DNA of 64,000 nucleotides from Methylophaga sp. (lineage in GTDB: Bacteria > Pseudomonadota > Gammaproteobacteria > Nitrosococcales > Methylophagaceae). A program made the position numbers and the translations under genes. The stretch spans positions 53,062-117,061 of the forward strand of contig PAJP01000004.1 of the NCBI GenBank assembly GCA_002706095.1, read 5' to 3'. The notes under the pieces were generated by a model. That model searched no databases. It saw only the letters and a program-made list of their open reading frames with translations, and was not told where the DNA came from. Shown here in pieces: positions 1 to 64,000 of the stretch. Positions within the stretch are counted from its first letter, which is position 1; each line of letters opens with the position of its first letter.

Positions 1-801
1 CCATGGCGTCGTCTGCGAGAATTCACGGCTGCCCGTATTGGCTTGGGGCGTGCTGGTGTAAGCACACCGACGCGTGAATCACTTGAATTCCAATTAGCAC
101 ATGCTCAGGCCCGTGATGCGGTGCATACCGAACTGGACTTTGATGGTTTACAACAAGATCTCATGGCCTTAGCGGATAAATACCCGTTGTTAAACCGTGA
201 AGCACCTTTAAAGCTGCATAGTCAGGCAACCGATCGCATGACGTATTTGCAGCGTCCGGACTGGGGAAGACAGCTGGACGAAGCTAGTCTTACAGCACTT
301 AAACCACACCAAGCTTCTGAACCTTACGATTTAGCCATTGTGATTGCTGATGGTTTATCAGCCACGGCGATTAAAGAAAACGCAGCGGTATTTATTGAGA
401 CCTTAGCTCAAGCCATGCAAGCCAGTGAACAAGCTTACTCACTCGCACCTATCGTTATGGTGGAACAAGGCCGTGTCGCCGTGGGGGACGATGTTTGTGA
501 AGCCTTAAACGCCAAGGCCGTTTTAGTGCTGATTGGCGAACGTCCGGGATTGAGTTCGCCCGATAGCTTGGGACTGTACCTGACCTGGGGGGCCAAACGT
601 GGCCTGACCGATGATAAACGTAACTGTATTTCCAATGTAAGAAAGGCGGGACTTTCTTATTTTGCTGCGGCTCAGAAAAGCCTTTATTTGCTGACTGAGG
701 CCCGCAGACTCCAGTGTTCTGGCGTTGCTATCAAGGATCGCTCTACCGATAAGATTATTGATAGCAACGCCGTTCAAACCAGCTTTTTGCTGGATAAGTA
801 A
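1..801 (+). CDS. eutC: Ethanolamine ammonia-lyase small subunit (EutC), 5' end cut off by window
   Basis: This is the small subunit of the adenosylcobalamin-dependent lyase that splits ethanolamine into acetaldehyde and ammonia. The reading frame is open from base 1, and residues before the first listed start (TTG at 43) still match the family, including WRRLREFTAARIGLGRAG, so the true start lies outside the window. About 266 residues are visible, close to the full length of about 270-295. Typical EutC segments follow: a GRAG-S-PT stretch, an ADGLSATA segment, an IGERPGLSSPDSLGLYLTW segment and the RNCISN-VR segment near the end. EutB would be expected just upstream but is not visible. The next gene is an ammonium channel 53 bases downstream with no terminator between, so the released ammonia and its transport may be co-regulated (inference). 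Confidence 0.93.
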   Translation, partial: PWRRLREFTAARIGLGRAGVSTPTRESLEFQLAHAQARDAVHTELDFDGLQQDLMALADKYPLLNREAPLKLHSQATDRMTYLQRPDWGRQLDEASLTALKPHQASEPYDLAIVIADGLSATAIKENAAVFIETLAQAMQASEQAYSLAPIVMVEQGRVAVGDDVCEALNAKAVLVLIGERPGLSSPDSLGLYLTWGAKRGLTDDKRNCISNVRKAGLSYFAAAQKSLYLLTEARRLQCSGVAIKDRSTDKIIDSNAVQTSFLLDK

Positions 802-854
802 GCCAACCAACAAGGTGGATAGGTATTAATGTTAACTAATAAGAGGATAGAAAG

Positions 855-2222
855 ATGGACAATGCGCCAACGCTAGAATCCTTGCAGGCAACGCTCGACG
901 CCCAGCAAGCGGTTTTTCAAATGCATCAGTCTATGAATGTCGAAGTGTTCTACTGGTGGTGTACCGCCATTATGATCATGATTCATGCTGGTTTCTTGGC
1001 CTATGAAATGGGGGCCTCACGTAGTAAAAATGCTTTAGCAGCGGGTATTAAAAATATTCTTGCTTTAGCGGTCATTATTCCCACGTTTTATTTGTTTGGC
1101 TGGTGGATATATAACGCTTTCCCGAATGGCTTTATTCCTATTGAGGCAGCGGGTGCCTTACCTTGGGCACAAAGTATGGGACCTGATGTCACCGATATGG
1201 GAACCGGTATTTTCTGGGCAGCGTTTGCCATGTTTGGTGCCACCACCGGTTCGATTTTATCCGGTGCGGTTATCGAACGGATTCGTGTCAGTGCGTTTTT
1301 GATTCTGACCGTGTTCTTGGGTAGCGTGGTTTGGATACTGGCTGGTGCCTGGGGTTGGCATCCAGATGGTTGGTTACTGACTGACTTGGGCTATCATGAT
1401 GTCGGCGCATCTGGTGTTGTGCATGCTGTGGCTGGTTTCTTCACTTTGGGTGTACTGATCAATTTAGGCCCACGTGTAGGTAAATTTATCAACGGTGTGG
1501 CACAGACTATTGCTCCACATAGCTTACCGATGACGTTAATCGGTTTGATGATGATCATCTTCGGTTTCTTCGGATTCCTGGGCGGTTGTATCATCTTTAA
1601 CGGTGGTGAAACAGGTTGGACAACCATTTACGGCAACCCAACTAACTTATCAGCATTTGCTTTCAATACCCTGATGGGCTTTGCGGGTGGTGTGATTGGT
1701 TGTTACATCGCTAGCCGTGACCCATTCTGGACAATGTCTGGCGGTCTGGTGGGTATCATTTCTGTTGCAGCCGGTTTAGATCTTTATGATCCTGAATTAG
1801 CGTTCATTATTGCTGTAGTAACAGGTGTCTTAGCCGTTAAATTCGCTAAATTGATCGAAAATTTCGGTATTGATGATGCGGTAGGTGCTGTTTCAGTTCA
1901 TGGCTTCACGGGTGTTTGGGCAGTATTCTTAGTCGGTGTGTTTGCCGACGGTATGCCTAACGTGGGTGACTTGCCTGAGATTTCATTAATGGGGCAAACC
2001 ATTGGTGCCATTGTCATGGCAGCAGTGGGCTTTATTCCAGGTTACGGTATTTCATTGATTCTGAAAAAAGCCAATGCATTACGCGTACCGAAAGAAGCGG
2101 AAGAGCTGGGCTTAGATGAAGTTGAAATCATTGCCAAGCCTTACCCAGAAGTGAATGGTGTCCCTGCGGTGACATCAAGTGACGTGCCAAATAAATTGGC
2201 TAACTCAGAACCAGGAGTGTAA
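855..2222 (+). CDS. amt: Ammonium transporter, Amt/Rh family
   Basis: A 455-residue multi-spanning inner-membrane channel that passes ammonium/ammonia. The twin pore histidines of the family are seen as H190 (in GVVHAVAG) and H349 (in SVHGFTGVW). The protein has roughly eleven hydrophobic segments and a short charged C-terminal tail. It differs from enteric AmtB in its N-terminal part: about 30 soluble residues precede the first membrane segment and there is no obvious cleaved signal peptide. The start has a GAGG-type ribosome site about 10 bases upstream. Its neighbour eutC produces ammonia, and a 55-residue membrane peptide begins 2 bases after its stop codon. No glnK/PII gene is adjacent, which is unusual for amtB loci. 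Substrate assignment is by family only. Confidence 0.92.
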   Translation: MDNAPTLESLQATLDAQQAVFQMHQSMNVEVFYWWCTAIMIMIHAGFLAYEMGASRSKNALAAGIKNILALAVIIPTFYLFGWWIYNAFPNGFIPIEAAGALPWAQSMGPDVTDMGTGIFWAAFAMFGATTGSILSGAVIERIRVSAFLILTVFLGSVVWILAGAWGWHPDGWLLTDLGYHDVGASGVVHAVAGFFTLGVLINLGPRVGKFINGVAQTIAPHSLPMTLIGLMMIIFGFFGFLGGCIIFNGGETGWTTIYGNPTNLSAFAFNTLMGFAGGVIGCYIASRDPFWTMSGGLVGIISVAAGLDLYDPELAFIIAVVTGVLAVKFAKLIENFGIDDAVGAVSVHGFTGVWAVFLVGVFADGMPNVGDLPEISLMGQTIGAIVMAAVGFIPGYGISLILKKANALRVPKEAEELGLDEVEIIAKPYPEVNGVPAVTSSDVPNKLANSEPGV

Positions 2223-2224
2223 TT

Positions 2225-2392
2225 ATGGGAACATCAATTAGTTCATGGGAAAACGTAGGGGCTTATTTTACTTTTGCTGATAATCCACTTGCTCTAGGCC
2301 TGTTCACTGTTGGTGCTGCAGCCATCATAGTGGGTCTGATTATCTCGATAGCAAAACATGAAAATGAAGCGTTCGAGAAAATTGAAAAATAA
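2225..2392 (+). CDS. Small single-pass membrane protein downstream of amt (55 aa)
   Basis: An ATG two bases after the amt stop opens a 55-codon frame ending in TAA, directly followed by a terminator. The peptide starts MGTSISSWENVGAYFTFADN, has one hydrophobic helix at about residues 23-43 (LALGLFTVGAAAIIVGLIIS), and ends in a charged tail (KHENEAFEKIEK). The tight coupling to amt and the clean membrane-helix design argue that it is a real gene. I do not recognise a family. By position it could be an accessory or regulatory subunit of the ammonium channel, perhaps replacing the missing PII gene, but this is inference. Confidence 0.72.
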   Translation: MGTSISSWENVGAYFTFADNPLALGLFTVGAAAIIVGLIISIAKHENEAFEKIEK

Positions 2393-2428
2393 GCCAGGCT
2401 TAAACATGACCTAGTCATGTATCAAACA

Positions 2429-2460
2429 ATAACCCCGATCTTGTATCGGGGTTATTTTTT
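2429..2460 (+). terminator. Rho-independent terminator of the eutC-amt unit
   Basis: A perfect 11-bp stem (ATAACCCCGAT at 2429-2439 with its complement at 2445-2455), a 5-base loop, then a run of T. A second small inverted repeat with 7-bp arms (ACATGAC/GTCATGT, 2404-2420) lies just ahead of it. Confidence 0.93.
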
Positions 2461-2944
2461 ATAAGCAGTAACTTTTTGTGGCATTCAAAGCAGTGTGACC
2501 CGACCTCTACCACTGATACCAATGAACTAGCACCCAGACTGAATACCATAATAAAGATTTCACTTAATCACATTTTTAACAGTCAATATGGCCATTGTTT
2601 CTAGCATGGCTGATTTTGAAATTATTCTTCTCCAAATACCTTTCGATATCAAAAATAAGCGGCATTTTGATTCTATTGATCGACTATCCAACATCTGTCT
2701 GAAAATAAGAGTGAAGACTGATAATCAATAAATCTAAATGCATATAATTATTATTTGATGGTAATATCTACCTTTAAATTAATCCAGCTTTATAAAAAGT
2801 GAAAAATTGCACTTTTTATCTGCTTTAAACGACATAGATAGAGAGTACACGATTGTTCTCTTATTTTACGGTCAGTCCTCTCATGTGAGTTGAGGACAGG
2901 CGTTCATGTCTATCTGCAGTTAAAACTATAATTAGATCAGCCAT
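2461..2944. other. 484-bp intergenic region before the PepSY trio
   Basis: No convincing gene. The region is AT-rich. It holds a 10-bp inverted repeat with an 8-base loop (ATAAAAAGTG at 2792-2801, complement at 2810-2819), a 6-bp repeat GTCCTC/GAGGAC near 2874-2896, and a TGATAAT-type half site at 2719-2725 that resembles half of a Fur box. Any Fur link is weak: the second half-site is poorly matched. Confidence 0.5.
2903..2932 (+). promoter_or_regulatory. Putative sigma-70 promoter for the DUF3649/PepSY/DUF3325 operon
   Basis: A consensus -10 hexamer TATAAT at 2927-2932 lies about 30 bases before the chosen ATG. A poor -35 (TTCATG, 2903-2908) sits 18 bases upstream of it. The -10 is good and the -35 weak, which would fit an activated or regulated promoter. 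Confidence 0.5.
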
Positions 2945-2962
2945 TTGAGAGTTATCTCCAAT

Positions 2963-3244
2963 ATGCAATTACCTTATCCACTCAGAATTCTGTCATTGGT
3001 TCTGGCCGCCACGGTAGGCGGGTATTTACTGACGTCCGCCGTTATCATTTTTTTATCAGCTATTGTACCAATGGAAAAACCACATGCCATCGTGGCCGTG
3101 AGCCTTTTTAGTTATGCAATTTATACAGCAGCTGTTATTTGGGTCTTTACTGTTAGAAATAGCAAGCGCGCTTGGTTAGGTATGTTGATTCCAACAGTCT
3201 TGCTCGGTGGTGCAGGGATGCTAATTTCCAAGGTGGCGTCATGA
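2963..3244 (+). CDS. DUF3649 family small membrane protein
   Basis: A 93-residue protein with three hydrophobic segments. It matches the DUF3649 family in the PLRILS...VGGYLL start, the central Y-IYTAAVIWVF helix and the KRAWLGM motif. I chose the ATG at 2963. An upstream TTG at 2945 is in frame but has no better ribosome site and sits only about 6 bases beyond the predicted transcription start. The stop overlaps the next start as ATGA, so translation is coupled. In other bacteria this family occurs with PepSY membrane proteins and DUF3325 proteins near siderophore receptors. The molecular function is unknown; a part in handling iron-siderophores at the inner membrane is inferred from that association. 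Confidence 0.82.
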   Translation: MQLPYPLRILSLVLAATVGGYLLTSAVIIFLSAIVPMEKPHAIVAVSLFSYAIYTAAVIWVFTVRNSKRAWLGMLIPTVLLGGAGMLISKVAS

Positions 3245-4881
3245 GTGAGTTAACGAAGCCAGTGAAAGAACAGGAATCGTTTCGTCAGGCGATGGGCTGG
3301 TTACATACCTGGGGTGGGTTGCTTGCCAGTTGGGCCTTATTCACGATCTTCCTTACGGGCACGATTGGTGTGTTTGATGTTGATATCACGAAATGGATGA
3401 AACCAGAGGCAGCCGTTGTATCCGGTTTCGATCCAACCGCGATGACCGAACAGCAACGTGTTGACACGATAAAGAAAGGTCAGGCTTATCTTGAAAAACA
3501 TGTTCCTGATAGTCATTTCTGGGGGATTGGACTGCCAACGGAAACAGAGCCAGGAATACGTCTGTTCTGGCGGGACGAGCAGAATGAATTTCAACATGCC
3601 TTACTGAGCCTGGATGATGGTGAACTCATGCCAGCCGCTGAAAATCGTGAAACCGAAGGGGGGCATCATTTTGTGCATATGCATTATGAGTTTCATGCGG
3701 GTATGGCAGGCATCTGGCTGGTCGGCTTTTTTACCATGATCATGCTGGTGGCCTTAATTACCGGCATCATTATTCATAAACGTATTTTCAAAGATTTTTT
3801 CACCTTCAGACAAAAGAAAGGACAGCGTAGTTGGTTAGATGGACATAATGCCTCCGCTGTTTTAACGCTGCCTTTCCAATTGATGATTGCTTACACCGGT
3901 TTGGTGGTCTTTTTATCGATTTACATGCCTGCAGGTGTATTAGCTAATTACAGCAATCCACAGGTATTTTTTTCTGAACTGCTTGATGAGCCCATGCACA
4001 GAGCAGAAACAGGCGTGGATGCAGATGTGGTGGATTTATCCATTTTGTTCCAGCGAGCAGAAGTGATGATGGGTAAACCCGGACGATTTATGAACGTTGA
4101 GCATCCGGGAGACAGTAGCGCTGTGACCAAGGTGTTTGGTTGGTTTGATGAAAAAGACTATGAAGGGCAATTATTGAGGGATGAAATTGGCAGTGTTCAG
4201 TTTGATGCGACCAATGGTGATGTGATGCATCTGAACCCACCAGGTGAATACGATAAGGGCACGCCCATGGCATCACAACGTGTGATGCGTATCATGCACT
4301 TTGCCAACTTTGGTGGCTACAGCGTTCGCTGGTTATATTTCATTATGGGTATGGCGGGTGCGTTGATGATGGCAACAGGCGCCATCTTATTTCTGGTGAA
4401 ACGACGTCAGAAATCACTTAATGAATTTGGCTCGCAAACTGCACGCGTTTATCGGGTAATCGAAGTACTGAATATCGCTGCTATCAGTGGTCTTGCGGTG
4501 GCTTGCATGGCTTATTTCTGGTTGAATCGTTTGATTCCGGTCGATATCGCTGATCGGGCATCCTGGGAAATAAAAGGCTTTTTCTATCTCTGGCTAGCCA
4601 TGCTGTTTCATGCCGCTTGTCGACCTGGCATGAAAGCCTGGTTTGAACAATGGAGTGTCTTTACCTTACTGGCATTGTTGTTACCTGTCATGAACCTGCT
4701 GACAACCGGACATTGGCTACCATCGTACTGGCTGGCAGGAGACTGGAGCAGTGTCGGCTTTGAAGTGACCGTATTGGTGTTCGGTTTGATGAGTCTGGGG
4801 CTGGTGTTATTTTTGCGTCGAAAAATGCGATTGCAAGTTCGCCCGTCAGCGCTTAAAACTCAGTCGGAGGCACTATTATGA
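3241..4881 (+). CDS. PepSY-associated transmembrane protein (siderophore-iron reductase type)
   Basis: A 546-residue inner-membrane protein of the PepSY_TM family, which includes proteins proposed to reduce or release iron from siderophores in the periplasm. It starts with a membrane segment after the WLHTWGGLLASW motif typical of the family. It then carries a periplasmic region with an HHFVHMHYEFH histidine cluster (about residues 140-152), further membrane segments, a second periplasmic PepSY-like domain, and four or more helices at the C-terminus. The ATG at 3241 overlaps the upstream stop, which favours it over the in-frame start at 3172 inside the upstream gene. Its own stop overlaps the next start (ATGA). 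No TonB-dependent receptor is adjacent, so the substrate cannot be named. Confidence 0.85.
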   Translation: MSELTKPVKEQESFRQAMGWLHTWGGLLASWALFTIFLTGTIGVFDVDITKWMKPEAAVVSGFDPTAMTEQQRVDTIKKGQAYLEKHVPDSHFWGIGLPTETEPGIRLFWRDEQNEFQHALLSLDDGELMPAAENRETEGGHHFVHMHYEFHAGMAGIWLVGFFTMIMLVALITGIIIHKRIFKDFFTFRQKKGQRSWLDGHNASAVLTLPFQLMIAYTGLVVFLSIYMPAGVLANYSNPQVFFSELLDEPMHRAETGVDADVVDLSILFQRAEVMMGKPGRFMNVEHPGDSSAVTKVFGWFDEKDYEGQLLRDEIGSVQFDATNGDVMHLNPPGEYDKGTPMASQRVMRIMHFANFGGYSVRWLYFIMGMAGALMMATGAILFLVKRRQKSLNEFGSQTARVYRVIEVLNIAAISGLAVACMAYFWLNRLIPVDIADRASWEIKGFFYLWLAMLFHAACRPGMKAWFEQWSVFTLLALLLPVMNLLTTGHWLPSYWLAGDWSSVGFEVTVLVFGLMSLGLVLFLRRKMRLQVRPSALKTQSEALL

Positions 4882-5213
4882 GTGCAGCCATGATGATGAG
4901 CATTGCCTTGTGTTACGCCGCTATGAGTAGTCTTAGTCTGGCGATGCCACGACATTTGATGGAAGTGACCAACCGTCGGTTAAGTGTTGCACAGACTCGA
5001 CTATTACGTTGGACAGCAAGCCTGATTCTGGTCTTAGCATATTTACCTATGTGGCAGGTGTGGGGAGCAGGAACCGGCTTTGTGATTTGGGTATCGATAT
5101 TGTCTGTGACCAGCATAGTATTGGTGTTACTGCTGTCTTATTGGCCAAAGTGGGCGGTCAGAATCGCTTTTCTGATGATGTTATCGGCCAGCGTTTTGTG
5201 GTTGATGCAGTAA
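4878..5213 (+). CDS. DUF3325 family membrane protein
   Basis: A 111-residue protein with three to four hydrophobic helices and little else. It fits DUF3325, the usual third member of the DUF3649-PepSY-DUF3325 set. It overlaps the preceding gene by four bases, so the three genes form one translationally coupled unit. It has no catalytic motif and its role is unknown. It probably forms a membrane complex with the PepSY protein (inference from constant gene linkage). The stop codon lies inside the left arm of the hairpin at 5204-5237. Confidence 0.8.
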   Translation: MSAAMMMSIALCYAAMSSLSLAMPRHLMEVTNRRLSVAQTRLLRWTASLILVLAYLPMWQVWGAGTGFVIWVSILSVTSIVLVLLLSYWPKWAVRIAFLMMLSASVLWLMQ

Positions 5214-5237
5214 CGACCAGATGATCGTTACTGCATC
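5204..5237. terminator. Long hairpin between convergent operons
   Basis: A perfect 13-bp stem (GATGCAGTAACGA at 5204-5216, complement at 5225-5237) with an 8-base loop sits between the DUF3325 gene and argH. The T tract after it on the plus strand is interrupted (GTGTAACTTTTG), so it is a plausible but imperfect terminator. It overlaps the DUF3325 stop codon. Confidence 0.6.
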
Positions 5238-5251
5238 GGTGTAACTTTTGT

Positions 5252-6634
5252 TTAACGTTGACTGCGTGCTTTTCTAATCGCCGCTTTAACCTGTTCTGGT
5301 GCTGTACCACCTAAGTGGTCACGAGCAGCGACAGAACCTTCCAAAGTCAGCACGTCAAACACGTCTTCATCAATATTGGCAGAAAACTGCTGCAGTTCAG
5401 CCAAGGTGAGTTCAGACAGATCTTTTTTATGTTTGATGCCATAAGCGACCGATAAACCGACTACTTCATGTGCATCACGGAATGGTGTGCCTTTACGTAC
5501 CAGATAATCAGCCAAATCAGTGGCAGTAGCATAACCTCGTAATGCAGCCTGACGCATATTGTCGGCTTTCACGGTGATGACCGACATCATATCTGCATAA
5601 ACGCGTAGTGAACCTAATAAGGTATCAATCGTATCGAACAAGGGTTCTTTGTCTTCCTGATTGTCTTTGTTGTAAGCCAGAGGCTGGTTTTTCATTAAGG
5701 TCAGCAAGTTGAACATATTGCCGTACACGCGGCTGGTTTTACCGCGGATTAACTCAGGCACATCCGGATTCTTCTTCTGCGGCATGATGGATGAGCCGGT
5801 ACAGAACGCATCACCTAAATCAACAAAATCAAACTGCGCCGATGACCAGATAATTAACTCTTCTGAGAAACGGGATAAGTGCATCATCAGAATCGAGGCG
5901 AAGCTATTGAACTCAATGGCAAAGTCACGGTCACTGACCGCATCCAAAGAGTTTAAACAGATACGATCAAAGCCTAATAAGCTGGCGGTCATTTCACGAT
6001 CAATCGGGAAAGTGGTGCCAGCCAGGGCGGCTGCGCCCAATGGCAGGCTGTTTGCTCGTTTAGCACAGTCTTCCAGGCGTTCAGCATCTCTGACTAACAT
6101 TTCGTACCAGGCCATCATGTGATGACCAAACGTCACTGGTTGTGCTGTTTGTAAATGAGTAAAACCGGGCATGATAGTCTCGGCTTCACGTTCAGCAACG
6201 TTGAGTAAGGCTTCTTGCAAACGATTAAGCTGCTGACCGATAGGCTCAATCATATCGCGTAGATAAAGGCGCACATCAGTGGCTACCTGGTCATTACGTG
6301 ACCGGCCAGTGTGAAGTTTTTTACCGACCTCACCGATCAGGGCGATAAGACGAGCTTCGATATTCATGTGCACATCTTCTTGAGCGATAGACCACTCAAA
6401 GTCGCCGTTCTCAATTTCTTGTTCGATTTGTTGTAAGCCCGCAATAATTTGATCGCGTTCGTCTACTGTCAGTACCTTGACTTCAGCCAGCATGGTGGCG
6501 TGCGCAATTGAGCCACGAATATCCTGACGGAACATACGCTGATCAAATTGCACGGAAGCGGTAAATTCTTCGACAAACTTGTCGGTAGGCTGCGTCAGTC
6601 TGGCAGATGAGAGTTTTTTATTGGCTGTAGTCAT
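5252..6634 (-). CDS. argH: Argininosuccinate lyase
   Basis: The last step of arginine synthesis: cytoplasmic cleavage of argininosuccinate into arginine and fumarate. The protein has 460 residues, a normal length. The fumarase/aspartase superfamily signature [11 protein letters not shown] is at residues 280-290 and contains the catalytic serine loop. Other conserved segments are [13 protein letters not shown] (about 108-120) and the [11 protein letters not shown] region. It is divergent from hemC, an arrangement common in gammaproteobacteria. A good sigma-70 promoter lies 36-62 bases upstream of its ATG. argC lies separately in the same window at about 42 kb, so the arginine genes are scattered. 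Confidence 0.97.
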
Positions 6635-6669
6635 ATCAATCAGATTAGGCTCGTTGAAAACAGGGCGTC

Positions 6670-6696
6670 ATTATAACGCGGATAGTCGAGAGTCAA
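6670..6696 (-). promoter_or_regulatory. Putative sigma-70 promoter for argH
   Basis: Read on the minus strand, TTGACT (6696-6691) and a perfect TATAAT (6675-6670) are separated by 15 bases, slightly short. On the opposite strand TGCTAGAAT (6706-6714) is an extended -10 candidate for hemC with no clear -35. Confidence 0.6.
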
Positions 6697-6756
6697 TGCG
6701 TGAAATGCTAGAATCGACTTTATTTATTAACGACAACGCTGAAGTGACCTTATTCC

Positions 6757-7686
6757 ATGACTAAAAGAATCGTTCGTATTGCCACTCGCAACAGTCCTCT
6801 TGCCATGTGGCAGGCTGAATTTGTTAAATCACGCTTATTAGAATTACATCAGAATATTGAAGTTGAACTGATCGGTATGAAAACCCAGGGCGATATCATA
6901 CTGGATACTCCCTTGGCAAAAGTGGGCGGTAAGGGGCTTTTTGTTAAAGAGCTGGAACAAGGCATGTTAGATGGACGTGCGGATATTGCTGTGCATTCTA
7001 TGAAAGATGTGCCAGTTGAGTTTCCGGAAGGTTTGCATCTGCCTGTTATCTGTCAGCGTGAAGATCCGCATGATGCGTTTGTTTCCAATCATTATCAAAG
7101 TATCGATGAAATGCCTCACGGAGCCCGTTTAGGCACATCCAGCCTGCGTCGTGAATGCCAGGTGCGTACTCACCGTCCGGATCTGGAAGTACTGCCTTTA
7201 CGCGGTAATGTGAATACCCGTTTACGTAAACTCGATGATGGTGAGTTTGATGCCATCATTCTGGCGATGGCGGGATTAAAACGTCTCGGTTTTGATGACC
7301 GTATTCGCAGCGCATTAACACCAGAGCAAAGTTTACCTGCGATTGGACAAGGTGCGTTGGGTATTGAAACTCGCGTGGATGATGAAGAAATGAACGCGCT
7401 TATTGCTCCATTACATTGTGATCAAACCGCCATTGTGCTGCGTGCTGAACGAGCCTTGAACAAACGTCTGTCCGGTGGCTGTCAGGTACCCATCGCCGGT
7501 TATGCGATGTTAGATGATGATAACGTTTGGCTGCGAGGCTTGGTTGGTCAGCCAGATGGGACTAACACGGTCACAGCTGAAGTTCGCGGTAAATCAACAG
7601 ATGCTGAAAAATTAGGAATTCAAGTCGCTGAAATGTTGCTGGCGAAGGGTGCCGATAAAATTCTGGCAGATGTCTACGGTGAGTAA
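6757..7686 (+). CDS. hemC: Hydroxymethylbilane synthase (porphobilinogen deaminase)
   Basis: Joins four porphobilinogens into hydroxymethylbilane in haem, sirohaem and cobalamin synthesis. It has 309 residues, as expected. The dipyrromethane cofactor cysteine is C242 in the LSGGCQVP motif, and the conserved N-terminal [25 protein letters not shown] and HSMKDVP motifs are present. Its reading frame overlaps hemD by 17 bases, starting the hemC-hemD-hemX-hemY operon. An extended -10 candidate lies at 6706-6714. Confidence 0.97.
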
Positions 7687-8428
7687 ACTGCCATTGGCGG
7701 GGCAGCAGATTCTTGTGACCCGCCCTCAACATCAGTGCCAAGCACTGGCTGAGCTGGTTGAGGCCGCTGGCGGTAAGCCACTGATTCTGCCAGTGATTGA
7801 TATTGAAGCGGTTGCAAAAAAGCATTGGCAGACGATCAATATCGACCACTTTGACTGGTTGATATTTGTTAGTCGTAACGCGGTAGAGAGCTTTATTGCT
7901 GGCTGGGGACACGAACTGCCCAAGTTATGCCAATTTGCTGCGGTGGGTGAGGGGACCGCACAGGCTATGCGTGAGCATGATATACCGGTCGATTGTCAGC
8001 CTGAAATATCAAATGGAAGTGAAGGTTTGCTGCAGATGCCTTTGATGCAGGCATCACAAGTCAGAGGTAAACAGATTCTGATTGTACGAGGTAATGGCGG
8101 CAGGGAGCATATGGCTGATACCTTAACAGCCAGAGGTGCTAATATTACTTATATTGAAGTTTATCAACGTGTTTTAGCTCAACCAACGGCAGCACAACTC
8201 AAACAGGCCATGATGGCAGACAAAGTGATCTGTACCAGTGTGGCAGGTGTTGATAATCTTTGTAGTATCTTCATGAATACATGGCCAGATTTGTTAGATA
8301 AACCATTGACGGTCGTCAGTGATAGGATAAAACAGCATGCCTCCTCACGAGGCTTCAAAACCATTTATGTATCAGCCGATGCCAGCGATAATGCAGTTGT
8401 TGATACTCTGATAAATATGGACGATTAA
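7670..8428 (+). CDS. hemD: Uroporphyrinogen-III synthase
   Basis: Closes and inverts ring D of hydroxymethylbilane to give uroporphyrinogen III. The family is poorly conserved. Here the recognisable parts are the LVTRPQHQ start, the [11 protein letters not shown] segment, the AVGEGTAQA segment and the [11 protein letters not shown] segment, in a protein of 252 residues. I chose the ATG at 7670, inside the hemC 3' end. A GTG at 7679 is also possible, whereas the GTG at 7649 would add unrelated residues. Its position directly after hemC and before hemX supports the assignment. Confidence 0.92.
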
Positions 8429-8429
8429 C

Positions 8430-9458
8430 ATGGCAGATAAAGACGCAAAGCAAACGATTGATAACAACGTGCAAGATGCGGAGTTACTGGAAAAAAATAA
8501 GCAGGATGCACAAGTCTATCGCTGGATTTGGGTTGCACTGGTCGTGGTGCTACTTCTCTCCGCCGCTAGCATCGCCTGGTTCTATCAACAGCTGCAGCAA
8601 CAAAAAGCAGATATTCAATCTTCCCTAAACGAATTATCCAGCCAAAACGGAAACTGGCAATCAAGAGTCGAACAACACCGACAACAATTGGGACGACTCG
8701 ATACGGATCAAAAGCAGTTAGCAGAAAAATTACAGCAACTGAATGATAAGCAGCAGTTATCGAATGCTGAGCTGCAAAAACGATGGGCTTTGCAGGAAGT
8801 GAAGTATCTGCTCAATGTCGCCAACCAACGCGCTGTATTAGCACACGATGCGAAAGGCGCCATTCAAGCTTTGATTATGGCGGATAAACAGTTAGAAGCC
8901 CTCTCTGATTATCGACTTCATCCTCTGCGGGCTGAGATAGCAGAAGAATTATTAACATTACAATCACTCACGACCTCTGATATTTCGGGCATGGCCATTC
9001 AACTGCAAACCCTAGCAGCTCATGTCAATCAATTACGTGTTAAAAAAGGCCCTGAGGTCGATTTTTCTGCTTCTTCAGAGACGGCTGATATAGCCGTGAC
9101 AGACACACCTGCGTGGAAAGAAGCGCTCTCGGATATTTGGCAGCAATTGCGATCTCTGGTGGTGATTCGTCATGAACAATCAGGTGAAGCGGCTGTTTTG
9201 GCGCCAGAGCAGCGTTACTTCCTATACCAGAACCTACGACTACAGTTGGAAAGCGCAAGGCTGGCATTACTGAATGCGGATACGGATAGTTTTCAGCACA
9301 GTTTGAAAACAGCTATCACTTGGTTGGAACATTATTTTACGGGTGACGAACGTGATGCCATGTTGGAAACACTGAATTCACTGGCTGAACAAAACATTGA
9401 TGTATCTATTCCTGATATCTCAGGCTCACTGAACTGGCTAGAGGAGTATCAGCAATGA
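8430..9458 (+). CDS. hemX: HemX-like membrane protein of the haem operon
   Basis: A 342-residue protein with a short acidic cytoplasmic N-terminus, one membrane helix at about residues 31-52, and a long glutamine-rich coiled-coil stretch (about 53-120). An alpha-helical domain follows that is typical of the HemX family, sometimes named as a uroporphyrinogen-III methyltransferase homologue. No SAM-binding methyltransferase motif is visible, so an enzymatic role is unlikely. It starts just after the hemD stop and overlaps hemY by four bases. It probably acts as a scaffold for tetrapyrrole enzymes at the membrane; this role is inferred, not established. Confidence 0.88.
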   Translation: MADKDAKQTIDNNVQDAELLEKNKQDAQVYRWIWVALVVVLLLSAASIAWFYQQLQQQKADIQSSLNELSSQNGNWQSRVEQHRQQLGRLDTDQKQLAEKLQQLNDKQQLSNAELQKRWALQEVKYLLNVANQRAVLAHDAKGAIQALIMADKQLEALSDYRLHPLRAEIAEELLTLQSLTTSDISGMAIQLQTLAAHVNQLRVKKGPEVDFSASSETADIAVTDTPAWKEALSDIWQQLRSLVVIRHEQSGEAAVLAPEQRYFLYQNLRLQLESARLALLNADTDSFQHSLKTAITWLEHYFTGDERDAMLETLNSLAEQNIDVSIPDISGSLNWLEEYQQ

Positions 9459-10651
9459 AAATGCTGATTATCATCGCTTTAGCTTTAGCATTGGGTGTGG
9501 CGGCTATTTGGGCGGCTGATTTTGAACCGGGTTTTGTGTTACTCCAGTACGGACAATGGAGTCTCGAAACATCACTGGTCGTGTTTACCGCCATTTATGT
9601 CATTTTAGTTGTTGCAGGCTATTTAGCCTTACGAAGTCTGATTCTATTAAGACAGACGCCCAAAAGAATCAGTGCCTGGAAAACTACGCAAAGACAAAAA
9701 CGTGCTAACCGTGCGCTGACACGAGGATTGATTACGCTCGAAGAAGGACGCTGGACCGAAGCTGAACGGACTTTGGTTCGCCATGCGACCCATAGCGAAA
9801 CGCCTTTGCTTCACTATCTGGCTGCTGCCCGGGCAGCGCAAAAACAACAGGCACCAGAGCGCCGTGACAATTACCTCCGTTTAGCTCATGAAACCACTGA
9901 AGGCGCTGATATTGCCGTCGGTGTCGTACAGGCAGAACTGCAGTTGTCAGCAGGGCAAAAAGAGCAGGCCTTGGCGACACTTCAGCATCTGCGTGAAGTG
10001 GCTCCCAAACATCCTTATGTATTGCAGTTATTGCAGTCCTTATATCAGGACATGGAGCAATGGCAGGAAGTCCAGTCGGTTTTGCCCGATTTACGTAAAC
10101 GCCATGTCCTTGAAAGAAAGGAAGTAGCGAGTTTGGATCAAGAAGCGGCAGTGGGGCAATTAGAGACGGCTTTAGTGAAACAAGACTGGCAAAGAATGTC
10201 AGAGGTTTGGGAAAAATCATCCAGTAAATCACGTCAGACAGAAGCCATGCTCGTGCCTTATGTCAATGGTTTGATTGAGCAACAGCAGGAAGAACAGGCG
10301 ATTGCTCAGATTGAGCAGTACATGCGGCATAACTGGAGTGAAAAGCTGGTATACATCTATGGTGTACTTACTCAGGGGGATGTGCTGGCTCGCCTGGCGA
10401 CAGCAGAAAAATGGCTGAAAGCCTATCCGGATAATGCCTGCCTGTTATTGACGGTTGGGCGTCTGGCAGCAGCCAATGAGTTATGGACTAAGGCAGAAGA
10501 ATATTTACAACAGAGTATTCGTCTCGGCGCCAAGGGTGAGACATATCAGGTATTAGCTGAAGTTCAGCTGGCACAAGATAAAAAAGAGGCCGCTGCCGAT
10601 ACCTACAAACAAGGACTGCTGTTAATGCTAAGTCCTCGTACCACGGTTTAA
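9455..10651 (+). CDS. hemY: HemY family TPR membrane protein
   Basis: A 398-residue inner-membrane protein. Two N-terminal helices (about 4-20 and 40-62) precede the HemY N-terminal domain and then tetratricopeptide-like helical repeats rich in alanine, leucine and glutamine, with a recognisable repeat near the C-terminus. It matches the gammaproteobacterial HemY protein. It is not the protoporphyrinogen oxidase that shares the name in Bacillus, since it has no FAD-binding motif. It overlaps hemX by four bases (ATGA). The exact role in haem synthesis is unknown. Confidence 0.9.
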   Translation: MKMLIIIALALALGVAAIWAADFEPGFVLLQYGQWSLETSLVVFTAIYVILVVAGYLALRSLILLRQTPKRISAWKTTQRQKRANRALTRGLITLEEGRWTEAERTLVRHATHSETPLLHYLAAARAAQKQQAPERRDNYLRLAHETTEGADIAVGVVQAELQLSAGQKEQALATLQHLREVAPKHPYVLQLLQSLYQDMEQWQEVQSVLPDLRKRHVLERKEVASLDQEAAVGQLETALVKQDWQRMSEVWEKSSSKSRQTEAMLVPYVNGLIEQQQEEQAIAQIEQYMRHNWSEKLVYIYGVLTQGDVLARLATAEKWLKAYPDNACLLLTVGRLAAANELWTKAEEYLQQSIRLGAKGETYQVLAEVQLAQDKKEAAADTYKQGLLLMLSPRTTV

Positions 10652-10669
10652 TTAGTAAAGGGATAATTT

Positions 10670-12412
10670 GTGCAAGAAGCAGGCGGCCATTATCTGGTAG
10701 AAATTCTGGCTTTATTATTGGCCACGGTAATTATTATTCCGATGTTTCATGCCATTCGTTTGGGCGCGATTTTGGGGTATTTAACGGCCGGTATGATTCT
10801 TGGTCCATGGGGGCTGGGTGTTATTACTGAGGTTGAAGATATTCGCCATCTCGCCGAGTTTGGTGTCATTTTCTTACTGTTTGTTTTAGGGATAGAACTC
10901 AAGCCAGATAAACTCTGGCAAATGCGTAAAATGGTGCTGGGGCTGGGGCTTGCTCAGGTTTTGATTACAGCAGGTACTATTTATGGCATTGCTATCTGGT
11001 TAGGTCTGGATAATCACAGTGCCATCATCATTGGTTTTGGTTTAGCCCTATCATCCACCGCATTTTGTTTAAAACTCTTGTCGGAACGTGGCGGTATTTC
11101 CACTGTTATGGGCCGAATGTCATTCTCAGTACTGTTGTTGCAAGATATCGCCGTGGTGCCTTTATTGGCTCTGGTGTCCTATCTTGCCGTAGGCAATGGT
11201 GCAGAAGTGGTCGGGCCAGATATCAATCCACTGATTGGTATTCTGGTCATTATTGCTCTGTTGTTTGCTGGACGTTACCTGCTTAATCCAGTGTTAGCGA
11301 GAATAGTCGCCAGTCAGGATCCGGAAGTTTTCATTGCTGTCGCCGTGCTTTTGGTGCTTGGCGTTGCCTGGATTATGCAAAGCGTGGGGTTCTCCATGGC
11401 GCTGGGGGCTTTCCTTGCTGGGGTGATGCTGGCTGAGTCTCAGTACAGACACCAGATAGAAGCTGATATTCTGCCTTTCCGCGGTATCTTGTTAGGTTTG
11501 TTCTTTATGACCGTGGGCATGGGGATTGATTTCAGTCTATTGTGGGATCGACTGGGTGATATTCTGTTACTGACTTGGGGGCTGATGACCATTAAAACCG
11601 TTGTGGTTTACATCCTGGCCCGGATTGCAGGAGCACGTCACGATATTTCTTTACAAACCGGTGCTTTATTATCTCAAAGTGGTGAGTTTGGTTTTGTTTT
11701 GTTTAGCTTTGCGGCTTCATTAGGCTTATTGGAAACTACGGTCAGCGATATTCTGACGCTAGTCATTGCTTTAACGATGGTGTTAACACCATTTGTTGTT
11801 CGCTCAACAAACTTCCTATTACTGAAGTTTTACACACCAGATGCAGAGAAAAGCGAAGAAGACTATACCACTGAGTTCATCGAACATGATCAAGAGCATG
11901 TGATTCTGGCCGGTTTTGGCCGGGTTGGTGCGCGTGTAGGTACCTTATTGGGCGCTGCCGGCGTACCGTATATCGCGTTAGATATGCGTCAGCATCGGGT
12001 AAAGGATGCCAGAGCACAGGGATTTCCGGTTTTCTTTGGTGATGCCAGTAAAGTAAAAGTCTTACAGGCCGCTGGTGCCGATCGAGCCAAAATGATTGTT
12101 GTGGCCCTGGACAACCCTGCTCAGGTCGATAGATTAGTGGCTCAAGTGCGTCAGTATTATCCAGAGATGCCAATACATGCACGTGCTCGAGACAGAAAAC
12201 ACTGTGCAGAACTCATTACTCATGGGGCAACCACAACAGTTTCAGAGACATTAGAAACCAGCCTGAGACTCACAGAGGAAGTGCTGCTTGGAAGTGGAGT
12301 CGAAGATACAGTGGCCACGCGGGTTATTAATGAGTTTAGAGATGATTACTACTCGAATGTGGTGAAAAAAGTTACGGATAATAAAGTGGTGCTCGGTGAG
12401 CTAAAACACTAA
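10670..12412 (+). CDS. CPA2 family monovalent cation:proton antiporter with TrkA-N domain (KefB/KefC-like)
   Basis: A 580-residue protein with about twelve membrane helices forming a sodium/hydrogen exchanger domain (residues 1-390), with the GYLTAGMILGPWGLG and LFFMTVGMGIDF family motifs. A cytoplasmic Rossmann-type TrkA-N domain follows (about 400-520), with a nucleotide-binding loop GFGRVGARVG. The resemblance is to KefB/KefC potassium efflux systems, but I cannot tell whether it is glutathione-gated. The start is a GTG preceded by AAAGGGA about 7 bases upstream. It lies 18 bases after hemY and so may ride on the haem operon transcript. No KefF/KefG partner is adjacent. Confidence 0.88.
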   Translation: MQEAGGHYLVEILALLLATVIIIPMFHAIRLGAILGYLTAGMILGPWGLGVITEVEDIRHLAEFGVIFLLFVLGIELKPDKLWQMRKMVLGLGLAQVLITAGTIYGIAIWLGLDNHSAIIIGFGLALSSTAFCLKLLSERGGISTVMGRMSFSVLLLQDIAVVPLLALVSYLAVGNGAEVVGPDINPLIGILVIIALLFAGRYLLNPVLARIVASQDPEVFIAVAVLLVLGVAWIMQSVGFSMALGAFLAGVMLAESQYRHQIEADILPFRGILLGLFFMTVGMGIDFSLLWDRLGDILLLTWGLMTIKTVVVYILARIAGARHDISLQTGALLSQSGEFGFVLFSFAASLGLLETTVSDILTLVIALTMVLTPFVVRSTNFLLLKFYTPDAEKSEEDYTTEFIEHDQEHVILAGFGRVGARVGTLLGAAGVPYIALDMRQHRVKDARAQGFPVFFGDASKVKVLQAAGADRAKMIVVALDNPAQVDRLVAQVRQYYPEMPIHARARDRKHCAELITHGATTTVSETLETSLRLTEEVLLGSGVEDTVATRVINEFRDDYYSNVVKKVTDNKVVLGELKH

Positions 12413-12437
12413 TGTCGTAATAGACATTGGATGGTCG

Positions 12438-13424
12438 TTAGACATCGAAGTTGTCGTTAACAATGACCCTGTTTCTACCGGCGTCTTTTGCGCTATACAG
12501 CATACGATCAGCCGTTTGAAGTAAACTCGATTGAGTTTGGCCGGGTTGATATTCCGTCAGTCCAATACTACAGGTCAATGAAATATCATGTCCTTCTTGC
12601 TGACAAAATGAATGTTGCTCAACGTCCAGCCTGATACGTTCAGCGAGGGTTTTTGCCTCATTCATGTCCGTCTCTGGAAGAATTAACAGGAACTCTTCAC
12701 CCCCGTAACGTCCAAGGTGGTCACTGTGTCTGGACACGTTGGATATAATTTGAACAGCCTCCGTTAACACAACATCACCCTGTTGATGCCCATATTGATC
12801 ATTGACATATTTGAAGTGATCTAAATCAACCATTAATAGACTTAATGGACGTTTGTAGCGGGTCGCGCGATCAATTTCATCTGTTAAGCAAGACATCAAA
12901 CCTCCTCGATTTAACACCCCTGTTAATGCATCTGTGCGCGCTAGCTCTTCTAGTTCTTTGGTTCGCGCTTCAACCCGTTGTTCTAGTAATTGATTGGCTT
13001 CAAGTAACTCTTTTTTAGCCAGTAATAATTGCTCATTTTTAACTTTAAAGTCTTTAATACTGGGAAAAGCAATGACTTTGGGAAGTAAATATACAATCAT
13101 CACTGTGGTGGTAATAGAGACGATACCAGTGATGAGTTTTGCCATACCACTGATGTAGTAATACCCATGCCAGATATTAACCAGGTTAATGAGGTGAGTG
13201 ACGCCGCAGAGAAAAATAAAAGCGGCAAACATGACAAAAATCCAGTTGAAAGCAAAATCATTTCTTTTTTTGACAAGCTGGATAAGGGCGATAGGAATGA
13301 GAAAGTAGGCCATCACCGTTAGTGCATCACCCACCACATGAAGAAAAAGTAAGTCACTCTGCCATTTGTAACAATGACCGTGGGGCATAAAACTGCCATC
13401 AAATAGCTCATTGATGATATTCAT
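12438..13424 (-). CDS. Diguanylate cyclase with ethylene-receptor-like N-terminal membrane sensor
   Basis: A 328-residue protein expected to make cyclic di-GMP. Residues 20-120 form three membrane helices closely resembling the ethylene-binding domain of plant ETR1 and cyanobacterial relatives. The copper and ethylene site residues have counterparts at D33, Y40, I70, C73 and H77, with CGVTHLIN matching the ETR1 CGATHLIN motif. A short coiled coil (about 125-163) leads into a GGDEF domain with the active-site GGEEF at 241-245. A product-inhibition I-site RHSD (232-235) lies exactly five residues ahead. The start has a G-rich ribosome site. It is a monocistronic gene convergent with the antiporter gene. 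The enzyme activity is well supported. The ligand (ethylene, another alkene, copper or none) is inference. Confidence 0.92.
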   Translation of the reverse strand: MNIINELFDGSFMPHGHCYKWQSDLLFLHVVGDALTVMAYFLIPIALIQLVKKRNDFAFNWIFVMFAAFIFLCGVTHLINLVNIWHGYYYISGMAKLITGIVSITTTVMIVYLLPKVIAFPSIKDFKVKNEQLLLAKKELLEANQLLEQRVEARTKELEELARTDALTGVLNRGGLMSCLTDEIDRATRYKRPLSLLMVDLDHFKYVNDQYGHQQGDVVLTEAVQIISNVSRHSDHLGRYGGEEFLLILPETDMNEAKTLAERIRLDVEQHSFCQQEGHDISLTCSIGLTEYQPGQTQSSLLQTADRMLYSAKDAGRNRVIVNDNFDV

Positions 13425-13553
13425 ACGCCCCCCAACAACGATGAAGAAGATAAACCTACACTCGTCTTCTATATAGATTATGAATCATTAATAGCATAGT
13501 GCTACCAGTGCTTACAATTATTCATATTGATAGAGTGGAAGGAATGGATATGG

Positions 13554-13973
13554 CTAACGGGATTGTAGCTCTTGCTGACGCATGGGCATTCTGTCTATTT
13601 CACCGAAGAGTTCATCAAGTATTAACTGGGTCTCTGTGGCTTTAATACCACCATCTTTACCGATTAATAAAACCGCACTGCTATGACTTTGTAATGTTTG
13701 ACGGATCTCATCAGTCGCACTATCACTGAGCTTGCCGTTAAAATTACTTATCACGTCCGTGTCGTTAACAATAAACCACACAATATCACGATCACCGATG
13801 TCAGCATCGAGTCGGTCAAGTTCATCCTGATAGTGTTGGATTGGCTGATCAGCCTCTATCAGAATAAGCCGGTTTTTCCATTTTAAGTCTGAGAGTGATT
13901 CAAGGTTTTGCATCGGTTCTGCCCAGGATAGTGGACTCAATAGCATCAATAAAACCAGTAATTGACGAGTCAT
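13554..13973 (-). CDS. DUF4174 family secreted protein
   Basis: A 139-residue protein with an N-terminal signal peptide (about residues 1-18, ending SWA) followed by a thioredoxin-like fold region. It fits DUF4174 by the LKWKNRLILIEAD segment, the AVLLIGKDGGIK segment and the C-terminal EIDRMPMRQQE motif. No redox CxxC is present, so disulfide activity is unlikely. A GGAG ribosome site lies about 8 bases before the ATG. It is a single gene with no clear functional neighbour; the role is unknown. Confidence 0.82.
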   Translation of the reverse strand: MTRQLLVLLMLLSPLSWAEPMQNLESLSDLKWKNRLILIEADQPIQHYQDELDRLDADIGDRDIVWFIVNDTDVISNFNGKLSDSATDEIRQTLQSHSSAVLLIGKDGGIKATETQLILDELFGEIDRMPMRQQELQSR

Positions 13974-14055
13974 GTCTCAAGCTCCATTGTTGATAAACAT
14001 AGTTGGATGAGCTTACGAAAGACGCTGTTAAGAACAAGTCAATATTGACCGGATT

Positions 14056-15459
14056 TTATGCTTCAGACGACAAGCAGAGTGCTAATACCCAGTCGCGAAG
14101 TTTGATTAACTCAGCCTCGCTGAGGCCTTTGTGTGCTTTTTGTAATAAGCGAGTGAGCTGAACTTGATCGACTTTGGGTAGATGATTTATTCGTTCAGTA
14201 AGGTTGGTTTCAGGTAGTTCTGCAATTGAACGATCGGCATGTGTGCGTCGTAAGATCATTTCCAGAAAATCAACAGCACGTCCCAGCACGACAAAAATAA
14301 ACGTCAGTTCTTTCATTGGACCCGCTTTTAATGTTTCACCCGCTATGGGAATGCCATTAATTTTGAGGTTTTCTGGTGCGGCGGTAGCGAAGAGTGATGC
14401 GGCGCCAGATACCAAGCCGCCGAAGAAGGCACCGGTCATCAGTGAGGTGCCACCCATGCCGACATCCACCACCGCACCGGCAGCTGCACCGGCAGAAGCC
14501 GATAAGCCCACGATCTTTTGTCTGTCTAAGCCATAAATATACCAATGACTGGTATCAAACAGGTCGGGATAATCAGCGTTGAGTTCCTGTACCTGCATCT
14601 TCATTTCAGGGTGAGCAAACAGGGATTGCAGTTGGCGTTGCATACTGGCTTCAATATGACGCAGCGAGCTTTGATAGTCGTGTTTGAGCTTGTCCTTGAG
14701 ACGTGACTTAACAAAGTCTGCAGGCACTTTGATTTCACTGATATGGCCAAGCATGCGTTGAATATGCTCTGCAACAACAAAAGCACCTTGTTGCTCTAGT
14801 GATTCGAAATACTGTTTCAGCAATTCAATGGTGTCTTCAATAGAAGGACGCCAGGGCTCATATAATTCAGCAAAGGCAGACAGGATGGTGAATTGTTTTT
14901 GGTGATCCGCTGTCATGGGGTTGAACACGCGAACAACACTAAAATATTGGCTTAACGCATCTTGCCACTCTTGCACATAAGCTTCACCACCTATCGGGTT
15001 AATCAGAGCCATACGAGGCTGCCCGGTCCATTGCAAAATGGTCATTTCTGCTTCAAATTCGGGACTGTAGGGAATAGAGCCATCCACAACATAGATAATG
15101 CCAGCACCACTCAGAATAGGCTGTAATAGCTCAACTTCATCATGAAATTTATGACTGCCTATAACTGCCTGCTCATCTACAAAGGCTTGAATCGTGTTTC
15201 TACGCTCGGCAGCATTGGGGGCATGTTGCTGACACCAGGACAGGACTTGCCGTGGTCGTTGAAAACCCGGAGTATCAACCAGCGTGTACTGGGTCACCCC
15301 TTCTATATTCAAATCAAAGGTTTGCGACGACGTCGTGGTACCTGAAATTTCAGAGATCTTCACGGCATCCTGGCGTGTCAAAGTGGCGACAATGCTTGAC
15401 TTGCCTTTATTGGGATGTCCGACGACGGCAAAGACGGGATGTGACGTTGATTCAGCCAT
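14056..15459 (-). CDS. GTPase with C-terminal DUF3482 domain
   Basis: A 467-residue protein. The N-terminal TRAFAC-type GTPase domain shows the P-loop GHPNKGKSS (about residues 14-22), a G2 region with TTTSSQT, and the G3 motif DTPG. The C-terminal half (DUF3482) contains a glycine/alanine-rich hydrophobic segment (about 325-365) that could insert in a membrane. I use the second ATG (15459) because its GAGGGG ribosome site is 7 bases away, while the first ATG at 15465 would leave only one base. It overlaps the upstream DUF2868 gene by 8 bases, and this pairing recurs in other proteobacteria. The function is unknown; a membrane-associated GTPase module is inferred. Confidence 0.85.
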   Translation of the reverse strand: MAESTSHPVFAVVGHPNKGKSSIVATLTRQDAVKISEISGTTTSSQTFDLNIEGVTQYTLVDTPGFQRPRQVLSWCQQHAPNAAERRNTIQAFVDEQAVIGSHKFHDEVELLQPILSGAGIIYVVDGSIPYSPEFEAEMTILQWTGQPRMALINPIGGEAYVQEWQDALSQYFSVVRVFNPMTADHQKQFTILSAFAELYEPWRPSIEDTIELLKQYFESLEQQGAFVVAEHIQRMLGHISEIKVPADFVKSRLKDKLKHDYQSSLRHIEASMQRQLQSLFAHPEMKMQVQELNADYPDLFDTSHWYIYGLDRQKIVGLSASAGAAAGAVVDVGMGGTSLMTGAFFGGLVSGAASLFATAAPENLKINGIPIAGETLKAGPMKELTFIFVVLGRAVDFLEMILRRTHADRSIAELPETNLTERINHLPKVDQVQLTRLLQKAHKGLSEAELIKLRDWVLALCLSSEA

Positions 15460-16747
15460 TGTCATGCCCCTCTTTTAAACTGACAGCGTGTCGTTGGGCA
15501 AAAAAGTGCCATGATTTCTGCTGCTGTTGGTAACGTGAGTCATCCGTATTGATAGGGTATAACACTAAGCTGACAGAAGAATTATGTTGCTGTAACAACT
15601 CAATACTATCGGCCAGTTCACCTGTTGGTGTCTGCATCGGATCAATCATGATCCAGACAGGCTTATCAAAATGACTGGCATCAGACATCAGCCACTTTTC
15701 ATCTTTTAACCAGTCATCTGTGCCCAGATTTTTTGCTATGGGAAAAGACAAATCAGCCTGCTGCCAGCTAAGCAAGACAGTATTGGATGAGGGTAATTGC
15801 ACTGACGTATTTTCGCTAGTCAGGTTCTCAGACTGAATAGGATTGCGACTCATCTGATGTTGTTGAGCAACAATAAATTGTTCTACATCACTACTATGTT
15901 GGATGTTGTGACGTAATTGCTGGATAAATTGATGACGGAGTAACAGTGCTAAGAGCAGACGAGGCAAAACTCCGTAAACCACAATAGACATCACCAAGGT
16001 CACCCACCAGTTATTATTGGCCGTGACAGCTATATTAGCTGTCTGAACACTAAACCGTGTCTGCTGGATTAATTCAGCCGTTGGTGCCTCAAATAACCAC
16101 TGCCAGGGACAACTGATAATATTCATCATTTGAGTCATGGTGGCATTATCAGTGATGAAAGTGGATGACCAGCCAAATTGATAATCCTGAAATGTCGCCA
16201 ATAGAAAAAAAGACAGTAGCGCTGAGGCAGAAAACAAAATAGCCGCTGATTGTACTTGCCAAAAAAGCCAGGGTAATAACAGATTTTTATACGGAATAAA
16301 GGGTTGCAACTGCAGTTTATTGATGAGCCAATGCATCACGGGGTGATGATGTAAATGTTGTTTAGACGGTGATAAAAAAGACAAATAAAAGCTGCTCAAG
16401 CTGAGCAGCAGTGGTAAAAATGCAAACAGAGCGAGCGGAACCCAGATATTTATGAATGTGTGTTCTCGTACATTTAATACGCCTACCATGGCTGTAAAGC
16501 CAATAATCATCGCGATAACGCTGAAAAGTCGTAAAATTCCTGTAGCGGGAGTTGTCAGAGAGGCCTGTTGCTGCCAGGCATGGAGATAATCAGTAGCTGA
16601 TTGCGCCGTTGTATTTTTAGAGGATGTTAATTGGATATTCTGTTGCGAGACAAATAAACGAAAATCCAGCCAGCGGAATAAGGCCCGTGTGGCACCGTCT
16701 TTAAAGAAAAAATGCTCGATAGCGTGAGTTGCATGTTTAGAGGCCAT
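15452..16747 (-). CDS. DUF2868 family membrane protein, partner of the GTPase
   Basis: A 431-residue protein of the DUF2868 family. It has an FFFKDGATRALFRWLDFRLF segment near the N-terminus, then several strong hydrophobic helices at about 77-97, 104-124, 157-190 and 247-267, and a soluble C-terminal region. It overlaps the GTPase gene downstream, so the two are translated together. The family always appears with DUF3482 GTPases as far as I recall. No enzymatic motif is visible. It may anchor the GTPase to the membrane or be its effector (inference). Confidence 0.8.
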   Translation of the reverse strand: MASKHATHAIEHFFFKDGATRALFRWLDFRLFVSQQNIQLTSSKNTTAQSATDYLHAWQQQASLTTPATGILRLFSVIAMIIGFTAMVGVLNVREHTFINIWVPLALFAFLPLLLSLSSFYLSFLSPSKQHLHHHPVMHWLINKLQLQPFIPYKNLLLPWLFWQVQSAAILFSASALLSFFLLATFQDYQFGWSSTFITDNATMTQMMNIISCPWQWLFEAPTAELIQQTRFSVQTANIAVTANNNWWVTLVMSIVVYGVLPRLLLALLLRHQFIQQLRHNIQHSSDVEQFIVAQQHQMSRNPIQSENLTSENTSVQLPSSNTVLLSWQQADLSFPIAKNLGTDDWLKDEKWLMSDASHFDKPVWIMIDPMQTPTGELADSIELLQQHNSSVSLVLYPINTDDSRYQQQQKSWHFFAQRHAVSLKEGHDNG

Positions 16748-16897
16748 AAGAGCTAGTATACAAAATACCCTTAACTCAAGCTGAAATGAATTGCTAACGA
16801 TAATGCAAATACTGCTTCCAAGCTTATCTAGACTGTAATACGTTAATAGCGACAGGTTTCAAGCAAGTATTATTCGGCTATCGACAGCCTATAAGCC

Positions 16898-17569
16898 CTA
16901 TTTGTAGTCGTTGGTCATACTGCGAAAACAGTGGCCTAAACTGGTTGAACAGGCCTGAAGTACAGCGCGGCCGATAAGCTCACCCAGCGTAGTGTGTTTG
17001 CCACAATAATGGTGCTGAGGTTCTGCATCAGGGCAAAATACAGCATGACTATCGGTGCCAGTACCACTGGCAGGGAGACCGGAAACCGGGCTGATAATAT
17101 CCGTATCGCGAATGGCCGTGACTTTACTTTCAGTCAGTAATATCAAGGCTTCTGCCAGTGCTGAATCGGACAGTGCTTGATTAATGTGTAAGCAGATATT
17201 GATGGTACCTGGTTCAGTCTTATCATCGGCTTTATCACCCACTCGCCTGACGTTACTGAGACCACTCGTTACCCAGCATTCAACCGTTAAGTCACCGCGT
17301 TTCTCAATATGCTGCCCTAATGACTTCATGGAAGCCGCTGTCATCATGCCGACAGTGGGAGAGGGTAGAGCGAGTTCTTCTGCTTTATTTAATAGCGTTT
17401 GCTCTGGCGCCAGACAGGGGAGTGGAGAGTGTTTCTCCACACGCATATTAAGTAAAGCACTGGCCTTTTGCAGTCCTCCGTTTAACACCGCAGAACTGAG
17501 AACTTTGCAGGGTGTCGTGGGTAATAGAATCAGGTAGTCTGGATGCAGAACCTGTCGGACTGAGGACAT
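16898..17569 (-). CDS. cbiZ: Adenosylcobinamide amidohydrolase
   Basis: CbiZ removes the aminopropanol side chain of adenosylcobinamide or pseudo-cobalamin to give adenosylcobyric acid, allowing salvage or remodelling of corrinoids. The 223 residues carry the family motifs: LSSAVLNGGL (24-33), TSGLSNVRRVGD (101-112), PGTINICLHIN (120-130), SGTGTDS (168-174) and GKHTTLGELIG (190-200). It starts four bases after the stop of a VC0807-like membrane protein gene, so they form an operon. No corrinoid ABC transporter or other cob gene is adjacent. The AdoCbl-dependent enzyme EutBC is encoded at the left end of the window, which gives a cellular need for cobalamin. Confidence 0.88.
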   Translation of the reverse strand: MSSVRQVLHPDYLILLPTTPCKVLSSAVLNGGLQKASALLNMRVEKHSPLPCLAPEQTLLNKAEELALPSPTVGMMTAASMKSLGQHIEKRGDLTVECWVTSGLSNVRRVGDKADDKTEPGTINICLHINQALSDSALAEALILLTESKVTAIRDTDIISPVSGLPASGTGTDSHAVFCPDAEPQHHYCGKHTTLGELIGRAVLQACSTSLGHCFRSMTNDYK

Positions 17570-17573
17570 ACGG

Positions 17574-18284
17574 TTATTTATTGGCGATTTTGGGTGATAT
17601 CACCTCTTCCAGTTTCAAGCCAGTAAGATCATGAATCGTCCGCCATAAATAATAAAAAATACCAATCATCATCAGCATAGAGGGAATCGCGATCACTGGA
17701 TAACTGTATAAAGTCAGTAAACCGAGTTGTTCATTAAACTCTTCACTGCCTGTTGGGCTGGTGACCAGCCATTTCACCAGCAGGAAATTCATGATGGCTG
17801 AAAATAAAAAGGTACCAGCTAATAAATAGGTGGCATTGAGTAAGCGTTTTTCAAACAAGGCTGTGCTGTTGTGCTCTTCAAGACGATCTTTAATCTTGTC
17901 TACGTCCATCATCTCACGGTTGTACAACAGCGCTCTGATAAGTGGGTAACGGGTGAATGTTGAGCCAAGCACGGCAAGACCGATAATCGCAGGAATGGCT
18001 GCTTCTTTGATCGCTAACCATTTCGTATCGAGCTCAAATAAACCGATGCCACCAGTGAGTAACACACTCACTAAACCGAGTAAGGCAATAAAGTTAAATT
18101 TACGGTATTTAATCAGCTCGAAAATACCCCAGCCAAGTGGAAAAGACAGCGCCGCGACCAATGCACCACTGGCACCTAAGTCTTCTGGACCGCTCATCTT
18201 CATTAAAATAATGGATGGCAATACGATACTGACCATCAGGTCTACGAACGGACGTGGCTTATGGGTGGGGGTACTATTCATCAT
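17574..18284 (-). CDS. VC0807-like integral membrane protein
   Basis: A 236-residue protein with about six hydrophobic segments (around 12-30, 38-54, 63-82, 91-107, 150-170, 192-215) and few charged residues. It resembles the VC0807 family of uncharacterised membrane proteins. The first six helices include KMSGPEDLGASGALVAALSFP, trimmed here to the first part of that stretch, KMSGPEDLGASGALV. It is in one operon with cbiZ, four bases apart, which suggests a corrinoid-related transport or membrane role, but nothing in the sequence proves it. The ribosome site is poor. Confidence 0.72.
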   Translation of the reverse strand: MMNSTPTHKPRPFVDLMVSIVLPSIILMKMSGPEDLGASGALVAALSFPLGWGIFELIKYRKFNFIALLGLVSVLLTGGIGLFELDTKWLAIKEAAIPAIIGLAVLGSTFTRYPLIRALLYNREMMDVDKIKDRLEEHNSTALFEKRLLNATYLLAGTFLFSAIMNFLLVKWLVTSPTGSEEFNEQLGLLTLYSYPVIAIPSMLMMIGIFYYLWRTIHDLTGLKLEEVISPKIANK

Positions 18285-18385
18285 TGTGTTTTTGTTTGGC
18301 TCTGTATAAATGAGTCAGTGATTATATAGGATGTAGATGATTGATGGGATTACCTTTTTGTTTTGTTAGCAAAGTCAGCATGAGG

Positions 18386-18871
18386 TTATGACTGATCGTC
18401 CTGACTATCCAAATATAACCAGACCATACGATCGACAAACCAGGCTTTGAACACCATCATCCAGATATTGCTGGCCAGCAGTAGCCAAATATTTAAACTG
18501 TAAAAGCCATAAATCAGAAAGGGTAAGCCGATGACAGACAGCGTCTGTAGCACAACACAAAATCGCTGGTGATGAACAGGAATGGGGACATGTTGACGAT
18601 TTAGATACAACCTTTCTCCAAAGGTCGCCATGGAGGCCCAGTTATCGGTAGAGGATGGTGGAGGGAAGAGTCGTGGGTTGAGCCAAATCCAGACAAGAGC
18701 CAAAACAACAGGTATGAACGAATAAATCCCTATCCACTCGCGTGAATAAAAAGCCAGAGAGAGTAAGGGCAAAGTTGTAAAGCGTGAATACACACTCCAG
18801 GGATTGGCATGGCGCTGCCAACTCTCCTCATCCATCGACATCAGCTTTTCAGTCCATTTGATGATATCCAT
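18386..18871 (-). CDS. DUF6653 family membrane protein
   Basis: A 161-residue protein. It begins with a short amphipathic region containing a HANPWSVYSRF motif and has hydrophobic helices at about 33-42, 47-62, 107-122 and 127-143. The HANPWSVYSRFTTLPLL and GERLYLNR segments fit DUF6653, an uncharacterised membrane family. The start is the ATG at 18871 with a weak ribosome site. The neighbours are unrelated by known function; no role can be assigned. Confidence 0.7.
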   Translation of the reverse strand: MDIIKWTEKLMSMDEESWQRHANPWSVYSRFTTLPLLSLAFYSREWIGIYSFIPVVLALVWIWLNPRLFPPPSSTDNWASMATFGERLYLNRQHVPIPVHHQRFCVVLQTLSVIGLPFLIYGFYSLNIWLLLASNIWMMVFKAWFVDRMVWLYLDSQDDQS

Positions 18872-18911
18872 TTCAATGCCTTATTTTTATAGCCAGTACT
18901 AGAGCTTAATC

Positions 18912-19349
18912 TCAGTTTAAATTTTCAGCTTGTTCGCTGCAAAGACCGGGTAATACTGCCATAGCCATATCAATCTGGTATGTATCTTTGTGGTGTTCTT
19001 TTAGAAAAAATTGTTGAACACGATAGGCTTCACGTTCTATTTCTATGCGTGTTTTACAATCAAGCTCTTCGCTGCTTATTTTGCCGTTTTTATGCTGCAG
19101 AAAATGCACCATTTCATGCACTATGAAACTACGGGCTCCGTCATCAGTTTTGATGTCCATACGATTATCAAAAAAAATCGTTTCCGTGTTTTTGTCGTAA
19201 TAGGCCACTGCGGTACAGTAACTGGATTTACACAATGTAGTGGCGAGTGTTTGATGACTGACTGCTTTTATATCAGGCAGATAGTTCGGGTCTTTGTAGC
19301 CTGTTAAGGTAAGTGCCCAGACAAATAAACTTTGAATTAAAAAATCCAC
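18912..19349 (-). CDS. Predicted zinc-metallopeptidase-like small exported protein (HExxH)
   Basis: A 145-residue protein, start GTG at 19349, chosen because an AGGGAGG ribosome site lies 6-7 bases upstream. The alternative TTG at 19379 has none and would begin before the upstream stop region. The N-terminus is hydrophobic (FLIQSLFVWALTLTG) and probably a signal peptide or anchor. A zincin motif HEMVH is at residues 78-82, with a downstream IEREAYR segment (about 103-110) that could give the third zinc ligand. Four cysteines are spaced through the chain. It may belong to DUF6647. It lies 16 bases after a lipoprotein gene. Proteolytic activity is inferred from the motif only. Confidence 0.65.
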   Translation of the reverse strand: MDFLIQSLFVWALTLTGYKDPNYLPDIKAVSHQTLATTLCKSSYCTAVAYYDKNTETIFFDNRMDIKTDDGARSFIVHEMVHFLQHKNGKISSEELDCKTRIEIEREAYRVQQFFLKEHHKDTYQIDMAMAVLPGLCSEQAENLN

Positions 19350-19365
19350 ATCACATCCTCCCTGA

Positions 19366-19902
19366 CTAGATAAGCTCAAACAATTGTTTCATTGCCTGGT
19401 CATGATTCATGTCTTGTTGTCGAAGATTGCTATAGTTTGCAGTGAGTTCGCCAAATACGTACTTACCATTCACACCAGGTAAATAGTGAGAAAAATCAAT
19501 AAGCAATCTATCTTGGTCGGCATCAATGCCTTTGTCTTGTAACTGTCGTGTGACTTGTACTAATCGATTGCTGACAACGCGTTTATCCTCATGAACATGT
19601 ACCAGGACCTCATCAAGTAATTTTTGGTAATACATCACATCACGTTCAGGATCATGATTGGGTTTTTGCCGATATAAAGATCGTAACCAGACTTCAGGTG
19701 GCGTGGGATCGGCAACTGACAGCATTTCTTTGGGTTTCTCCTCTGGCATACCAGCCTGTAAATGATCTGGCACAGGTGTTACCGCTGTGAACTCAGCTTC
19801 ATCTTGACCAAAATCGATTTGCGAGAACTCATCGTCACCACAACTCGACAATGTCAGGACGGAGACGCAAGCCATGATGTAATTCATGCATTGTTTTTTC
19901 AT
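19366..19902 (-). CDS. Hypothetical lipoprotein
   Basis: A 178-residue protein with a lipoprotein signal: basic N-terminus, hydrophobic core and lipobox LSSC, so the lipidated cysteine would be C21. The next residues are DD, which in enteric bacteria would favour inner-membrane retention. The mature part is acidic and proline-rich at first (about 30-70), then helical. No family is recognised. It is followed at 16 bases by the HExxH protein gene and is probably co-transcribed with it. The ribosome site GAGGG is about 7 bases from the ATG. Confidence 0.75.
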   Translation of the reverse strand: MKKQCMNYIMACVSVLTLSSCGDDEFSQIDFGQDEAEFTAVTPVPDHLQAGMPEEKPKEMLSVADPTPPEVWLRSLYRQKPNHDPERDVMYYQKLLDEVLVHVHEDKRVVSNRLVQVTRQLQDKGIDADQDRLLIDFSHYLPGVNGKYVFGELTANYSNLRQQDMNHDQAMKQLFELI

Positions 19903-20331
19903 AGTAGACCCTCCCTTGTTCAGGTTTGGCCGTTATCTGTGAAATTTTTGTAGATAAAAAATGCTGCTGTTAATGCCAACGCTGAAATACACTTTAATCA
20001 CGTCACATTGTGCGGCTAGCTCTTTATTGAGAGGACTATTTCATGACGTAATTAATGTCATACTCATGGGAGTTGTTGGGGGTAGAACGGCTTTGTTGCG
20101 CTTTATTGCCTCAACCAGGCTTGGAGTGTAGGAATGTCTGCAGTTGGATAGCTAGGAGCTCACAAAGCATCAAACGGAGCCATCTTTAGCCTCACGCCGT
20201 TGGCCATCCGTTTGATGTGTTAGGACTTTATTGAGCACAGCCTATATTCATACTGTTGATAGCGTTGTTGTTAATACGTACATCCAAAAGAATCACTTTA
20301 ATGCCTAATTAAAGACATGCTTGAACATTTA
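19903..20331. other. Gap after dnaN, with a large hairpin (recF/gyrB absent)
   Basis: There is no credible gene in these 429 bases. A 56-codon frame at 19961-20131 has no ribosome site. A long imperfect hairpin lies at 20169-20216: outer arms ATCAAACGGA/TCCGTTTGAT and inner arms GCCA/TGGC with a two-base bulge and an 18-base loop. It stands downstream of dnaN on its transcribed strand but has no T tract on that side. In many gammaproteobacteria recF and gyrB would follow dnaN; neither is here. Confidence 0.55.
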
Positions 20332-21435
20332 CTACAAGCGCATTGGCATAACGACGTATTGACGCTCAAATTTTTCATCAGCAGGTGTAACTAGGGCACT
20401 GCTGGTCTCGTCAGTGAAAAGCAGCTTCACTTGGTTATCCGGAATCGCGTTCAATAAGTCCAGCAAATAGGCATTGTTAAAGGCGATTTCTAATGGGGCA
20501 CCTTTGTAATCGACGCTTATTTCTTCTTCTGCGGATTCTTGTTCCTGGTTAGTGACTGTGGCTTTTAATTGATCTGTCTCTAAATTGATACGCACGCTGC
20601 GATGTTTGTCATTAGACAAAATAGCTGCGCGAGATAAGGCTTGTTTCAATTCATCACGATCAGCCAGGACTTCTTTATCGCCACCTAAAGGCAAAACGCG
20701 TTCGTAGTTCGGGAACTGGCCGTCAATGAGTTTAGATGTGAAGTGAATATCCGGTAATTCCACTTTGATTTGTTGATTACTGAAGGCTACTTTAACCGTA
20801 TCATCACTGTCATTAAGCAGGCGGCCAAGTTCAATAATCGCTTTACGTGGCACAATCACGCTATTTTTCTCACTGACGGGTGTGGATGTTGTCAGGCTGC
20901 CCAGCGCCAGACGGTGACCATCGGTCGCAACAGCACGTAATGTGGTGTCATCACGCTCCAGCAGTAATCCATTCAAGTAATAACGAACATCCTGACTGGC
21001 CATGGCAAAGCTGGTTTCGTCGAGTAAGGATTTCAGTGCCGATTGTGGCAGTGAAATTTCATCCATGTAATTGGCGCCTTCACTATCCGGGAAGTCATCA
21101 CTGGACAATGTGGCTAATGAAAAGCGGCTTTTTCCTGCTTTCACTAGTGCTTTACCTTCGCTGGCATTAACACTGATGGTGGCGTTACCCGGTAGGGCTC
21201 TGACAATGTCCAGCAACTTACGAGCTGAGACAGTGGTTTTACCTTCTTCTTCAACTGAGACCGGTAGGGTAGCGATCATTTCCAGCTCCATATCGGTACT
21301 GGTCATGGATAGTTGGTCACCTTGAACACGTAATAAAACGTTAGACAGGATCGGAAGCGTAGCGCGTCGTTCAACAATACTGCACACCAGTTGCAGCGGT
21401 CGCACTAAAGTATCTTGGCTGACAGTAAATTGCAT
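20332..21435 (-). CDS. dnaN: DNA polymerase III beta subunit (sliding clamp)
   Basis: The ring-shaped clamp that holds DNA polymerase III on DNA. It has 367 residues, the standard length, with three repeated clamp domains. Recognisable parts are the MQFTVSQDTLVRPLQ start, the RATLPILSNVLLRV segment, the VATDGHRLAL segment and the C-terminal QYVVMPMRL. It lies 15 bases downstream of dnaA in the usual order. Confidence 0.98.
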   Translation of the reverse strand: MQFTVSQDTLVRPLQLVCSIVERRATLPILSNVLLRVQGDQLSMTSTDMELEMIATLPVSVEEEGKTTVSARKLLDIVRALPGNATISVNASEGKALVKAGKSRFSLATLSSDDFPDSEGANYMDEISLPQSALKSLLDETSFAMASQDVRYYLNGLLLERDDTTLRAVATDGHRLALGSLTTSTPVSEKNSVIVPRKAIIELGRLLNDSDDTVKVAFSNQQIKVELPDIHFTSKLIDGQFPNYERVLPLGGDKEVLADRDELKQALSRAAILSNDKHRSVRINLETDQLKATVTNQEQESAEEEISVDYKGAPLEIAFNNAYLLDLLNAIPDNQVKLLFTDETSSALVTPADEKFERQYVVMPMRL

Positions 21436-21450
21436 GATGATTCTCTCGGG

Positions 21451-22818
21451 TTAACTCGACAGTGTTCGTAAAAGGTTACGGTAGTCTTCAGCCACGCGGG
21501 GATCCGACTCTTTCAGTTCAGCAACTTTCCGGCACGCATGCAGGACAGTCGTATGGTCACGTCCACCAAATGATTCACCTATTTCTGGCAGGCTGTGACT
21601 GGTTAATTCTTTGGCTAAAGCCATGGCAATTTGCCTTGGGCGAGCGATAGAACGTGTGCGTTTTTTCGCCAGCAATTCAGATACGCGGACTTTGAAATAC
21701 TCCGCCACTGTTTTCTGGATACTTTCTAGTGTGACCAGCTTTTGGTGCAGGGCCAACAGATCTTTCAATGCTTCCTGTGCCATATCAATTGACATGGGCT
21801 GATTGGTGAAGCGAGAAAAAGCCAGAACGCGCTGCAATGCACCTTCCAGATCACGCACATTCGATTTTATACGTTTAGCAATGAAAAAGGCCACGTCTTC
21901 CGGCAGTGTAATCAGGTTTTGTTGCGCTTTCTTGATCAGAATCGCCACACGTGTTTCGAGTTCTGGCGGCTCGATAGCAACAGTTAAGCCCCAACCAAGA
22001 CGTGATTGTAGACGTTCATCGAGGTTGTCGACTTCTTTCGGGAAACGGTCGCAGGTCAATATGATTTGGCGCTGGCCTTCTAACAAACTATTAAAGGTAT
22101 AGAAGAACTCTTCCTGAGAGCGCTCTTTTTTTGCAAAGAACTGAATATCATCAATCAATAATGCATCGGCACTGCGATAGTGATTTTTAAACTGATCGAT
22201 AGCGTTGTTGCGTAGGGCGGTAATCATGTCTTGAACAAAGCGTTCTGATGATAGGTAAATCACCCGTGCTTTTGGATTGTTTTGTTTGATCTTATTACCC
22301 ACGGCCAGCATGAGGTGAGTTTTACCCAGACCAGTGCCACCATATAAAAAGAGAGGGTTATAACCACTTGTCCCTGGCGCTTCTGCCACATGAAGCGAGG
22401 CGGCGCGAGCAATCTGATTGGACTTACCTTCGACATAACTATCAAAAGTAAATAGTGGATTGATTGGACTCCCAAGGGCGGGTTCGGATTTAACAATTTC
22501 CGGCTTTTCTTCTTTATCGATGTTTGTTGTTGCGGCAGCAGGTACAAGGCGTTTTGGGCGTTGTGGTGCCTGATCGATGGTGCCTACCTCAATGGATACC
22601 TGTTCTATAAGGCCTTGAGTTAATTGATGAACCAGCTGATTTATCTGTGTCTCAAGTTGCTCTTGTACCCAGGCTTTAACATACGGATTAGGCGCAAGTA
22701 GGCGTAAATTCTCTTCGGTTTCGATCGCTTGCAGCGGCCTAAGCCAAGTATTCAGCTGCTGTGCCGACAAATCACCTTCGAGATGGGACAGACATTTTTC
22801 CCAAAGGGGTGATGACAC
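21451..22818 (-). CDS. dnaA: Chromosomal replication initiator DnaA
   Basis: Binds DnaA boxes at oriC and melts the origin. It has 455 residues. Domain I is at 1-80, a variable linker at about 85-120, and the AAA+ domain from about 121 with Walker A GGTGLGKT at 160-167 and Walker [10 protein letters not shown]. The C-terminal DNA-binding domain carries the signature [15 protein letters not shown]. The ribosome site AAGGAG is well placed. A sigma-70-like promoter is at 22886-22914. It is divergent from rpmH, the usual arrangement. Confidence 0.98.
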
Positions 22819-22885
22819 ATTAACTCCTTGATTTATACCGGTTTAAACAAAAAAGAGGTGCGCTGGTTAGCTACGTAAGAGAAAT

Positions 22886-22914
22886 AGTATAGCTGGTAAC
22901 GCAGGACGTCTAAA
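22886..22914 (-). promoter_or_regulatory. Putative sigma-70 promoter for dnaA-dnaN
   Basis: On the minus strand TTTAGA (22914-22909) and TATACT (22891-22886) are spaced by 17 bases, about 68 bases before the dnaA start. Confidence 0.55.
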
Positions 22915-22977
22915 GTTATCCTTAAGCCAGCTTTTTGGCAAGTAAAATAACCACAGAAATAATAAAGTCACTCTGGT

Positions 22978-23007
22978 TTGACTTGTTATGCCTTAAAACT
23001 TTATAAT
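22978..23007 (+). promoter_or_regulatory. Strong sigma-70 promoter for rpmH-rnpA
   Basis: TTGACT (22978-22983) and a perfect TATAAT (23002-23007) with an 18-base spacer, giving a leader of about 75 bases before rpmH. Confidence 0.78.
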
Positions 23008-23030
23008 CCCGTGTCTTTTGCCTCGGCGGT

Positions 23031-23062
23031 TTTTGCTGCTGTTAGCACCGCAGGCAGCAAAA
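23031..23062 (+). promoter_or_regulatory. Hairpin in the rpmH leader
   Basis: A 9-bp stem TTTTGCTGC/GCAGCAAAA with a 14-base loop lies within the predicted 5' leader of the rpmH mRNA, ending 26 bases before the start codon. No T tract follows, so it is not a terminator. It could influence rpmH translation or mRNA stability (inference). Confidence 0.45.
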
Positions 23063-23088
23063 CAATCAATATTTCTGGAGTTGGTGAA

Positions 23089-23223
23089 ATGAAAAGAACT
23101 TTTCAGCCTAGCAATCTGAAGCGCAAACGTACTCACGGTTTCCGCGCACGTATGAAAACAGTTGGTGGTCGTCGCGTTATTAACGCACGTCGTGCAAAAG
23201 GTCGCGCAAGACTGTCAGCATAA
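23089..23223 (+). CDS. rpmH: 50S ribosomal protein L34
   Basis: A 44-residue, very basic ribosomal protein with the invariant start [19 protein letters not shown] and the [14 protein letters not shown] tail. An upstream in-frame TTG at 22978 would add a leader overlapping the promoter, so the ATG at 23089 is clearly the start; a GGAG site lies about 9 bases upstream. First gene of the rpmH-rnpA-yidD-yidC-mnmE set. Confidence 0.98.
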
Positions 23224-23255
23224 TCTTCTCTGACATCCTTCAGGGAGGGCATGAC

Positions 23256-23609
23256 TTGGCAACATTTGGCCGAGCCATGAAAATGAATCGCCCGGGAGAT
23301 TTTTCTCGGGTGTTCCGTCAAGGAAAACGCACTGGTGGTGGGGGCCTGACGGTTTTAACGGTTGAGAACTCAGTGGGGCATCCCCGACTGGGATTAGCGA
23401 TAGCTAAAAAACACGTGAAATTAGCCAATCAACGCAACCGCTTAAAGCGGATTATTCGCGAATCTTTTCGACAGAATCAATCCGTCTTATCAAATATCGA
23501 TATTGTTGTGCTGTCACGCCCCGGTGTGACAGAACGAGATAGCACTCAAATATGGGCAGCATTGGAGCGACATTGGTTAACAGTGGTGGCGCAATGGCAA
23601 AAATCCTAA
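23256..23609 (+). CDS. rnpA: Ribonuclease P protein component
   Basis: The protein subunit of RNase P, which matures tRNA 5' ends. It has 117 residues with the RNR signature in [15 protein letters not shown]. The likely start is a TTG at 23256, preceded by a strong GGGAGGG ribosome site about 6 bases away. Its first residues ([19 protein letters not shown]) match the family N-terminus, whereas the internal ATGs at 23277 and 23283 would remove the conserved FGR. Its end overlaps yidD by 16 bases. Confidence 0.95.
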
Positions 23610-23830
23610 TCATCCTCGTCCGAGGTTATAGACTTTTACTGAGCCCTTTCACTGGCATGCATTGCCGTTTTCATCCAACCTGCTCACAATACATGATAGA
23701 TGCAATCGAACGTCATGGTGCCATCAAAGGAACCTGGCTTGGTTTGCGTCGACTATCCCGCTGTCACCCTTGGCATGAGGGTGGACTTGATCCTGTACCT
23801 GAACTAAAAACAAAGAAACATAATGGATAA
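23594..23830 (+). CDS. yidD: Membrane protein insertion efficiency factor YidD
   Basis: A 78-residue protein that helps YidC insert membrane proteins. It contains the family motif [20 protein letters not shown], the conserved cysteines of that motif, and the [13 protein letters not shown] tail. I chose the ATG at 23594 inside the end of rnpA; the in-frame start at 23552 would add unrelated residues. It overlaps yidC by 8 bases. Confidence 0.95.
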
Positions 23831-25466
23831 TCTCAGAACCCTATTTATTTTTGGTCTGCTCATCGTGTCGTTATTGTTATGGCAGGCGTGGCAAACTGAT
23901 TACGTCAGCCCACAACAAACCGTGGAAAATACAACATCGAATCAAGCAGCTGACCCAGCCGCTGTTACCAATGATGCTGAGTTACCGGATATGCCATCCG
24001 TCTCTGCAGAAGCGTTACCCGATGTGCCTGACGCTGCACAAGCAGTTGCTTCTAAACAAATGGTGAATGTGAAAACAGATGTCATGGATATCGACATCAG
24101 CACACAAGGCGGTGATATTCAAAACTTAGCTTTACTTAAATACGCTGTCAGTTCTGAACAGCCGGATACCCCGGTTCAATTTCTGAGTGATAAAAGTGAT
24201 GCGTATTTCGTGGCTCAATCAGGTCTACGTTCTAATGACGATGCGCCGACACATTACGCAATCTATCGATCTGGGCAACAGAGCTATCAGTTGAAAGAGG
24301 GTCAGGACGAGCTCAGCGTACCATTGTACTGGCAAGCGGAGAATGGTTTAACAGTCATTAAAACCTATACATTTAAACGCGATAGTTATGTGGTAAACGT
24401 TGACTACAAAGTGGTCAATAACACATCAGAGGCTTTCTCAGCCTATCCTTATGCCCAATTTAACCGCAATAACGTCACTAACGGTTCTCACTTTATCTAT
24501 ACCTACACAGGCCCTGTATTTTCAAACACAGGTAATGAGTACGAAAAAGTAAAATTTGATGATTTAGATGACAAGCCTTTTAACCAGAAAGCGACAGATG
24601 GCTGGGCGGCAATGATTGAGCATTATTTTGTGGCGGCGATTGTGCCTGAACAAAATACGGAAGAGAAAGGTTATTACGCTCGTTCAATCAATGGTACCAA
24701 CTACACTGCTGGTGTCAGAATGCCTGCAATATCTGTGGCGCCTGGTAGTGAAGCGCAGGCCGATTATGAAATGTATCTCGGGCCTAAAAAAGCGGATCGT
24801 CTTGAAGCGGTAGCCAAGAACCTACAGTTAACGGTTGATTACGGCATCTTTACCATTATTTCTGAACCATTATTTTGGGTCATGGAGTGGTTACATAAAC
24901 TGACGGGTAATTGGGGCTGGTCAATTGTACTGCTGACAGTATTAATTAAGTTAGTGTTCTTCAAGTTGTCAGCAGCCAGTTATCGTTCCATGGCCGCTAT
25001 GCGTAAGTTGACGCCTAAGTTGGCAACACTGAAAGAACGTTACGGCGATGATAAACAGAAATTTAATCAGGCGATGATGGATCTATATCGTACTGAGAAA
25101 ATTAACCCATTGGGTGGTTGTTTGCCGATTCTAGTGCAAATGCCAGTGTTCTTGTCTTTCTACTGGGTGCTGGTTGAAAGTATTGAGTTACGCCAAGCCG
25201 ACTTTATCTTGTGGATTAATGACTTAACAGCGATGGATCCCTATTTCATCTTGCCAGTGTTGTTTGGTATTTCTATGTGGATTCAACAAAGCCTGAACCC
25301 TGCGCCTCAAGACCCTGCACAAGCGATGATGATGAAGTTCTTCCCGCTGGTGTTCACGGTCTTCTTTGCGTTCTTCCCATCTGGTCTGGTGTTGTACTGG
25401 GTTGTGAATAACGTGTTGTCGATTGCACAACAGTGGTATATCACTCGTAAGATGGACGCACTCTAA
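23823..25466 (+). CDS. yidC: Membrane protein insertase YidC
   Basis: The inner-membrane insertase/foldase (547 residues) of the Oxa1/YidC family. It has an N-terminal anchor helix (about 6-20), a large periplasmic domain of the gram-negative type (about 40-345), and the C-terminal five-helix core. The core has a conserved cytoplasmic loop rich in charged residues ([20 protein letters not shown]) and the [16 protein letters not shown] motif. Overlaps yidD at its start; mnmE follows after 9 bases. Confidence 0.98.
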
Positions 25467-25475
25467 GCGACGCTG

Positions 25476-26819
25476 ATGGATACGATTGTTGCAGTAGCCA
25501 CCGCGCCTGGGCGTGGTGGCGTCGGTGTCGTTAGAATCTCAGGCAAGCAAAGTGCTGAGATCGTGAGTGCAATTTGCGGCAAATTACCAACTCCTCGTTA
25601 TGCCACCTTTACACACTTTCGCAGTGCCGAAAATGAAGTGATTGATGAAGGGATTGCCCTTTATTTTCCTAGTCCGGCTTCATTTACAGGTGAGGATGTA
25701 GTCGAACTGCAAGGACATGGCAGCCCACTTGTGATGGATAAACTCTGTCAGCGAGCCGTTGAGCTGGGTGCCAGAATGGCCAGACCGGGTGAATTTTCAG
25801 AGCGGGCTTTTCTGAATAATAAAATGGACTTGGCCCAGGCTGAAGCAGTCGCGGATTTAATTGAGAGCTCAACAGAGCAGGCTGCCAAAAGTGCAATGCG
25901 TTCACTGCAAGGTGATTTTTCTAATCGCGTTAATGATTTTCTGCAAGAACTGACACACCTCAGAATGTACGTCGAAGCATCGATTGATTTCAGCGATGAG
26001 GAAATTGATTTTCTAGCTGAAGCGCAAGTCGACAGGCAACTTCAGGATTTATTACAAACACTGGATGGCATCACTGGCTCTGCCAAACAAGGCCGATTAT
26101 TGCGTGAAGGTATCAGCGTCGTGCTGGCGGGTCAGCCTAACGCGGGGAAATCCAGCTTGCATAATCAATTAGCGGGCCATGATGCTGCCATTGTCACAGA
26201 TGTGGCAGGCACCACACGTGATGTACTACGTGAGCAAATTCATCTTGGTGGTTTGCCATTACGTATATCTGATACGGCCGGTTTACATGATGCAACAAAT
26301 GATATCGTTGAGCTTGAGGGCATTCGTCGTACCCAAAATGAACTGGCTCAGGCCGATCATATTCTATTACTGATCGATGATAGCCAAGGGCTCACTGAAC
26401 AGGATAGAAAAATCCTGGCTGAGTTACCGGCGAATAAACCTCTCACCATTATCCGGAATAAGATTGATAAAAGTGGTCACCTGACGCAATTGACAGAAGA
26501 AGAGGGCTATCCCACGTTGTATCTCTCGGCAAAGTCGGGGGATGGACTTGAGTTATTACAACAACATCTTTATCAAGCCGTCGGGTTTCACCCAGAAGAA
26601 GAAGGTGTCTTTATTGCCAGACGCCGCCATCTTGATGCACTGGCACGCGCCAGACAGTCTATCGTCAATGGTTATGACTGCCTCTCAGGAATGGGCGCAG
26701 GTGAGTTATTGGCTGAAGAGTTACGTCTTGCACAAAATGCACTGGGTGAAATTACTGGTACCTTCACCACAGAAGACTTGCTGGATCATATTTTCTCCAG
26801 TTTTTGTATAGGCAAATAA
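25476..26819 (+). CDS. mnmE: tRNA modification GTPase MnmE (TrmE)
   Basis: Works with MnmG to place the carboxymethylaminomethyl group on uridine 34 of certain tRNAs. It has 447 residues. An N-terminal tetrahydrofolate-binding domain begins DTIVAVATAPGRGGVGVVRISG. A helical domain follows, then the inserted G domain with P-loop GQPNAGKSS (219-227), the TTRD switch and DTAG (266-269). It ends in the catalytic CIGK (444-447). Convergent with the LysR gene five bases away. Confidence 0.98.
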   Translation: MDTIVAVATAPGRGGVGVVRISGKQSAEIVSAICGKLPTPRYATFTHFRSAENEVIDEGIALYFPSPASFTGEDVVELQGHGSPLVMDKLCQRAVELGARMARPGEFSERAFLNNKMDLAQAEAVADLIESSTEQAAKSAMRSLQGDFSNRVNDFLQELTHLRMYVEASIDFSDEEIDFLAEAQVDRQLQDLLQTLDGITGSAKQGRLLREGISVVLAGQPNAGKSSLHNQLAGHDAAIVTDVAGTTRDVLREQIHLGGLPLRISDTAGLHDATNDIVELEGIRRTQNELAQADHILLLIDDSQGLTEQDRKILAELPANKPLTIIRNKIDKSGHLTQLTEEEGYPTLYLSAKSGDGLELLQQHLYQAVGFHPEEEGVFIARRRHLDALARARQSIVNGYDCLSGMGAGELLAEELRLAQNALGEITGTFTTEDLLDHIFSSFCIGK

Positions 26820-26824
26820 GACTG

Positions 26825-27727
26825 TCAGAATTTGTCTTTATGCATCTGTAGCGGCTGCAAACTATTCAGTAAGAAGTCGATAAATAGTCGTATTCTGGCT
26901 GGTTGATGCTGGTTTTTCAGAGTAATGATATTAATCGGTGCGCTAATGACAGCCTGTTCTGGCAATACTTGCACTAATTTGCCTGTGCTTAAGTCCTCAG
27001 CTACATCCCAATAGGATTTCAGCACGATCCCCATGCCATTTAATGCCATAGCATGTGCCGCCTCACCGTCATTACAACTTATGGCTTGCTGAATGTGTAA
27101 GGTTTGGGTGGGAAAGGCCCAGTTAATTTCAGTATGACGACTGATAATAATGCAGTGATGTTGGTAGAGTTCGTCCAAGGTCTGAGGCGTACCATTTTGA
27201 GCAAGATAGTCTGGTGACGCGCATAAAATACGATCATTATTCAACAGTCGACGTGCGACAAGTCTGGAATCTGGCAGTTCACCATAACGGATAGCTACAT
27301 CTATACCTTCTGAAATCATCTCCTCAATGCTGTCACTTAACAGCAATTGGATGATGATATTAGGATGCAGTTGTCTGAACTCAGCAATCAGTTTGACCAA
27401 ATGACGTCGACCAAAACTGTTGGGAGAGGTAATGGTTAATGTGCCAGATATCTGTTCCGACTTTTGCAGAATGGCTTCTTCGGCCTGTTCTAATTCTGAC
27501 ACAATCCGTTGTGCATAATCATAAAGGGTTTGCCCTTCATCACTGACTGATAACCGTCGCGTACTGCGATGAATCAGTTGTACACCCAGATACTGCTCAA
27601 GCTTACTCAGTCGCTTACTGGCGGCAGCGAGCGAGATGCCTAAGGCTTGGGCGGCGGCTGTCAGGCTACCGAGTGTGACCACTTTCTCAAATACTCTTAA
27701 TCCAAGCAGATCATCAATACGTTTCAT
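26825..27727 (-). CDS. LysR family transcriptional regulator
   Basis: A 300-residue regulator with an N-terminal winged helix-turn-helix (about residues 5-64, including GSLTAAAQALGISLAAASKRLSKLE, shown here only as its core SLTAAAQALGIS) and a C-terminal substrate-binding domain. It resembles the subgroup that controls a divergent short-chain dehydrogenase and an exporter, which is exactly its setting. The 94 bases between its start and the SDR gene would hold the operator; I see AT-rich sequence but no convincing T-N11-A dyad. Confidence 0.92.
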   Translation of the reverse strand: MKRIDDLLGLRVFEKVVTLGSLTAAAQALGISLAAASKRLSKLEQYLGVQLIHRSTRRLSVSDEGQTLYDYAQRIVSELEQAEEAILQKSEQISGTLTITSPNSFGRRHLVKLIAEFRQLHPNIIIQLLLSDSIEEMISEGIDVAIRYGELPDSRLVARRLLNNDRILCASPDYLAQNGTPQTLDELYQHHCIIISRHTEINWAFPTQTLHIQQAISCNDGEAAHAMALNGMGIVLKSYWDVAEDLSTGKLVQVLPEQAVISAPINIITLKNQHQPARIRLFIDFLLNSLQPLQMHKDKF

Positions 27728-27821
27728 TGTTAACTAATCAGAAATAGTGAATTTACATTATATCTATTTAATCAATATTGTCGCTCACCTAAAATGGACA
27801 CAAATAACTCATAAGGAGAGC

Positions 27822-28619
27822 ATGATGAAAATCGATTTCAACGGTAAAAAAGCATTAGTCACAGCCTCAACGGCAGGCATAGGCTTTGCCATTGCATCTG
27901 GCTTAGCCGAGTCTGGAGCAGAGGTCGTTATCAATGGCCGTAGTGATGAGAGTGTAGAGAAGGCGATAGCGCGTATCAAACAACAACTGCCCGAAGCCAA
28001 ACTTATTCCTGCTGCGGCTGATTTATCCACTGCGGCTGGCTGTCAACAACTTGTCAATGTTGTGCCGGAAGTCGATATTCTAGTCAATAATGCGGGTATC
28101 TTCGGTCCAGCGGATTTCTTTGAGACAGATGATGAAACCTGGGATACGTATTGGGCAACCAATGTGATGTCCGGCATGCGATTGTCACGATCCTATCTGC
28201 CAGCAATGCAGAAAAAACAATGGGGACGTGTTGTGTTTATTTCGTCAGAGTCTGCTCGCAATATTCCTGATGACATGATCCATTATGGAGTATCAAAGAC
28301 GGCTCAGTTATCACTGTCTCGTGGTCTTGCCAAACGTGTAGCAGGAAGTGGCGTGACAGTGAATAGTGTGCTGCCTGGACCGACTCTTTCTGACGGCTTT
28401 AAAGCGATGATAGCTGATGAAGTAGAAAAAACAGGCCAGTCATATGAACAAGTCGGTCAATCATTTGTTATGGAAGCCAGACCGAGCTCAGTCATACAGC
28501 GACCTGCTTCGGTAGAAGAAGTGGCCAATATGGTGGTGTATGTCTGCTCTGAGCAAGCATCGGCGACCAGTGGTGCTGCCCTCAGAGTCGATGGTGGTGT
28601 CGTAGACGATATTGTGTAA
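27822..28619 (+). CDS. Short-chain dehydrogenase/reductase (SDR family)
   Basis: A 265-residue NAD(P)-dependent oxidoreductase. It has the cofactor-binding glycine motif TASTAGIG (close to TGxxxGxG but with the first Gly replaced), NNAG, the catalytic serine in ISSESAR and the YGVSK active-site motif. The C-terminus ends LRVDGGVV. The true start is at 27822 or the adjacent ATG at 27825, since AAGGAG stands directly upstream; the second ATG has the better spacing. The start at 27747 has no ribosome site. It is co-directional with the MFS gene 14 bases downstream and divergent from the LysR gene. The substrate is unknown. Confidence 0.9.
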   Translation: MMKIDFNGKKALVTASTAGIGFAIASGLAESGAEVVINGRSDESVEKAIARIKQQLPEAKLIPAAADLSTAAGCQQLVNVVPEVDILVNNAGIFGPADFFETDDETWDTYWATNVMSGMRLSRSYLPAMQKKQWGRVVFISSESARNIPDDMIHYGVSKTAQLSLSRGLAKRVAGSGVTVNSVLPGPTLSDGFKAMIADEVEKTGQSYEQVGQSFVMEARPSSVIQRPASVEEVANMVVYVCSEQASATSGAALRVDGGVVDDIV

Positions 28620-28633
28620 CTGACAGTCATGGC

Positions 28634-30061
28634 ATGCAGTTAGGGCCCATTCTAATCAACAGACGAATAGCGATTGCATTATTAGTGGCGTCGGCGTTTT
28701 TTATGGAAACGTTAGACGCCACGATAATCGCTACCGCTTTGCCGGCGATCGCTAAGGATTTTGATATTGCAGCAGCCCATTTATCTGTGGGGGTATCGGC
28801 TTATCTTGTGGCATTAACTATTTTTATGCCGCTAAGTGGTTGGGCGGCTGATCGTTTTGGTGCCCGACGAGTATTTTCTTTTGCTGTACTGATGTTTATC
28901 ACATCTTCTGTGTTATGCGCATTGAGTACAGACTTATTGAGTTTTACGGCGGCGAGGGTATTGCAGGGGTTCGGTGGGGCCATGATGGTGCCGGTTGGTC
29001 GCTTAGTTGTTTTGCGAGATACGCCAAAAAGCGAGATAGTCAAAGCGGTGGCGATTCTGACCTGGCCGGCCCTATTTGGTCCTGTGTTGGGCCCGTTTTT
29101 AGGAGGATGGATTGCCACACATTGGAGTTGGCAATGGATTTTTCTGATTAATATTCCGATTGGATTATTGATCTTAGTTATTACGCATTTTTTGATTCAA
29201 CCCCAATCAACGCCTGTTAGGCAAAAAGAACCTTTTGATGTCCGTGGTTTTTTCATGACTGGGAGCGGTTTCGGACTATTTATGGCCGGTGTGGAATGTC
29301 TCAGTGCTGGCAGAATCGGTATGGCCTATAGCCTGAGTTTCATTACTGTTGGCATTATCTTGCTGGCTTTATCTGTTAAGCATTTGCTGGGTAGTCAGTA
29401 TCCTTTATTCAGCTTGAGCCCTCTAACGATAAAAACGTTCAGAATAACGGCTGTGGGAGGCTCGTTTTTCCGTATTGCTGTCGCCTCAGTGCCTTTCTTA
29501 TTACCTCTGATGTTTCAATTGGGTTTTGGTATGTCGCCCGTCGATGCGGGGACACTGTTGTTATGGTTATTTGTTGGTAACCTCTGCATGAAACCAGCCA
29601 CCACCTGGATAATGAATACCTTTGGTTTCCGTCGAGTCTTGCTCGTCAATGGACTGATGGTGTCAGTCGGCTTCGCCGCGATGGCCATGTTTACTGTCAA
29701 TACACCTCACTGGTTAATCGTATTGGTGTTATTTATCAGTGGTCTTAACCGATCCATGCATTTCACTGCACTCAATACTATTGGTTTTGCTGATGTAGGT
29801 GAGCAGCAAATGCGTGATGCCAGCACGTTGTTTTCTGTGCTGCAACAAATGAGCAGAGGTATCGGTATTGCTTTTGCTGCTCTGGTCTTGGTTTTTTCGA
29901 TGTGGTTATTACATGGAACCACGCTGGTGGAAACAGGGGCTGAGGATTTCCAGTTAGCTTTCTGGATCATTGCTGTGTTGGCATTAATTTCAATTGCCGA
30001 TACCTTGAGTTTATCAAGAGAGGCTGGGGCTTCTATTCTGAAATCTAAAACAGTTTCATGA
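28634..30061 (+). CDS. MFS drug transporter, DHA2 (EmrB/QacA) type
   Basis: A 475-residue major facilitator protein with 12-14 predicted helices. The first helix region has FFMETLDATIIATALPAIA, the DHA2 motif D1, and the loop motif GWAADRFGARRVF follows helix 2. A drug-export function is inferred from family; the true substrate may be linked to the product of the preceding SDR enzyme. It follows the SDR gene by 14 bases, so the two form an operon, probably controlled by the divergent LysR protein. Start ATG at 28634 has a weak ribosome site. Confidence 0.88.
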   Translation: MQLGPILINRRIAIALLVASAFFMETLDATIIATALPAIAKDFDIAAAHLSVGVSAYLVALTIFMPLSGWAADRFGARRVFSFAVLMFITSSVLCALSTDLLSFTAARVLQGFGGAMMVPVGRLVVLRDTPKSEIVKAVAILTWPALFGPVLGPFLGGWIATHWSWQWIFLINIPIGLLILVITHFLIQPQSTPVRQKEPFDVRGFFMTGSGFGLFMAGVECLSAGRIGMAYSLSFITVGIILLALSVKHLLGSQYPLFSLSPLTIKTFRITAVGGSFFRIAVASVPFLLPLMFQLGFGMSPVDAGTLLLWLFVGNLCMKPATTWIMNTFGFRRVLLVNGLMVSVGFAAMAMFTVNTPHWLIVLVLFISGLNRSMHFTALNTIGFADVGEQQMRDASTLFSVLQQMSRGIGIAFAALVLVFSMWLLHGTTLVETGAEDFQLAFWIIAVLALISIADTLSLSREAGASILKSKTVS

Positions 30062-30165
30062 GCTGAGTTATACCGTTGATAGATTGATTGTTCTTAAAGT
30101 TTGACAGCGGTCTGCTTCTCACATAACTTCGAAAGCATTTATCACTTCTCACAGGTTAGATATAC

Positions 30166-31491
30166 ATGGAATTTCTTTCACACTGGGTATCGGTTTTCTC
30201 AGGCTGGGTCTGGGGGCCGCCCATGCTGATATTGCTGGTTGGAACCGGTTTATATTTAACCGTCATTTTAAGAGGCTTACAGTTCCGAAAATTAGGTCAT
30301 GCCCTGAAGCTTGTCTTTCACAAAGAAGATAAAGCTGATGGGGATATCAGTCATTTTGCTGCCTTAACTACTGCTCTCGCCGCTACGGTGGGTATCGGCA
30401 ATATTGTTGGGGTGGCGACAGCGATTTCTTTAGGTGGGCCCGGTGCCGTGTTTTGGATGTGGGTGACAGGACTTGTGGGGATGGCGACCAAATATGCCGA
30501 AGCCATGCTGGCCGTGAAATATCGTGAAGAAGGTGAAAACGGTATGCGTGGTGGGCCGATGTACTACATTTCAAAAGGTGTGGGCTTGCCATGGCTTGGC
30601 AGCTTGTTTGCGGTTTTCACCATCGGTGCTGCGTTTGGTATCGGCAATATGACCCAGGCAAATTCAGCGGCTGCTGCTGTAGAGCAAGTGTTTGGCGTGG
30701 AGACCAGCACAACCGGATTTGTGCTGATGGTGTTAACCGGTTTGGTATTAATCGGCGGAATTCGTTCAATTGGGCGCTTCACCTCAATGCTAGTACCTTT
30801 TATGATTGTGGCCTACTTGGGCGCTGCTTTTACGGTTATCGGGATCAATATTGACGAAGTGCCAGCGGCCTTTCATTTAATTTTCTGGCATGCATTTAAT
30901 CCGATTGCGGCTGGCGGTGGTTTTGCCGGTGCTGCTGTCGCGGCGGCGATTCGTTATGGTGTGGCACGTGGTGTGTTTTCGAATGAATCGGGCTTGGGTT
31001 CAGCCCCCATTGCTGCGGCGGCAGCCCGGACGAATGATCCGGTGAAACAGGCATTGGTTTCTATGACTCAGACCTTTATTGATACTCTGGTGGTGTGTAC
31101 TGCAACAGCGCTGGTAATCTTAACCGCCACAGCTTGGCAGGATGGGGTGAAAGCTAATATCTTAACCAGTGTCAGCTTTGCTGAAACATTAGGTATGACG
31201 GGGACCTATATCGTCGCGATAGCGACGGCTCTATTTGCCTTTTCCACTTTAATTGGCTGGAGCTATTATGGTGAAAAAGCACTGGAATATTTACTGGGTG
31301 AGAAAGCCATTATCGTCTTCCGTGTCGTGTTTGTCGCTGCAGTCATTGTTGGCGCAACCCGCGAGTTGAAATTTGTCTGGGACTTTTCCGATTTGATGAA
31401 TGGTTTAATGGCCATACCAAACCTTATCGGGATTTTATTGCTGTCGAAAGTGGTGAAAGAAGAAAGTCAGCGTTATTTCAATACTAAGTGA
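30166..31491 (+). CDS. Sodium:alanine symporter (AGCS family)
   Basis: A 441-residue amino-acid carrier. It has the AGCS signature region with GGPGAVFWMWVTGLVGMATK and GGPMYYISKGVG, a gly/ala-rich segment GVARGVFSNESGLGSAPIAAA, and about ten membrane helices. Alanine or glycine with sodium is the usual substrate. Sits alone between the MFS gene and gloA, separated from each by 50-100 bases. Confidence 0.93.
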   Translation: MEFLSHWVSVFSGWVWGPPMLILLVGTGLYLTVILRGLQFRKLGHALKLVFHKEDKADGDISHFAALTTALAATVGIGNIVGVATAISLGGPGAVFWMWVTGLVGMATKYAEAMLAVKYREEGENGMRGGPMYYISKGVGLPWLGSLFAVFTIGAAFGIGNMTQANSAAAAVEQVFGVETSTTGFVLMVLTGLVLIGGIRSIGRFTSMLVPFMIVAYLGAAFTVIGINIDEVPAAFHLIFWHAFNPIAAGGGFAGAAVAAAIRYGVARGVFSNESGLGSAPIAAAAARTNDPVKQALVSMTQTFIDTLVVCTATALVILTATAWQDGVKANILTSVSFAETLGMTGTYIVAIATALFAFSTLIGWSYYGEKALEYLLGEKAIIVFRVVFVAAVIVGATRELKFVWDFSDLMNGLMAIPNLIGILLLSKVVKEESQRYFNTK

Positions 31492-31546
31492 GCCATCGTC
31501 ATAAGAATGGTCATAAATTTATCTGTTTTACATTAAGGAGAGCACA

Positions 31547-32101
31547 ATGAGTCGTCATTTTGACAATGCTGAAGGGCTAAGCGAGACACATGATCCTGCC
31601 ACCCATGATTTTGTATTTAATCAAACCATGTTCCGCATCAAAGATCCGAAACGCACTCTGGCGTTTTACACTGAAGTGATGGGGATGACCTTAGTGAAAC
31701 GATTTGATTTTCCAGAGATGAAGTTTACCTTGTACTTTATGGCGGCATTATCACCTGAACAAGTGAAAGCGATTTCAACGGATAACGATGAGCGTATCAA
31801 ACAAACATTTGCCATGCCTGCGATGTTAGAGCTAACACATAACTGGGGTGATGAAGATAACGACGAGGTTAGCTATCACAATGGCAATAGTGATCCGCGT
31901 GGGTTTGGTCATATCGGTTTTGCTGTGCCAGATATTGATGCGGCATGTGAGCGATTTGAATCCTTTGGTGTGCCGTTTGTGAAGAAACCGAATGATGGCA
32001 AGATGAAAGGCATTGCCTTTATTCAAGATCCAGATGGTTACTGGATTGAGATTTTCACACCTGAACGTCAGCCAGAATTACTAAAAGACCACTTAGGCTA
32101 A
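31547..32101 (+). CDS. gloA: Lactoylglutathione lyase (glyoxalase I)
   Basis: Converts the methylglyoxal-glutathione hemithioacetal to S-lactoylglutathione. It has 184 residues, the longer eukaryote/Pseudomonas-type form with an N-terminal extension relative to the short E. coli enzyme. Likely metal ligands are Q26 ([10 protein letters not shown]), the Glu of MLELTHNWG, the His of [11 protein letters not shown] and the Glu of YWIEIFTPE. That Q/E/H/E set is typical of zinc-dependent enzymes. Good AAGGAG ribosome site. A terminator follows. Confidence 0.95.
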
Positions 32102-32113
32102 GCAGCATGTATT

Positions 32114-32141
32114 AAAAAAGGGGCATTGAGCCCCTTTTTTT
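32114..32141 (+). terminator. Rho-independent terminator after gloA
   Basis: GGGGC/GCCCC stem with a 5-base loop, extended by A6/T6 arms, T tract on the plus side. The A tract makes it potentially bidirectional, so it may also stop the converging small gene. Confidence 0.92.
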
Positions 32142-32158
32142 ATTTGAAATGGTCTAGT

Positions 32159-32338
32159 CTAGCTTTTGGGTCCAAGTAAGAACCATATTAATAGACCTAG
32201 CACAGGGAATAACAACAGGATAAGAATCCATAAGATTTTTGCACCACCGCCAGCAGGGCTATTGGATACCTGGATAATGGCCCAGATAACAATGATTAAC
32301 CAAATCAGACCTAATATGCCACCTACTTGTAAGTCCAT
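32159..32338 (-). CDS. PLDc_N-type small membrane protein (59 aa)
   Basis: A 59-residue protein with two hydrophobic helices (about 7-23 and 35-55) and a central SPAGGGAKILW loop. The pattern, two helices with a WILILLLFPVLGLLIWFLLG second helix, fits the phospholipase D nuclease N-terminal (PLDc_N) family of short membrane proteins. A clear AAGGAG ribosome site stands 6-7 bases before the ATG. It lies 61 bases beyond the outer-membrane efflux gene on the same strand. It has no known enzymatic activity. Confidence 0.82.
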   Translation of the reverse strand: MDLQVGGILGLIWLIIVIWAIIQVSNSPAGGGAKILWILILLLFPVLGLLIWFLLGPKS

Positions 32339-32399
32339 GCTTTTCTCCTTACTTGATGAAATATGGCTAGCTTAAATTAAGCTGCTGACGGACACAAAA

Positions 32400-33821
32400 T
32401 TAATTCTGTGAGGGGGCGGCTGTGGGTGTCTCTTCATACAAACCACCACCCAGAGCTTTATAGAGTGTTAATTGATTACGAAGCCTCAACAGACGTGTAT
32501 CAATTTGATTTAATTCACTGTTAATAGAGCTCCGTTGGGCATCCAATACATCTAGATAGCTATCTATACCAGCGTTGAAGCGATATCGTGCTAATTCCAA
32601 ACTGCGCTTGGTGGAAGCAGTGAGATCGTTCTGCGCATCCAACTGAGCATCTAGGGTGTAACGGGCTTCCATTTCGTCACGGACTTCTTTGAAGGCTTCT
32701 TGAATCACTTGTTGGTATTGGGCGATATTGATATCTTTTTGTAACTGGGCCACATTCAGATTGGCCTGATTCACACCCCAGTCAAGTAAAGGCAGGGTGA
32801 ACTGTGGTGCGATAGCCCATTGACGACTTGATGCTTCGCCTAGTTGACCAAAGCTCGTTCCCCCAAACCCAAGGGAGGTGGTGAGACTGATACGTGGGAA
32901 AAATGCTGCTCTGGCTGCACCAATATCAGCATTAGCCGATTTGATGATGGATTCAGCCTGCATCACATCAGGACGTGATAACAAGACATCAGAAGTCAGG
33001 TTGGCAGGAATATCTCGCAGTGTCTTTATTTCATACCAGTCTTTTTTCCACTCATCTTTGTCTAAAGTTTGTGCTACCAGAAGTTGTAAATTGGTGAAGT
33101 TCTGATTGGCTTGTTGCTGGTATTGGGCTTCCAGAACTCTTGCTTCATGTAACGCTGTTTCAGCTTGTCTGACATCGAGCTCAGAAGCTAATCCGCTATT
33201 AAACCGTTTTTCGATCAGTTGATAACTTTCAGCACGTGCTTCACGGGTTTCAGATGATAATTGCTGTTGAGCATCACTTGCTAACCAACTAAACCAGGCA
33301 TCAGCCACTTGTGCAATCAAGGTTAATTGCATGCTGTCACGTGCGGATTTAGATGCCAGAAACTGCTGTAAAGCTGATTCTGACAGACTATCGATTCGGC
33401 CAAAGAAATCGAGCTCCCAGGCAGATATACCCAGTCCAACACTATAGGTATCCGTAATGCCACTACGACCTATGCCACTTAATGATTCTGGCGTACGCTG
33501 ACGTGTCACTGAGCCTTCTGCATTGACCGTGGGTAATTTTGCGGCTTTTTGAATACGAAATTGCTCACGTAATTGTTCAACCGTGAGTGATGATACTCTG
33601 AGGTTTTGATTATTTGCCAGGGCTTTGCTGATTAACTGCTCCAGTTTTGGATCAAGATAAAAATCTCGCCAGCCAAGCTCTGCAACATTAAGCGTGCTTT
33701 CCTTTTGTTGATTGGCGATAGCAATCGTTGGCTCAGGCCTTTGATAATCAGGCATGAGTGAACAAGCCGATATCGTTAATATTGTCGAAATCGCTATCGA
33801 TAATTTAAGAGGTTTCATCAT
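32400..33821 (-). CDS. RND efflux outer-membrane lipoprotein (OprM/NodT type)
   Basis: The outer-membrane channel of the tripartite pump. It has 473 residues with a lipoprotein signal ending ISAC, lipidated cysteine C20, and then two repeated TolC-type coiled-coil hairpin domains, recognised by NNQNLR and the LLSRPDVMQAESIIKSANAD segment. It starts two bases after the RND stop and ends the tetR-MFP-RND-OMF operon. Confidence 0.93.
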   Translation of the reverse strand: MMKPLKLSIAISTILTISACSLMPDYQRPEPTIAIANQQKESTLNVAELGWRDFYLDPKLEQLISKALANNQNLRVSSLTVEQLREQFRIQKAAKLPTVNAEGSVTRQRTPESLSGIGRSGITDTYSVGLGISAWELDFFGRIDSLSESALQQFLASKSARDSMQLTLIAQVADAWFSWLASDAQQQLSSETREARAESYQLIEKRFNSGLASELDVRQAETALHEARVLEAQYQQQANQNFTNLQLLVAQTLDKDEWKKDWYEIKTLRDIPANLTSDVLLSRPDVMQAESIIKSANADIGAARAAFFPRISLTTSLGFGGTSFGQLGEASSRQWAIAPQFTLPLLDWGVNQANLNVAQLQKDINIAQYQQVIQEAFKEVRDEMEARYTLDAQLDAQNDLTASTKRSLELARYRFNAGIDSYLDVLDAQRSSINSELNQIDTRLLRLRNQLTLYKALGGGLYEETPTAAPSQN

Positions 33822-33823
33822 AA

Positions 33824-36800
33824 TTAGGCCCTTTTCACTTCATCATGTGATGATTTTTTAGTGAGTTTTTCTCGCAGACTAAATACCACAACAAAGAAGA
33901 CAGGTATAAAGAATATCGCTAAAGCGGTAGCAGTGAAGACACCACCAAAAACACCGGTTCCTATGGCGTTCTGACTACCAGAACCTGCACCGGTGGCGAT
34001 CATGAGGGGTAACACACCCAACATGAAAGCAAGTGATGTCATGATGATAGGACGCAGCCGCATTCTGACCGCTTCCATCGTGGCATCAATTAATGACATG
34101 CCGTCTTCGTACAGTGCTTTTGCAAACTCAACAATAAGAATCGCATTTTTGGATGCGAGACCAATCGTGGTTAGCAGGCCTACCTGAAAGTACACATCAT
34201 TTGATAAGCCGCGCGCCATGGTGAATAGCACCGCTCCGATAATACCTAATGGTATAACCATCAGTACTGAGAACGGCACTGACCAACTCTCATAGAGGGC
34301 CGCCAGGCATAAGAACACAACCATAATAGAGATAGCATAGAGCAGCGGTGCCTGATCGCCAGACTCTCTTTCTTGATAGGACTGTCCGGTCCATTCATAC
34401 GCAAAGCCGGAGGGAAGCTTGGCGACTAACTCTTCCATGGCTTTCATCGCATCACCTGAACTGATACCTGGTGCGCCTTCACCTTGAATATTCACTGAAG
34501 AGACACCGTTGTAGCGCTCAAGCCTCGGTGAGCCATATATCCAACGTCCCTCAGACAGCGAACCCAGTGATACCATTTCATTATCATCATTACGAACATA
34601 CCATTTTGAGACATCTTCAGGCATCATCCGATAGGGTGCATCGCCTTGTACATAGACTTTTTTGACACGACCATTATCAATAAAGTCGTTAACATAGGTA
34701 GATGCCCAAGCGGTATTAAAGGTTTGGTTAATTTGATTTAAGTCCACTCCAAATGCCGCGGCTTTGGTATGGTCCACATCAATCTTGAATTGCGGTGTAT
34801 CTTCCTGACCATTCGGTCTGACACCGGTTAGGCGTGGATCCTGTGCGGCCATACCCAGTAGTTGATTTCTGGCATTCATCAACGCAGCATGGCCTTGGCC
34901 ACCCACATCTTTTAGCTGTAAATCAAAACCACTGGCATTACCCAGTTCGGTGATAGATGGGGGAATGATGGGGAAAATCATGGCATTCTTAATGGACGCA
35001 AAATATTGAAAGGCGCGTCCAGCGACCCCTTGCACACTCAACTCCTGACCGGGACGTTCATCCCAAGGTTTCATATCGGTGAAGGCCATACCATTATTCT
35101 GGCCACGACCAGCAAAACTGAAGCCGATGATCGAGAAAACGGAGTTCACACTGTCTTTCTCTTGATCTAGGTAATAGTCTTCAATTTTATTCATCACTTC
35201 AGCTGAGCGTTGTTTTGATGCATTGGCTGGTAATGTCATTAAAGTAAACATCGTGCCCTGATCTTCTTCAGGTAAGAAAGAGGTCGGAAGCTTGGTGAAT
35301 AAAACCGCCAATACACCTACGATCAATAAATAGATCACCATATATCTGCCAGTACGGTGAATCATGTGACCGACAGAACTTTGGTATTTATTTGTTGCCC
35401 GGTTGAAGTTGCGGTTAAACCAACCGAAGAACCCTTTTTTATCATTGTGTTCGTCATCGCCTGCTCTGAGTAATGTGGCACAGAGGGCTGGTGTCAGTGT
35501 TAGTGCGACGAGTACCGATAAGGCCATGGCAGAGACGATCGCTACCGAGAACTGTCGGTAAATAACACCGGTCGAACCACCAAAAAAGGCCATTGGTATA
35601 AATACTGCTGAGAGTACCAAGACAATACCGACTAAAGCACTGGTGATCTGATCCATCGACTTTCGGGTCGCTTCACGAGGGGATAGCCCATCCTCATGCA
35701 TTACCCGTTCTACGTTTTCTACCACAACGATGGCGTCATCAACCAACAAACCAATCGCTAACACCATGGCAAACATCGTCAATGTATTGATACTGAAACC
35801 GAAGGCGAACAGCACAGCAAATGTACCTAACAAAACAATTGGCACGGCAATAGTCGGAATCAACGTGGCCCGGATATTCTGCAAGAATAAATACATCACC
35901 AGGAACACTAAAACGATCGCTTCGATTAAGGTGTGAATAACATTTTCTATAGAGATTCTGACCGAAGGTGTCGTATCGTAGGGATAAACCACTTGTAGGC
36001 TGTTTGGAAAATAAGGCGATAATTCGTCAATACGCTCACGAATTTTTTGGGCTGTTTCCAGCGCATTTGCGCCTGAAGCTAAGTTAATACCAATACCGGC
36101 AGCGGGTTGTCTATTATATTCAGTTTCAAATTGGTAATTCTCACCACCCAATTCAATACGAGCCACATCAGACAGTTTGATACGTGATCCATCCTCATTC
36201 ACTCGCAAGATGATTTGGCCGAATTGTTCCGGTGTTTCCAGTTGAGTCTGCACAATAATACTGGCATTAAACTCTTGCCCTTTTACGGCAGGTGCACCGC
36301 CAAGTTCACCGGCGGCGATCTGCACATTTTGGGCACTGATTGCACTGGTTACATCAGTCGTCGTCAGTTTGTAATGTGCTAATTTATCGGGGTTAAGCCA
36401 GATGCGCATGGCATATTGTGATCCAAAGACCTGAATTTGACCCACACCATTTATACGACTCAATGGATCTTTAATATTAGCCGAAACATAGTCAGCAATA
36501 TCGTATTTATCCATGCTGCCATCATCAGAATAAAAACCAAGCACCATCAAAAACGCCGCACTGGACTTAGTGACTTCAATACCCTGGTTTTGCACGGCTT
36601 GGGGCAGCAACGGCATGGCAGATTGGAGTTTGTTCTGAACCTGTACTTGGGCAATATCGGCATCGGTTCCGGGATTAAAGGTGACCGTTAAGGAGCCTGC
36701 ACCTGAGGAGTCACTGGTGCCTGACATATAGAGAACGTTATCAATCCCCGTTAGGTTTTGTTCGATCACCTGAATAACGGTGTCCTCAACCGTTTTAGCA

Positions 36801-36958
36801 GAAGCACCAGGATAGGCAGTACTGATTTCTACTGAGGGTGGGGCGACCGTCGGATATTGGGATATCGGTAATTGAACAATGGAAATTATCCCTGCCAACA
36901 TAATAATGATGGAGATTACCCAGGCAAAAACAGGGCGATCAATAAAAAATCTAGCCAT
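33824..36958 (-). CDS. RND multidrug efflux pump inner-membrane transporter (AcrB/MexB type, HAE1)
   Basis: The proton-driven drug exporter of the pump. It has 1044 residues, a normal length. Twelve membrane helices and two large periplasmic loops are indicated. Family motifs are [19 protein letters not shown] at the start and, in helix 4, [15 protein letters not shown] with the paired aspartates of the proton relay. The repeated [10 protein letters not shown] segment lies in the second half. Substrates cannot be named from sequence. It lies between the membrane-fusion and outer-membrane genes with 2-base gaps. Confidence 0.96.
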
Positions 36959-36960
36959 GA

Positions 36961-38124
36961 TTACGCTCCGTTACCTGCCGTTTGTAAGGTATTGTTATCA
37001 ATCTTCACTGGTGCATCTGGTGCGACTTTTTGCAGGCCTTCAACAATGATTTGATCGCCGGCAATGAGTCCTGACTTCACAATCCAGTCGTCATCAATAG
37101 CCCTGTCCAGTTCCAGTTGACGTAGCTCTACTTTATTTTCTTTGTTGACCACCAAAGCCGTGGCATTACCTTCACGGTCAAACGTGATGCCTTTTTGTGG
37201 TGCCAGGATGACGTTGTCCAGCTTCCCTTCTTCAATCGTGGCTTTCACGAACATGCCGGGCAAGAGCAGCTTATCTGGGTTTGGCATAATGGCCCTCAAT
37301 ACCACATCACCTGTAGTTGGGTCTACATTGGCCTCGGCAAATTGTAAGGTGCCAGTTTCTGAGTAAGGACTGCCATCTTCCAGTGTCAGAGTGACTTTAG
37401 GGGCTTTCTCTTTGTTTATCTGACGGGCAATGATTCGCTTACGTAAATCCAGTAGGTGTTTCGATGGCTGTGAAATATCAATGTATATTGGGTCGAGCTG
37501 GTTGATGGTGGTCAATACAGCAGCTTGTTGTGCGGTTACCAAGGCACCTTCAGTGAAGTTTGACTTACCTATCTGACCTGATATGGGAGCATAGACATGA
37601 GTGTAGTTCAAATTGGTCTCTGCCGTCTTTAATGTGGCTTCCTGCACTTTGATATCCGCTTCTGTTTGCTGATAAGTGGCTAAGGCATCATCGTAATCTT
37701 GCTGACTGATGGCATTATCAGCAAGCAGATTTTTGTATCTGGCTTCTTTCGATTTAGCTGTCTGGAAAGCCGCCTTGGCTCGCATTAATTGTGCTTTAGC
37801 ATTGGCCACCTCAGCTTGATATAAAGCGGCATCTATTTGATATAGCTGCTGACCTTCTTCTACTTGAGCGCCTTCTTCAAAAAGACGTTTCTCGATAATC
37901 CCATTCACCTGTGGGCGGACTTCAGCTTGTCTGAAAGCTGTAGTCCGAGCAGGTAATACACTGCGTAATGTTACTTTTTGTGGTGCCAGCGTGACCACAT
38001 CCACATGACTGGTTTGCTTCTTGCCTGCCTGGCCAGCTTGCTGTTGTTGGTCAGACTGACATGCTGTTAATACCAGCAATACAGACAATGTTATGACACG
38101 AAGAAAAGAGGGTGAGATTTTCAT
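36961..38124 (-). CDS. RND efflux membrane fusion lipoprotein (AcrA/MexA type)
   Basis: The periplasmic adaptor of the pump. It has 387 residues from the ATG at 38124, which has a GGAG ribosome site 7 bases away; an ATG at 38136 overlaps the tetR stop and lacks one. The lipobox is LTAC, cysteine C22. The order is lipoyl/barrel-sandwich half, alpha-helical hairpin (about 90-160), second half and beta-barrel domain, as in AcrA. First structural gene after the repressor. Confidence 0.94.
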
Positions 38125-38135
38125 TAATAACTCCA

Positions 38136-38732
38136 TTATTGAGTCTCAATTTTTGATGTTGATATGGCATTCCATGAAGCATCCAACATGGTATTCAGAT
38201 CATCCGGGGATATTTTGATAGTGCCTCGAAGCTGTTGCCCTGCAAGGTTGACATAGGGCTCTATACCAAAGCTGCTCAGTACGTCATTGGGTAAATTTTT
38301 CAAGATGCCTTGTTTACGACCTTGTTCATATAAGTCAGAAAGTGGCTGTAATTGACGCCAGGTGTCTTGATAAAGATCATCCAGTACGTTTTCAGGCAGG
38401 TGATCGAATTGAGGCTTACACAAAGTCATGCACTTATTATTTAGACAAAATTGCCATAGCCGTATACATAGCTCCCGATACTGTTGCTCTAGTGGCAGAG
38501 TGGTATCGTGACTCTCAAAAATAGCGTCAGCGACTGTGCTAATAATGTTGCTGTGTAAACTGACTATCAACTCATCTTTGTCTTTGAAATAGAGGTACAC
38601 AGTACCTGCCGCAACCCCGGCTTCTGCGGCAAGCTGCTTTATAGAAAAACCATGAAACCCTTTTGTGGCTAAAAGCTTTAGCGTTGCCGATAAAATGGCT
38701 TGATGTTTATCCTTGCATGAGGATGCACACAT
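38136..38732 (-). CDS. TetR family repressor of the efflux operon
   Basis: A 198-residue repressor with an N-terminal helix-turn-helix (about residues 9-55; the core is GFHGFSIKQLAAEAGVAAGT) and a ligand-binding C-terminal domain typical of AcrR/NemR-like proteins. It heads the tetR-MFP-RND-OMF operon; its stop codon overlaps the alternative MFP start. Just upstream of its ATG is a 46-bp perfect palindrome that is very likely its own operator, so it would repress the whole operon until an efflux substrate binds it. Confidence 0.92.
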   Translation of the reverse strand: MCASSCKDKHQAILSATLKLLATKGFHGFSIKQLAAEAGVAAGTVYLYFKDKDELIVSLHSNIISTVADAIFESHDTTLPLEQQYRELCIRLWQFCLNNKCMTLCKPQFDHLPENVLDDLYQDTWRQLQPLSDLYEQGRKQGILKNLPNDVLSSFGIEPYVNLAGQQLRGTIKISPDDLNTMLDASWNAISTSKIETQ

Positions 38733-38736
38733 GAAA

Positions 38737-38782
38737 TTTTACCCATAAAATGAATGAACGTTCATTCATTTTATGGGTAAAA
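38737..38782. promoter_or_regulatory. 46-bp perfect palindrome, probable TetR operator
   Basis: Two exact 23-base arms meet with no spacer between 38759 and 38760. The core TGAATGAACGTTCATTCA resembles AcrR/TetR-type operators. The palindrome ends 4 bases before the repressor ATG, within the leader of the mRNA. A second small GGGTAAAACCC hairpin overlaps its right end and is followed on the plus strand by T5. Confidence 0.9.
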
Positions 38783-38821
38783 CCCTTTTTAGTAAAGTGT
38801 CATTTTGTGATGAATCTCTAG

Positions 38822-40087
38822 TTATGCAGCTCTGACCGCGTTACGGATTTTTTGTAAACGCTCAATATCAGCATCAAGATCTAGTGCTAATAAAGCACGT
38901 TGATAGGCCAAATCAGAATGTTTTTCAACGCACTCAGCAAAACACTCAGGCGAGATTTGTTTTAAAGCGAGTAATGATTTTTGTAGGCGTAGATGAATTT
39001 CCAGCATACCAGCACCATCTCTACTGATGGGGAGGAATATATCGTCAAATAAACTATCGAGTTTGACTTCCGGCATGCGTACATAAGGGTAGGCAATATT
39101 GTCATTTGAATCGTCAAGTTTTTTATGATCACACCAGAGTGATAGTACTCTCACAGCACGACTCAATATATCGATGGCTGTTCCAGGATCATTAACAGCA
39201 GGAGACAGGGCTCTTGATGCAATCTCAGCTAATACGGTGAATCCAAAGCGGGGGTCCTGATCAAATGATCTCAAGTCATTAATGGACAGGGCTTTGATGA
39301 CGGTTTCATCAATCGAATCAGACTGTTTACCATCATAATAAGCGACAGCTTCACCGGGATGAACAAAATGCCCAGGCTCGATGTATAAACAAATTTCAGT
39401 TTCATTAGACTCGGCACAACGATTTAATCCGCCTAAATCGATGTGTTCAATATATCCCACCTTGTTAATATAAACTGCATTCTTGCCCTTCTTTGGTGGA
39501 TTTTCTTTATCTAAGCGTTTTGCACCAAGACATGGGTAGTCAATACGCTGTTTCATGGCTTGGGTGAGAGCATCTTCCACACGATTCGTGGTTTCACTCA
39601 ACCGGCCTAACAATGATAGGTGTTCAATCCAACGTAATATAGTGACAACGATGAGGATGATAACGCCGATAGTGACGGTGAAGAGAATCAAACGTCCATT
39701 TTCACCATATACATCAGTGCTTAACGCGATAATACCGACCAAACTATATAAAAAAGAACCAATAAAGGTGGCCAGCACATTTTGTGTGGTTGAGTCCTGT
39801 CTGACTAATTGCGTTGCCCGTGGTGTCGCACTTGAGCTTGCAGCAGTATAAGCAGAGACCATGACACTGAGGGAAAAGGTGGTCACGGCAAGCATGCTGG
39901 AAGCCAGGATATTGAGAATGCCACGGACGGCTTCCGAACCAATTTCAAAGGGAAGTGGACTCTCAATTAAAGACTGCACAGGAATGGCAATGAGTGCCGT
40001 TACGATGGCGAGTACAGCGAATAGTGATGCCCTCAACCATAAAGTTCTCGTTAGTTGAGTTAACAACCATCGCCATTTCGAAATCAT
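38822..40087 (-). CDS. DUF2254 family membrane protein
   Basis: A 421-residue membrane protein of DUF2254. Two N-terminal helices (about 18-37 and 55-80) are followed by a further pair (about 105-150). A long soluble C-terminal domain carries HVDPG/HPGE-type and DPGTAIDILSRAVRVL segments typical of the family. The function is unknown. It is the last gene before the efflux repressor on the same strand, separated by the palindrome. A start at 40087 is the only reasonable one. Confidence 0.85.
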   Translation of the reverse strand: MISKWRWLLTQLTRTLWLRASLFAVLAIVTALIAIPVQSLIESPLPFEIGSEAVRGILNILASSMLAVTTFSLSVMVSAYTAASSSATPRATQLVRQDSTTQNVLATFIGSFLYSLVGIIALSTDVYGENGRLILFTVTIGVIILIVVTILRWIEHLSLLGRLSETTNRVEDALTQAMKQRIDYPCLGAKRLDKENPPKKGKNAVYINKVGYIEHIDLGGLNRCAESNETEICLYIEPGHFVHPGEAVAYYDGKQSDSIDETVIKALSINDLRSFDQDPRFGFTVLAEIASRALSPAVNDPGTAIDILSRAVRVLSLWCDHKKLDDSNDNIAYPYVRMPEVKLDSLFDDIFLPISRDGAGMLEIHLRLQKSLLALKQISPECFAECVEKHSDLAYQRALLALDLDADIERLQKIRNAVRAA

Positions 40088-40153
40088 TGTTTGTCCTTAT
40101 ATCAGCTTCATTTCAGCATAATGAAGCAATTACCCATAGGCAACTCTGCAGGC

Positions 40154-40182
40154 AAAAAAAAACCGATGACTGAGCATCGGTT
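40154..40182 (-). terminator. Rho-independent terminator after erpA
   Basis: Read on the minus strand, AACCGATG/CATCGGTT forms an 8-bp stem (arms 40182-40175 and 40168-40161) with a 6-base loop, followed by T7 (A at 40154-40160 on the plus strand). Confidence 0.93.
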
Positions 40183-40204
40183 CTTTTCAGAGCTTGATTC
40201 GTTT

Positions 40205-40549
40205 CTATGGTGAGAAAGATGAACCACAGCCACAAGTTGTTGTGGCATTGGGGTTTCGTATAACAAATTGAGAACCTTCAATACCGTCTGTGTAATCAAT
40301 CTCTGCGCCAACCAAGTATTGATAACTGGCTGGATCAATCAGTAAAGTGACACCGCTTTTTTCAACTTGTGTATCACCATCGCTGACATCTTCTTCGAAG
40401 GTAAAACCATATTGAAAGCCTGAGCAACCGCCGCCAGTAATGAATACACGTAATTTGAGTTGATCATTACCTTCTTCAGCAATAAGATCGCTGACTTTTG
40501 CTGCCGCTGCCTCAGTAAAGATAATTGGGCTGGGCATTTCGCTTGTCAT
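40205..40549 (-). CDS. erpA: Iron-sulfur cluster insertion protein ErpA
   Basis: An A-type Fe-S carrier that hands clusters to apoproteins such as IspG. It has 114 residues. The three invariant cysteines are C42 ([10 protein letters not shown]), C106 and C108 (CGCGSSF). ErpA and IscA are hard to tell apart. The length and lack of isc neighbours favour ErpA. It is the last of the run argC-DUF6776-bactofilin-erpA; its own terminator follows. Confidence 0.93.
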
Positions 40550-40613
40550 GTCATCACTCCGATAAATGGTTAATTAATAGCCATTATCCAATTCTGACTA
40601 AATTAGTCAAGAT

Positions 40614-41057
40614 TTAGCTTTTTTGCTCAAGATGGAATGACTCATTTTCATCAAATACTTCATGCTCAACGTTCAGTATGTCTTCTTCTTCGTCCTGAGC
40701 ACGAATTAAGTGACCGTTCACTTCACTACCCATTGCCATCTCAATCATGCGGTAATAAAGGTTGCCATTGATACGCGCCTTTGGTGCAAGCTCAACATGT
40801 TCGGAGGCAAAAACATTGCCATTTATTTCGCCATTGATAATCAGATTTGGCACGCGAACCTCGCCTTCAATCTTACCTTGGTCACTGATGGTGAGTAGTG
40901 AGGAATCTTCGTTGGCGATAATAGAACCTTGAATACTGCCGTCAATGCGTAAACCACCACTGAAATGAATATCACCTTTTATGTGTGTATCACGACCAAT
41001 TAATGTATCGATACGTGTGGTTGTTTTTTTCTTTTTTGGTTTATCTTTTTTAAACAT
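40614..41057 (-). CDS. Bactofilin family polymer-forming protein
   Basis: A 147-residue protein with a short lysine-rich N-terminus, a right-handed beta-helix of DUF583/bactofilin type (TLIGRDTHIKGDIHFSGGLR and the repeated G-V-x-x-N pattern) and an acidic tail. Bactofilins form filaments and help shape cells. The start ATG at 41057 has a GAGG site 7 bases upstream; a TTG two codons earlier is less likely. Clustered with the DUF6776 gene, 12 bases upstream, on the same strand. Confidence 0.9.
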   Translation of the reverse strand: MFKKDKPKKKKTTTRIDTLIGRDTHIKGDIHFSGGLRIDGSIQGSIIANEDSSLLTISDQGKIEGEVRVPNLIINGEINGNVFASEHVELAPKARINGNLYYRMIEMAMGSEVNGHLIRAQDEEEDILNVEHEVFDENESFHLEQKS

Positions 41058-41069
41058 GATCAACCTCGT

Positions 41070-41762
41070 TTATGGCAGGGACGGCGTGACTTCCCAGTTA
41101 AAAGTACGTGTAGTGAGTGTTTTTTTACCTTGCTTTAACTCAATTTTCAGGCTTTTGGGTTGTTCATTTTGTTCTATGTTCAATGTGCCTTCAAGCACTT
41201 GCACGTGTTTTAACTTTAACCCATGTGTGTTGATTAAGCGGGGTTTTGCTTTATCGTCATTGAATTGAAGCGCTACCAAGACATCACCCTTAATGGCTTT
41301 GGAAATTTTTTTCCCTTGAGTAATCACAATTCGGTAGAAATACTGGCTTGGATTATCCGGATTTGGCCTCAGGTGAAGTTCACGAATCTGAAGTTCACTA
41401 CTGGCATTACCCTGGGTAATATTCTGGTAGAACAATAATTCTTTATTCAACTCGATAACTTGATTTTGTAGTCTTTCCAAGTTCGATTGAAGCTGCGAAT
41501 CAGTGGCATCCTGCATAGCCTGCATTCTTGAAATGTCATTGACCTGAGCGGTGAGCAACTTATTTTGTTCGAGTAAATTCTGGTTTTCTGCGTGTAGCTG
41601 TTCGTTTTGTTCTTTCAATGCAGTGATTTGAGCATTTTGCTCATTCTGCCATTGCGTGGTCCAATACCACAGTAATGCTGCTGATATTGCCAAAGTTATT
41701 AGCAATATCAACAAGGTACGATATGGACGTCTATGATGGATTACATAGGGTTTATCAATCAT
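41070..41762 (-). CDS. DUF6776 family membrane-anchored coiled-coil protein
   Basis: A 230-residue protein: a short basic cytoplasmic N-terminus, one membrane helix (about 16-36), a long coiled coil (about 38-120) and a beta-rich C-terminal domain from about 125 onwards. It fits DUF6776. It overlaps the argC stop by one base and leads into the bactofilin gene, which suggests an envelope-linked role alongside the bactofilin; this is inference. No catalytic motif. Confidence 0.82.
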   Translation of the reverse strand: MIDKPYVIHHRRPYRTLLILLITLAISAALLWYWTTQWQNEQNAQITALKEQNEQLHAENQNLLEQNKLLTAQVNDISRMQAMQDATDSQLQSNLERLQNQVIELNKELLFYQNITQGNASSELQIRELHLRPNPDNPSQYFYRIVITQGKKISKAIKGDVLVALQFNDDKAKPRLINTHGLKLKHVQVLEGTLNIEQNEQPKSLKIELKQGKKTLTTRTFNWEVTPSLP

Positions 41763-42793
41763 CAGGGCATCATCGCAATAACATTAATCCCTGTTTTTTC
41801 ATCAAGGCCAAACATGATATTCATATTATGGATTGCCTGGCCTGAAGCACCTTTCACCAGGTTGTCGATGACTGAAAGTACCACCACCGTATCACTATTT
41901 TGTGGCTGGTGAACGGCGATACGACACACATTACTACCTTGTACACTACGTGTTTCCGGCATTGAGCCGTGAGGCATGACATCAACGAATGGTTCATTCG
42001 CGTAACGATCTTCAAATATTTTTTGTATATCCACATCCTGTGTCGTTAGACGACCATATAACGTGGCATGAATACCTCTGACCATTGGCGCTAGATGAGG
42101 AATAAACGTCAAATCCACTTTACGCTGGCAATGTTCTGACAATACCTCGCGAATTTCAGGTAAGTGACGATGGCCATTGACACCATAAGCCTTAAAGCTA
42201 CCACTGGTTTCTGCCATTAACATGGGAATGGCTGCTTTTCTGCCTGCACCACTGACACCAGTTTTAGCATCGGCAATTAAATGCATCGGGTCAATTAACT
42301 CTGCTTCCAGTAATGGTAAAAAGCCCAGTTCAGTAGCAGTAGGATAGCAGCCGGGCACAGCGACTAATTTTGCATTTCTAATCTTGTCACGATTTAACTC
42401 AGGTAAACCATAAACAGCCTGTTCAAATAACTCAGGACAAGTGTGCTTGGTGTTGTACCACTGTTCCCAAACAGCCACATCATTTAATCTGAAGTCTGCA
42501 GACAGGTCGATAACTCGGGTATGTCGTTTGATCAGTTCGGGTACCAGAGCCATTGCCACTGTATGTGGTGTAGCAAAAAACACGACATCGCAATGAGCAA
42601 GAATATCAGGATCCGGTTCTGAAAAAGCGATATCAACGTGACCACGTAAGTTGGGAAAGAGATCGCTGACCGGCATGCCCGCTTCACTTCGCGAGGTGAT
42701 AACCTCAAGTGATACGTCAGGGTGATTCGCAAGTAATCTGAGTAGTTCAACACCTGTATATCCGGTGCCACCAACAATGCCGACTTTGATCAT
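41762..42793 (-). CDS. argC: N-acetyl-gamma-glutamyl-phosphate reductase
   Basis: The NADPH-dependent third step of arginine synthesis. It has 343 residues. The N-terminal Rossmann motif [14 protein letters not shown] is at residues 8-21, and the catalytic cysteine is C149 in [12 protein letters not shown]. An ordinary full-length ArgC. It stands at the head of the argC-DUF6776-bactofilin-erpA run and is separate from argH at about 6 kb. Confidence 0.97.
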
Positions 42794-42869
42794 AAGTTAC
42801 TCTGTCGTCCGATAATAAAGACCAACATGATAAAAGAGCCCAAGCCAAAGCGAAAGTCTGTATCACCGA

Positions 42870-45503
42870 TTATTGATTGAAAAGTTGTTCCAGGCGGCTC
42901 TTTTGTTGGATGTATATAGCCGTTGGGTACGGATGGTTATCAGTAAATTGCAGCTGATTGATATAAACAGGATAGTTCTGCTTATTTTTCCTTAAGCTTT
43001 GAATAAATTGGCGTACTTGATCAAATAATGCCTCATCGTCTGCAAGCCCTTCGAACCATTTTTTACCACACATGATAGTGCAGGCAGCATCTAAAGCTGG
43101 GCTGGCCATATTCACTTGTACCGGTAAAAATCCTTGTGATGTCGATTGTTGGGCGATGGCATTGATTTTCCAGCCTTGCTGACTGTGACTCAGCAAATAG
43201 AAGCGGATATGTTCAAATTTATTCACGGTTTTAATGTGTGAGATAAACACATTGAGGTGACTCATCAGTGTGGATTCACTGAGATGCTGAACCTGTTGTC
43301 GAATAAGGTTGGCATATTCATCTATGAGGTAATACACCACGGTATTTTGTTCAAGATAGAGAAAAATACTGACCTGTTTTGTTGACTGATACTTTAACAG
43401 GGTATTGAGAAGTTGATCCTTATCGAGATAGCTATCCAAAGCCTGAGCAGTGAAGATTGTTGTATTATCAGCAAGGTGTTGCCAAAAACTCTGTGATAAC
43501 GGACGTCTGACATATTCAACTTGCTCATCGTGCCATTGAAGTTGATAGGGACGGTCAGCCAGGTTAAGCAAAAACTTACCCTGATCCGGGTGCTGTTGAT
43601 AATGTCGGCAGACTTGAGTCAGTAAAGCTTCCAAGCGCTGGTTTATGGCTTTTTCAAATCCAGGTGTTGGGCACCAGCTACTGATCTTCGGTGTCTTTGC
43701 TGGCCGCCACAATAATAGACTGGTTAACAAATCAAGAATGGCTGTTTGGCCCTGATAGAAGCCACTATAGATTTGACCATGGCTGGAAATGAATAAACAA
43801 TCAACACTTAATATTAAACTCTCTTTAAAAGAGCTATAGTTGAGCGGATCATTCTGTTTGCTGGAAAGCTGAAGCCCTTGTTGCGAGAGCTTATTACTTG
43901 GTTGCTGCTCCAAGTTAGGAAAGACGAGTACCTGTTCAACGCTTTCTATATCAGTCACTGTAGCGCGATCTGTTGGAATATCTAAATCCGACATACCCTG
44001 ACTGATCAGGTGCTTGCTCATTTCGATAACGGCAGAGGTCGTATACTTTTGATGTTGATCTGTCACACTCAGCCAATTGGTTTTAGCAAGCAACTGGTGA
44101 TTAATAGCCCAGCTTATGACATCGATGAGTTGAGGATGCTGATATAAACCTGTTCTGGCATTGTCAGAGAGTGGCGACTGACTGAGTAACCAGTCCTGCT
44201 GCTCTTTGAACCGGTATAAAAATAACCTGTTCTCACTCGGTTCTGGACGCAAAGCTCGTGGCAACATGGGGATTTGGTTGCCTGTCGGTTGAAAACGTAA
44301 ACGGTATAACTGATTTAAATACGCCGTCTCATTATGGGTATCCAATTGCTCAGATTGGCAATAATGCTGCAAAGCCTGTAGCAAGGATTGAACAACAGTA
44401 GCTAAGTTTTCAAACCAGGCCTGACTATTGTTGATATTCAGGCGACGAGTATCCAGCTTTTGTAATTGTGTCGCTGGCCATCGCCACTGGCTGGTCAATT
44501 GTTTTACACATTCTCTACGCCAAGGGTGTGGAGGATGTTTGACCTCTATGGAGAGTGCTTCCTGACTTTCTATGTAAACTATTTCTCTAGCTATTTGTTT
44601 ATTGGCGTCAGTAGCATAGATCTCAATCAGTGCCAATTTCAGGGCTTGGATATCAAGTGCGGTGAAAGCCTGCTCACCACGGTAAATCGTCTGTTTTAAC
44701 AGGTGAGATAACGTCGGCAATGACCTGCCTGGTTCTAGCAATAGAGCAATATAGAGTAGATCAAGTGTCGCATGACCTGTCAGTAGAAATTGCTGACATG
44801 CTTCGAAAGATTTTTTAAATACGGCATTTTTATCAATAGATTCAGCTGGGCCAAAATCAACGAGATTATATTGTTTAAATTTAGCCTGGGTTTTGAACTC
44901 ATCAACAATGAGATGATGATCAGTCTGTTCTTCATGCGTTAACAACCACCAGTATGGTTCACAACCTGCCAGTACTATACCTTGCGTATAGAATTCTTCC
45001 TTTTGCCAGTCCGTTAGCGCAGTATCGTTGGTCAATGCTTTCTCGGTGATTAATTGCGCATTAAGTATCAATCCGTTCTCTGCACACCACTCAGTGATGG
45101 CGTCTAACTTTTTTTGCAGTTGATGTCGTTGTTCGATACTTAATAAATCAGAGCAAAGTAACCATAATTCGAATTCGGTTTTGTCTGAGTAGCTGAAGTA
45201 GTGATGAGGATGGAGAAGATAAAGACCACGCAATGGATAACGACGCAGAGCGCGTGCACGATGACTAAAGCTACGGTTCAGTTGTTGTGCTTGGCTTATC
45301 GTATCCTGAGAAGGACGGTAATCAAGTAAGCCGGCTGGCACATCATCACTAATATACCCTGGCAATAGCTTGGAGTTGATATGTAGAAATAATGGCAGTA
45401 ATTGGAAAATTAACGCCTGCCGAGCAGGCGCCAATTCGATTAAGTGTTGGAAGCGCTGATAATTTAGCGATTGGAATAAACGATAAGCCTCAACGCGATC
45501 CAC
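42870..45503 (-). CDS. Class I adenylate cyclase family protein with degenerate catalytic motif
   Basis: An 877-residue protein recognisable as a class I (CyaA) adenylate cyclase over its whole length. Shared parts include FLHINSKLLPGY (39-50), the RPSQDTI-type segment, the PLRGLYLL strand (90-97) and the HPWRRECVKQLTSQW segment that matches the CyaA WRRE-LTQLVSEW block. Active enzymes have a GSxGS loop and an SDxDxW metal-binding motif here. In this protein residues 98-102 read HPHHY and 109-113 read TEFEL, so the glycine-serine loop is gone and both aspartates are replaced by glutamates. It may be catalytically dead or altered. Alternative: an active cyclase with an unusual site. Flanked by argC and purH on the same strand. 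Confidence 0.85.
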   Translation of the reverse strand: MDRVEAYRLFQSLNYQRFQHLIELAPARQALIFQLLPLFLHINSKLLPGYISDDVPAGLLDYRPSQDTISQAQQLNRSFSHRARALRRYPLRGLYLLHPHHYFSYSDKTEFELWLLCSDLLSIEQRHQLQKKLDAITEWCAENGLILNAQLITEKALTNDTALTDWQKEEFYTQGIVLAGCEPYWWLLTHEEQTDHHLIVDEFKTQAKFKQYNLVDFGPAESIDKNAVFKKSFEACQQFLLTGHATLDLLYIALLLEPGRSLPTLSHLLKQTIYRGEQAFTALDIQALKLALIEIYATDANKQIAREIVYIESQEALSIEVKHPPHPWRRECVKQLTSQWRWPATQLQKLDTRRLNINNSQAWFENLATVVQSLLQALQHYCQSEQLDTHNETAYLNQLYRLRFQPTGNQIPMLPRALRPEPSENRLFLYRFKEQQDWLLSQSPLSDNARTGLYQHPQLIDVISWAINHQLLAKTNWLSVTDQHQKYTTSAVIEMSKHLISQGMSDLDIPTDRATVTDIESVEQVLVFPNLEQQPSNKLSQQGLQLSSKQNDPLNYSSFKESLILSVDCLFISSHGQIYSGFYQGQTAILDLLTSLLLWRPAKTPKISSWCPTPGFEKAINQRLEALLTQVCRHYQQHPDQGKFLLNLADRPYQLQWHDEQVEYVRRPLSQSFWQHLADNTTIFTAQALDSYLDKDQLLNTLLKYQSTKQVSIFLYLEQNTVVYYLIDEYANLIRQQVQHLSESTLMSHLNVFISHIKTVNKFEHIRFYLLSHSQQGWKINAIAQQSTSQGFLPVQVNMASPALDAACTIMCGKKWFEGLADDEALFDQVRQFIQSLRKNKQNYPVYINQLQFTDNHPYPTAIYIQQKSRLEQLFNQ

Positions 45504-45520
45504 AAAAAGTCCACGTGTAT

Positions 45521-47083
45521 TTAGTGTCTAAAATGACGCATGCCAGTAAATACCATGGCAATACCATGTTCATTGGCAGCGGCAATGACTTCGTCATCAC
45601 GCATTGAGCCACCCGGTTGAATCACCGCTTTAATACCGGCAGCAGCGGCGGCATCAAGCCCGTCTCTAAACGGGAAGAATGCGTCAGACGCCATCACGGC
45701 ACCCGGCACAGTCAGACCTGCATCTTCCGCTTTAATACCCGCAATGCGGCTGCTGACAACACGGCTCATTTGACCGGCGCCGATGCCCACTGTTTGCTGG
45801 TTTTTAACATAAACAATCGCATTTGATTTCACAAACTTAGCCACACGCCAAGCAAATAATAAGTCGGCCATTTGCTCTTCGGTTGGCGCCTGTTCTGTGA
45901 CTACTTTCAGGTCAGCTTTCTGCACCAGTGCTTCATCACGATCCTGAACTAATAAACCGCCATTAACCCGTTTGTAATCCAGACCCGTTTCAGTATTGCT
46001 GACAAACTCACCACACGCTAATAAACGCACATTGGCTTTTTGCGCCACAATGGCTTGTGCTTCATCCGTGATAGATGGTGCAATGATGACCTCAACAAAC
46101 TGACGGTCAATAATGGCTTTTGCTGTATCGGCATCTAATGGACGGTTAAATGCAATGATGCCACCGAATGCTGAAGTAGGATCTGTTTCGTAGGCTAAAT
46201 CATAAGCTTTAAGTAAGCTATCAGATACCGCCACACCGCAAGGGTTGGCATGTTTAACAATCACACAGGCCGGTGCTTCTGGGAATGCTTTGACACATTC
46301 AAGCGCAGCATCAGTGTCGGCAATGTTGTTATATGACAGTTCTTTACCCTGCAACTGTGTGGCTGCACTGATGGTGCCTGAAGCAGGATTTGCTTCAGTG
46401 TAGAAAGCGGCATTTTGATGCGGGTTTTCACCGTAACGCATATCTTGTTTTTTCACGAACTGGCTATTAAAGGTGCGTGAGAAAGTGGCTTTTTCATCAC
46501 CCGTTAATTTACCCAGATAGTTAGCGATAGCACCATCATAATGGGCTGTGTGTTCGAATGTTTTAACCGCTAAATCGAAACGGGTTGCATCATCTACTCC
46601 ACCATTGGTTTCGATTTGTGCCACAACGTTGGCGTAATCTGCAGGATCAATCAATACCGTCACATCAGAATGGTTTTTAGCGGCTGCACGTAACATGGTT
46701 GGGCCACCGATATCGATATTTTCAATGGCCATCGGTAAGGTACAGTCATCACGCGCAATGGTGGCTTCAAACGGATAAAGATTGACCACAACCAGATCAA
46801 TCGGCGCGATATCATGCTCTGTCATGATGGCATCATCTGTGCCACGACGACCGAGTAATCCCCCATGAATTTTAGGGTGTAATGTTTTGATGCGACCATC
46901 CATCATTTCAGGAAAGCCAGTATGTGATGACACTTCTTTTACAGGCAGACCTGCTTCAGCTAATAATTTTGCTGTACCGCCAGTAGATAGCAGTTCTACA
47001 CCTAACTTGTTTAATTGCTGGGCAAGTTCAAGCACACCTGTTTTGTCAGATACGCTCAATAAAGCACGTTTGATTTGATTCAT
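45521..47083 (-). CDS. purH: Bifunctional AICAR formyltransferase / IMP cyclohydrolase
   Basis: Catalyses the last two steps of IMP synthesis. It has 520 residues. The N-terminal cyclohydrolase (methylglyoxal-synthase-like) domain begins [16 protein letters not shown], and the larger C-terminal transformylase domain carries [13 protein letters not shown] and the [12 protein letters not shown] motif with its catalytic lysine and histidine. It is the last gene of the accB-accC-prmA-dusB-fis-purH run, 32 bases after fis. Confidence 0.98.
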
Positions 47084-47115
47084 TGAAAATCACTTCCAGG
47101 AGATAAAAAATCGAT

Positions 47116-47406
47116 TTATAAGCCGTATTGCTTGAGTTTTTTACGTAATGTACCACGGTTAATACCGAGAATTTCCGCTGCACGGCTTTGGTTACCATTG
47201 GTATGTTCTAGTGTTGCTTTGAGCAGAGGCACTTCGACTTCCGTCATTAACATTTCATACAGGTTGGCAGCAGGATGGCCTTCGAGTTGCTCAAAATAAT
47301 CGGCCAGAGCACGTGATACACACACACTGAGTGGCGCCGTTGTCTGCTCAGCCGCGACAGCTAGCTCTGCGCATGTTGTTTTATCTTTGGCTAGCGGTTG
47401 AGTCAT
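47116..47406 (-). CDS. fis: DNA-binding protein Fis
   Basis: A 96-residue nucleoid protein. The C-terminal helix-turn-helix is NQSRAAEILGINRGTLRKKL (about 74-93), nearly identical to E. coli Fis. The N-terminal half is more diverged. Its start overlaps the dusB stop by four bases, the standard dusB-fis operon. It is expected to bend DNA and control rRNA and growth-related genes. Confidence 0.96.
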   Translation of the reverse strand: MTQPLAKDKTTCAELAVAAEQTTAPLSVCVSRALADYFEQLEGHPAANLYEMLMTEVEVPLLKATLEHTNGNQSRAAEILGINRGTLRKKLKQYGL

Positions 47407-48410
47407 GCGGCTTGTATATCCTGTTGTTCTTGTAGTTGATCAAAAAACTGACGTGTAAAGTCTACTTGTTGCTGCGGCGATTCGAGTAAATTCATTTCCT
47501 GACGGAAGGCATTTCCATTACGTAAACCTTTGCTATACCAAGCAATATGTTTGCGTGCCATTCTCACACCTGAATAATCACCATAAAAATCGTACAGGTT
47601 TTCTAGATGCTCAATCAAGATCTGACGAATCTCTGCAAGAGAAGGAGATGATAACAGTTTGTTATGCTCAAGGTAATGGAGAATTTGTCTAAAAATCCAT
47701 GGGTTACCCTGTGCCGCCCGGCCAATCATTAAACCATCGACACCTGTTTTATTGAGGACTTCAGCGGCTTTAAGTGGGGAATCGATATCGCCGTTGGCAA
47801 TGATGGGTATTGAAGTGACCGTGGCTTTTATTTCTGCAATCGTGTCGTATTCGGCTTCGCCTTTGTAGGCATCAGCCCGTGTTCTGCCGTGAATGGCTAA
47901 GGCTTGTATGCCTGATTGTTCCGCAATTCGAGCAATGGTTAATCCATTGCGGTTATCTCTGTCCCAGCCGGTGCGAATTTTTAGTGTGACAGGGACATCT
48001 ACGGCATTCACTACTGACTCAAGAATGTTGGCAACGAGGGATTCATCTTGTAACAAGGCCGAGCCCGCCATGACATTACAGACTTTTTTTGCAGGGCAAC
48101 CCATATTAATGTCGATAATATGCGCACCCTGATCCACATTGTGCTTTGCTGCTTCAGCCATCATGACCGGATCGGCACCAGCAATCTGTACGCTTCGGGG
48201 TTCAGGCTCACCAGCATGATTCGCTCTTAATAAGGATTTTTTACTGGCCCACAAGGCTTTGTTCGCTGTAATCATTTCTGATACAGCCATGCCAGCGCCC
48301 AAGCGACGACAAAGCTGGCGGAAGGGACGATCTGTTACACCTGCCATAGGGGCCAGAAATAAATTATTAGGTAAGTGATATGGCCCGATGGCGATGGTTT
48401 TACCGAGCAT
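47403..48410 (-). CDS. dusB: tRNA-dihydrouridine synthase B
   Basis: A flavin-dependent enzyme that reduces specific tRNA uridines to dihydrouridine. It has 335 residues. The FMN barrel shows the APMAGVTDRPFR start (about 20-31), the INMGCPAKKVC segment with the catalytic cysteine C111, and the IHGRTRADAY motif. It overlaps fis downstream and prmA upstream (11 bases), as in enteric bacteria. Confidence 0.97.
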   Translation of the reverse strand: MLGKTIAIGPYHLPNNLFLAPMAGVTDRPFRQLCRRLGAGMAVSEMITANKALWASKKSLLRANHAGEPEPRSVQIAGADPVMMAEAAKHNVDQGAHIIDINMGCPAKKVCNVMAGSALLQDESLVANILESVVNAVDVPVTLKIRTGWDRDNRNGLTIARIAEQSGIQALAIHGRTRADAYKGEAEYDTIAEIKATVTSIPIIANGDIDSPLKAAEVLNKTGVDGLMIGRAAQGNPWIFRQILHYLEHNKLLSSPSLAEIRQILIEHLENLYDFYGDYSGVRMARKHIAWYSKGLRNGNAFRQEMNLLESPQQQVDFTRQFFDQLQEQQDIQAA

Positions 48411-49272
48411 GACGTGTGCCGCTTAATCGAATCCAATCTTCTTTGACAACTGCTGGCTGCATATCAAACCAGGCTTGATAGCTTTCAGATACTTCCTCTG
48501 CTTGTACTTGTAAGATGCCTGACAAGACAATCTCTGCATTGGGCTTGGCAAGGTTAGCAAACAGTGGTGCCAGGGTTTGCAATGGACCAGCAAGAATGTT
48601 GGCCAGCAATAAATCACACGGTTCATCCGGACAATCGCCGGGTAAATAGGCTTCGATTTCGACGCCATTTCGCGCCGCATTGGCACGTGTCGCTTCAAGC
48701 GCCTGAGGATCGGTATCGACACCAATGACTCGCTCAGCCCCCAGCAGTGCTGCCGCAATCGCTAAAATGCCACTGCCACAACCATAATCAATGACGTATT
48801 TACCTTTAAGATCGGCTTGATCTAACCAGTTCAAACATAAAGCGGTAGTGGGGTGTGTACCGGTACCGAACGCCAAACCAGGATCGAGCATAATATTGAC
48901 AGCATCAGCTGCGGGTGGTGTATGCCAGCTAGGACATATCCACAAACGCTCGCCAAACTGGATAGGATGAAAGTTATCCATCCACTCTCTTTCCCAGTCT
49001 TTGTCTTCAACAGCTTCTACCCGATAAGACGGTGGATCGGTTATCAGTGTTGATAACATATTGCCGACGTCATCTGGATTCGTTTCAGCATCAAATAACG
49101 CCACAATCCGAGTGGCTGTCCACAGTGGTGTTGTCCCTAGATCCGGTTCATAGATAGGTTGATCCGCATCATCTTCAAATGTGACAGCGACTGCACCACA
49201 CTCTGAAAATGCATCAGACAAGGCATCTGCCTTGTCTGATGTGGTGTTACAAATAAACTGAATCCAGGCCAT
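48400..49272 (-). CDS. prmA: Ribosomal protein L11 methyltransferase
   Basis: Trimethylates ribosomal protein L11. It has 290 residues. The N-terminal substrate-recognition domain is followed by a SAM-binding methyltransferase domain with the GTGTHPTTALCL motif and the VIDYGCGSGILAIAAA motif I. Overlaps dusB by 11 bases; 5 bases after accC. The set accB-accC-prmA-dusB-fis-purH is the usual gammaproteobacterial order. Confidence 0.97.
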   Translation of the reverse strand: MAWIQFICNTTSDKADALSDAFSECGAVAVTFEDDADQPIYEPDLGTTPLWTATRIVALFDAETNPDDVGNMLSTLITDPPSYRVEAVEDKDWEREWMDNFHPIQFGERLWICPSWHTPPAADAVNIMLDPGLAFGTGTHPTTALCLNWLDQADLKGKYVIDYGCGSGILAIAAALLGAERVIGVDTDPQALEATRANAARNGVEIEAYLPGDCPDEPCDLLLANILAGPLQTLAPLFANLAKPNAEIVLSGILQVQAEEVSESYQAWFDMQPAVVKEDWIRLSGTRHAR

Positions 49273-49277
49273 AGTGA

Positions 49278-50618
49278 TTACAGACCCAGTTTCTTTTCGA
49301 GGTAATGAATATTGGTACCACCCGTTTGGAAGTGGGTGTCATCCATGATGTCACGTTGTAATTCAACGTTGGTTTTAATGCCTTCAATACCAATTTCTTT
49401 TAACGCTGTTTGCATACGGGCAATCGCGATATCACGCGTTTTACCATAGGCGATCATTTTACCAATCAGCGAGTCATAATTAGGTGGAACACGATAACCA
49501 CTGTAAATATGAGAGTCCATACGGATGCCGGCACCGCCTGGTGCATGATACGAGGTTATTTGTCCCGGGCTAGGCATAAATGTACGAGGATCTTCCGCAT
49601 TGATACGACATTCAATGGCATGACCGCGCATGACAATGTCTTCTTGTTTGATAGAAAGTGGCTCACCTGCAGCAATACGGATTTGCTGTACCAGTAAGTC
49701 AACATCCGTTACGCGTTCAGTGACCGGATGTTCTACCTGGATGCGGGTATTCATCTCGATGAAATAGAATTCACCATCCTGGTAGAGAAACTCAAAGGTA
49801 CCTGCACCACGGTAACCAATACGTACACAGGCTTCCGCACAAATTTTACCCATGCGGTCACGCATTTCTGGGGTGATACCAGGAGCAGGTGCTTCCTCGA
49901 CCACTTTTTGATGGCGACGTTGCATTGAGCAGTCACGTTCACCTAAGTGGATAGCATTACCATGTTGATCGGCAAGTACCTGAAATTCAATATGGCGTGG
50001 GTTTTCCAGGAATTTCTCCATATAAACCATACCATTACCAAAGGCCGCTTTCGCTTCACTACGAGTTAATGCAATGGCGTTAAGTAAATGTGCTTCGCTG
50101 TGAACTTCACGCATACCGCGACCACCGCCACCGCCAGCGGCTTTGATTATGATGGGATAGCCTATTTCACGAGCCAGACGTAAGTTGGTTTCATCGTCAT
50201 TGCCAAGCGGACCATCAGAGCCTGGTACACAAGGCACGCCAGCTTCTTTCATGGCTTTGATTGCTGACACTTTATCGCCCATTAAACGGATAGTTTCAGC
50301 ACGTGGACCAATAAAAATAAAGCCGCTTTCTTCAACACGCTCTGCAAAGTCAGCATTTTCAGATAAGAAGCCATAACCTGGATGGATAGCGGTGGCATCA
50401 GTGATTTCTGCAGCACTAATTAAAGCTGGAATGTTCAGGTAGCTTTCATTCGACGGGGCAGGGCCAATACATACTGTTTCATCTGCCAGTAAAACGTGTT
50501 TTAAGTCACGGTCAACAGTTGAGTGAACCGCCACTGTTTTAATACCGAGTTCCCAACAGGCCCGCAAAATACGCAAGGCGATCTCGCCTCGGTTAGCAAT
50601 AACAATTTTATCGATCAT
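49278..50618 (-). CDS. accC: Acetyl-CoA carboxylase, biotin carboxylase subunit
   Basis: Carboxylates the biotin on AccB with ATP and bicarbonate, the first step of fatty-acid synthesis. It has 446 residues. The [17 protein letters not shown] start, the ATP-grasp glycine loop [12 protein letters not shown] and the [16 protein letters not shown] active-site segment are seen. The ATG at 50618 matches the family N-terminus. An upstream in-frame start would add 11 unrelated residues. No clear Shine-Dalgarno. Confidence 0.97.
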
Positions 50619-50681
50619 AATTTGGTTTAATCCACAATTCAGAGTGAGCAATAGCTATTTAACGAATAGCCCGCGTTACTG

Positions 50682-51143
50682 TTATTCGATAATGACTAGT
50701 GGCTCATCAAACTCAACAGGATCACCATTTTCAACCAGAATAGCTTTTACTGTGCCACTGCGATCAGCTTCGATTTGATTGAACATCTTCATCGCTTCAA
50801 TAATGCAGATGACATCGCCAGCCGAAACGGATTGTCCGACTTCAACAAAAGGCGCAGCTTCCGGCGAAGATGAGCGATAAAACGTACCGACCATAGGTGA
50901 ACGCACGGCATTGGCTTCATTTACAGCGCTGCTTGTTTCTGCAACAGCTGGCGCGGCTGCAGGTGCTGCTGGTGCGGGAGCCGGAGCGGCATAGTGTGTC
51001 GGTGCTGGCGTGCTGTAAGAAATAGCAGCTGAATGTTGATTACGACTAATGCGTACAGACTCTTCACCTTCTGAAATTTCAATTTCAGATACGTCAGATT
51101 CCTGAATCAAATCAATCAGTTTTTTAATTTTACGAATGTCCAT
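50682..51143 (-). CDS. accB: Acetyl-CoA carboxylase biotin carboxyl carrier protein
   Basis: Carries biotin between the two half reactions of acetyl-CoA carboxylase. It has 153 residues: an N-terminal helix, an alanine/proline-rich flexible linker (about 46-68) and a C-terminal biotinyl domain. The biotinylated lysine is K119 in [12 protein letters not shown]. The residue after the second methionine is Phe rather than the more usual Met. It is directly upstream of accC. Confidence 0.97.
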
Positions 51144-51165
51144 GCTAAAACCTTATATTTAGTCG

Positions 51166-51603
51166 TTATGAGTTTAGTTGTTTGATTGCGGCAGCCAAAG
51201 CTAATTCATAGCCTTGAGTGCCGAGCCCGCAAATCACACCGACTGCTATATCTGACAGGTAGGAGTGATGGCGGAATGTCTCGCGCGCGTGAATATTAGA
51301 AATGTGTACTTCGATGAAAGGAATTTTGACCGCAGATAAAGCATCACGTAAAGCCACGCTGGTGTGTGTGAATGCCGCTGGATTAATGATGATAAAGTCA
51401 GCCTTCCCTTGAACTGCATGAATTTTATTAATCAGTTCGTGTTCTGCATTGGATTGAAAAAAATCGAGTTGATGTGAAGCTGTTTTTGCGATGACATCCA
51501 GGCGTTGGTGAACATCGGCCAGCGTATCTGCACCATAATGTTCGGGCTCGCGTGTCCCAAGCAGATTGAGATTGGGGCCGTTAAGCACAACAATATTCGC
51601 CAT
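51166..51603 (-). CDS. aroQ: 3-dehydroquinate dehydratase, type II
   Basis: The third step of the shikimate pathway. A 145-residue type II dodecameric enzyme. It has the [17 protein letters not shown] start with the active-site tyrosine and the arginine of the lid loop, and the [12 protein letters not shown] segment with the catalytic histidine (printed here as [11 protein letters not shown]). It lies 22 bases before accB and after dsbD on the same strand. Confidence 0.97.
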
Positions 51604-51736
51604 TACGATCCTTCAATTAAGGGTCAAAGATAATAGGCGGAATTGTGCACCAGCAGACTGATGATGTCCAGTTTGTCGAAATAAAAAGCGGCTTTTTGTT
51701 GCTATTTTCGCCGAAAAGACGGCTTTCTGAGCATTT

Positions 51737-53563
51737 CTATGGTTGACTCGCCATTTGGCGAATATGGTCTAAAAAGGTGTCAGCTTTCACAAAGCCAACA
51801 AGTCGGTGTTGTGACAGTTCTTGGCCTGTTTTATCGAAAAACAGCATGGTGGGAGGTCCAAACACACGCAGTGCTTTGAGCATTTCTTGATGCACTTGTG
51901 TATTTTCTGTCATATCCAGTTGCAGTAATGTGTAGCCTTTCATTGCTGCAAGCACGTCAGGATCTTGGAATGTTGTTCTTTCCATGGTTTTGCATTCCGT
52001 ACACCAGTCAGCATAAAAGTCCAGCATTATGGGTTGTGTTGTGGATGCGAGACGTTGGTTAAGCTCGTCGAGATCAGCAATTTGAGTAAAAGCAAGGTGC
52101 TGAGTTTCTGCTGATTTGCCTGAGCTACTGACTATGCCGTGAAGAGGTTGCCAAACGTTTTGATTACCACTTGCACCGCCTACCATAAGCAATGTGCCAT
52201 ATATAAAGAGTATTAAGCCCAGTCCTTTATTAAGCTTGTTGAAATCTGTTGCATCGATATCAAGTCGGTTAAATGCACCAAGATAGACAGCTGAAACGAT
52301 CAATAAGCCTCCCCATAAGCTCATGGTCAGCCAGCCGGGAATGATCCGTTCCAGCATCCAGATAGCTAAACCGAGCAGCAGTACACCAAAAATTGATTTG
52401 ATAAAGAGCATCCAGTTACCGGCTTTGGGTAAGAGCTTACCAGCAGAAGTACCGATAATCAGAAGTGGTATACCCATGCCGATACTCAGCGAGAATAAGG
52501 CGAGACCGCCGAGAACAGGATCAGCATGCTGTCCGATAAAAATTAAGGTTCCGGCCAGTGGTGGAGCCAGGCAGGGACCAACAATCAAGCCCGACAATAA
52601 GCCCATTACAGCCACGCCCATCAATTTGCCACCTTGTTGTTTGTGACTGAGTTGATGTAAGCGATGCTGTACTGAGTGAGGAAGTTGAAGTTCGTATAAA
52701 CCAAACATGGATAAAGCGAGGATAACGAATAGCGCACTAAAAGCGCTGATTATCCATGGGTTTTGGAACATCGCTTGTAAATTTTCACCCAACAAGCCTG
52801 TCACGACACCAGCGATTGTATAAGTGACAGACATGGCCAACACATACACTAATGATAAGGTGAAGGCTCTGCGTGTAGTGATATGCTCTCCCTCACCGAC
52901 AATGATGCTGGATAAGATTGGGATCATTGGGAAAATGCAGGGTGTAAATGCCAGTAGCAGACCCAGACCGATAAAACCAAGGATGATTTGCCCCAGATTT
53001 TCCTGCTCGAGTTTTTGAGCGATACGGTCTTGCTCGGTAAGTTGGCTGGCAGCAGGCGGGTTGATACCTTGAATATCTTGTTCTACAGCGCCACTTATGG
53101 CGGGTAAAGCCAGGTCAATTTGTTGTTCGGAAGGCGGATAACAGATGCCAAATTTTTCAGAGCACCCCTGGAAAAGGGCCTTCAAGGTGAAGGTCACGGC
53201 TTCCTCCGGTCGTTGCTTTATCGGAATAATGACAGATAGGGCGTCATGATAAACTTCGACCAGACCAAAGGTCTCATCCTGTTTGTTTTCTCCTGCAGGA
53301 AAACTGATGTTGCCAAGCTTTATCTTGTCATTGCCGATGACATCAAACTGTAGTTTATCGCGGTATAGGTAGTTACCTTCCAGCACCTTCCAATGCGCCA
53401 AAATACTGTTGGCATCATTCACTTCTGCTCGAAATTGAAACGCCTCTTCTACAAGTGGCGGAACATCGTCGTTGTTACTGAAACCTAGACCATCAAAAAG
53501 GCTGCTGCGCGCATGTGCATTAAAAACGCTTAGCAGAAGTATAAAAAATAAAAATTTTTTCAT
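51737..53563 (-). CDS. dsbD: Thiol:disulfide interchange protein DsbD
   Basis: Carries reducing power from cytoplasmic thioredoxin to periplasmic substrates. It has 608 residues from the ATG at 53563; an upstream TTG at 53572 is less likely. The parts are a signal peptide (about 1-19), the N-terminal alpha domain with two cysteines (FQGCSEKFGICYP), and eight membrane helices with FTPCIFP and VGPCLAPP cysteines. The C-terminal thioredoxin domain holds the WCTEC motif. Divergent from the pit gene. Confidence 0.95.
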   Translation of the reverse strand: MKKFLFFILLLSVFNAHARSSLFDGLGFSNNDDVPPLVEEAFQFRAEVNDANSILAHWKVLEGNYLYRDKLQFDVIGNDKIKLGNISFPAGENKQDETFGLVEVYHDALSVIIPIKQRPEEAVTFTLKALFQGCSEKFGICYPPSEQQIDLALPAISGAVEQDIQGINPPAASQLTEQDRIAQKLEQENLGQIILGFIGLGLLLAFTPCIFPMIPILSSIIVGEGEHITTRRAFTLSLVYVLAMSVTYTIAGVVTGLLGENLQAMFQNPWIISAFSALFVILALSMFGLYELQLPHSVQHRLHQLSHKQQGGKLMGVAVMGLLSGLIVGPCLAPPLAGTLIFIGQHADPVLGGLALFSLSIGMGIPLLIIGTSAGKLLPKAGNWMLFIKSIFGVLLLGLAIWMLERIIPGWLTMSLWGGLLIVSAVYLGAFNRLDIDATDFNKLNKGLGLILFIYGTLLMVGGASGNQNVWQPLHGIVSSSGKSAETQHLAFTQIADLDELNQRLASTTQPIMLDFYADWCTECKTMERTTFQDPDVLAAMKGYTLLQLDMTENTQVHQEMLKALRVFGPPTMLFFDKTGQELSQHRLVGFVKADTFLDHIRQMASQP

Positions 53564-53648
53564 CAGTCTCAAATGCTTGTCAGAAGGTTGTATAACTAGA
53601 CAATCATAGCAGGCAATAGTTACATCAGTCTTGTTTGGGGTATGCCTT

Positions 53649-53666
53649 GTGTCACATTGCTGTAAT
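53649..53666 (+). promoter_or_regulatory. Putative Pho box in front of pit
   Basis: GTGTCAC-ATTG-CTGTAAT: two 7-bp repeats with 11-bp spacing, each one mismatch from CTGTCAC/CTGTCAT. It ends 31 bases before the chosen ATG. No good -10 lies at 10 bases, so the promoter is uncertain. Confidence 0.5.
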
Positions 53667-53697
53667 AATTGCGCCGTTTTGGGTCGTTAAAAACGGA

Positions 53698-55350
53698 ATG
53701 ATCGTGGAAATCAAAGACATCCATAAAATTGAAAAACAGGCTTACAAGAAGAGTCATGGCGAATTAACCAGAATCGGCATGGCCCTTTTTTTTATGGTGG
53801 CCGTCTTAGGGTATAGCTTCATCACCAGTGGTGGTGTGCCTAATAATCTTTTTCTGGCGATAGCCACTGTTTTTGGCGCCTATATGGCCATGAATATTGG
53901 TGCTAATGACGTAGCCAATAATGTTGGCCCTGCGGTCGGTTCCAAAGCATTGACGATGACCGGCGCTATCATTATCGCGATGATCTTCGAGGCGAGTGGC
54001 GCCATCATTGCTGGTGGCGATGTGGTTTCCACGATTAAAAACGGCATCATCGATATCGATAAGTTTGGTCAGCAGAGTGACACGTTTATCTGGGCCATGA
54101 TGGCAGCCTTATTAGCGGCTGCACTTTGGTTGAATATGGCGACTTTTGCTCGGGCGCCCGTCTCCACCACACACTCCATTGTCGGTGGGGTAATGGGGGC
54201 AGGTATTGCTGCTGCTGGATTTGAGATAGTGAACTGGGGCACGATGGGCGCCATTGTAGGATCGTGGATCATATCCCCTGTGATCGGTGGTGTCGTAGCT
54301 GCTGCCTTCTTATTTGCCATCAAAAAAACCATTATTTTTCAAGAAAATAAAATAGCTGCATCACTGAAATGGGTGCCCGTTTATGTCTCGATAATGGCAT
54401 GGGCTTTTGTGACGTATTTGGTGTTAAAAGGTCTGAAGCATATTTGGCCGAAATTCTTAACCCTAATCAATGACTGGTTCTTCACCGTAGAAATCGTTGA
54501 CAAACCAACTATGCTGCAAGCATCAACCATCGGCTTGATTCTGGCGATTATTTCATTTTTTCTAGTCAAAGCCTCATTGCGCCGTCGTTTGCCGAAATTA
54601 AACAATGATCGTGAAAGCATCAATATCCTGTTTACTATTCCGCTGATTTTTGCCGCAGCCTTATTGAGCTTTGCGCATGGTGCGAATGACGTTGCGAATG
54701 CGATTGGTCCGCTTGCGGCTATCCATGATGCCGTAATGACAGGAGGCATTAATGCTAAAGCAGGTATACCTTTTTGGGTAATGGCCGTAGGTGCTTTTGG
54801 TATTGCACTTGGCTTGGGACTCTATGGCCCGAGATTGATTCGCACAGTAGGCGGCGAAATCACTGAGCTCGATCAAATGCGTGCCTTTTCAATCGCCATG
54901 GCTGCTGCCATCACAGTGATTATTGCCAGCCAGCTTGGCTTACCGGTCAGCTCTACACATATTGCTATTGGTGGTGTGTTTGGGGTCGGTTTTTTACGCG
55001 AATGGATGGATAAGTCGAGTAGTCTGAAGCAGGAAATTGAGCGCGACAAACAAGAAATACAAGAAGAAAAACGTTTATTGAGTGCTTTACGTAGCGAGCT
55101 CAATATGCTGTTGGATAAAAAGCAAAAAACCGCGGCAGATTATCAACGTATCACACAATTATATAGTTCGATTGACCGCGAAAAAGATACGCTGAAAAAA
55201 GCGAAGAAAGTACTGAAGAAAGAAAAGAAAAGCTTATATGTCAAACGCGACATTGTAAGAAAAATTATTACAGCCTGGTTAATTACGGTGCCAGCGGCAG
55301 CTGTTTTATCGGCGTCATTATTTTATATGATTAAAGGAATTATGAATTAA
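53698..55350 (+). CDS. pit: Inorganic phosphate transporter, Pit family
   Basis: A 550-residue carrier of the PiT family that moves phosphate (possibly with metal) by proton or sodium gradient. The duplicated signature is clear: GANDVANNVGPAVGS and GANDVANAIGP. About ten membrane helices are seen. Unusually a charged coiled-coil stretch of about 80 residues (about 440-520) stands between the penultimate and last helix; E. coli PitA (499 residues) has no such insert. I chose the ATG at 53698, because the Pho box lies within the longer frame from 53635. Divergent from dsbD; the phosphate regulon follows. Confidence 0.92.
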   Translation: MIVEIKDIHKIEKQAYKKSHGELTRIGMALFFMVAVLGYSFITSGGVPNNLFLAIATVFGAYMAMNIGANDVANNVGPAVGSKALTMTGAIIIAMIFEASGAIIAGGDVVSTIKNGIIDIDKFGQQSDTFIWAMMAALLAAALWLNMATFARAPVSTTHSIVGGVMGAGIAAAGFEIVNWGTMGAIVGSWIISPVIGGVVAAAFLFAIKKTIIFQENKIAASLKWVPVYVSIMAWAFVTYLVLKGLKHIWPKFLTLINDWFFTVEIVDKPTMLQASTIGLILAIISFFLVKASLRRRLPKLNNDRESINILFTIPLIFAAALLSFAHGANDVANAIGPLAAIHDAVMTGGINAKAGIPFWVMAVGAFGIALGLGLYGPRLIRTVGGEITELDQMRAFSIAMAAAITVIIASQLGLPVSSTHIAIGGVFGVGFLREWMDKSSSLKQEIERDKQEIQEEKRLLSALRSELNMLLDKKQKTAADYQRITQLYSSIDREKDTLKKAKKVLKKEKKSLYVKRDIVRKIITAWLITVPAAAVLSASLFYMIKGIMN

Positions 55351-55366
55351 AACAGGGATGTATGTG

Positions 55367-55384
55367 TTGACATAAAACTGTCAT
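55367..55384 (+). promoter_or_regulatory. Putative Pho box downstream of pit
   Basis: TTGACAT-AAAA-CTGTCAT: two 7-bp repeats in 11-bp register, the second a perfect match. It stands 17 bases after the pit stop and just ahead of the terminator. No -10 element follows, so its purpose is unclear. Confidence 0.45.
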
Positions 55385-55386
55385 AT

Positions 55387-55421
55387 AGCCACAGCTTCTG
55401 TTAAGAATCTGTGGCTTTTTT
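55387..55421 (+). terminator. Rho-independent terminator after pit
   Basis: AGCCACAG/CTGTGGCT (55387-55394 and 55409-55416) with a 14-base loop and a following T tract. Confidence 0.87.
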
Positions 55422-55467
55422 ATTTTTTGATGGGTTTAATCCGTTGTTATGACAATAAAAATCACGC

Positions 55468-55501
55468 TTGTTACTAAAATGTCATAATTCAGAGGTAAGA
55501 T
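55468..55501 (+). promoter_or_regulatory. Pho box and -10 element of phoB
   Basis: TTGTTAC-TAAA-ATGTCAT (55468-55485), two PhoB-type repeats at 11-bp spacing, followed after 10 bases by TAAGAT (55496-55501) as -10. This geometry is that of activated Pho promoters, which use the Pho box in place of a -35. Confidence 0.68.
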
Positions 55502-55539
55502 AGCCCTTAATTATCGAAGCAAATAGTTGGACGAATTTT

Positions 55540-56232
55540 ATGGCTACAAGCGTATTAGTGGTTGAAGATGATGCTGCCATCAGAGATATGTTGTCGTTTA
55601 CCCTTAAGCAAGCAGGTCTAAGTTGTGTCTCAGTAGGTGATGCCGAGTCAGGTCTGGATGTCTTAAAAAATGATCAACCGGACATGATTTTATTGGATTG
55701 GATGTTACCCGGCATTGATGGCATAGAATTTATTCGTCGATTGCGTGCAAATGAGTTCCTGGCGAATATTCCAGTTATCATGCTTACCGCTAAAGGTGAG
55801 AGTGAAGATATGGTCAAAGGCCTGGCGGTAGGGGCTGATGATTACGTCAATAAACCTTTTTCTCCCCCCGAGCTGATTGCTCGCATCAAAGCGGTATTGC
55901 GTCGTTGCCAGCCACCAGAAAATGAAGATGCTCAGAAGTTACAGTTTGCGAATTTGGTACTGGATACAAAGAGTCACCGGGTGACGGTAGATGATGTGCG
56001 TGTTGAGTTAGGCCCAACCGAGTTTCGTTTACTGCACTTTTTTATGAAAAATCCTGAACGGGCGTATGGTCGATCGCAGTTACTCGATTACGTTTGGGGA
56101 GATACGGTATACATTGAAGAACGCACAGTCGATGTCCACATTCGCCGATTACGCAAAGCGCTGGAACCAACAGGTCATGATCAGTTTATCCAGACCGTCA
56201 GAGGTGTTGGCTATCGTTTTTCAGTCGATTAA
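55540..56232 (+). CDS. phoB: Phosphate regulon response regulator PhoB
   Basis: An OmpR-type response regulator that turns on phosphate-starvation genes. It has 230 residues. The receiver domain carries the phospho-acceptor D53 (LLDWMLPG) with acidic E9/D10/D11. The C-terminal winged helix has RRLRKALEPTGHD and the TVRGVGYRFS ending. Its own Pho box suggests autoregulation. phoR starts 12 bases downstream. Confidence 0.97.
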   Translation: MATSVLVVEDDAAIRDMLSFTLKQAGLSCVSVGDAESGLDVLKNDQPDMILLDWMLPGIDGIEFIRRLRANEFLANIPVIMLTAKGESEDMVKGLAVGADDYVNKPFSPPELIARIKAVLRRCQPPENEDAQKLQFANLVLDTKSHRVTVDDVRVELGPTEFRLLHFFMKNPERAYGRSQLLDYVWGDTVYIEERTVDVHIRRLRKALEPTGHDQFIQTVRGVGYRFSVD

Positions 56233-56244
56233 GCGAACTGAATC

Positions 56245-57534
56245 ATGCAATGGGATAATTGGCGACTGCTAACGCTTGTCAGTCTGGCAGGTTTTGTTGG
56301 GCTTTTGTTTGGTCAAATGATGGCTTTTATGTTTGTGGCCTCTTTGGCTTACGCTTTGTGGCTGCAGCATAATTGGTACAAACTCTGGTATTGGTTACAA
56401 AAACCTAAAAAGCGGCGCTCCCCCAGTGCGGAAGGCGTGATTGATGATGTTTGTCGTCAAATAGAACAAATGCGCCAACAAAACAGCAATCGCAAGAAAA
56501 AAATGACTGATTACCTCAAGCGGTTTCAGTCGGCTACCGCTGCCTTACCTGATGGCATTGTTGTTCTTGGTGAATATGGTGAGGTGGATTGGGCAAATCA
56601 GGCCGCCCGGGAATTATTAGGTGTGCGCTGGCCGCGTGATAATCATGTCAGGATTAATAATCTGATTCGCGAGCCTGCTTTTCAACAGCTTCTGGAAAAT
56701 CATATTCATCTGGGCGGCACAGCAACAGTCAAATCACCCCTAAACGAAGATATTCAACTAGAGGTGAAATTAGTCAACTACATGGGATCAGGCCGGTTAT
56801 TGATTGCTCGTGATATCACCCAAACAATCAAGCTACAGCGAATGCGGCGTGACTTTGTTGCCAATGTATCGCATGAACTAAAAACCCCGTTAACGGTATT
56901 GCGTGGATACCTAGAAGCATTCACAGAGGACACAGATTCGGAGCAGTGGAAGATGGCCCTCCCTGCTATGCGCCAGCAGAGTGAGCGCATGCATATGATG
57001 ATCAAAGATTTATTGGTACTGTCGCAACTGGAAACAGGGGAGAAGTCCTTACGCAGAGTGCCAACGGATGTTGAAAAATTACTGCATTCAATTATCGAAG
57101 ATGCCAAAGCATTGGAGCACTTTCATGACCATCAATTTAGCCTTAACCTAGAAACTGATAAATGGCTTGTGTGTGATTTAGGTGAAGTACGCAGCGCAGT
57201 ATCAAATCTGGTCTTCAATGCTGTGAAATACACACCAGCAGGCTGCTCAGTGACACTGAGTTGGCGTGAAACTGACAATGGTGTGTGCATTGAGGTGGCT
57301 GATGAAGGGGAAGGGATTGCCGCTCATCATCTGGAGCGGTTAACAGAACGATTCTATCGTGTTGATAAAGGTCGAAGTAGTGACGCGGGTGGCACAGGAC
57401 TTGGGCTCGCCATAGTAAAACATGTACTTCAGCGGCACGGTGCCAAGCTCATCATCAATAGTGAGCTTGGTAAGGGTAGCAGCTTTAAGTGCTGTTTCCC
57501 TGAAACGTCTGCGGTGGAGAAAATTCCGGTCTAA
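56245..57534 (+). CDS. phoR: Phosphate regulon sensor histidine kinase PhoR
   Basis: A 429-residue sensor kinase. Two N-terminal membrane helices (about 7-26 and 28-42) with almost no periplasmic loop, then a basic linker, a PAS domain (about 90-195), the H-box NVSHELKTPLTVLRGYLE with phospho-histidine H210, and an HATPase domain with the GGTGLGLAIVKHVL G-box. As usual for PhoR it lacks a sensor domain outside the cell and would read the state of Pst/PhoU. Part of the phoB-phoR operon. Confidence 0.96.
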   Translation: MQWDNWRLLTLVSLAGFVGLLFGQMMAFMFVASLAYALWLQHNWYKLWYWLQKPKKRRSPSAEGVIDDVCRQIEQMRQQNSNRKKKMTDYLKRFQSATAALPDGIVVLGEYGEVDWANQAARELLGVRWPRDNHVRINNLIREPAFQQLLENHIHLGGTATVKSPLNEDIQLEVKLVNYMGSGRLLIARDITQTIKLQRMRRDFVANVSHELKTPLTVLRGYLEAFTEDTDSEQWKMALPAMRQQSERMHMMIKDLLVLSQLETGEKSLRRVPTDVEKLLHSIIEDAKALEHFHDHQFSLNLETDKWLVCDLGEVRSAVSNLVFNAVKYTPAGCSVTLSWRETDNGVCIEVADEGEGIAAHHLERLTERFYRVDKGRSSDAGGTGLGLAIVKHVLQRHGAKLIINSELGKGSSFKCCFPETSAVEKIPV

Positions 57535-57561
57535 GTCGCTGGCAAGTAAACAATATTGCCG

Positions 57562-57617
57562 TTGTAACACAGTTGTCATATTACTTTCATATGCTTGTCA
57601 CACGAAAAACTCATACT
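57562..57617 (+). promoter_or_regulatory. Tandem Pho boxes and -10 element of pstS
   Basis: Four 7-bp repeats in exact 11-bp register: TTGTAAC (57562), TTGTCAT (57573), CTTTCAT (57584), TTGTCAC (57595), i.e. two Pho boxes side by side. A -10 CATACT (57612-57617) starts 10 bases after the last repeat. Transcription would begin about 50 bases before pstS. Confidence 0.82.
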
Positions 57618-57677
57618 ACCTAGCGCTTACGTTAATAACGTTGCTTTTTTTCTTATAATCTTTGGGAGTTGAACACT

Positions 57678-58634
57678 ATGTTCAAGAAAAACCTTGCTCT
57701 GCTAGGTGCTGCAATGACAATGGCTTTCTCGCCGCTGACATTTGCGGGTGATGTCGATCCTGCTTTACCTGACTATGAAAAAGTGAGTGGTATTTCAGGT
57801 AGCTTGTCGAGTGTTGGTTCAGACACGTTGGCGAATTTGATGACCATGTGGGCCGAAGAGTTCAAACGTGAATATCCAAATGTCAGTATTCAAATTCAGG
57901 CTGCGGGTTCTTCAACAGCGCCACCTGCCTTGACTGAAGGCACGTCTAATTTTGGTCCAATGAGCCGTAAAATGAAAGACAAAGAAGACGCGGCTTTTGA
58001 AGCGAAATATGGTTATAAAGCAACGCCAATTCGTGTGGCAATTGATGCGCTGGCTGTGTATGTACACAAAGACAACCCAATCGATGGTCTGACAATTCCT
58101 CAAGTTGATGCGATTTTCTCTGCAACACGTACATGTGGTTATCCAGAAGACATCACTAACTGGAGTCAGTTAGGTCAGGATTTAGGTAATATTCAGTTAT
58201 ACGGACGTAACTCAGTTTCTGGTACATACGGTTATTTTAAAGATAATGCGCTTTGTAAAGGTGACTACAAAAACAGTGTGAATGAGCAGCCAGGTTCTGC
58301 TTCTGTTGTTCAAGGTGTGACTAAATCACTGAACGGTATCGGTTACTCAGGTATTGGTTATAAAACGTCTGGCGTTAAGGCTCTGGCATTAGCAAAAGAA
58401 GAAGGTGGCAAAATGACACCAGCTACATTAGACAATGCAGCTAATGGTTCATACCCGCTTTCACGTTACCTGTACGTTTACATCAACAAAGCGCCTAACA
58501 AACCTTTGGCACCAATTGATCGTGAATTCGTTAAAATGATTTTGTCTAAAGTGGGTCAAAAAGTAGTCGTCAAAGATGGCTATATTCCACTTCCAGATGC
58601 CGTTGTTGAAAAAGAATTGCAAAAGCTGCAATAG
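57678..58634 (+). CDS. pstS: Phosphate ABC transporter substrate-binding protein
   Basis: The periplasmic phosphate-binding protein of the Pst system. It has 318 residues with a signal peptide (about 1-24, ending TFAG). The phosphate-binding segments [25 protein letters not shown] and [13 protein letters not shown] are seen. The ATG at 57678 is placed about 10 bases after GGGAG; the TTG at 57669 would sit on the ribosome site. Preceded by tandem Pho boxes; followed by a terminator before pstC. Confidence 0.95.
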
Positions 58635-58661
58635 AGCAAGCCTTTGCAGATACGAGAGAAG

Positions 58662-58687
58662 CGCCCCGTTTTTACGGGGCGTTTTTT
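58662..58687 (+). terminator. Terminator between pstS and pstC
   Basis: CGCCCCGT/ACGGGGCG stem, TTTT loop, then T6. It should end most transcripts after pstS, letting only part read on into pstCAB. Confidence 0.9.
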
Positions 58688-58770
58688 CTAAATTTATCGC
58701 TAAATACACTCCAAATCAGTATGTTTAGCAATGAAGAAAGCAAAAAAATAAACTTAAGTGGTATGGCTAG

Positions 58771-61041
58771 ATGCAAGAACAAACAGTCGAGAATAGTGTA
58801 TTACCAGCGCCTGGTTCCAAGGTAGCAAAGCGCCGCCGTGCCTGGCGTGAAACCAAAGACCGCGTAGCCAAATATGGCGTGGCGGTAGGTGGTATATCGG
58901 TCATCCTCGCCATTGTGCTGATTTTCTTCTATCTACTTTATGTTGTGATGCCGTTATTCCAAGGCGCCAGCCTCAACACGGAAGCTACCTATCACAGCGA
59001 TACAAAGCAGCCAGTGTTTTTATCCTTGAATGAATACAACACCGTGGCCATGGCAGTGAATGGTGATGGTGGTGTCCGTTTTTTTGAGGCAAAAAACGGC
59101 AAGACGATGAATGAAGTCAGCTTGCCTCTGGAAGGAAAAGTAATCAGTAGCGTCAGTGCCGGCGCAGCCACTACCGGAGTATTCAGTTATGGCTTTGCTG
59201 ATGGCCATGCTTTAGTGTTCAAAGAGCGTTATAAGGTCACGTATCCAACCGGAACACAGCGAGTAATTGTGCCTGAAATCACTTATCCGCTGGGTGAAAA
59301 GCATCTCCTTATAGATGCTCAGGGTCAGGCGATTGATTTACTCTCCGTTCAGAGTTACGAAGATAAAACGACTTTTGCCGCTTACACTGAAGACAAACGT
59401 TTAGTTTTAAAACGTTTTGAAAAAGAAGCTAATTTTCTTGATGACACACAGTTCACTATCAAGGAAGAGGCACATGAGATTGTGGTTGAAGGCGCTAGTC
59501 AGCTGACTAAGGTTAAGCTCGATATTGATCAGCGTGAACTTTATCTGGTCGATGATAAAGGGTTTGTTTATTACTACGACGTACAGAATCTCAATAAGCC
59601 ACGACTGATTCAGAAAATCAAAGCCGTACCGACAGGGGTCGATATCACTAGCTTTGAGTTCCTCACGGGCGGTATTTCAGTCCTGATAGGTCGTAGTGAC
59701 GGTCAGATTGATCAATGGTTTCCTGTCAGAGACAAAGACAATAACTACACATTACATAATGTGCGTAGTTTCGATGCACAAAGCAGTCCGATTATTGCCA
59801 TCGCACCAGAACAGGCCCGTAAAGGCTTTGTCACGCTGGATGAGAGCGGCCACTTAGGTATTTACCACACTACCGCTCATCGCACGCTACTGGTTGAGCC
59901 TTATGTTGATAATAATGCCGTTATTGCTTTATCACCTCGGGCCAATGGTCTTATCAGCTTCACCAATAAAGGTGATGTCAGGTTGCTGGATATTGATAAT
60001 GAACATCCTGATATCTCATGGCATTCCTTATGGGAGAAAGTCTGGTATGAAAGCCGTGATAAACCAGAATATATTTGGCAGTCCTCTTCGGCCAGTAATG
60101 ACTTCGAACCTAAATTCAGTTTAACGCCGCTAACCTTCGGCACCATTAAGGCTGCTTTCTACGCGATGCTGGTGGCAGTGCCACTCGCTATCATGGGCGC
60201 TATTTTCACTGCTTATTTCATGTCGCCACGGATGCGCAGCTTTGTGAAACCGACTATTGAAATAATGGAGGCATTACCAACCGTTATTTTAGGGTTTTTA
60301 GCGGGCCTCTGGTTAGCCCCATTGGTCGAAGATCAACTACCGGGTGTTTTTACCTTACTGTTTATGTTGCCCATCATGATTATTTTGACCGCCTGGGGCT
60401 GGACGAAACTTCCCAAGCACTGGCGTGAGCGTATCCCGGATGGTTGGGAGCCTGCGATCTTAATTCCTATCGTGCTGCTGGTGGGGTATGTCTCCATGGC
60501 TTCAAGTGGCGCAATTGAATTATGGTTATTTGATGGCAATATGCCGCAATTCCTGAATGAAATGGGTATTGATTATGACCAACGAAATTCATTAGTTGTG
60601 GGCTTGGTGATGGGCTTCGCTGTCATTCCAACCATCTTTTCAATTACTGAAGACGCTATTTTTGGTGTACCAAAGCATTTAACTATTGGTTCTTTAGCGC
60701 TAGGTGCCACGCCATGGCAAACCATGACACGTGTGGTGCTGCTAACCGCCAGCCCTGGTATTTTCTCGGCGGTGATGATTGGTCTAGGACGTGCTGTAGG
60801 TGAAACCATGATCGTGTTGATGGCCACCGGTAACACACCAATTATGGATTTTAATATTTTCGAGGGGTTCCGAGCGCTTTCAGCCAATATTGCTGTAGAA
60901 ATGCCCGAGGCAGAAGTCGCCAGCTCGCATTATCGGGTTCTGTTCCTGGCCGCATTAGTGTTGTTTTTAGCAACGTTTGTTCTGAATACTGTTGCTGAAG
61001 TAGTGCGTCAGCGTTTACGTAATAAATACAGTTCGCTGTAG
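58771..61041 (+). CDS. pstC: Phosphate ABC transporter permease PstC (long form)
   Basis: A membrane permease of the Pst system, 756 residues against about 320 in E. coli. After a basic N-terminus and a helix (about 38-65) comes a region of about 390 residues without membrane helices, with WD-like beta-repeats (repeated hydrophobic strands and GDVRLLD-type turns). From about 455 onwards follows the normal six-helix permease domain with the EAA-type loop GSLALGATPWQTMTRVVL. Long PstC forms are known in Pseudomonas and relatives. Preceded by a pstS terminator and followed after 11 bases by pstA. Confidence 0.94.
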   Translation: MQEQTVENSVLPAPGSKVAKRRRAWRETKDRVAKYGVAVGGISVILAIVLIFFYLLYVVMPLFQGASLNTEATYHSDTKQPVFLSLNEYNTVAMAVNGDGGVRFFEAKNGKTMNEVSLPLEGKVISSVSAGAATTGVFSYGFADGHALVFKERYKVTYPTGTQRVIVPEITYPLGEKHLLIDAQGQAIDLLSVQSYEDKTTFAAYTEDKRLVLKRFEKEANFLDDTQFTIKEEAHEIVVEGASQLTKVKLDIDQRELYLVDDKGFVYYYDVQNLNKPRLIQKIKAVPTGVDITSFEFLTGGISVLIGRSDGQIDQWFPVRDKDNNYTLHNVRSFDAQSSPIIAIAPEQARKGFVTLDESGHLGIYHTTAHRTLLVEPYVDNNAVIALSPRANGLISFTNKGDVRLLDIDNEHPDISWHSLWEKVWYESRDKPEYIWQSSSASNDFEPKFSLTPLTFGTIKAAFYAMLVAVPLAIMGAIFTAYFMSPRMRSFVKPTIEIMEALPTVILGFLAGLWLAPLVEDQLPGVFTLLFMLPIMIILTAWGWTKLPKHWRERIPDGWEPAILIPIVLLVGYVSMASSGAIELWLFDGNMPQFLNEMGIDYDQRNSLVVGLVMGFAVIPTIFSITEDAIFGVPKHLTIGSLALGATPWQTMTRVVLLTASPGIFSAVMIGLGRAVGETMIVLMATGNTPIMDFNIFEGFRALSANIAVEMPEAEVASSHYRVLFLAALVLFLATFVLNTVAEVVRQRLRNKYSSL

Positions 61042-61052
61042 TAGGAAATAGG

Positions 61053-62726
61053 ATGAAACAACGTTCTTCAATGAAAATCTGGTTTGATAGCGGTAAACCC
61101 TGGGTCTGGTTAAACGCTGGTGCTGTCAGTATCAGTCTGGTCATGGTAGTGGGGTTAATTGGTCTTATCGCTGTGCGTGGATTAAGTCATTTCTGGCCTG
61201 CTGATATTGTCGAGCTGACGTATGTCGAGCCCGGCGAAGAAAAAGTCATGTTAGTAGGGGAGCGGGTTGATCATGAAACTGTGCCAGCAGCACGGTTAGC
61301 ACTATCTGGTGTGCATTTACCCGAAGGACAAGAAACAGCGAATCGTACTTTATTAAAAATCGGTAACCGTGACTTTTTTGGGCTCGACTTTCGCTGGATT
61401 AATGATCCCTGGATAGCTGATACTCAAAAACCTGCGGGACTGATGTCAATAGAACGTCGCGAGTGGGGTAATTTCTATGGCTACCTTGTGAATGTGAAGC
61501 AACAAGGTGAAATTGTTGCGGAGGGTGAGCAAGCCTGGGATGAGTTTCAGACCCGACTGGCTCGCAGTAATGCTTTATTCAGCAAAATAAAAGAGATTGA
61601 AAAATCGGAGATTGGCAAAATCAATCATGGTCTTGAAGAGCTTCGGATTGATGAACGGCGTCTGGAACTGAATGACGTTGAAAAAGGTAGCCAGCCTTAT
61701 TTAGAAATAGAAGAAGAGCGCCAACAACTCAATGCACGGTATGCAAAAATCCGTGTGGAGCTGGATGAACTCTATACAGGACTGAACCGGGATCAGATTA
61801 CCGTCAGGATTGCTGATGGTCGTGAAGCAGACATTCCCATGGCAAAAATTGTTCAGGCCTATAAACCCAATGCCATGACGACACTGCAAAAATTGGGACA
61901 ATATTTCCATAATGCCTGGGAGTTTGTGTCTGGTGAGCCTCGTGAGGCCAATACAGAAGGCGGTATTTTTCCGGCTATTTTTGGCACAGTCATGATGGTG
62001 ATGATTATGTCAGTCTTAGTTACACCGTTTGGCGTTATTGCCGCTGTTTATTTGAAGGAATATGCCAGACAGGGCGCAGTAGTTCGACTTATTCGGATTG
62101 CTGTGAATAATCTCGCCGGTGTGCCGTCGATTGTTTACGGTGTTTTCGGTCTAGGCTTTTTTGTCTATTTTATCGGTGGCAGTGTGGATGAGCTGTTCTT
62201 CCAGGCAAAATTGCCTTCACCCACATTTGGCTCACCAGGCTTATTATGGGCATCGCTGACATTAGCGATTTTGACAGTACCAGTCGTGATTGTGGCGACA
62301 GAAGAAGGCTTGTCACGTATTCCTAGAGCAATTCGCGAGGGTAGCCTGGCTCTAGGGGCAACTAAGGCTGAGACCTTGTGGCGGACTGTATTACCAATGG
62401 CTGCACCAGCCATGATGACCGGATTGATTTTAGCCGTAGCGCGAGCGGCTGGTGAGGTTGCACCACTTATGATGGTAGGGGTAGTGAAACTGGCGCCGTC
62501 ATTGGCGATTGATAATATCGCGCCCTACCTGCATTTAGATCGTCAGTTCATGCATTTGGGGTTCCATATCTACGATGTAGGGTTCCAAAGCCCTAACGTT
62601 GAGGCCGCCAGACCGTTAGTGTATGCGACCGCCTTTTTATTGGTACTGATAATTGTTGTGCTGAACTTGGCAGCGATTGGTATTCGTAATCGTCTGCGAG
62701 AAACTTATAAAGCAAGTGAGAGTTAA
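61053..62726 (+). CDS. pstA: Phosphate ABC transporter permease PstA (long form)
   Basis: The second Pst permease, 557 residues against about 296 in E. coli. A first helix (about 26-47) is followed by an extended DUF3333-type region of about 230 residues with a coiled coil (about 165-240), then the ordinary permease domain with the EAA loop GSLALGATKAETLWRTVLP. Both permeases carry long extensions in this genome, and the extensions probably interact in the periplasm (inference). pstB follows after 3 bases. Confidence 0.94.
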   Translation: MKQRSSMKIWFDSGKPWVWLNAGAVSISLVMVVGLIGLIAVRGLSHFWPADIVELTYVEPGEEKVMLVGERVDHETVPAARLALSGVHLPEGQETANRTLLKIGNRDFFGLDFRWINDPWIADTQKPAGLMSIERREWGNFYGYLVNVKQQGEIVAEGEQAWDEFQTRLARSNALFSKIKEIEKSEIGKINHGLEELRIDERRLELNDVEKGSQPYLEIEEERQQLNARYAKIRVELDELYTGLNRDQITVRIADGREADIPMAKIVQAYKPNAMTTLQKLGQYFHNAWEFVSGEPREANTEGGIFPAIFGTVMMVMIMSVLVTPFGVIAAVYLKEYARQGAVVRLIRIAVNNLAGVPSIVYGVFGLGFFVYFIGGSVDELFFQAKLPSPTFGSPGLLWASLTLAILTVPVVIVATEEGLSRIPRAIREGSLALGATKAETLWRTVLPMAAPAMMTGLILAVARAAGEVAPLMMVGVVKLAPSLAIDNIAPYLHLDRQFMHLGFHIYDVGFQSPNVEAARPLVYATAFLLVLIIVVLNLAAIGIRNRLRETYKASES

Positions 62727-62729
62727 ACG

Positions 62730-63572
62730 ATGGAAGCAGTGAAAGAACAGAAAAACGTATCACGAGGTATTGATATTGAATCGATGCAACGCGGCCCTCG
62801 TGTGACCCTGGACAATGAAACACTGTGCCTGCAAGTGAAAGATTTCAATCTGTTTTATGGTGATAAGCAAGCATTGCACAACATTAATATGCAGATTCCA
62901 AAGAACCGCGTCACCGCGTTTATTGGTCCAAGTGGTTGTGGTAAGTCTACCTTGTTACGCTGTTTTAACCGCATGAATGATTTGATCGATACTGTTCGGA
63001 TGGATGGCCAGTTATTGCTGGATGATATGGAAATTAATTCACCCTCAGTGAATGTGGCAGACTTACGCCGTCAGGTTGGTATGGTGTTTCAGAAACCCAA
63101 TCCATTCCCTAAATCGATCTATGAAAATGTAGCGTATGGCCTCAGGCTGCAAGGTGTGAATGATCGCTCTACACTGGATAAGGTGGTGGAAAAATCATTA
63201 AAAGGCGCGGCACTTTGGGACGAAGTCAAAGATCGTTTGCATGAGTCAGCAATGGGCATGTCTGGTGGTCAGCAACAACGTTTAGTTATTGCCCGCGCGA
63301 TTGCCATTGAACCCGAGGTTTTATTATTAGATGAGCCGGCGTCAGCATTGGATCCACTCTCTACCTTAAAGATCGAAGAGTTAATCTACGAGCTCAAGGA
63401 GAAGTATACGATTGTGATCGTGACGCATAACATGCAGCAGGCAGCACGCGTTTCAGATTACACCGCCTTTATGTACATGGGCGAATTAATTGAGTTTGGT
63501 GCCACGGATGAGCTCTTTACTAACCCAAGTAAAAAACAAACAGAAGATTATATTACCGGCCGTTATGGTTAA
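62730..63572 (+). CDS. pstB: Phosphate ABC transporter ATP-binding protein
   Basis: The ATPase of the Pst importer. It has 280 residues. The Walker A is GPSGCGKST, the ABC signature MSGGQQQRL and the Walker [13 protein letters not shown] 30-residue N-terminal extension precedes the [15 protein letters not shown] start of the core. phoU follows 21 bases later. Confidence 0.97.
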
Positions 63573-63593
63573 TCGGCGCTGAGGAGAGAAGAC

Positions 63594-64000
63594 ATGGTTA
63601 CAACTACTTCCCAACATATTTCGCAACAGTTCGAGAATGAATTACAGGATATCCGTTCTCGCGTGTTAGCGATGGGCGGTCTAGTCGAGCAGCAAGTTCA
63701 TAGTGCAATGGAAGCATTAATTAAAGGTGATGCCGATATCGCTCGTGAAGTGATTGCTAATGACGAAGACGTCAATTTAATGGAAGTGAGCATTGATGAA
63801 GAGTGCATTCAGATTATTGCACTTCGTCAGCCAACGGCAGGGGATTTACGTCTGGTATCAGGCATATTAAAAACCATTACCGATTTAGAACGTATTGGAG
63901 ATGAGTCAGTACGTATTGCCAAAATGGCACTGAATCTGTCTGAAAAGGACCGTCCAAAACACAACTACCGTGAGCTGCAAGCAATGGGTAACCATGTGCG
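63594..64000 (+). CDS. phoU: Phosphate signalling protein PhoU (3' end beyond window)
   Basis: The first 135 codons of PhoU, which links the Pst transporter to PhoR and damps the Pho response. The start is ATG at 63594 with a GAGGAG ribosome site. Recognisable PhoU segments are MGGLVEQQVHSAMEAL, the IALRQPTAGDLR motif and the TDLERIGDESVRIAKMAL motif that holds metal-binding acidic residues. The remaining roughly 100 residues lie beyond base 64000. Confidence 0.95.
   Translation, partial: MVTTTSQHISQQFENELQDIRSRVLAMGGLVEQQVHSAMEALIKGDADIAREVIANDEDVNLMEVSIDEECIQIIALRQPTAGDLRLVSGILKTITDLERIGDESVRIAKMALNLSEKDRPKHNYRELQAMGNHV

Follow-up and report, generated by a model that had tools for sequence, protein, structure and literature searches.

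We found that a short gene of Methylophaga, a marine bacterium that feeds on methanol, encodes a protein in which an N-terminal domain of the ethylene receptor type (ETR1_N) is followed by a predicted helical linker and a GGDEF domain that has the motifs of a diguanylate cyclase. With moderate confidence, we read this protein as a one-component receptor that depends on Cu(I), responds to ethylene or a gas like it, and would directly set cyclic di-GMP synthesis.

An ETR1_N sensor and a GGDEF domain are encoded in one intact gene

The window (the whole stretch of DNA that was analysed, 64,000 nucleotides) contains an intact open reading frame of 328 aa on the minus strand, running from 13424 to 12438 with the stop codon included. 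Pfam analysis showed that residues 25-119 match ETR1_N (PF25487) with 111.1 bits against a cut-off of 27, and that residues 163-319 match GGDEF with 156.6 bits against a cut-off of 23.8. These two were the only domains above the Pfam cut-offs in the 328-aa protein, and a histidine kinase output was not among them. An earlier note on this DNA had described an ETR1-type sensor fused to a diguanylate cyclase, and the intact frame, together with two matches far over their cut-offs, bears this out. The features of the gene are listed below.

12438..13424, minus strand: whole gene, ETR1_N, helical linker and GGDEF (open reading frame, Pfam, collinear starts)
13371..13385, minus strand: PHGHC motif, residues 14-18, ahead of the first membrane helix (135-domain alignment)
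13068..13352, minus strand: ETR1_N domain, ethylene-binding by homology, residues 25-119 (Pfam, AlphaFold helices)
13293..13328, minus strand: putative binding-site residues D33, Y40, I43 and P44 of helix 1 (alignment)
13194..13217, minus strand: putative binding-site residues I70, C73 and H77 of helix 2 (alignment)
13137..13139, minus strand: K96 in helix 3, counterpart of ETR1 K91 and AzoEtr1 K98 (alignment)
12939..13067, minus strand: linker, residues 120-162, with a predicted single long helix at 123-161 (AlphaFold2 model)
12468..12938, minus strand: GGDEF diguanylate cyclase domain, residues 163-319 (Pfam, motifs, structure matches)
12720..12731, minus strand: I-site R232-H-S-D235 (motif)
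12690..12704, minus strand: active-site GGEEF, residues 241-245 (motif)

The start codon is collinear with the start of most aligned homologues, and the M. aminisulfidivorans MP protein (L049) has five extra residues ahead of it. None of 1000 shuffles of residues 1-132 matched the sensor profile built here at E values up to 10; the window sequence is part of this profile, on which the Pfam match does not depend. The genus was read as Methylophaga from proteins of same-genus genomes (L014, L016, L018, L019 and L021), which appear to match, in that order, those of the named Methylophaga records L046, L048, L053, L047 and L049. The window genome (3.57 Mb, 25 contigs) has a single ETR1_N match, which is the 328-aa fusion, and the whole fusion protein matches 48 places in its own genome, itself counted, mostly through the GGDEF part. 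We rejected an assembly or frame artefact as the source of the fusion, because the protein recurs elsewhere: a second genome of the same species has it, as do three Halieaceae records and eight more Methylophaga genomes, one of these with a stop codon.

The sensor domain keeps the binding residues of ETR1

By alignment, all seven residues required for binding in ETR1 are kept in the window protein as D33, Y40, I43, P44, I70, C73 and H77. Five of these counterparts (D33, Y40, I70, C73 and H77) had been proposed earlier and were confirmed, while I43 and P44 complete the seven. C73 and H77 correspond to C65 and H69, which ligate Cu(I) in ETR1, and we take the ETR1 counterparts of Y40, I43, P44 and I70 to be Y32, I35, P36 and I62. 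The signalling lysine, K91 in ETR1, is also kept as K96 and aligns with K98 of AzoEtr1, the histidine kinase receptor of Azospirillum brasilense (525 aa, L153).

The AzoEtr1 sensor is 43% identical to that of the window protein over 96% of the first 124 residues, and has the same seven residues, the lysine, the PHGxC motif with counterparts of H15 and C18, and a counterpart of H29. The alignment of the two contains a single gap, before residue 12, and is gap-free over residues 12-121, so that D35, Y42, I45, P46, I72, C75, H79 and K98 of AzoEtr1 stand at a constant offset of +2. The correspondence of ETR1 D25, C65, H69 and K91 to AzoEtr1 D35, C75, H79 and K98 is given in passages of PMC11819568, where AzoEtr1 is also reported to have all seven residues and to bind ethylene through its first 130 residues. 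AzoEtr1 differs in its output, which is PAS plus histidine kinase with an adjoining response regulator gene, whereas the cyclase of the window protein is in the same chain.

Among 135 bacterial sensor domains, 113 have all seven residues and 111 have the seven plus the lysine. At least one of the seven is substituted in the other 22; the 12 short fusions placed in the sensor tree all fall outside this group. D33 is kept in 129 of the 135 domains, and the K96 position is lysine in 126. Part of this set comes from at least 80 loci (before duplicate removal) that were found by a pattern holding F69, I70, C73 and G74, so the conservation of these four is partly built in; D33, H77, K96 and PHGxC lie outside the search pattern.

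The PHGxC motif before helix 1 is as strongly conserved as D33, with H15 in 130 and C18 in 129 of the 135 domains, and H29, one turn before D33, is kept in 113. We know of no role in print for PHGxC or H29, and from their conservation it is possible that they form a second copper site. C18 is the one N-terminal cysteine of the window protein; plant dimers are linked by N-terminal cysteines. Cyanobacterial sensor proteins are likewise reported with one N-terminal cysteine in passages of PMC6682694.

Structure prediction places the putative copper ligands on one membrane helix

We modelled the whole protein with AlphaFold2 from 65 aligned sequences (mean pLDDT 91.2, pTM 0.63) and its first 160 residues from 73 sequences (mean pLDDT 92.8, pTM 0.72). 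Membrane helices were predicted at residues 23-53, 60-83 and 89-118, followed by one helix at 123-161 that runs into the cyclase. Structure prediction had been proposed as a check on whether C73 and H77 could form a site, and both models put the two four residues apart on the same membrane helix, while D33 lies on the first membrane helix and K96 on the third. When projected on an ideal helix, the binding residues span no more than 100 degrees in helix 1 and no more than 60 degrees in helix 2. The positive-inside charges fit a predicted topology with the N-terminus outside and the cyclase inside. The linker has a weak heptad signal: in the register that scores best, 62% of the a and d positions are hydrophobic.

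A PDB search with the whole model returned GGDEF-containing proteins for 50 of the 50 among the matches listed. For the sensor, a sequence search of residues 1-155 against solved structures gave no matches, and in a Foldseek search of the sensor model against the PDB none of 121 matches reached E <=0.001. The latter result is in line with the statement that a high-resolution structure of the ETR1 sensor does not exist (PMC13012798). The same paper reports that an AlphaFold model of ETR1 fits measured EPR distances less well than an ab initio model and that neither fits fully, so models of the ETR1_N domain, including ours, should be read with caution.

The GGDEF domain has the motifs expected of an active cyclase

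Sequence analysis of the output domain showed the motifs DxLTGxxNR, DxDxFKxxND and GHxxGD, an RxxD motif five residues ahead of GGEEF, and DRMLYSAKDAGR near the C-terminus. D200, R232, D235, G241, G242, E243 and E244 are invariant in nine aligned homologues. The intact GGEEF and RxxD I-site claimed previously are therefore present along with all active-site, metal and nucleotide motifs, as would be expected of an active cyclase.

Short fusions are found in Methylophaga and Halieaceae

ETR1_N exceeded its cut-off in 14 of 24 Methylophaga genomes, with one match in each. Ten of these (G000, G407, G004, G011, G012, G014, G017, G020, G021 and G022) have the short cyclase fusion and four (G002, G003, G005 and G006) have an ETR1_N histidine kinase instead, a form that includes PAS according to a Pfam run on one example of each form. 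The two forms were never found together in the genus, which is expected in about 9% of cases by chance at 10 and 4 of 24 genomes, so we claim nothing from their mutual absence. The other ten genomes had no ETR1_N match, and five of them (G007, G008, G009, G013 and G016) are at least 94% complete. In G012, the copy L022 on the minus strand has an in-frame stop at the counterpart of W21, between PHGHC and helix 1, and the later frame is open; sequencing error, decay or an internal start are possible causes. The ten genomes without a match and the copy with a stop indicate that the gene is dispensable.

Wider sampling put ETR1_N over cut-off in 15 of the 370 genomes from the class and in 31 of the 397 from the phylum, with the window genome counted in both. 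The architecture of 47 sensor proteins from these samples outside Methylophaga was assigned by profiles and motif patterns built here, with 12 of the 47 reading frames cut by locus ends; this set omits a 26-residue fragment over the cut-off (G606) and matches under the cut-off. None of the 47 was a short direct ETR1_N-GGDEF fusion. GGDEF was found in four (L238, L239, L240 and L244), which resemble the window protein in having ETR1_N and cyclic di-GMP domains in one chain, but differ in their length of at least 863 aa (L239 is cut off at 882), their EAL motif and their sensors, which fall in three other places of the sensor tree. Three of the four also differ at ETR1 binding positions, for example D to N at D33.

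The scan of a genome collection, which yielded the at least 80 loci mentioned above, found short fusions in at least five Methylophaga and at least three Halieaceae records. An ETR1_N protein with a GGDEF motif was also seen in Methylobacter (L110). In Oscillatoria, two proteins (L100 and L119) combine ETR1_N with a chemoreceptor-type (MCP) motif at about residue 1074 of 1237, and this motif suggests a gas-to-chemotaxis version. Three short reading frames, L029 (203 aa), L133 (143 aa) and L037 (148 aa), have an ETR1_N-like domain and little else.

The fusion history leans towards a single event

The Halieaceae proteins (L050-L052) have the same domain order and a similar length and start, and share one sensor clade with the Methylophaga proteins; they differ in their cyclases and in their neighbouring genes. 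Methylophaga and the three Halieaceae share 63-65% identity over the sensor, 44-51% over the linker and just 40-41% over the cyclase. A single branch with SH-aLRT 99 separates all 12 short fusions (nine from Methylophaga and three from Halieaceae) from the rest of a sensor tree of 133 rows, in which the histidine kinase form of Methylophaga lies elsewhere.

For the cyclase, a careful tree of 69 rows grouped the same 12 at 88/93 and in 86% of 200 bootstrap trees, which is not decisive; in a quicker tree the 12 did not form one group and four sensor-less rows lay among them. In a cyclase-only search, the Methylophaga and Halieaceae cyclases were the best match of each other in the respective genomes (130.6 against 124.7 bits, and 130.2 against 118.6). 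The window cyclase also matches paralogues of its own genome with up to 126.8 bits and 44% identity, above the identity to the Halieaceae cyclases, so a single fusion event is not proved. Separate fusions of the same sensor to different cyclases are not favoured, given the mutual best matches and the 88/93 group, although neither is decisive. The sequence comparisons thus lean towards one fusion event with later transfer or loss.

Compared with the M. aminisulfidivorans MP gene, pN and pS are 0.094 and 0.66 in the sensor and 0.132 and 0.75 in the cyclase. Synonymous change is near-saturated and non-synonymous change is low, and the fusion gene is under purifying selection within the genus.

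No neighbouring gene is common to all the fusions compared

Downstream of the fusion lies a convergent kefB-like gene (Na_H_Exchanger and TrkA_N), preceded by genes that we take to be hemD, hemX and hemY; upstream, on the same strand as the fusion, are a DUF4174 gene, a DUF3482 GTPase gene and a DUF2868 gene. A comparison of five Methylophaga with three Halieaceae records found none of ten window genes besides the fusion in all eight, which would be expected if the receptor is self-contained. Two of the five Methylophaga records retain part of the kefB-like, DUF4174 and GTPase gene order, as does the second genome of the same species. Among the window neighbours tested, we saw neither a response regulator partner like that of AzoEtr1 nor a hint of ethylene. 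Promoter and terminator scans gave one site each, against shuffle means of 4.4 and 1.4. In Methylophaga lonarensis (L053), the gene next to the fusion on its upstream side (3340-5850) encodes 837 aa and has a GGDEF match.

Haliea strains that grow on ethylene are known (PMC4036023). A link of the fusion to an ethylene-oxidising copper monooxygenase found no support, as PF02461 (PmoA-like) was absent in nine of nine genomes; as a control, a Methylobacter genome matched this family, whereas the window genome and Haliea alexandrii did not. With this one family tested, the window genome gave no indication of ethylene chemistry. Two of its proteins exceeded the copper-ATPase cut-off, which points to copper handling.

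The protein may act as a gas receptor with a cyclase output

In the mechanism that we propose, C73 and H77 of the three-helix N-terminal domain, which is probably a dimer, would hold Cu(I) next to D33 and K96. The domain would bind ethylene, or a ligand resembling it, from the periplasm or the membrane, and binding would shift the helices; the helical linker would relay this shift and alter the meeting of the two GGDEF domains, which would change the rate of cyclic di-GMP synthesis. We infer the copper, the ligand, the dimerisation, the activity and the sign of control alike. Ethylene is expected to lower cyclase output, a guess for the sign by analogy with AzoEtr1, since in A. brasilense ethylene or disruption of AzoEtr1 is reported to reduce attachment and ethylene to lower cyclic di-GMP (passages of PMC11819568). 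Such a receptor would plausibly let a gas control attachment or swimming in a single step.

Cu(I) ligands cannot be told apart by sequence, and it is conceivable, if rather unlikely, that the Cu(I) site is genuine and the cyclase reports another Cu(I) ligand (carbon monoxide, acetylene or other alkenes) or copper status. The lack of ethylene chemistry in the genome, for the one family tested, would fit such a signal, as would H15, C18 and H29, which are further conserved possible copper ligands. On the other hand, AzoEtr1, the nearest tested homologue compared here, binds ethylene, and the Kd of the ETR1 domain for Cu(I), about 1.3e-15 M in passages of PMC6586836, is more in keeping with a bound cofactor than with a gauge of copper. 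A bolder form of the gas receptor, which we hold to be doubtful, is a minimal switch from hydrocarbon gas to cyclic di-GMP in one 328-aa protein, where H15, C18 and H29, as a second set of candidate copper ligands of bacterial ethylene sensors at the periplasmic edge, would hand Cu(I) to C73 and H77, so that a dedicated copper-loading pump like RAN1 of plants would not be required.

The sensor might also be a mere membrane anchor or dimerisation module derived from an ethylene receptor, with no ligand and a constitutive cyclase, and the 22 substituted domains, which include three of the four long GGDEF-EAL forms, would agree with this. We regard it as improbable, since buried Asp, Cys and His are unneeded in an anchor, none of the seven residues nor K96 is changed in the short fusions, and conservation is higher in the sensor than in the cyclase. 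Degenerate domains are common among GGDEF proteins, but a cyclic di-GMP-binding or regulatory domain in place of a working cyclase is very improbable here, with the active-site, metal-site and I-site motifs intact and the seven key residues invariant in nine homologues.

Relation to known receptors and meaning of the fusion

The cyanobacterial receptors SynEtr1, GeiEtr1 and GeiEtr2, compared by description only, share the N-terminal ethylene-binding domain, but they signal through a histidine kinase combined with GAF, PAS or photoreceptor domains. Passages of PMC6682694 report that GeiEtr1 and GeiEtr2 keep all seven residues and that the genes grouped with GeiEtr2 include one for a diguanylate cyclase domain. 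The 5TMR-LYT - GGDEF proteins likewise have a multi-helix membrane sensor common to histidine kinases and cyclases (passages of PMC10653868), and are set apart by description, the sensor domain having another name.

The earlier note had implied that a link from this sensor to cyclic di-GMP is rare. Among the papers listed, our literature search, which did not reach figures and subscription papers, recognised no publication on an ethylene-binding domain fused to a cyclase. The implied rarity is tempered by the four GGDEF-EAL proteins among the 47 and by passages of PMC7700396, which describe a wide range of outputs for bacterial ethylene-binding domains, some absent from plants; the word GGDEF does not occur in that text. 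Bacterial ethylene-binding domains with varied outputs are thus known, and what is new is the minimal direct cyclase form. A link from ethylene to cyclic di-GMP has already been hinted at by A. brasilense, though the receptor there is a histidine kinase.

How ETR1-type receptors relay ethylene binding, and their exact output, are called obscure in passages of PMC6586836, and open questions of ETR1 signalling are also set out in PMC13012798. The fusion protein couples an ETR1-type binding site, by way of a single predicted helix, to an enzyme whose product can be counted. If the protein is responsive, the step from binding to output could be read in E. coli by a cyclic di-GMP reporter and dissected by mutation. 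The protein would also connect a gas with attachment and motility by a direct molecular path, whereas in Azospirillum this connection is described as a whole-cell effect.
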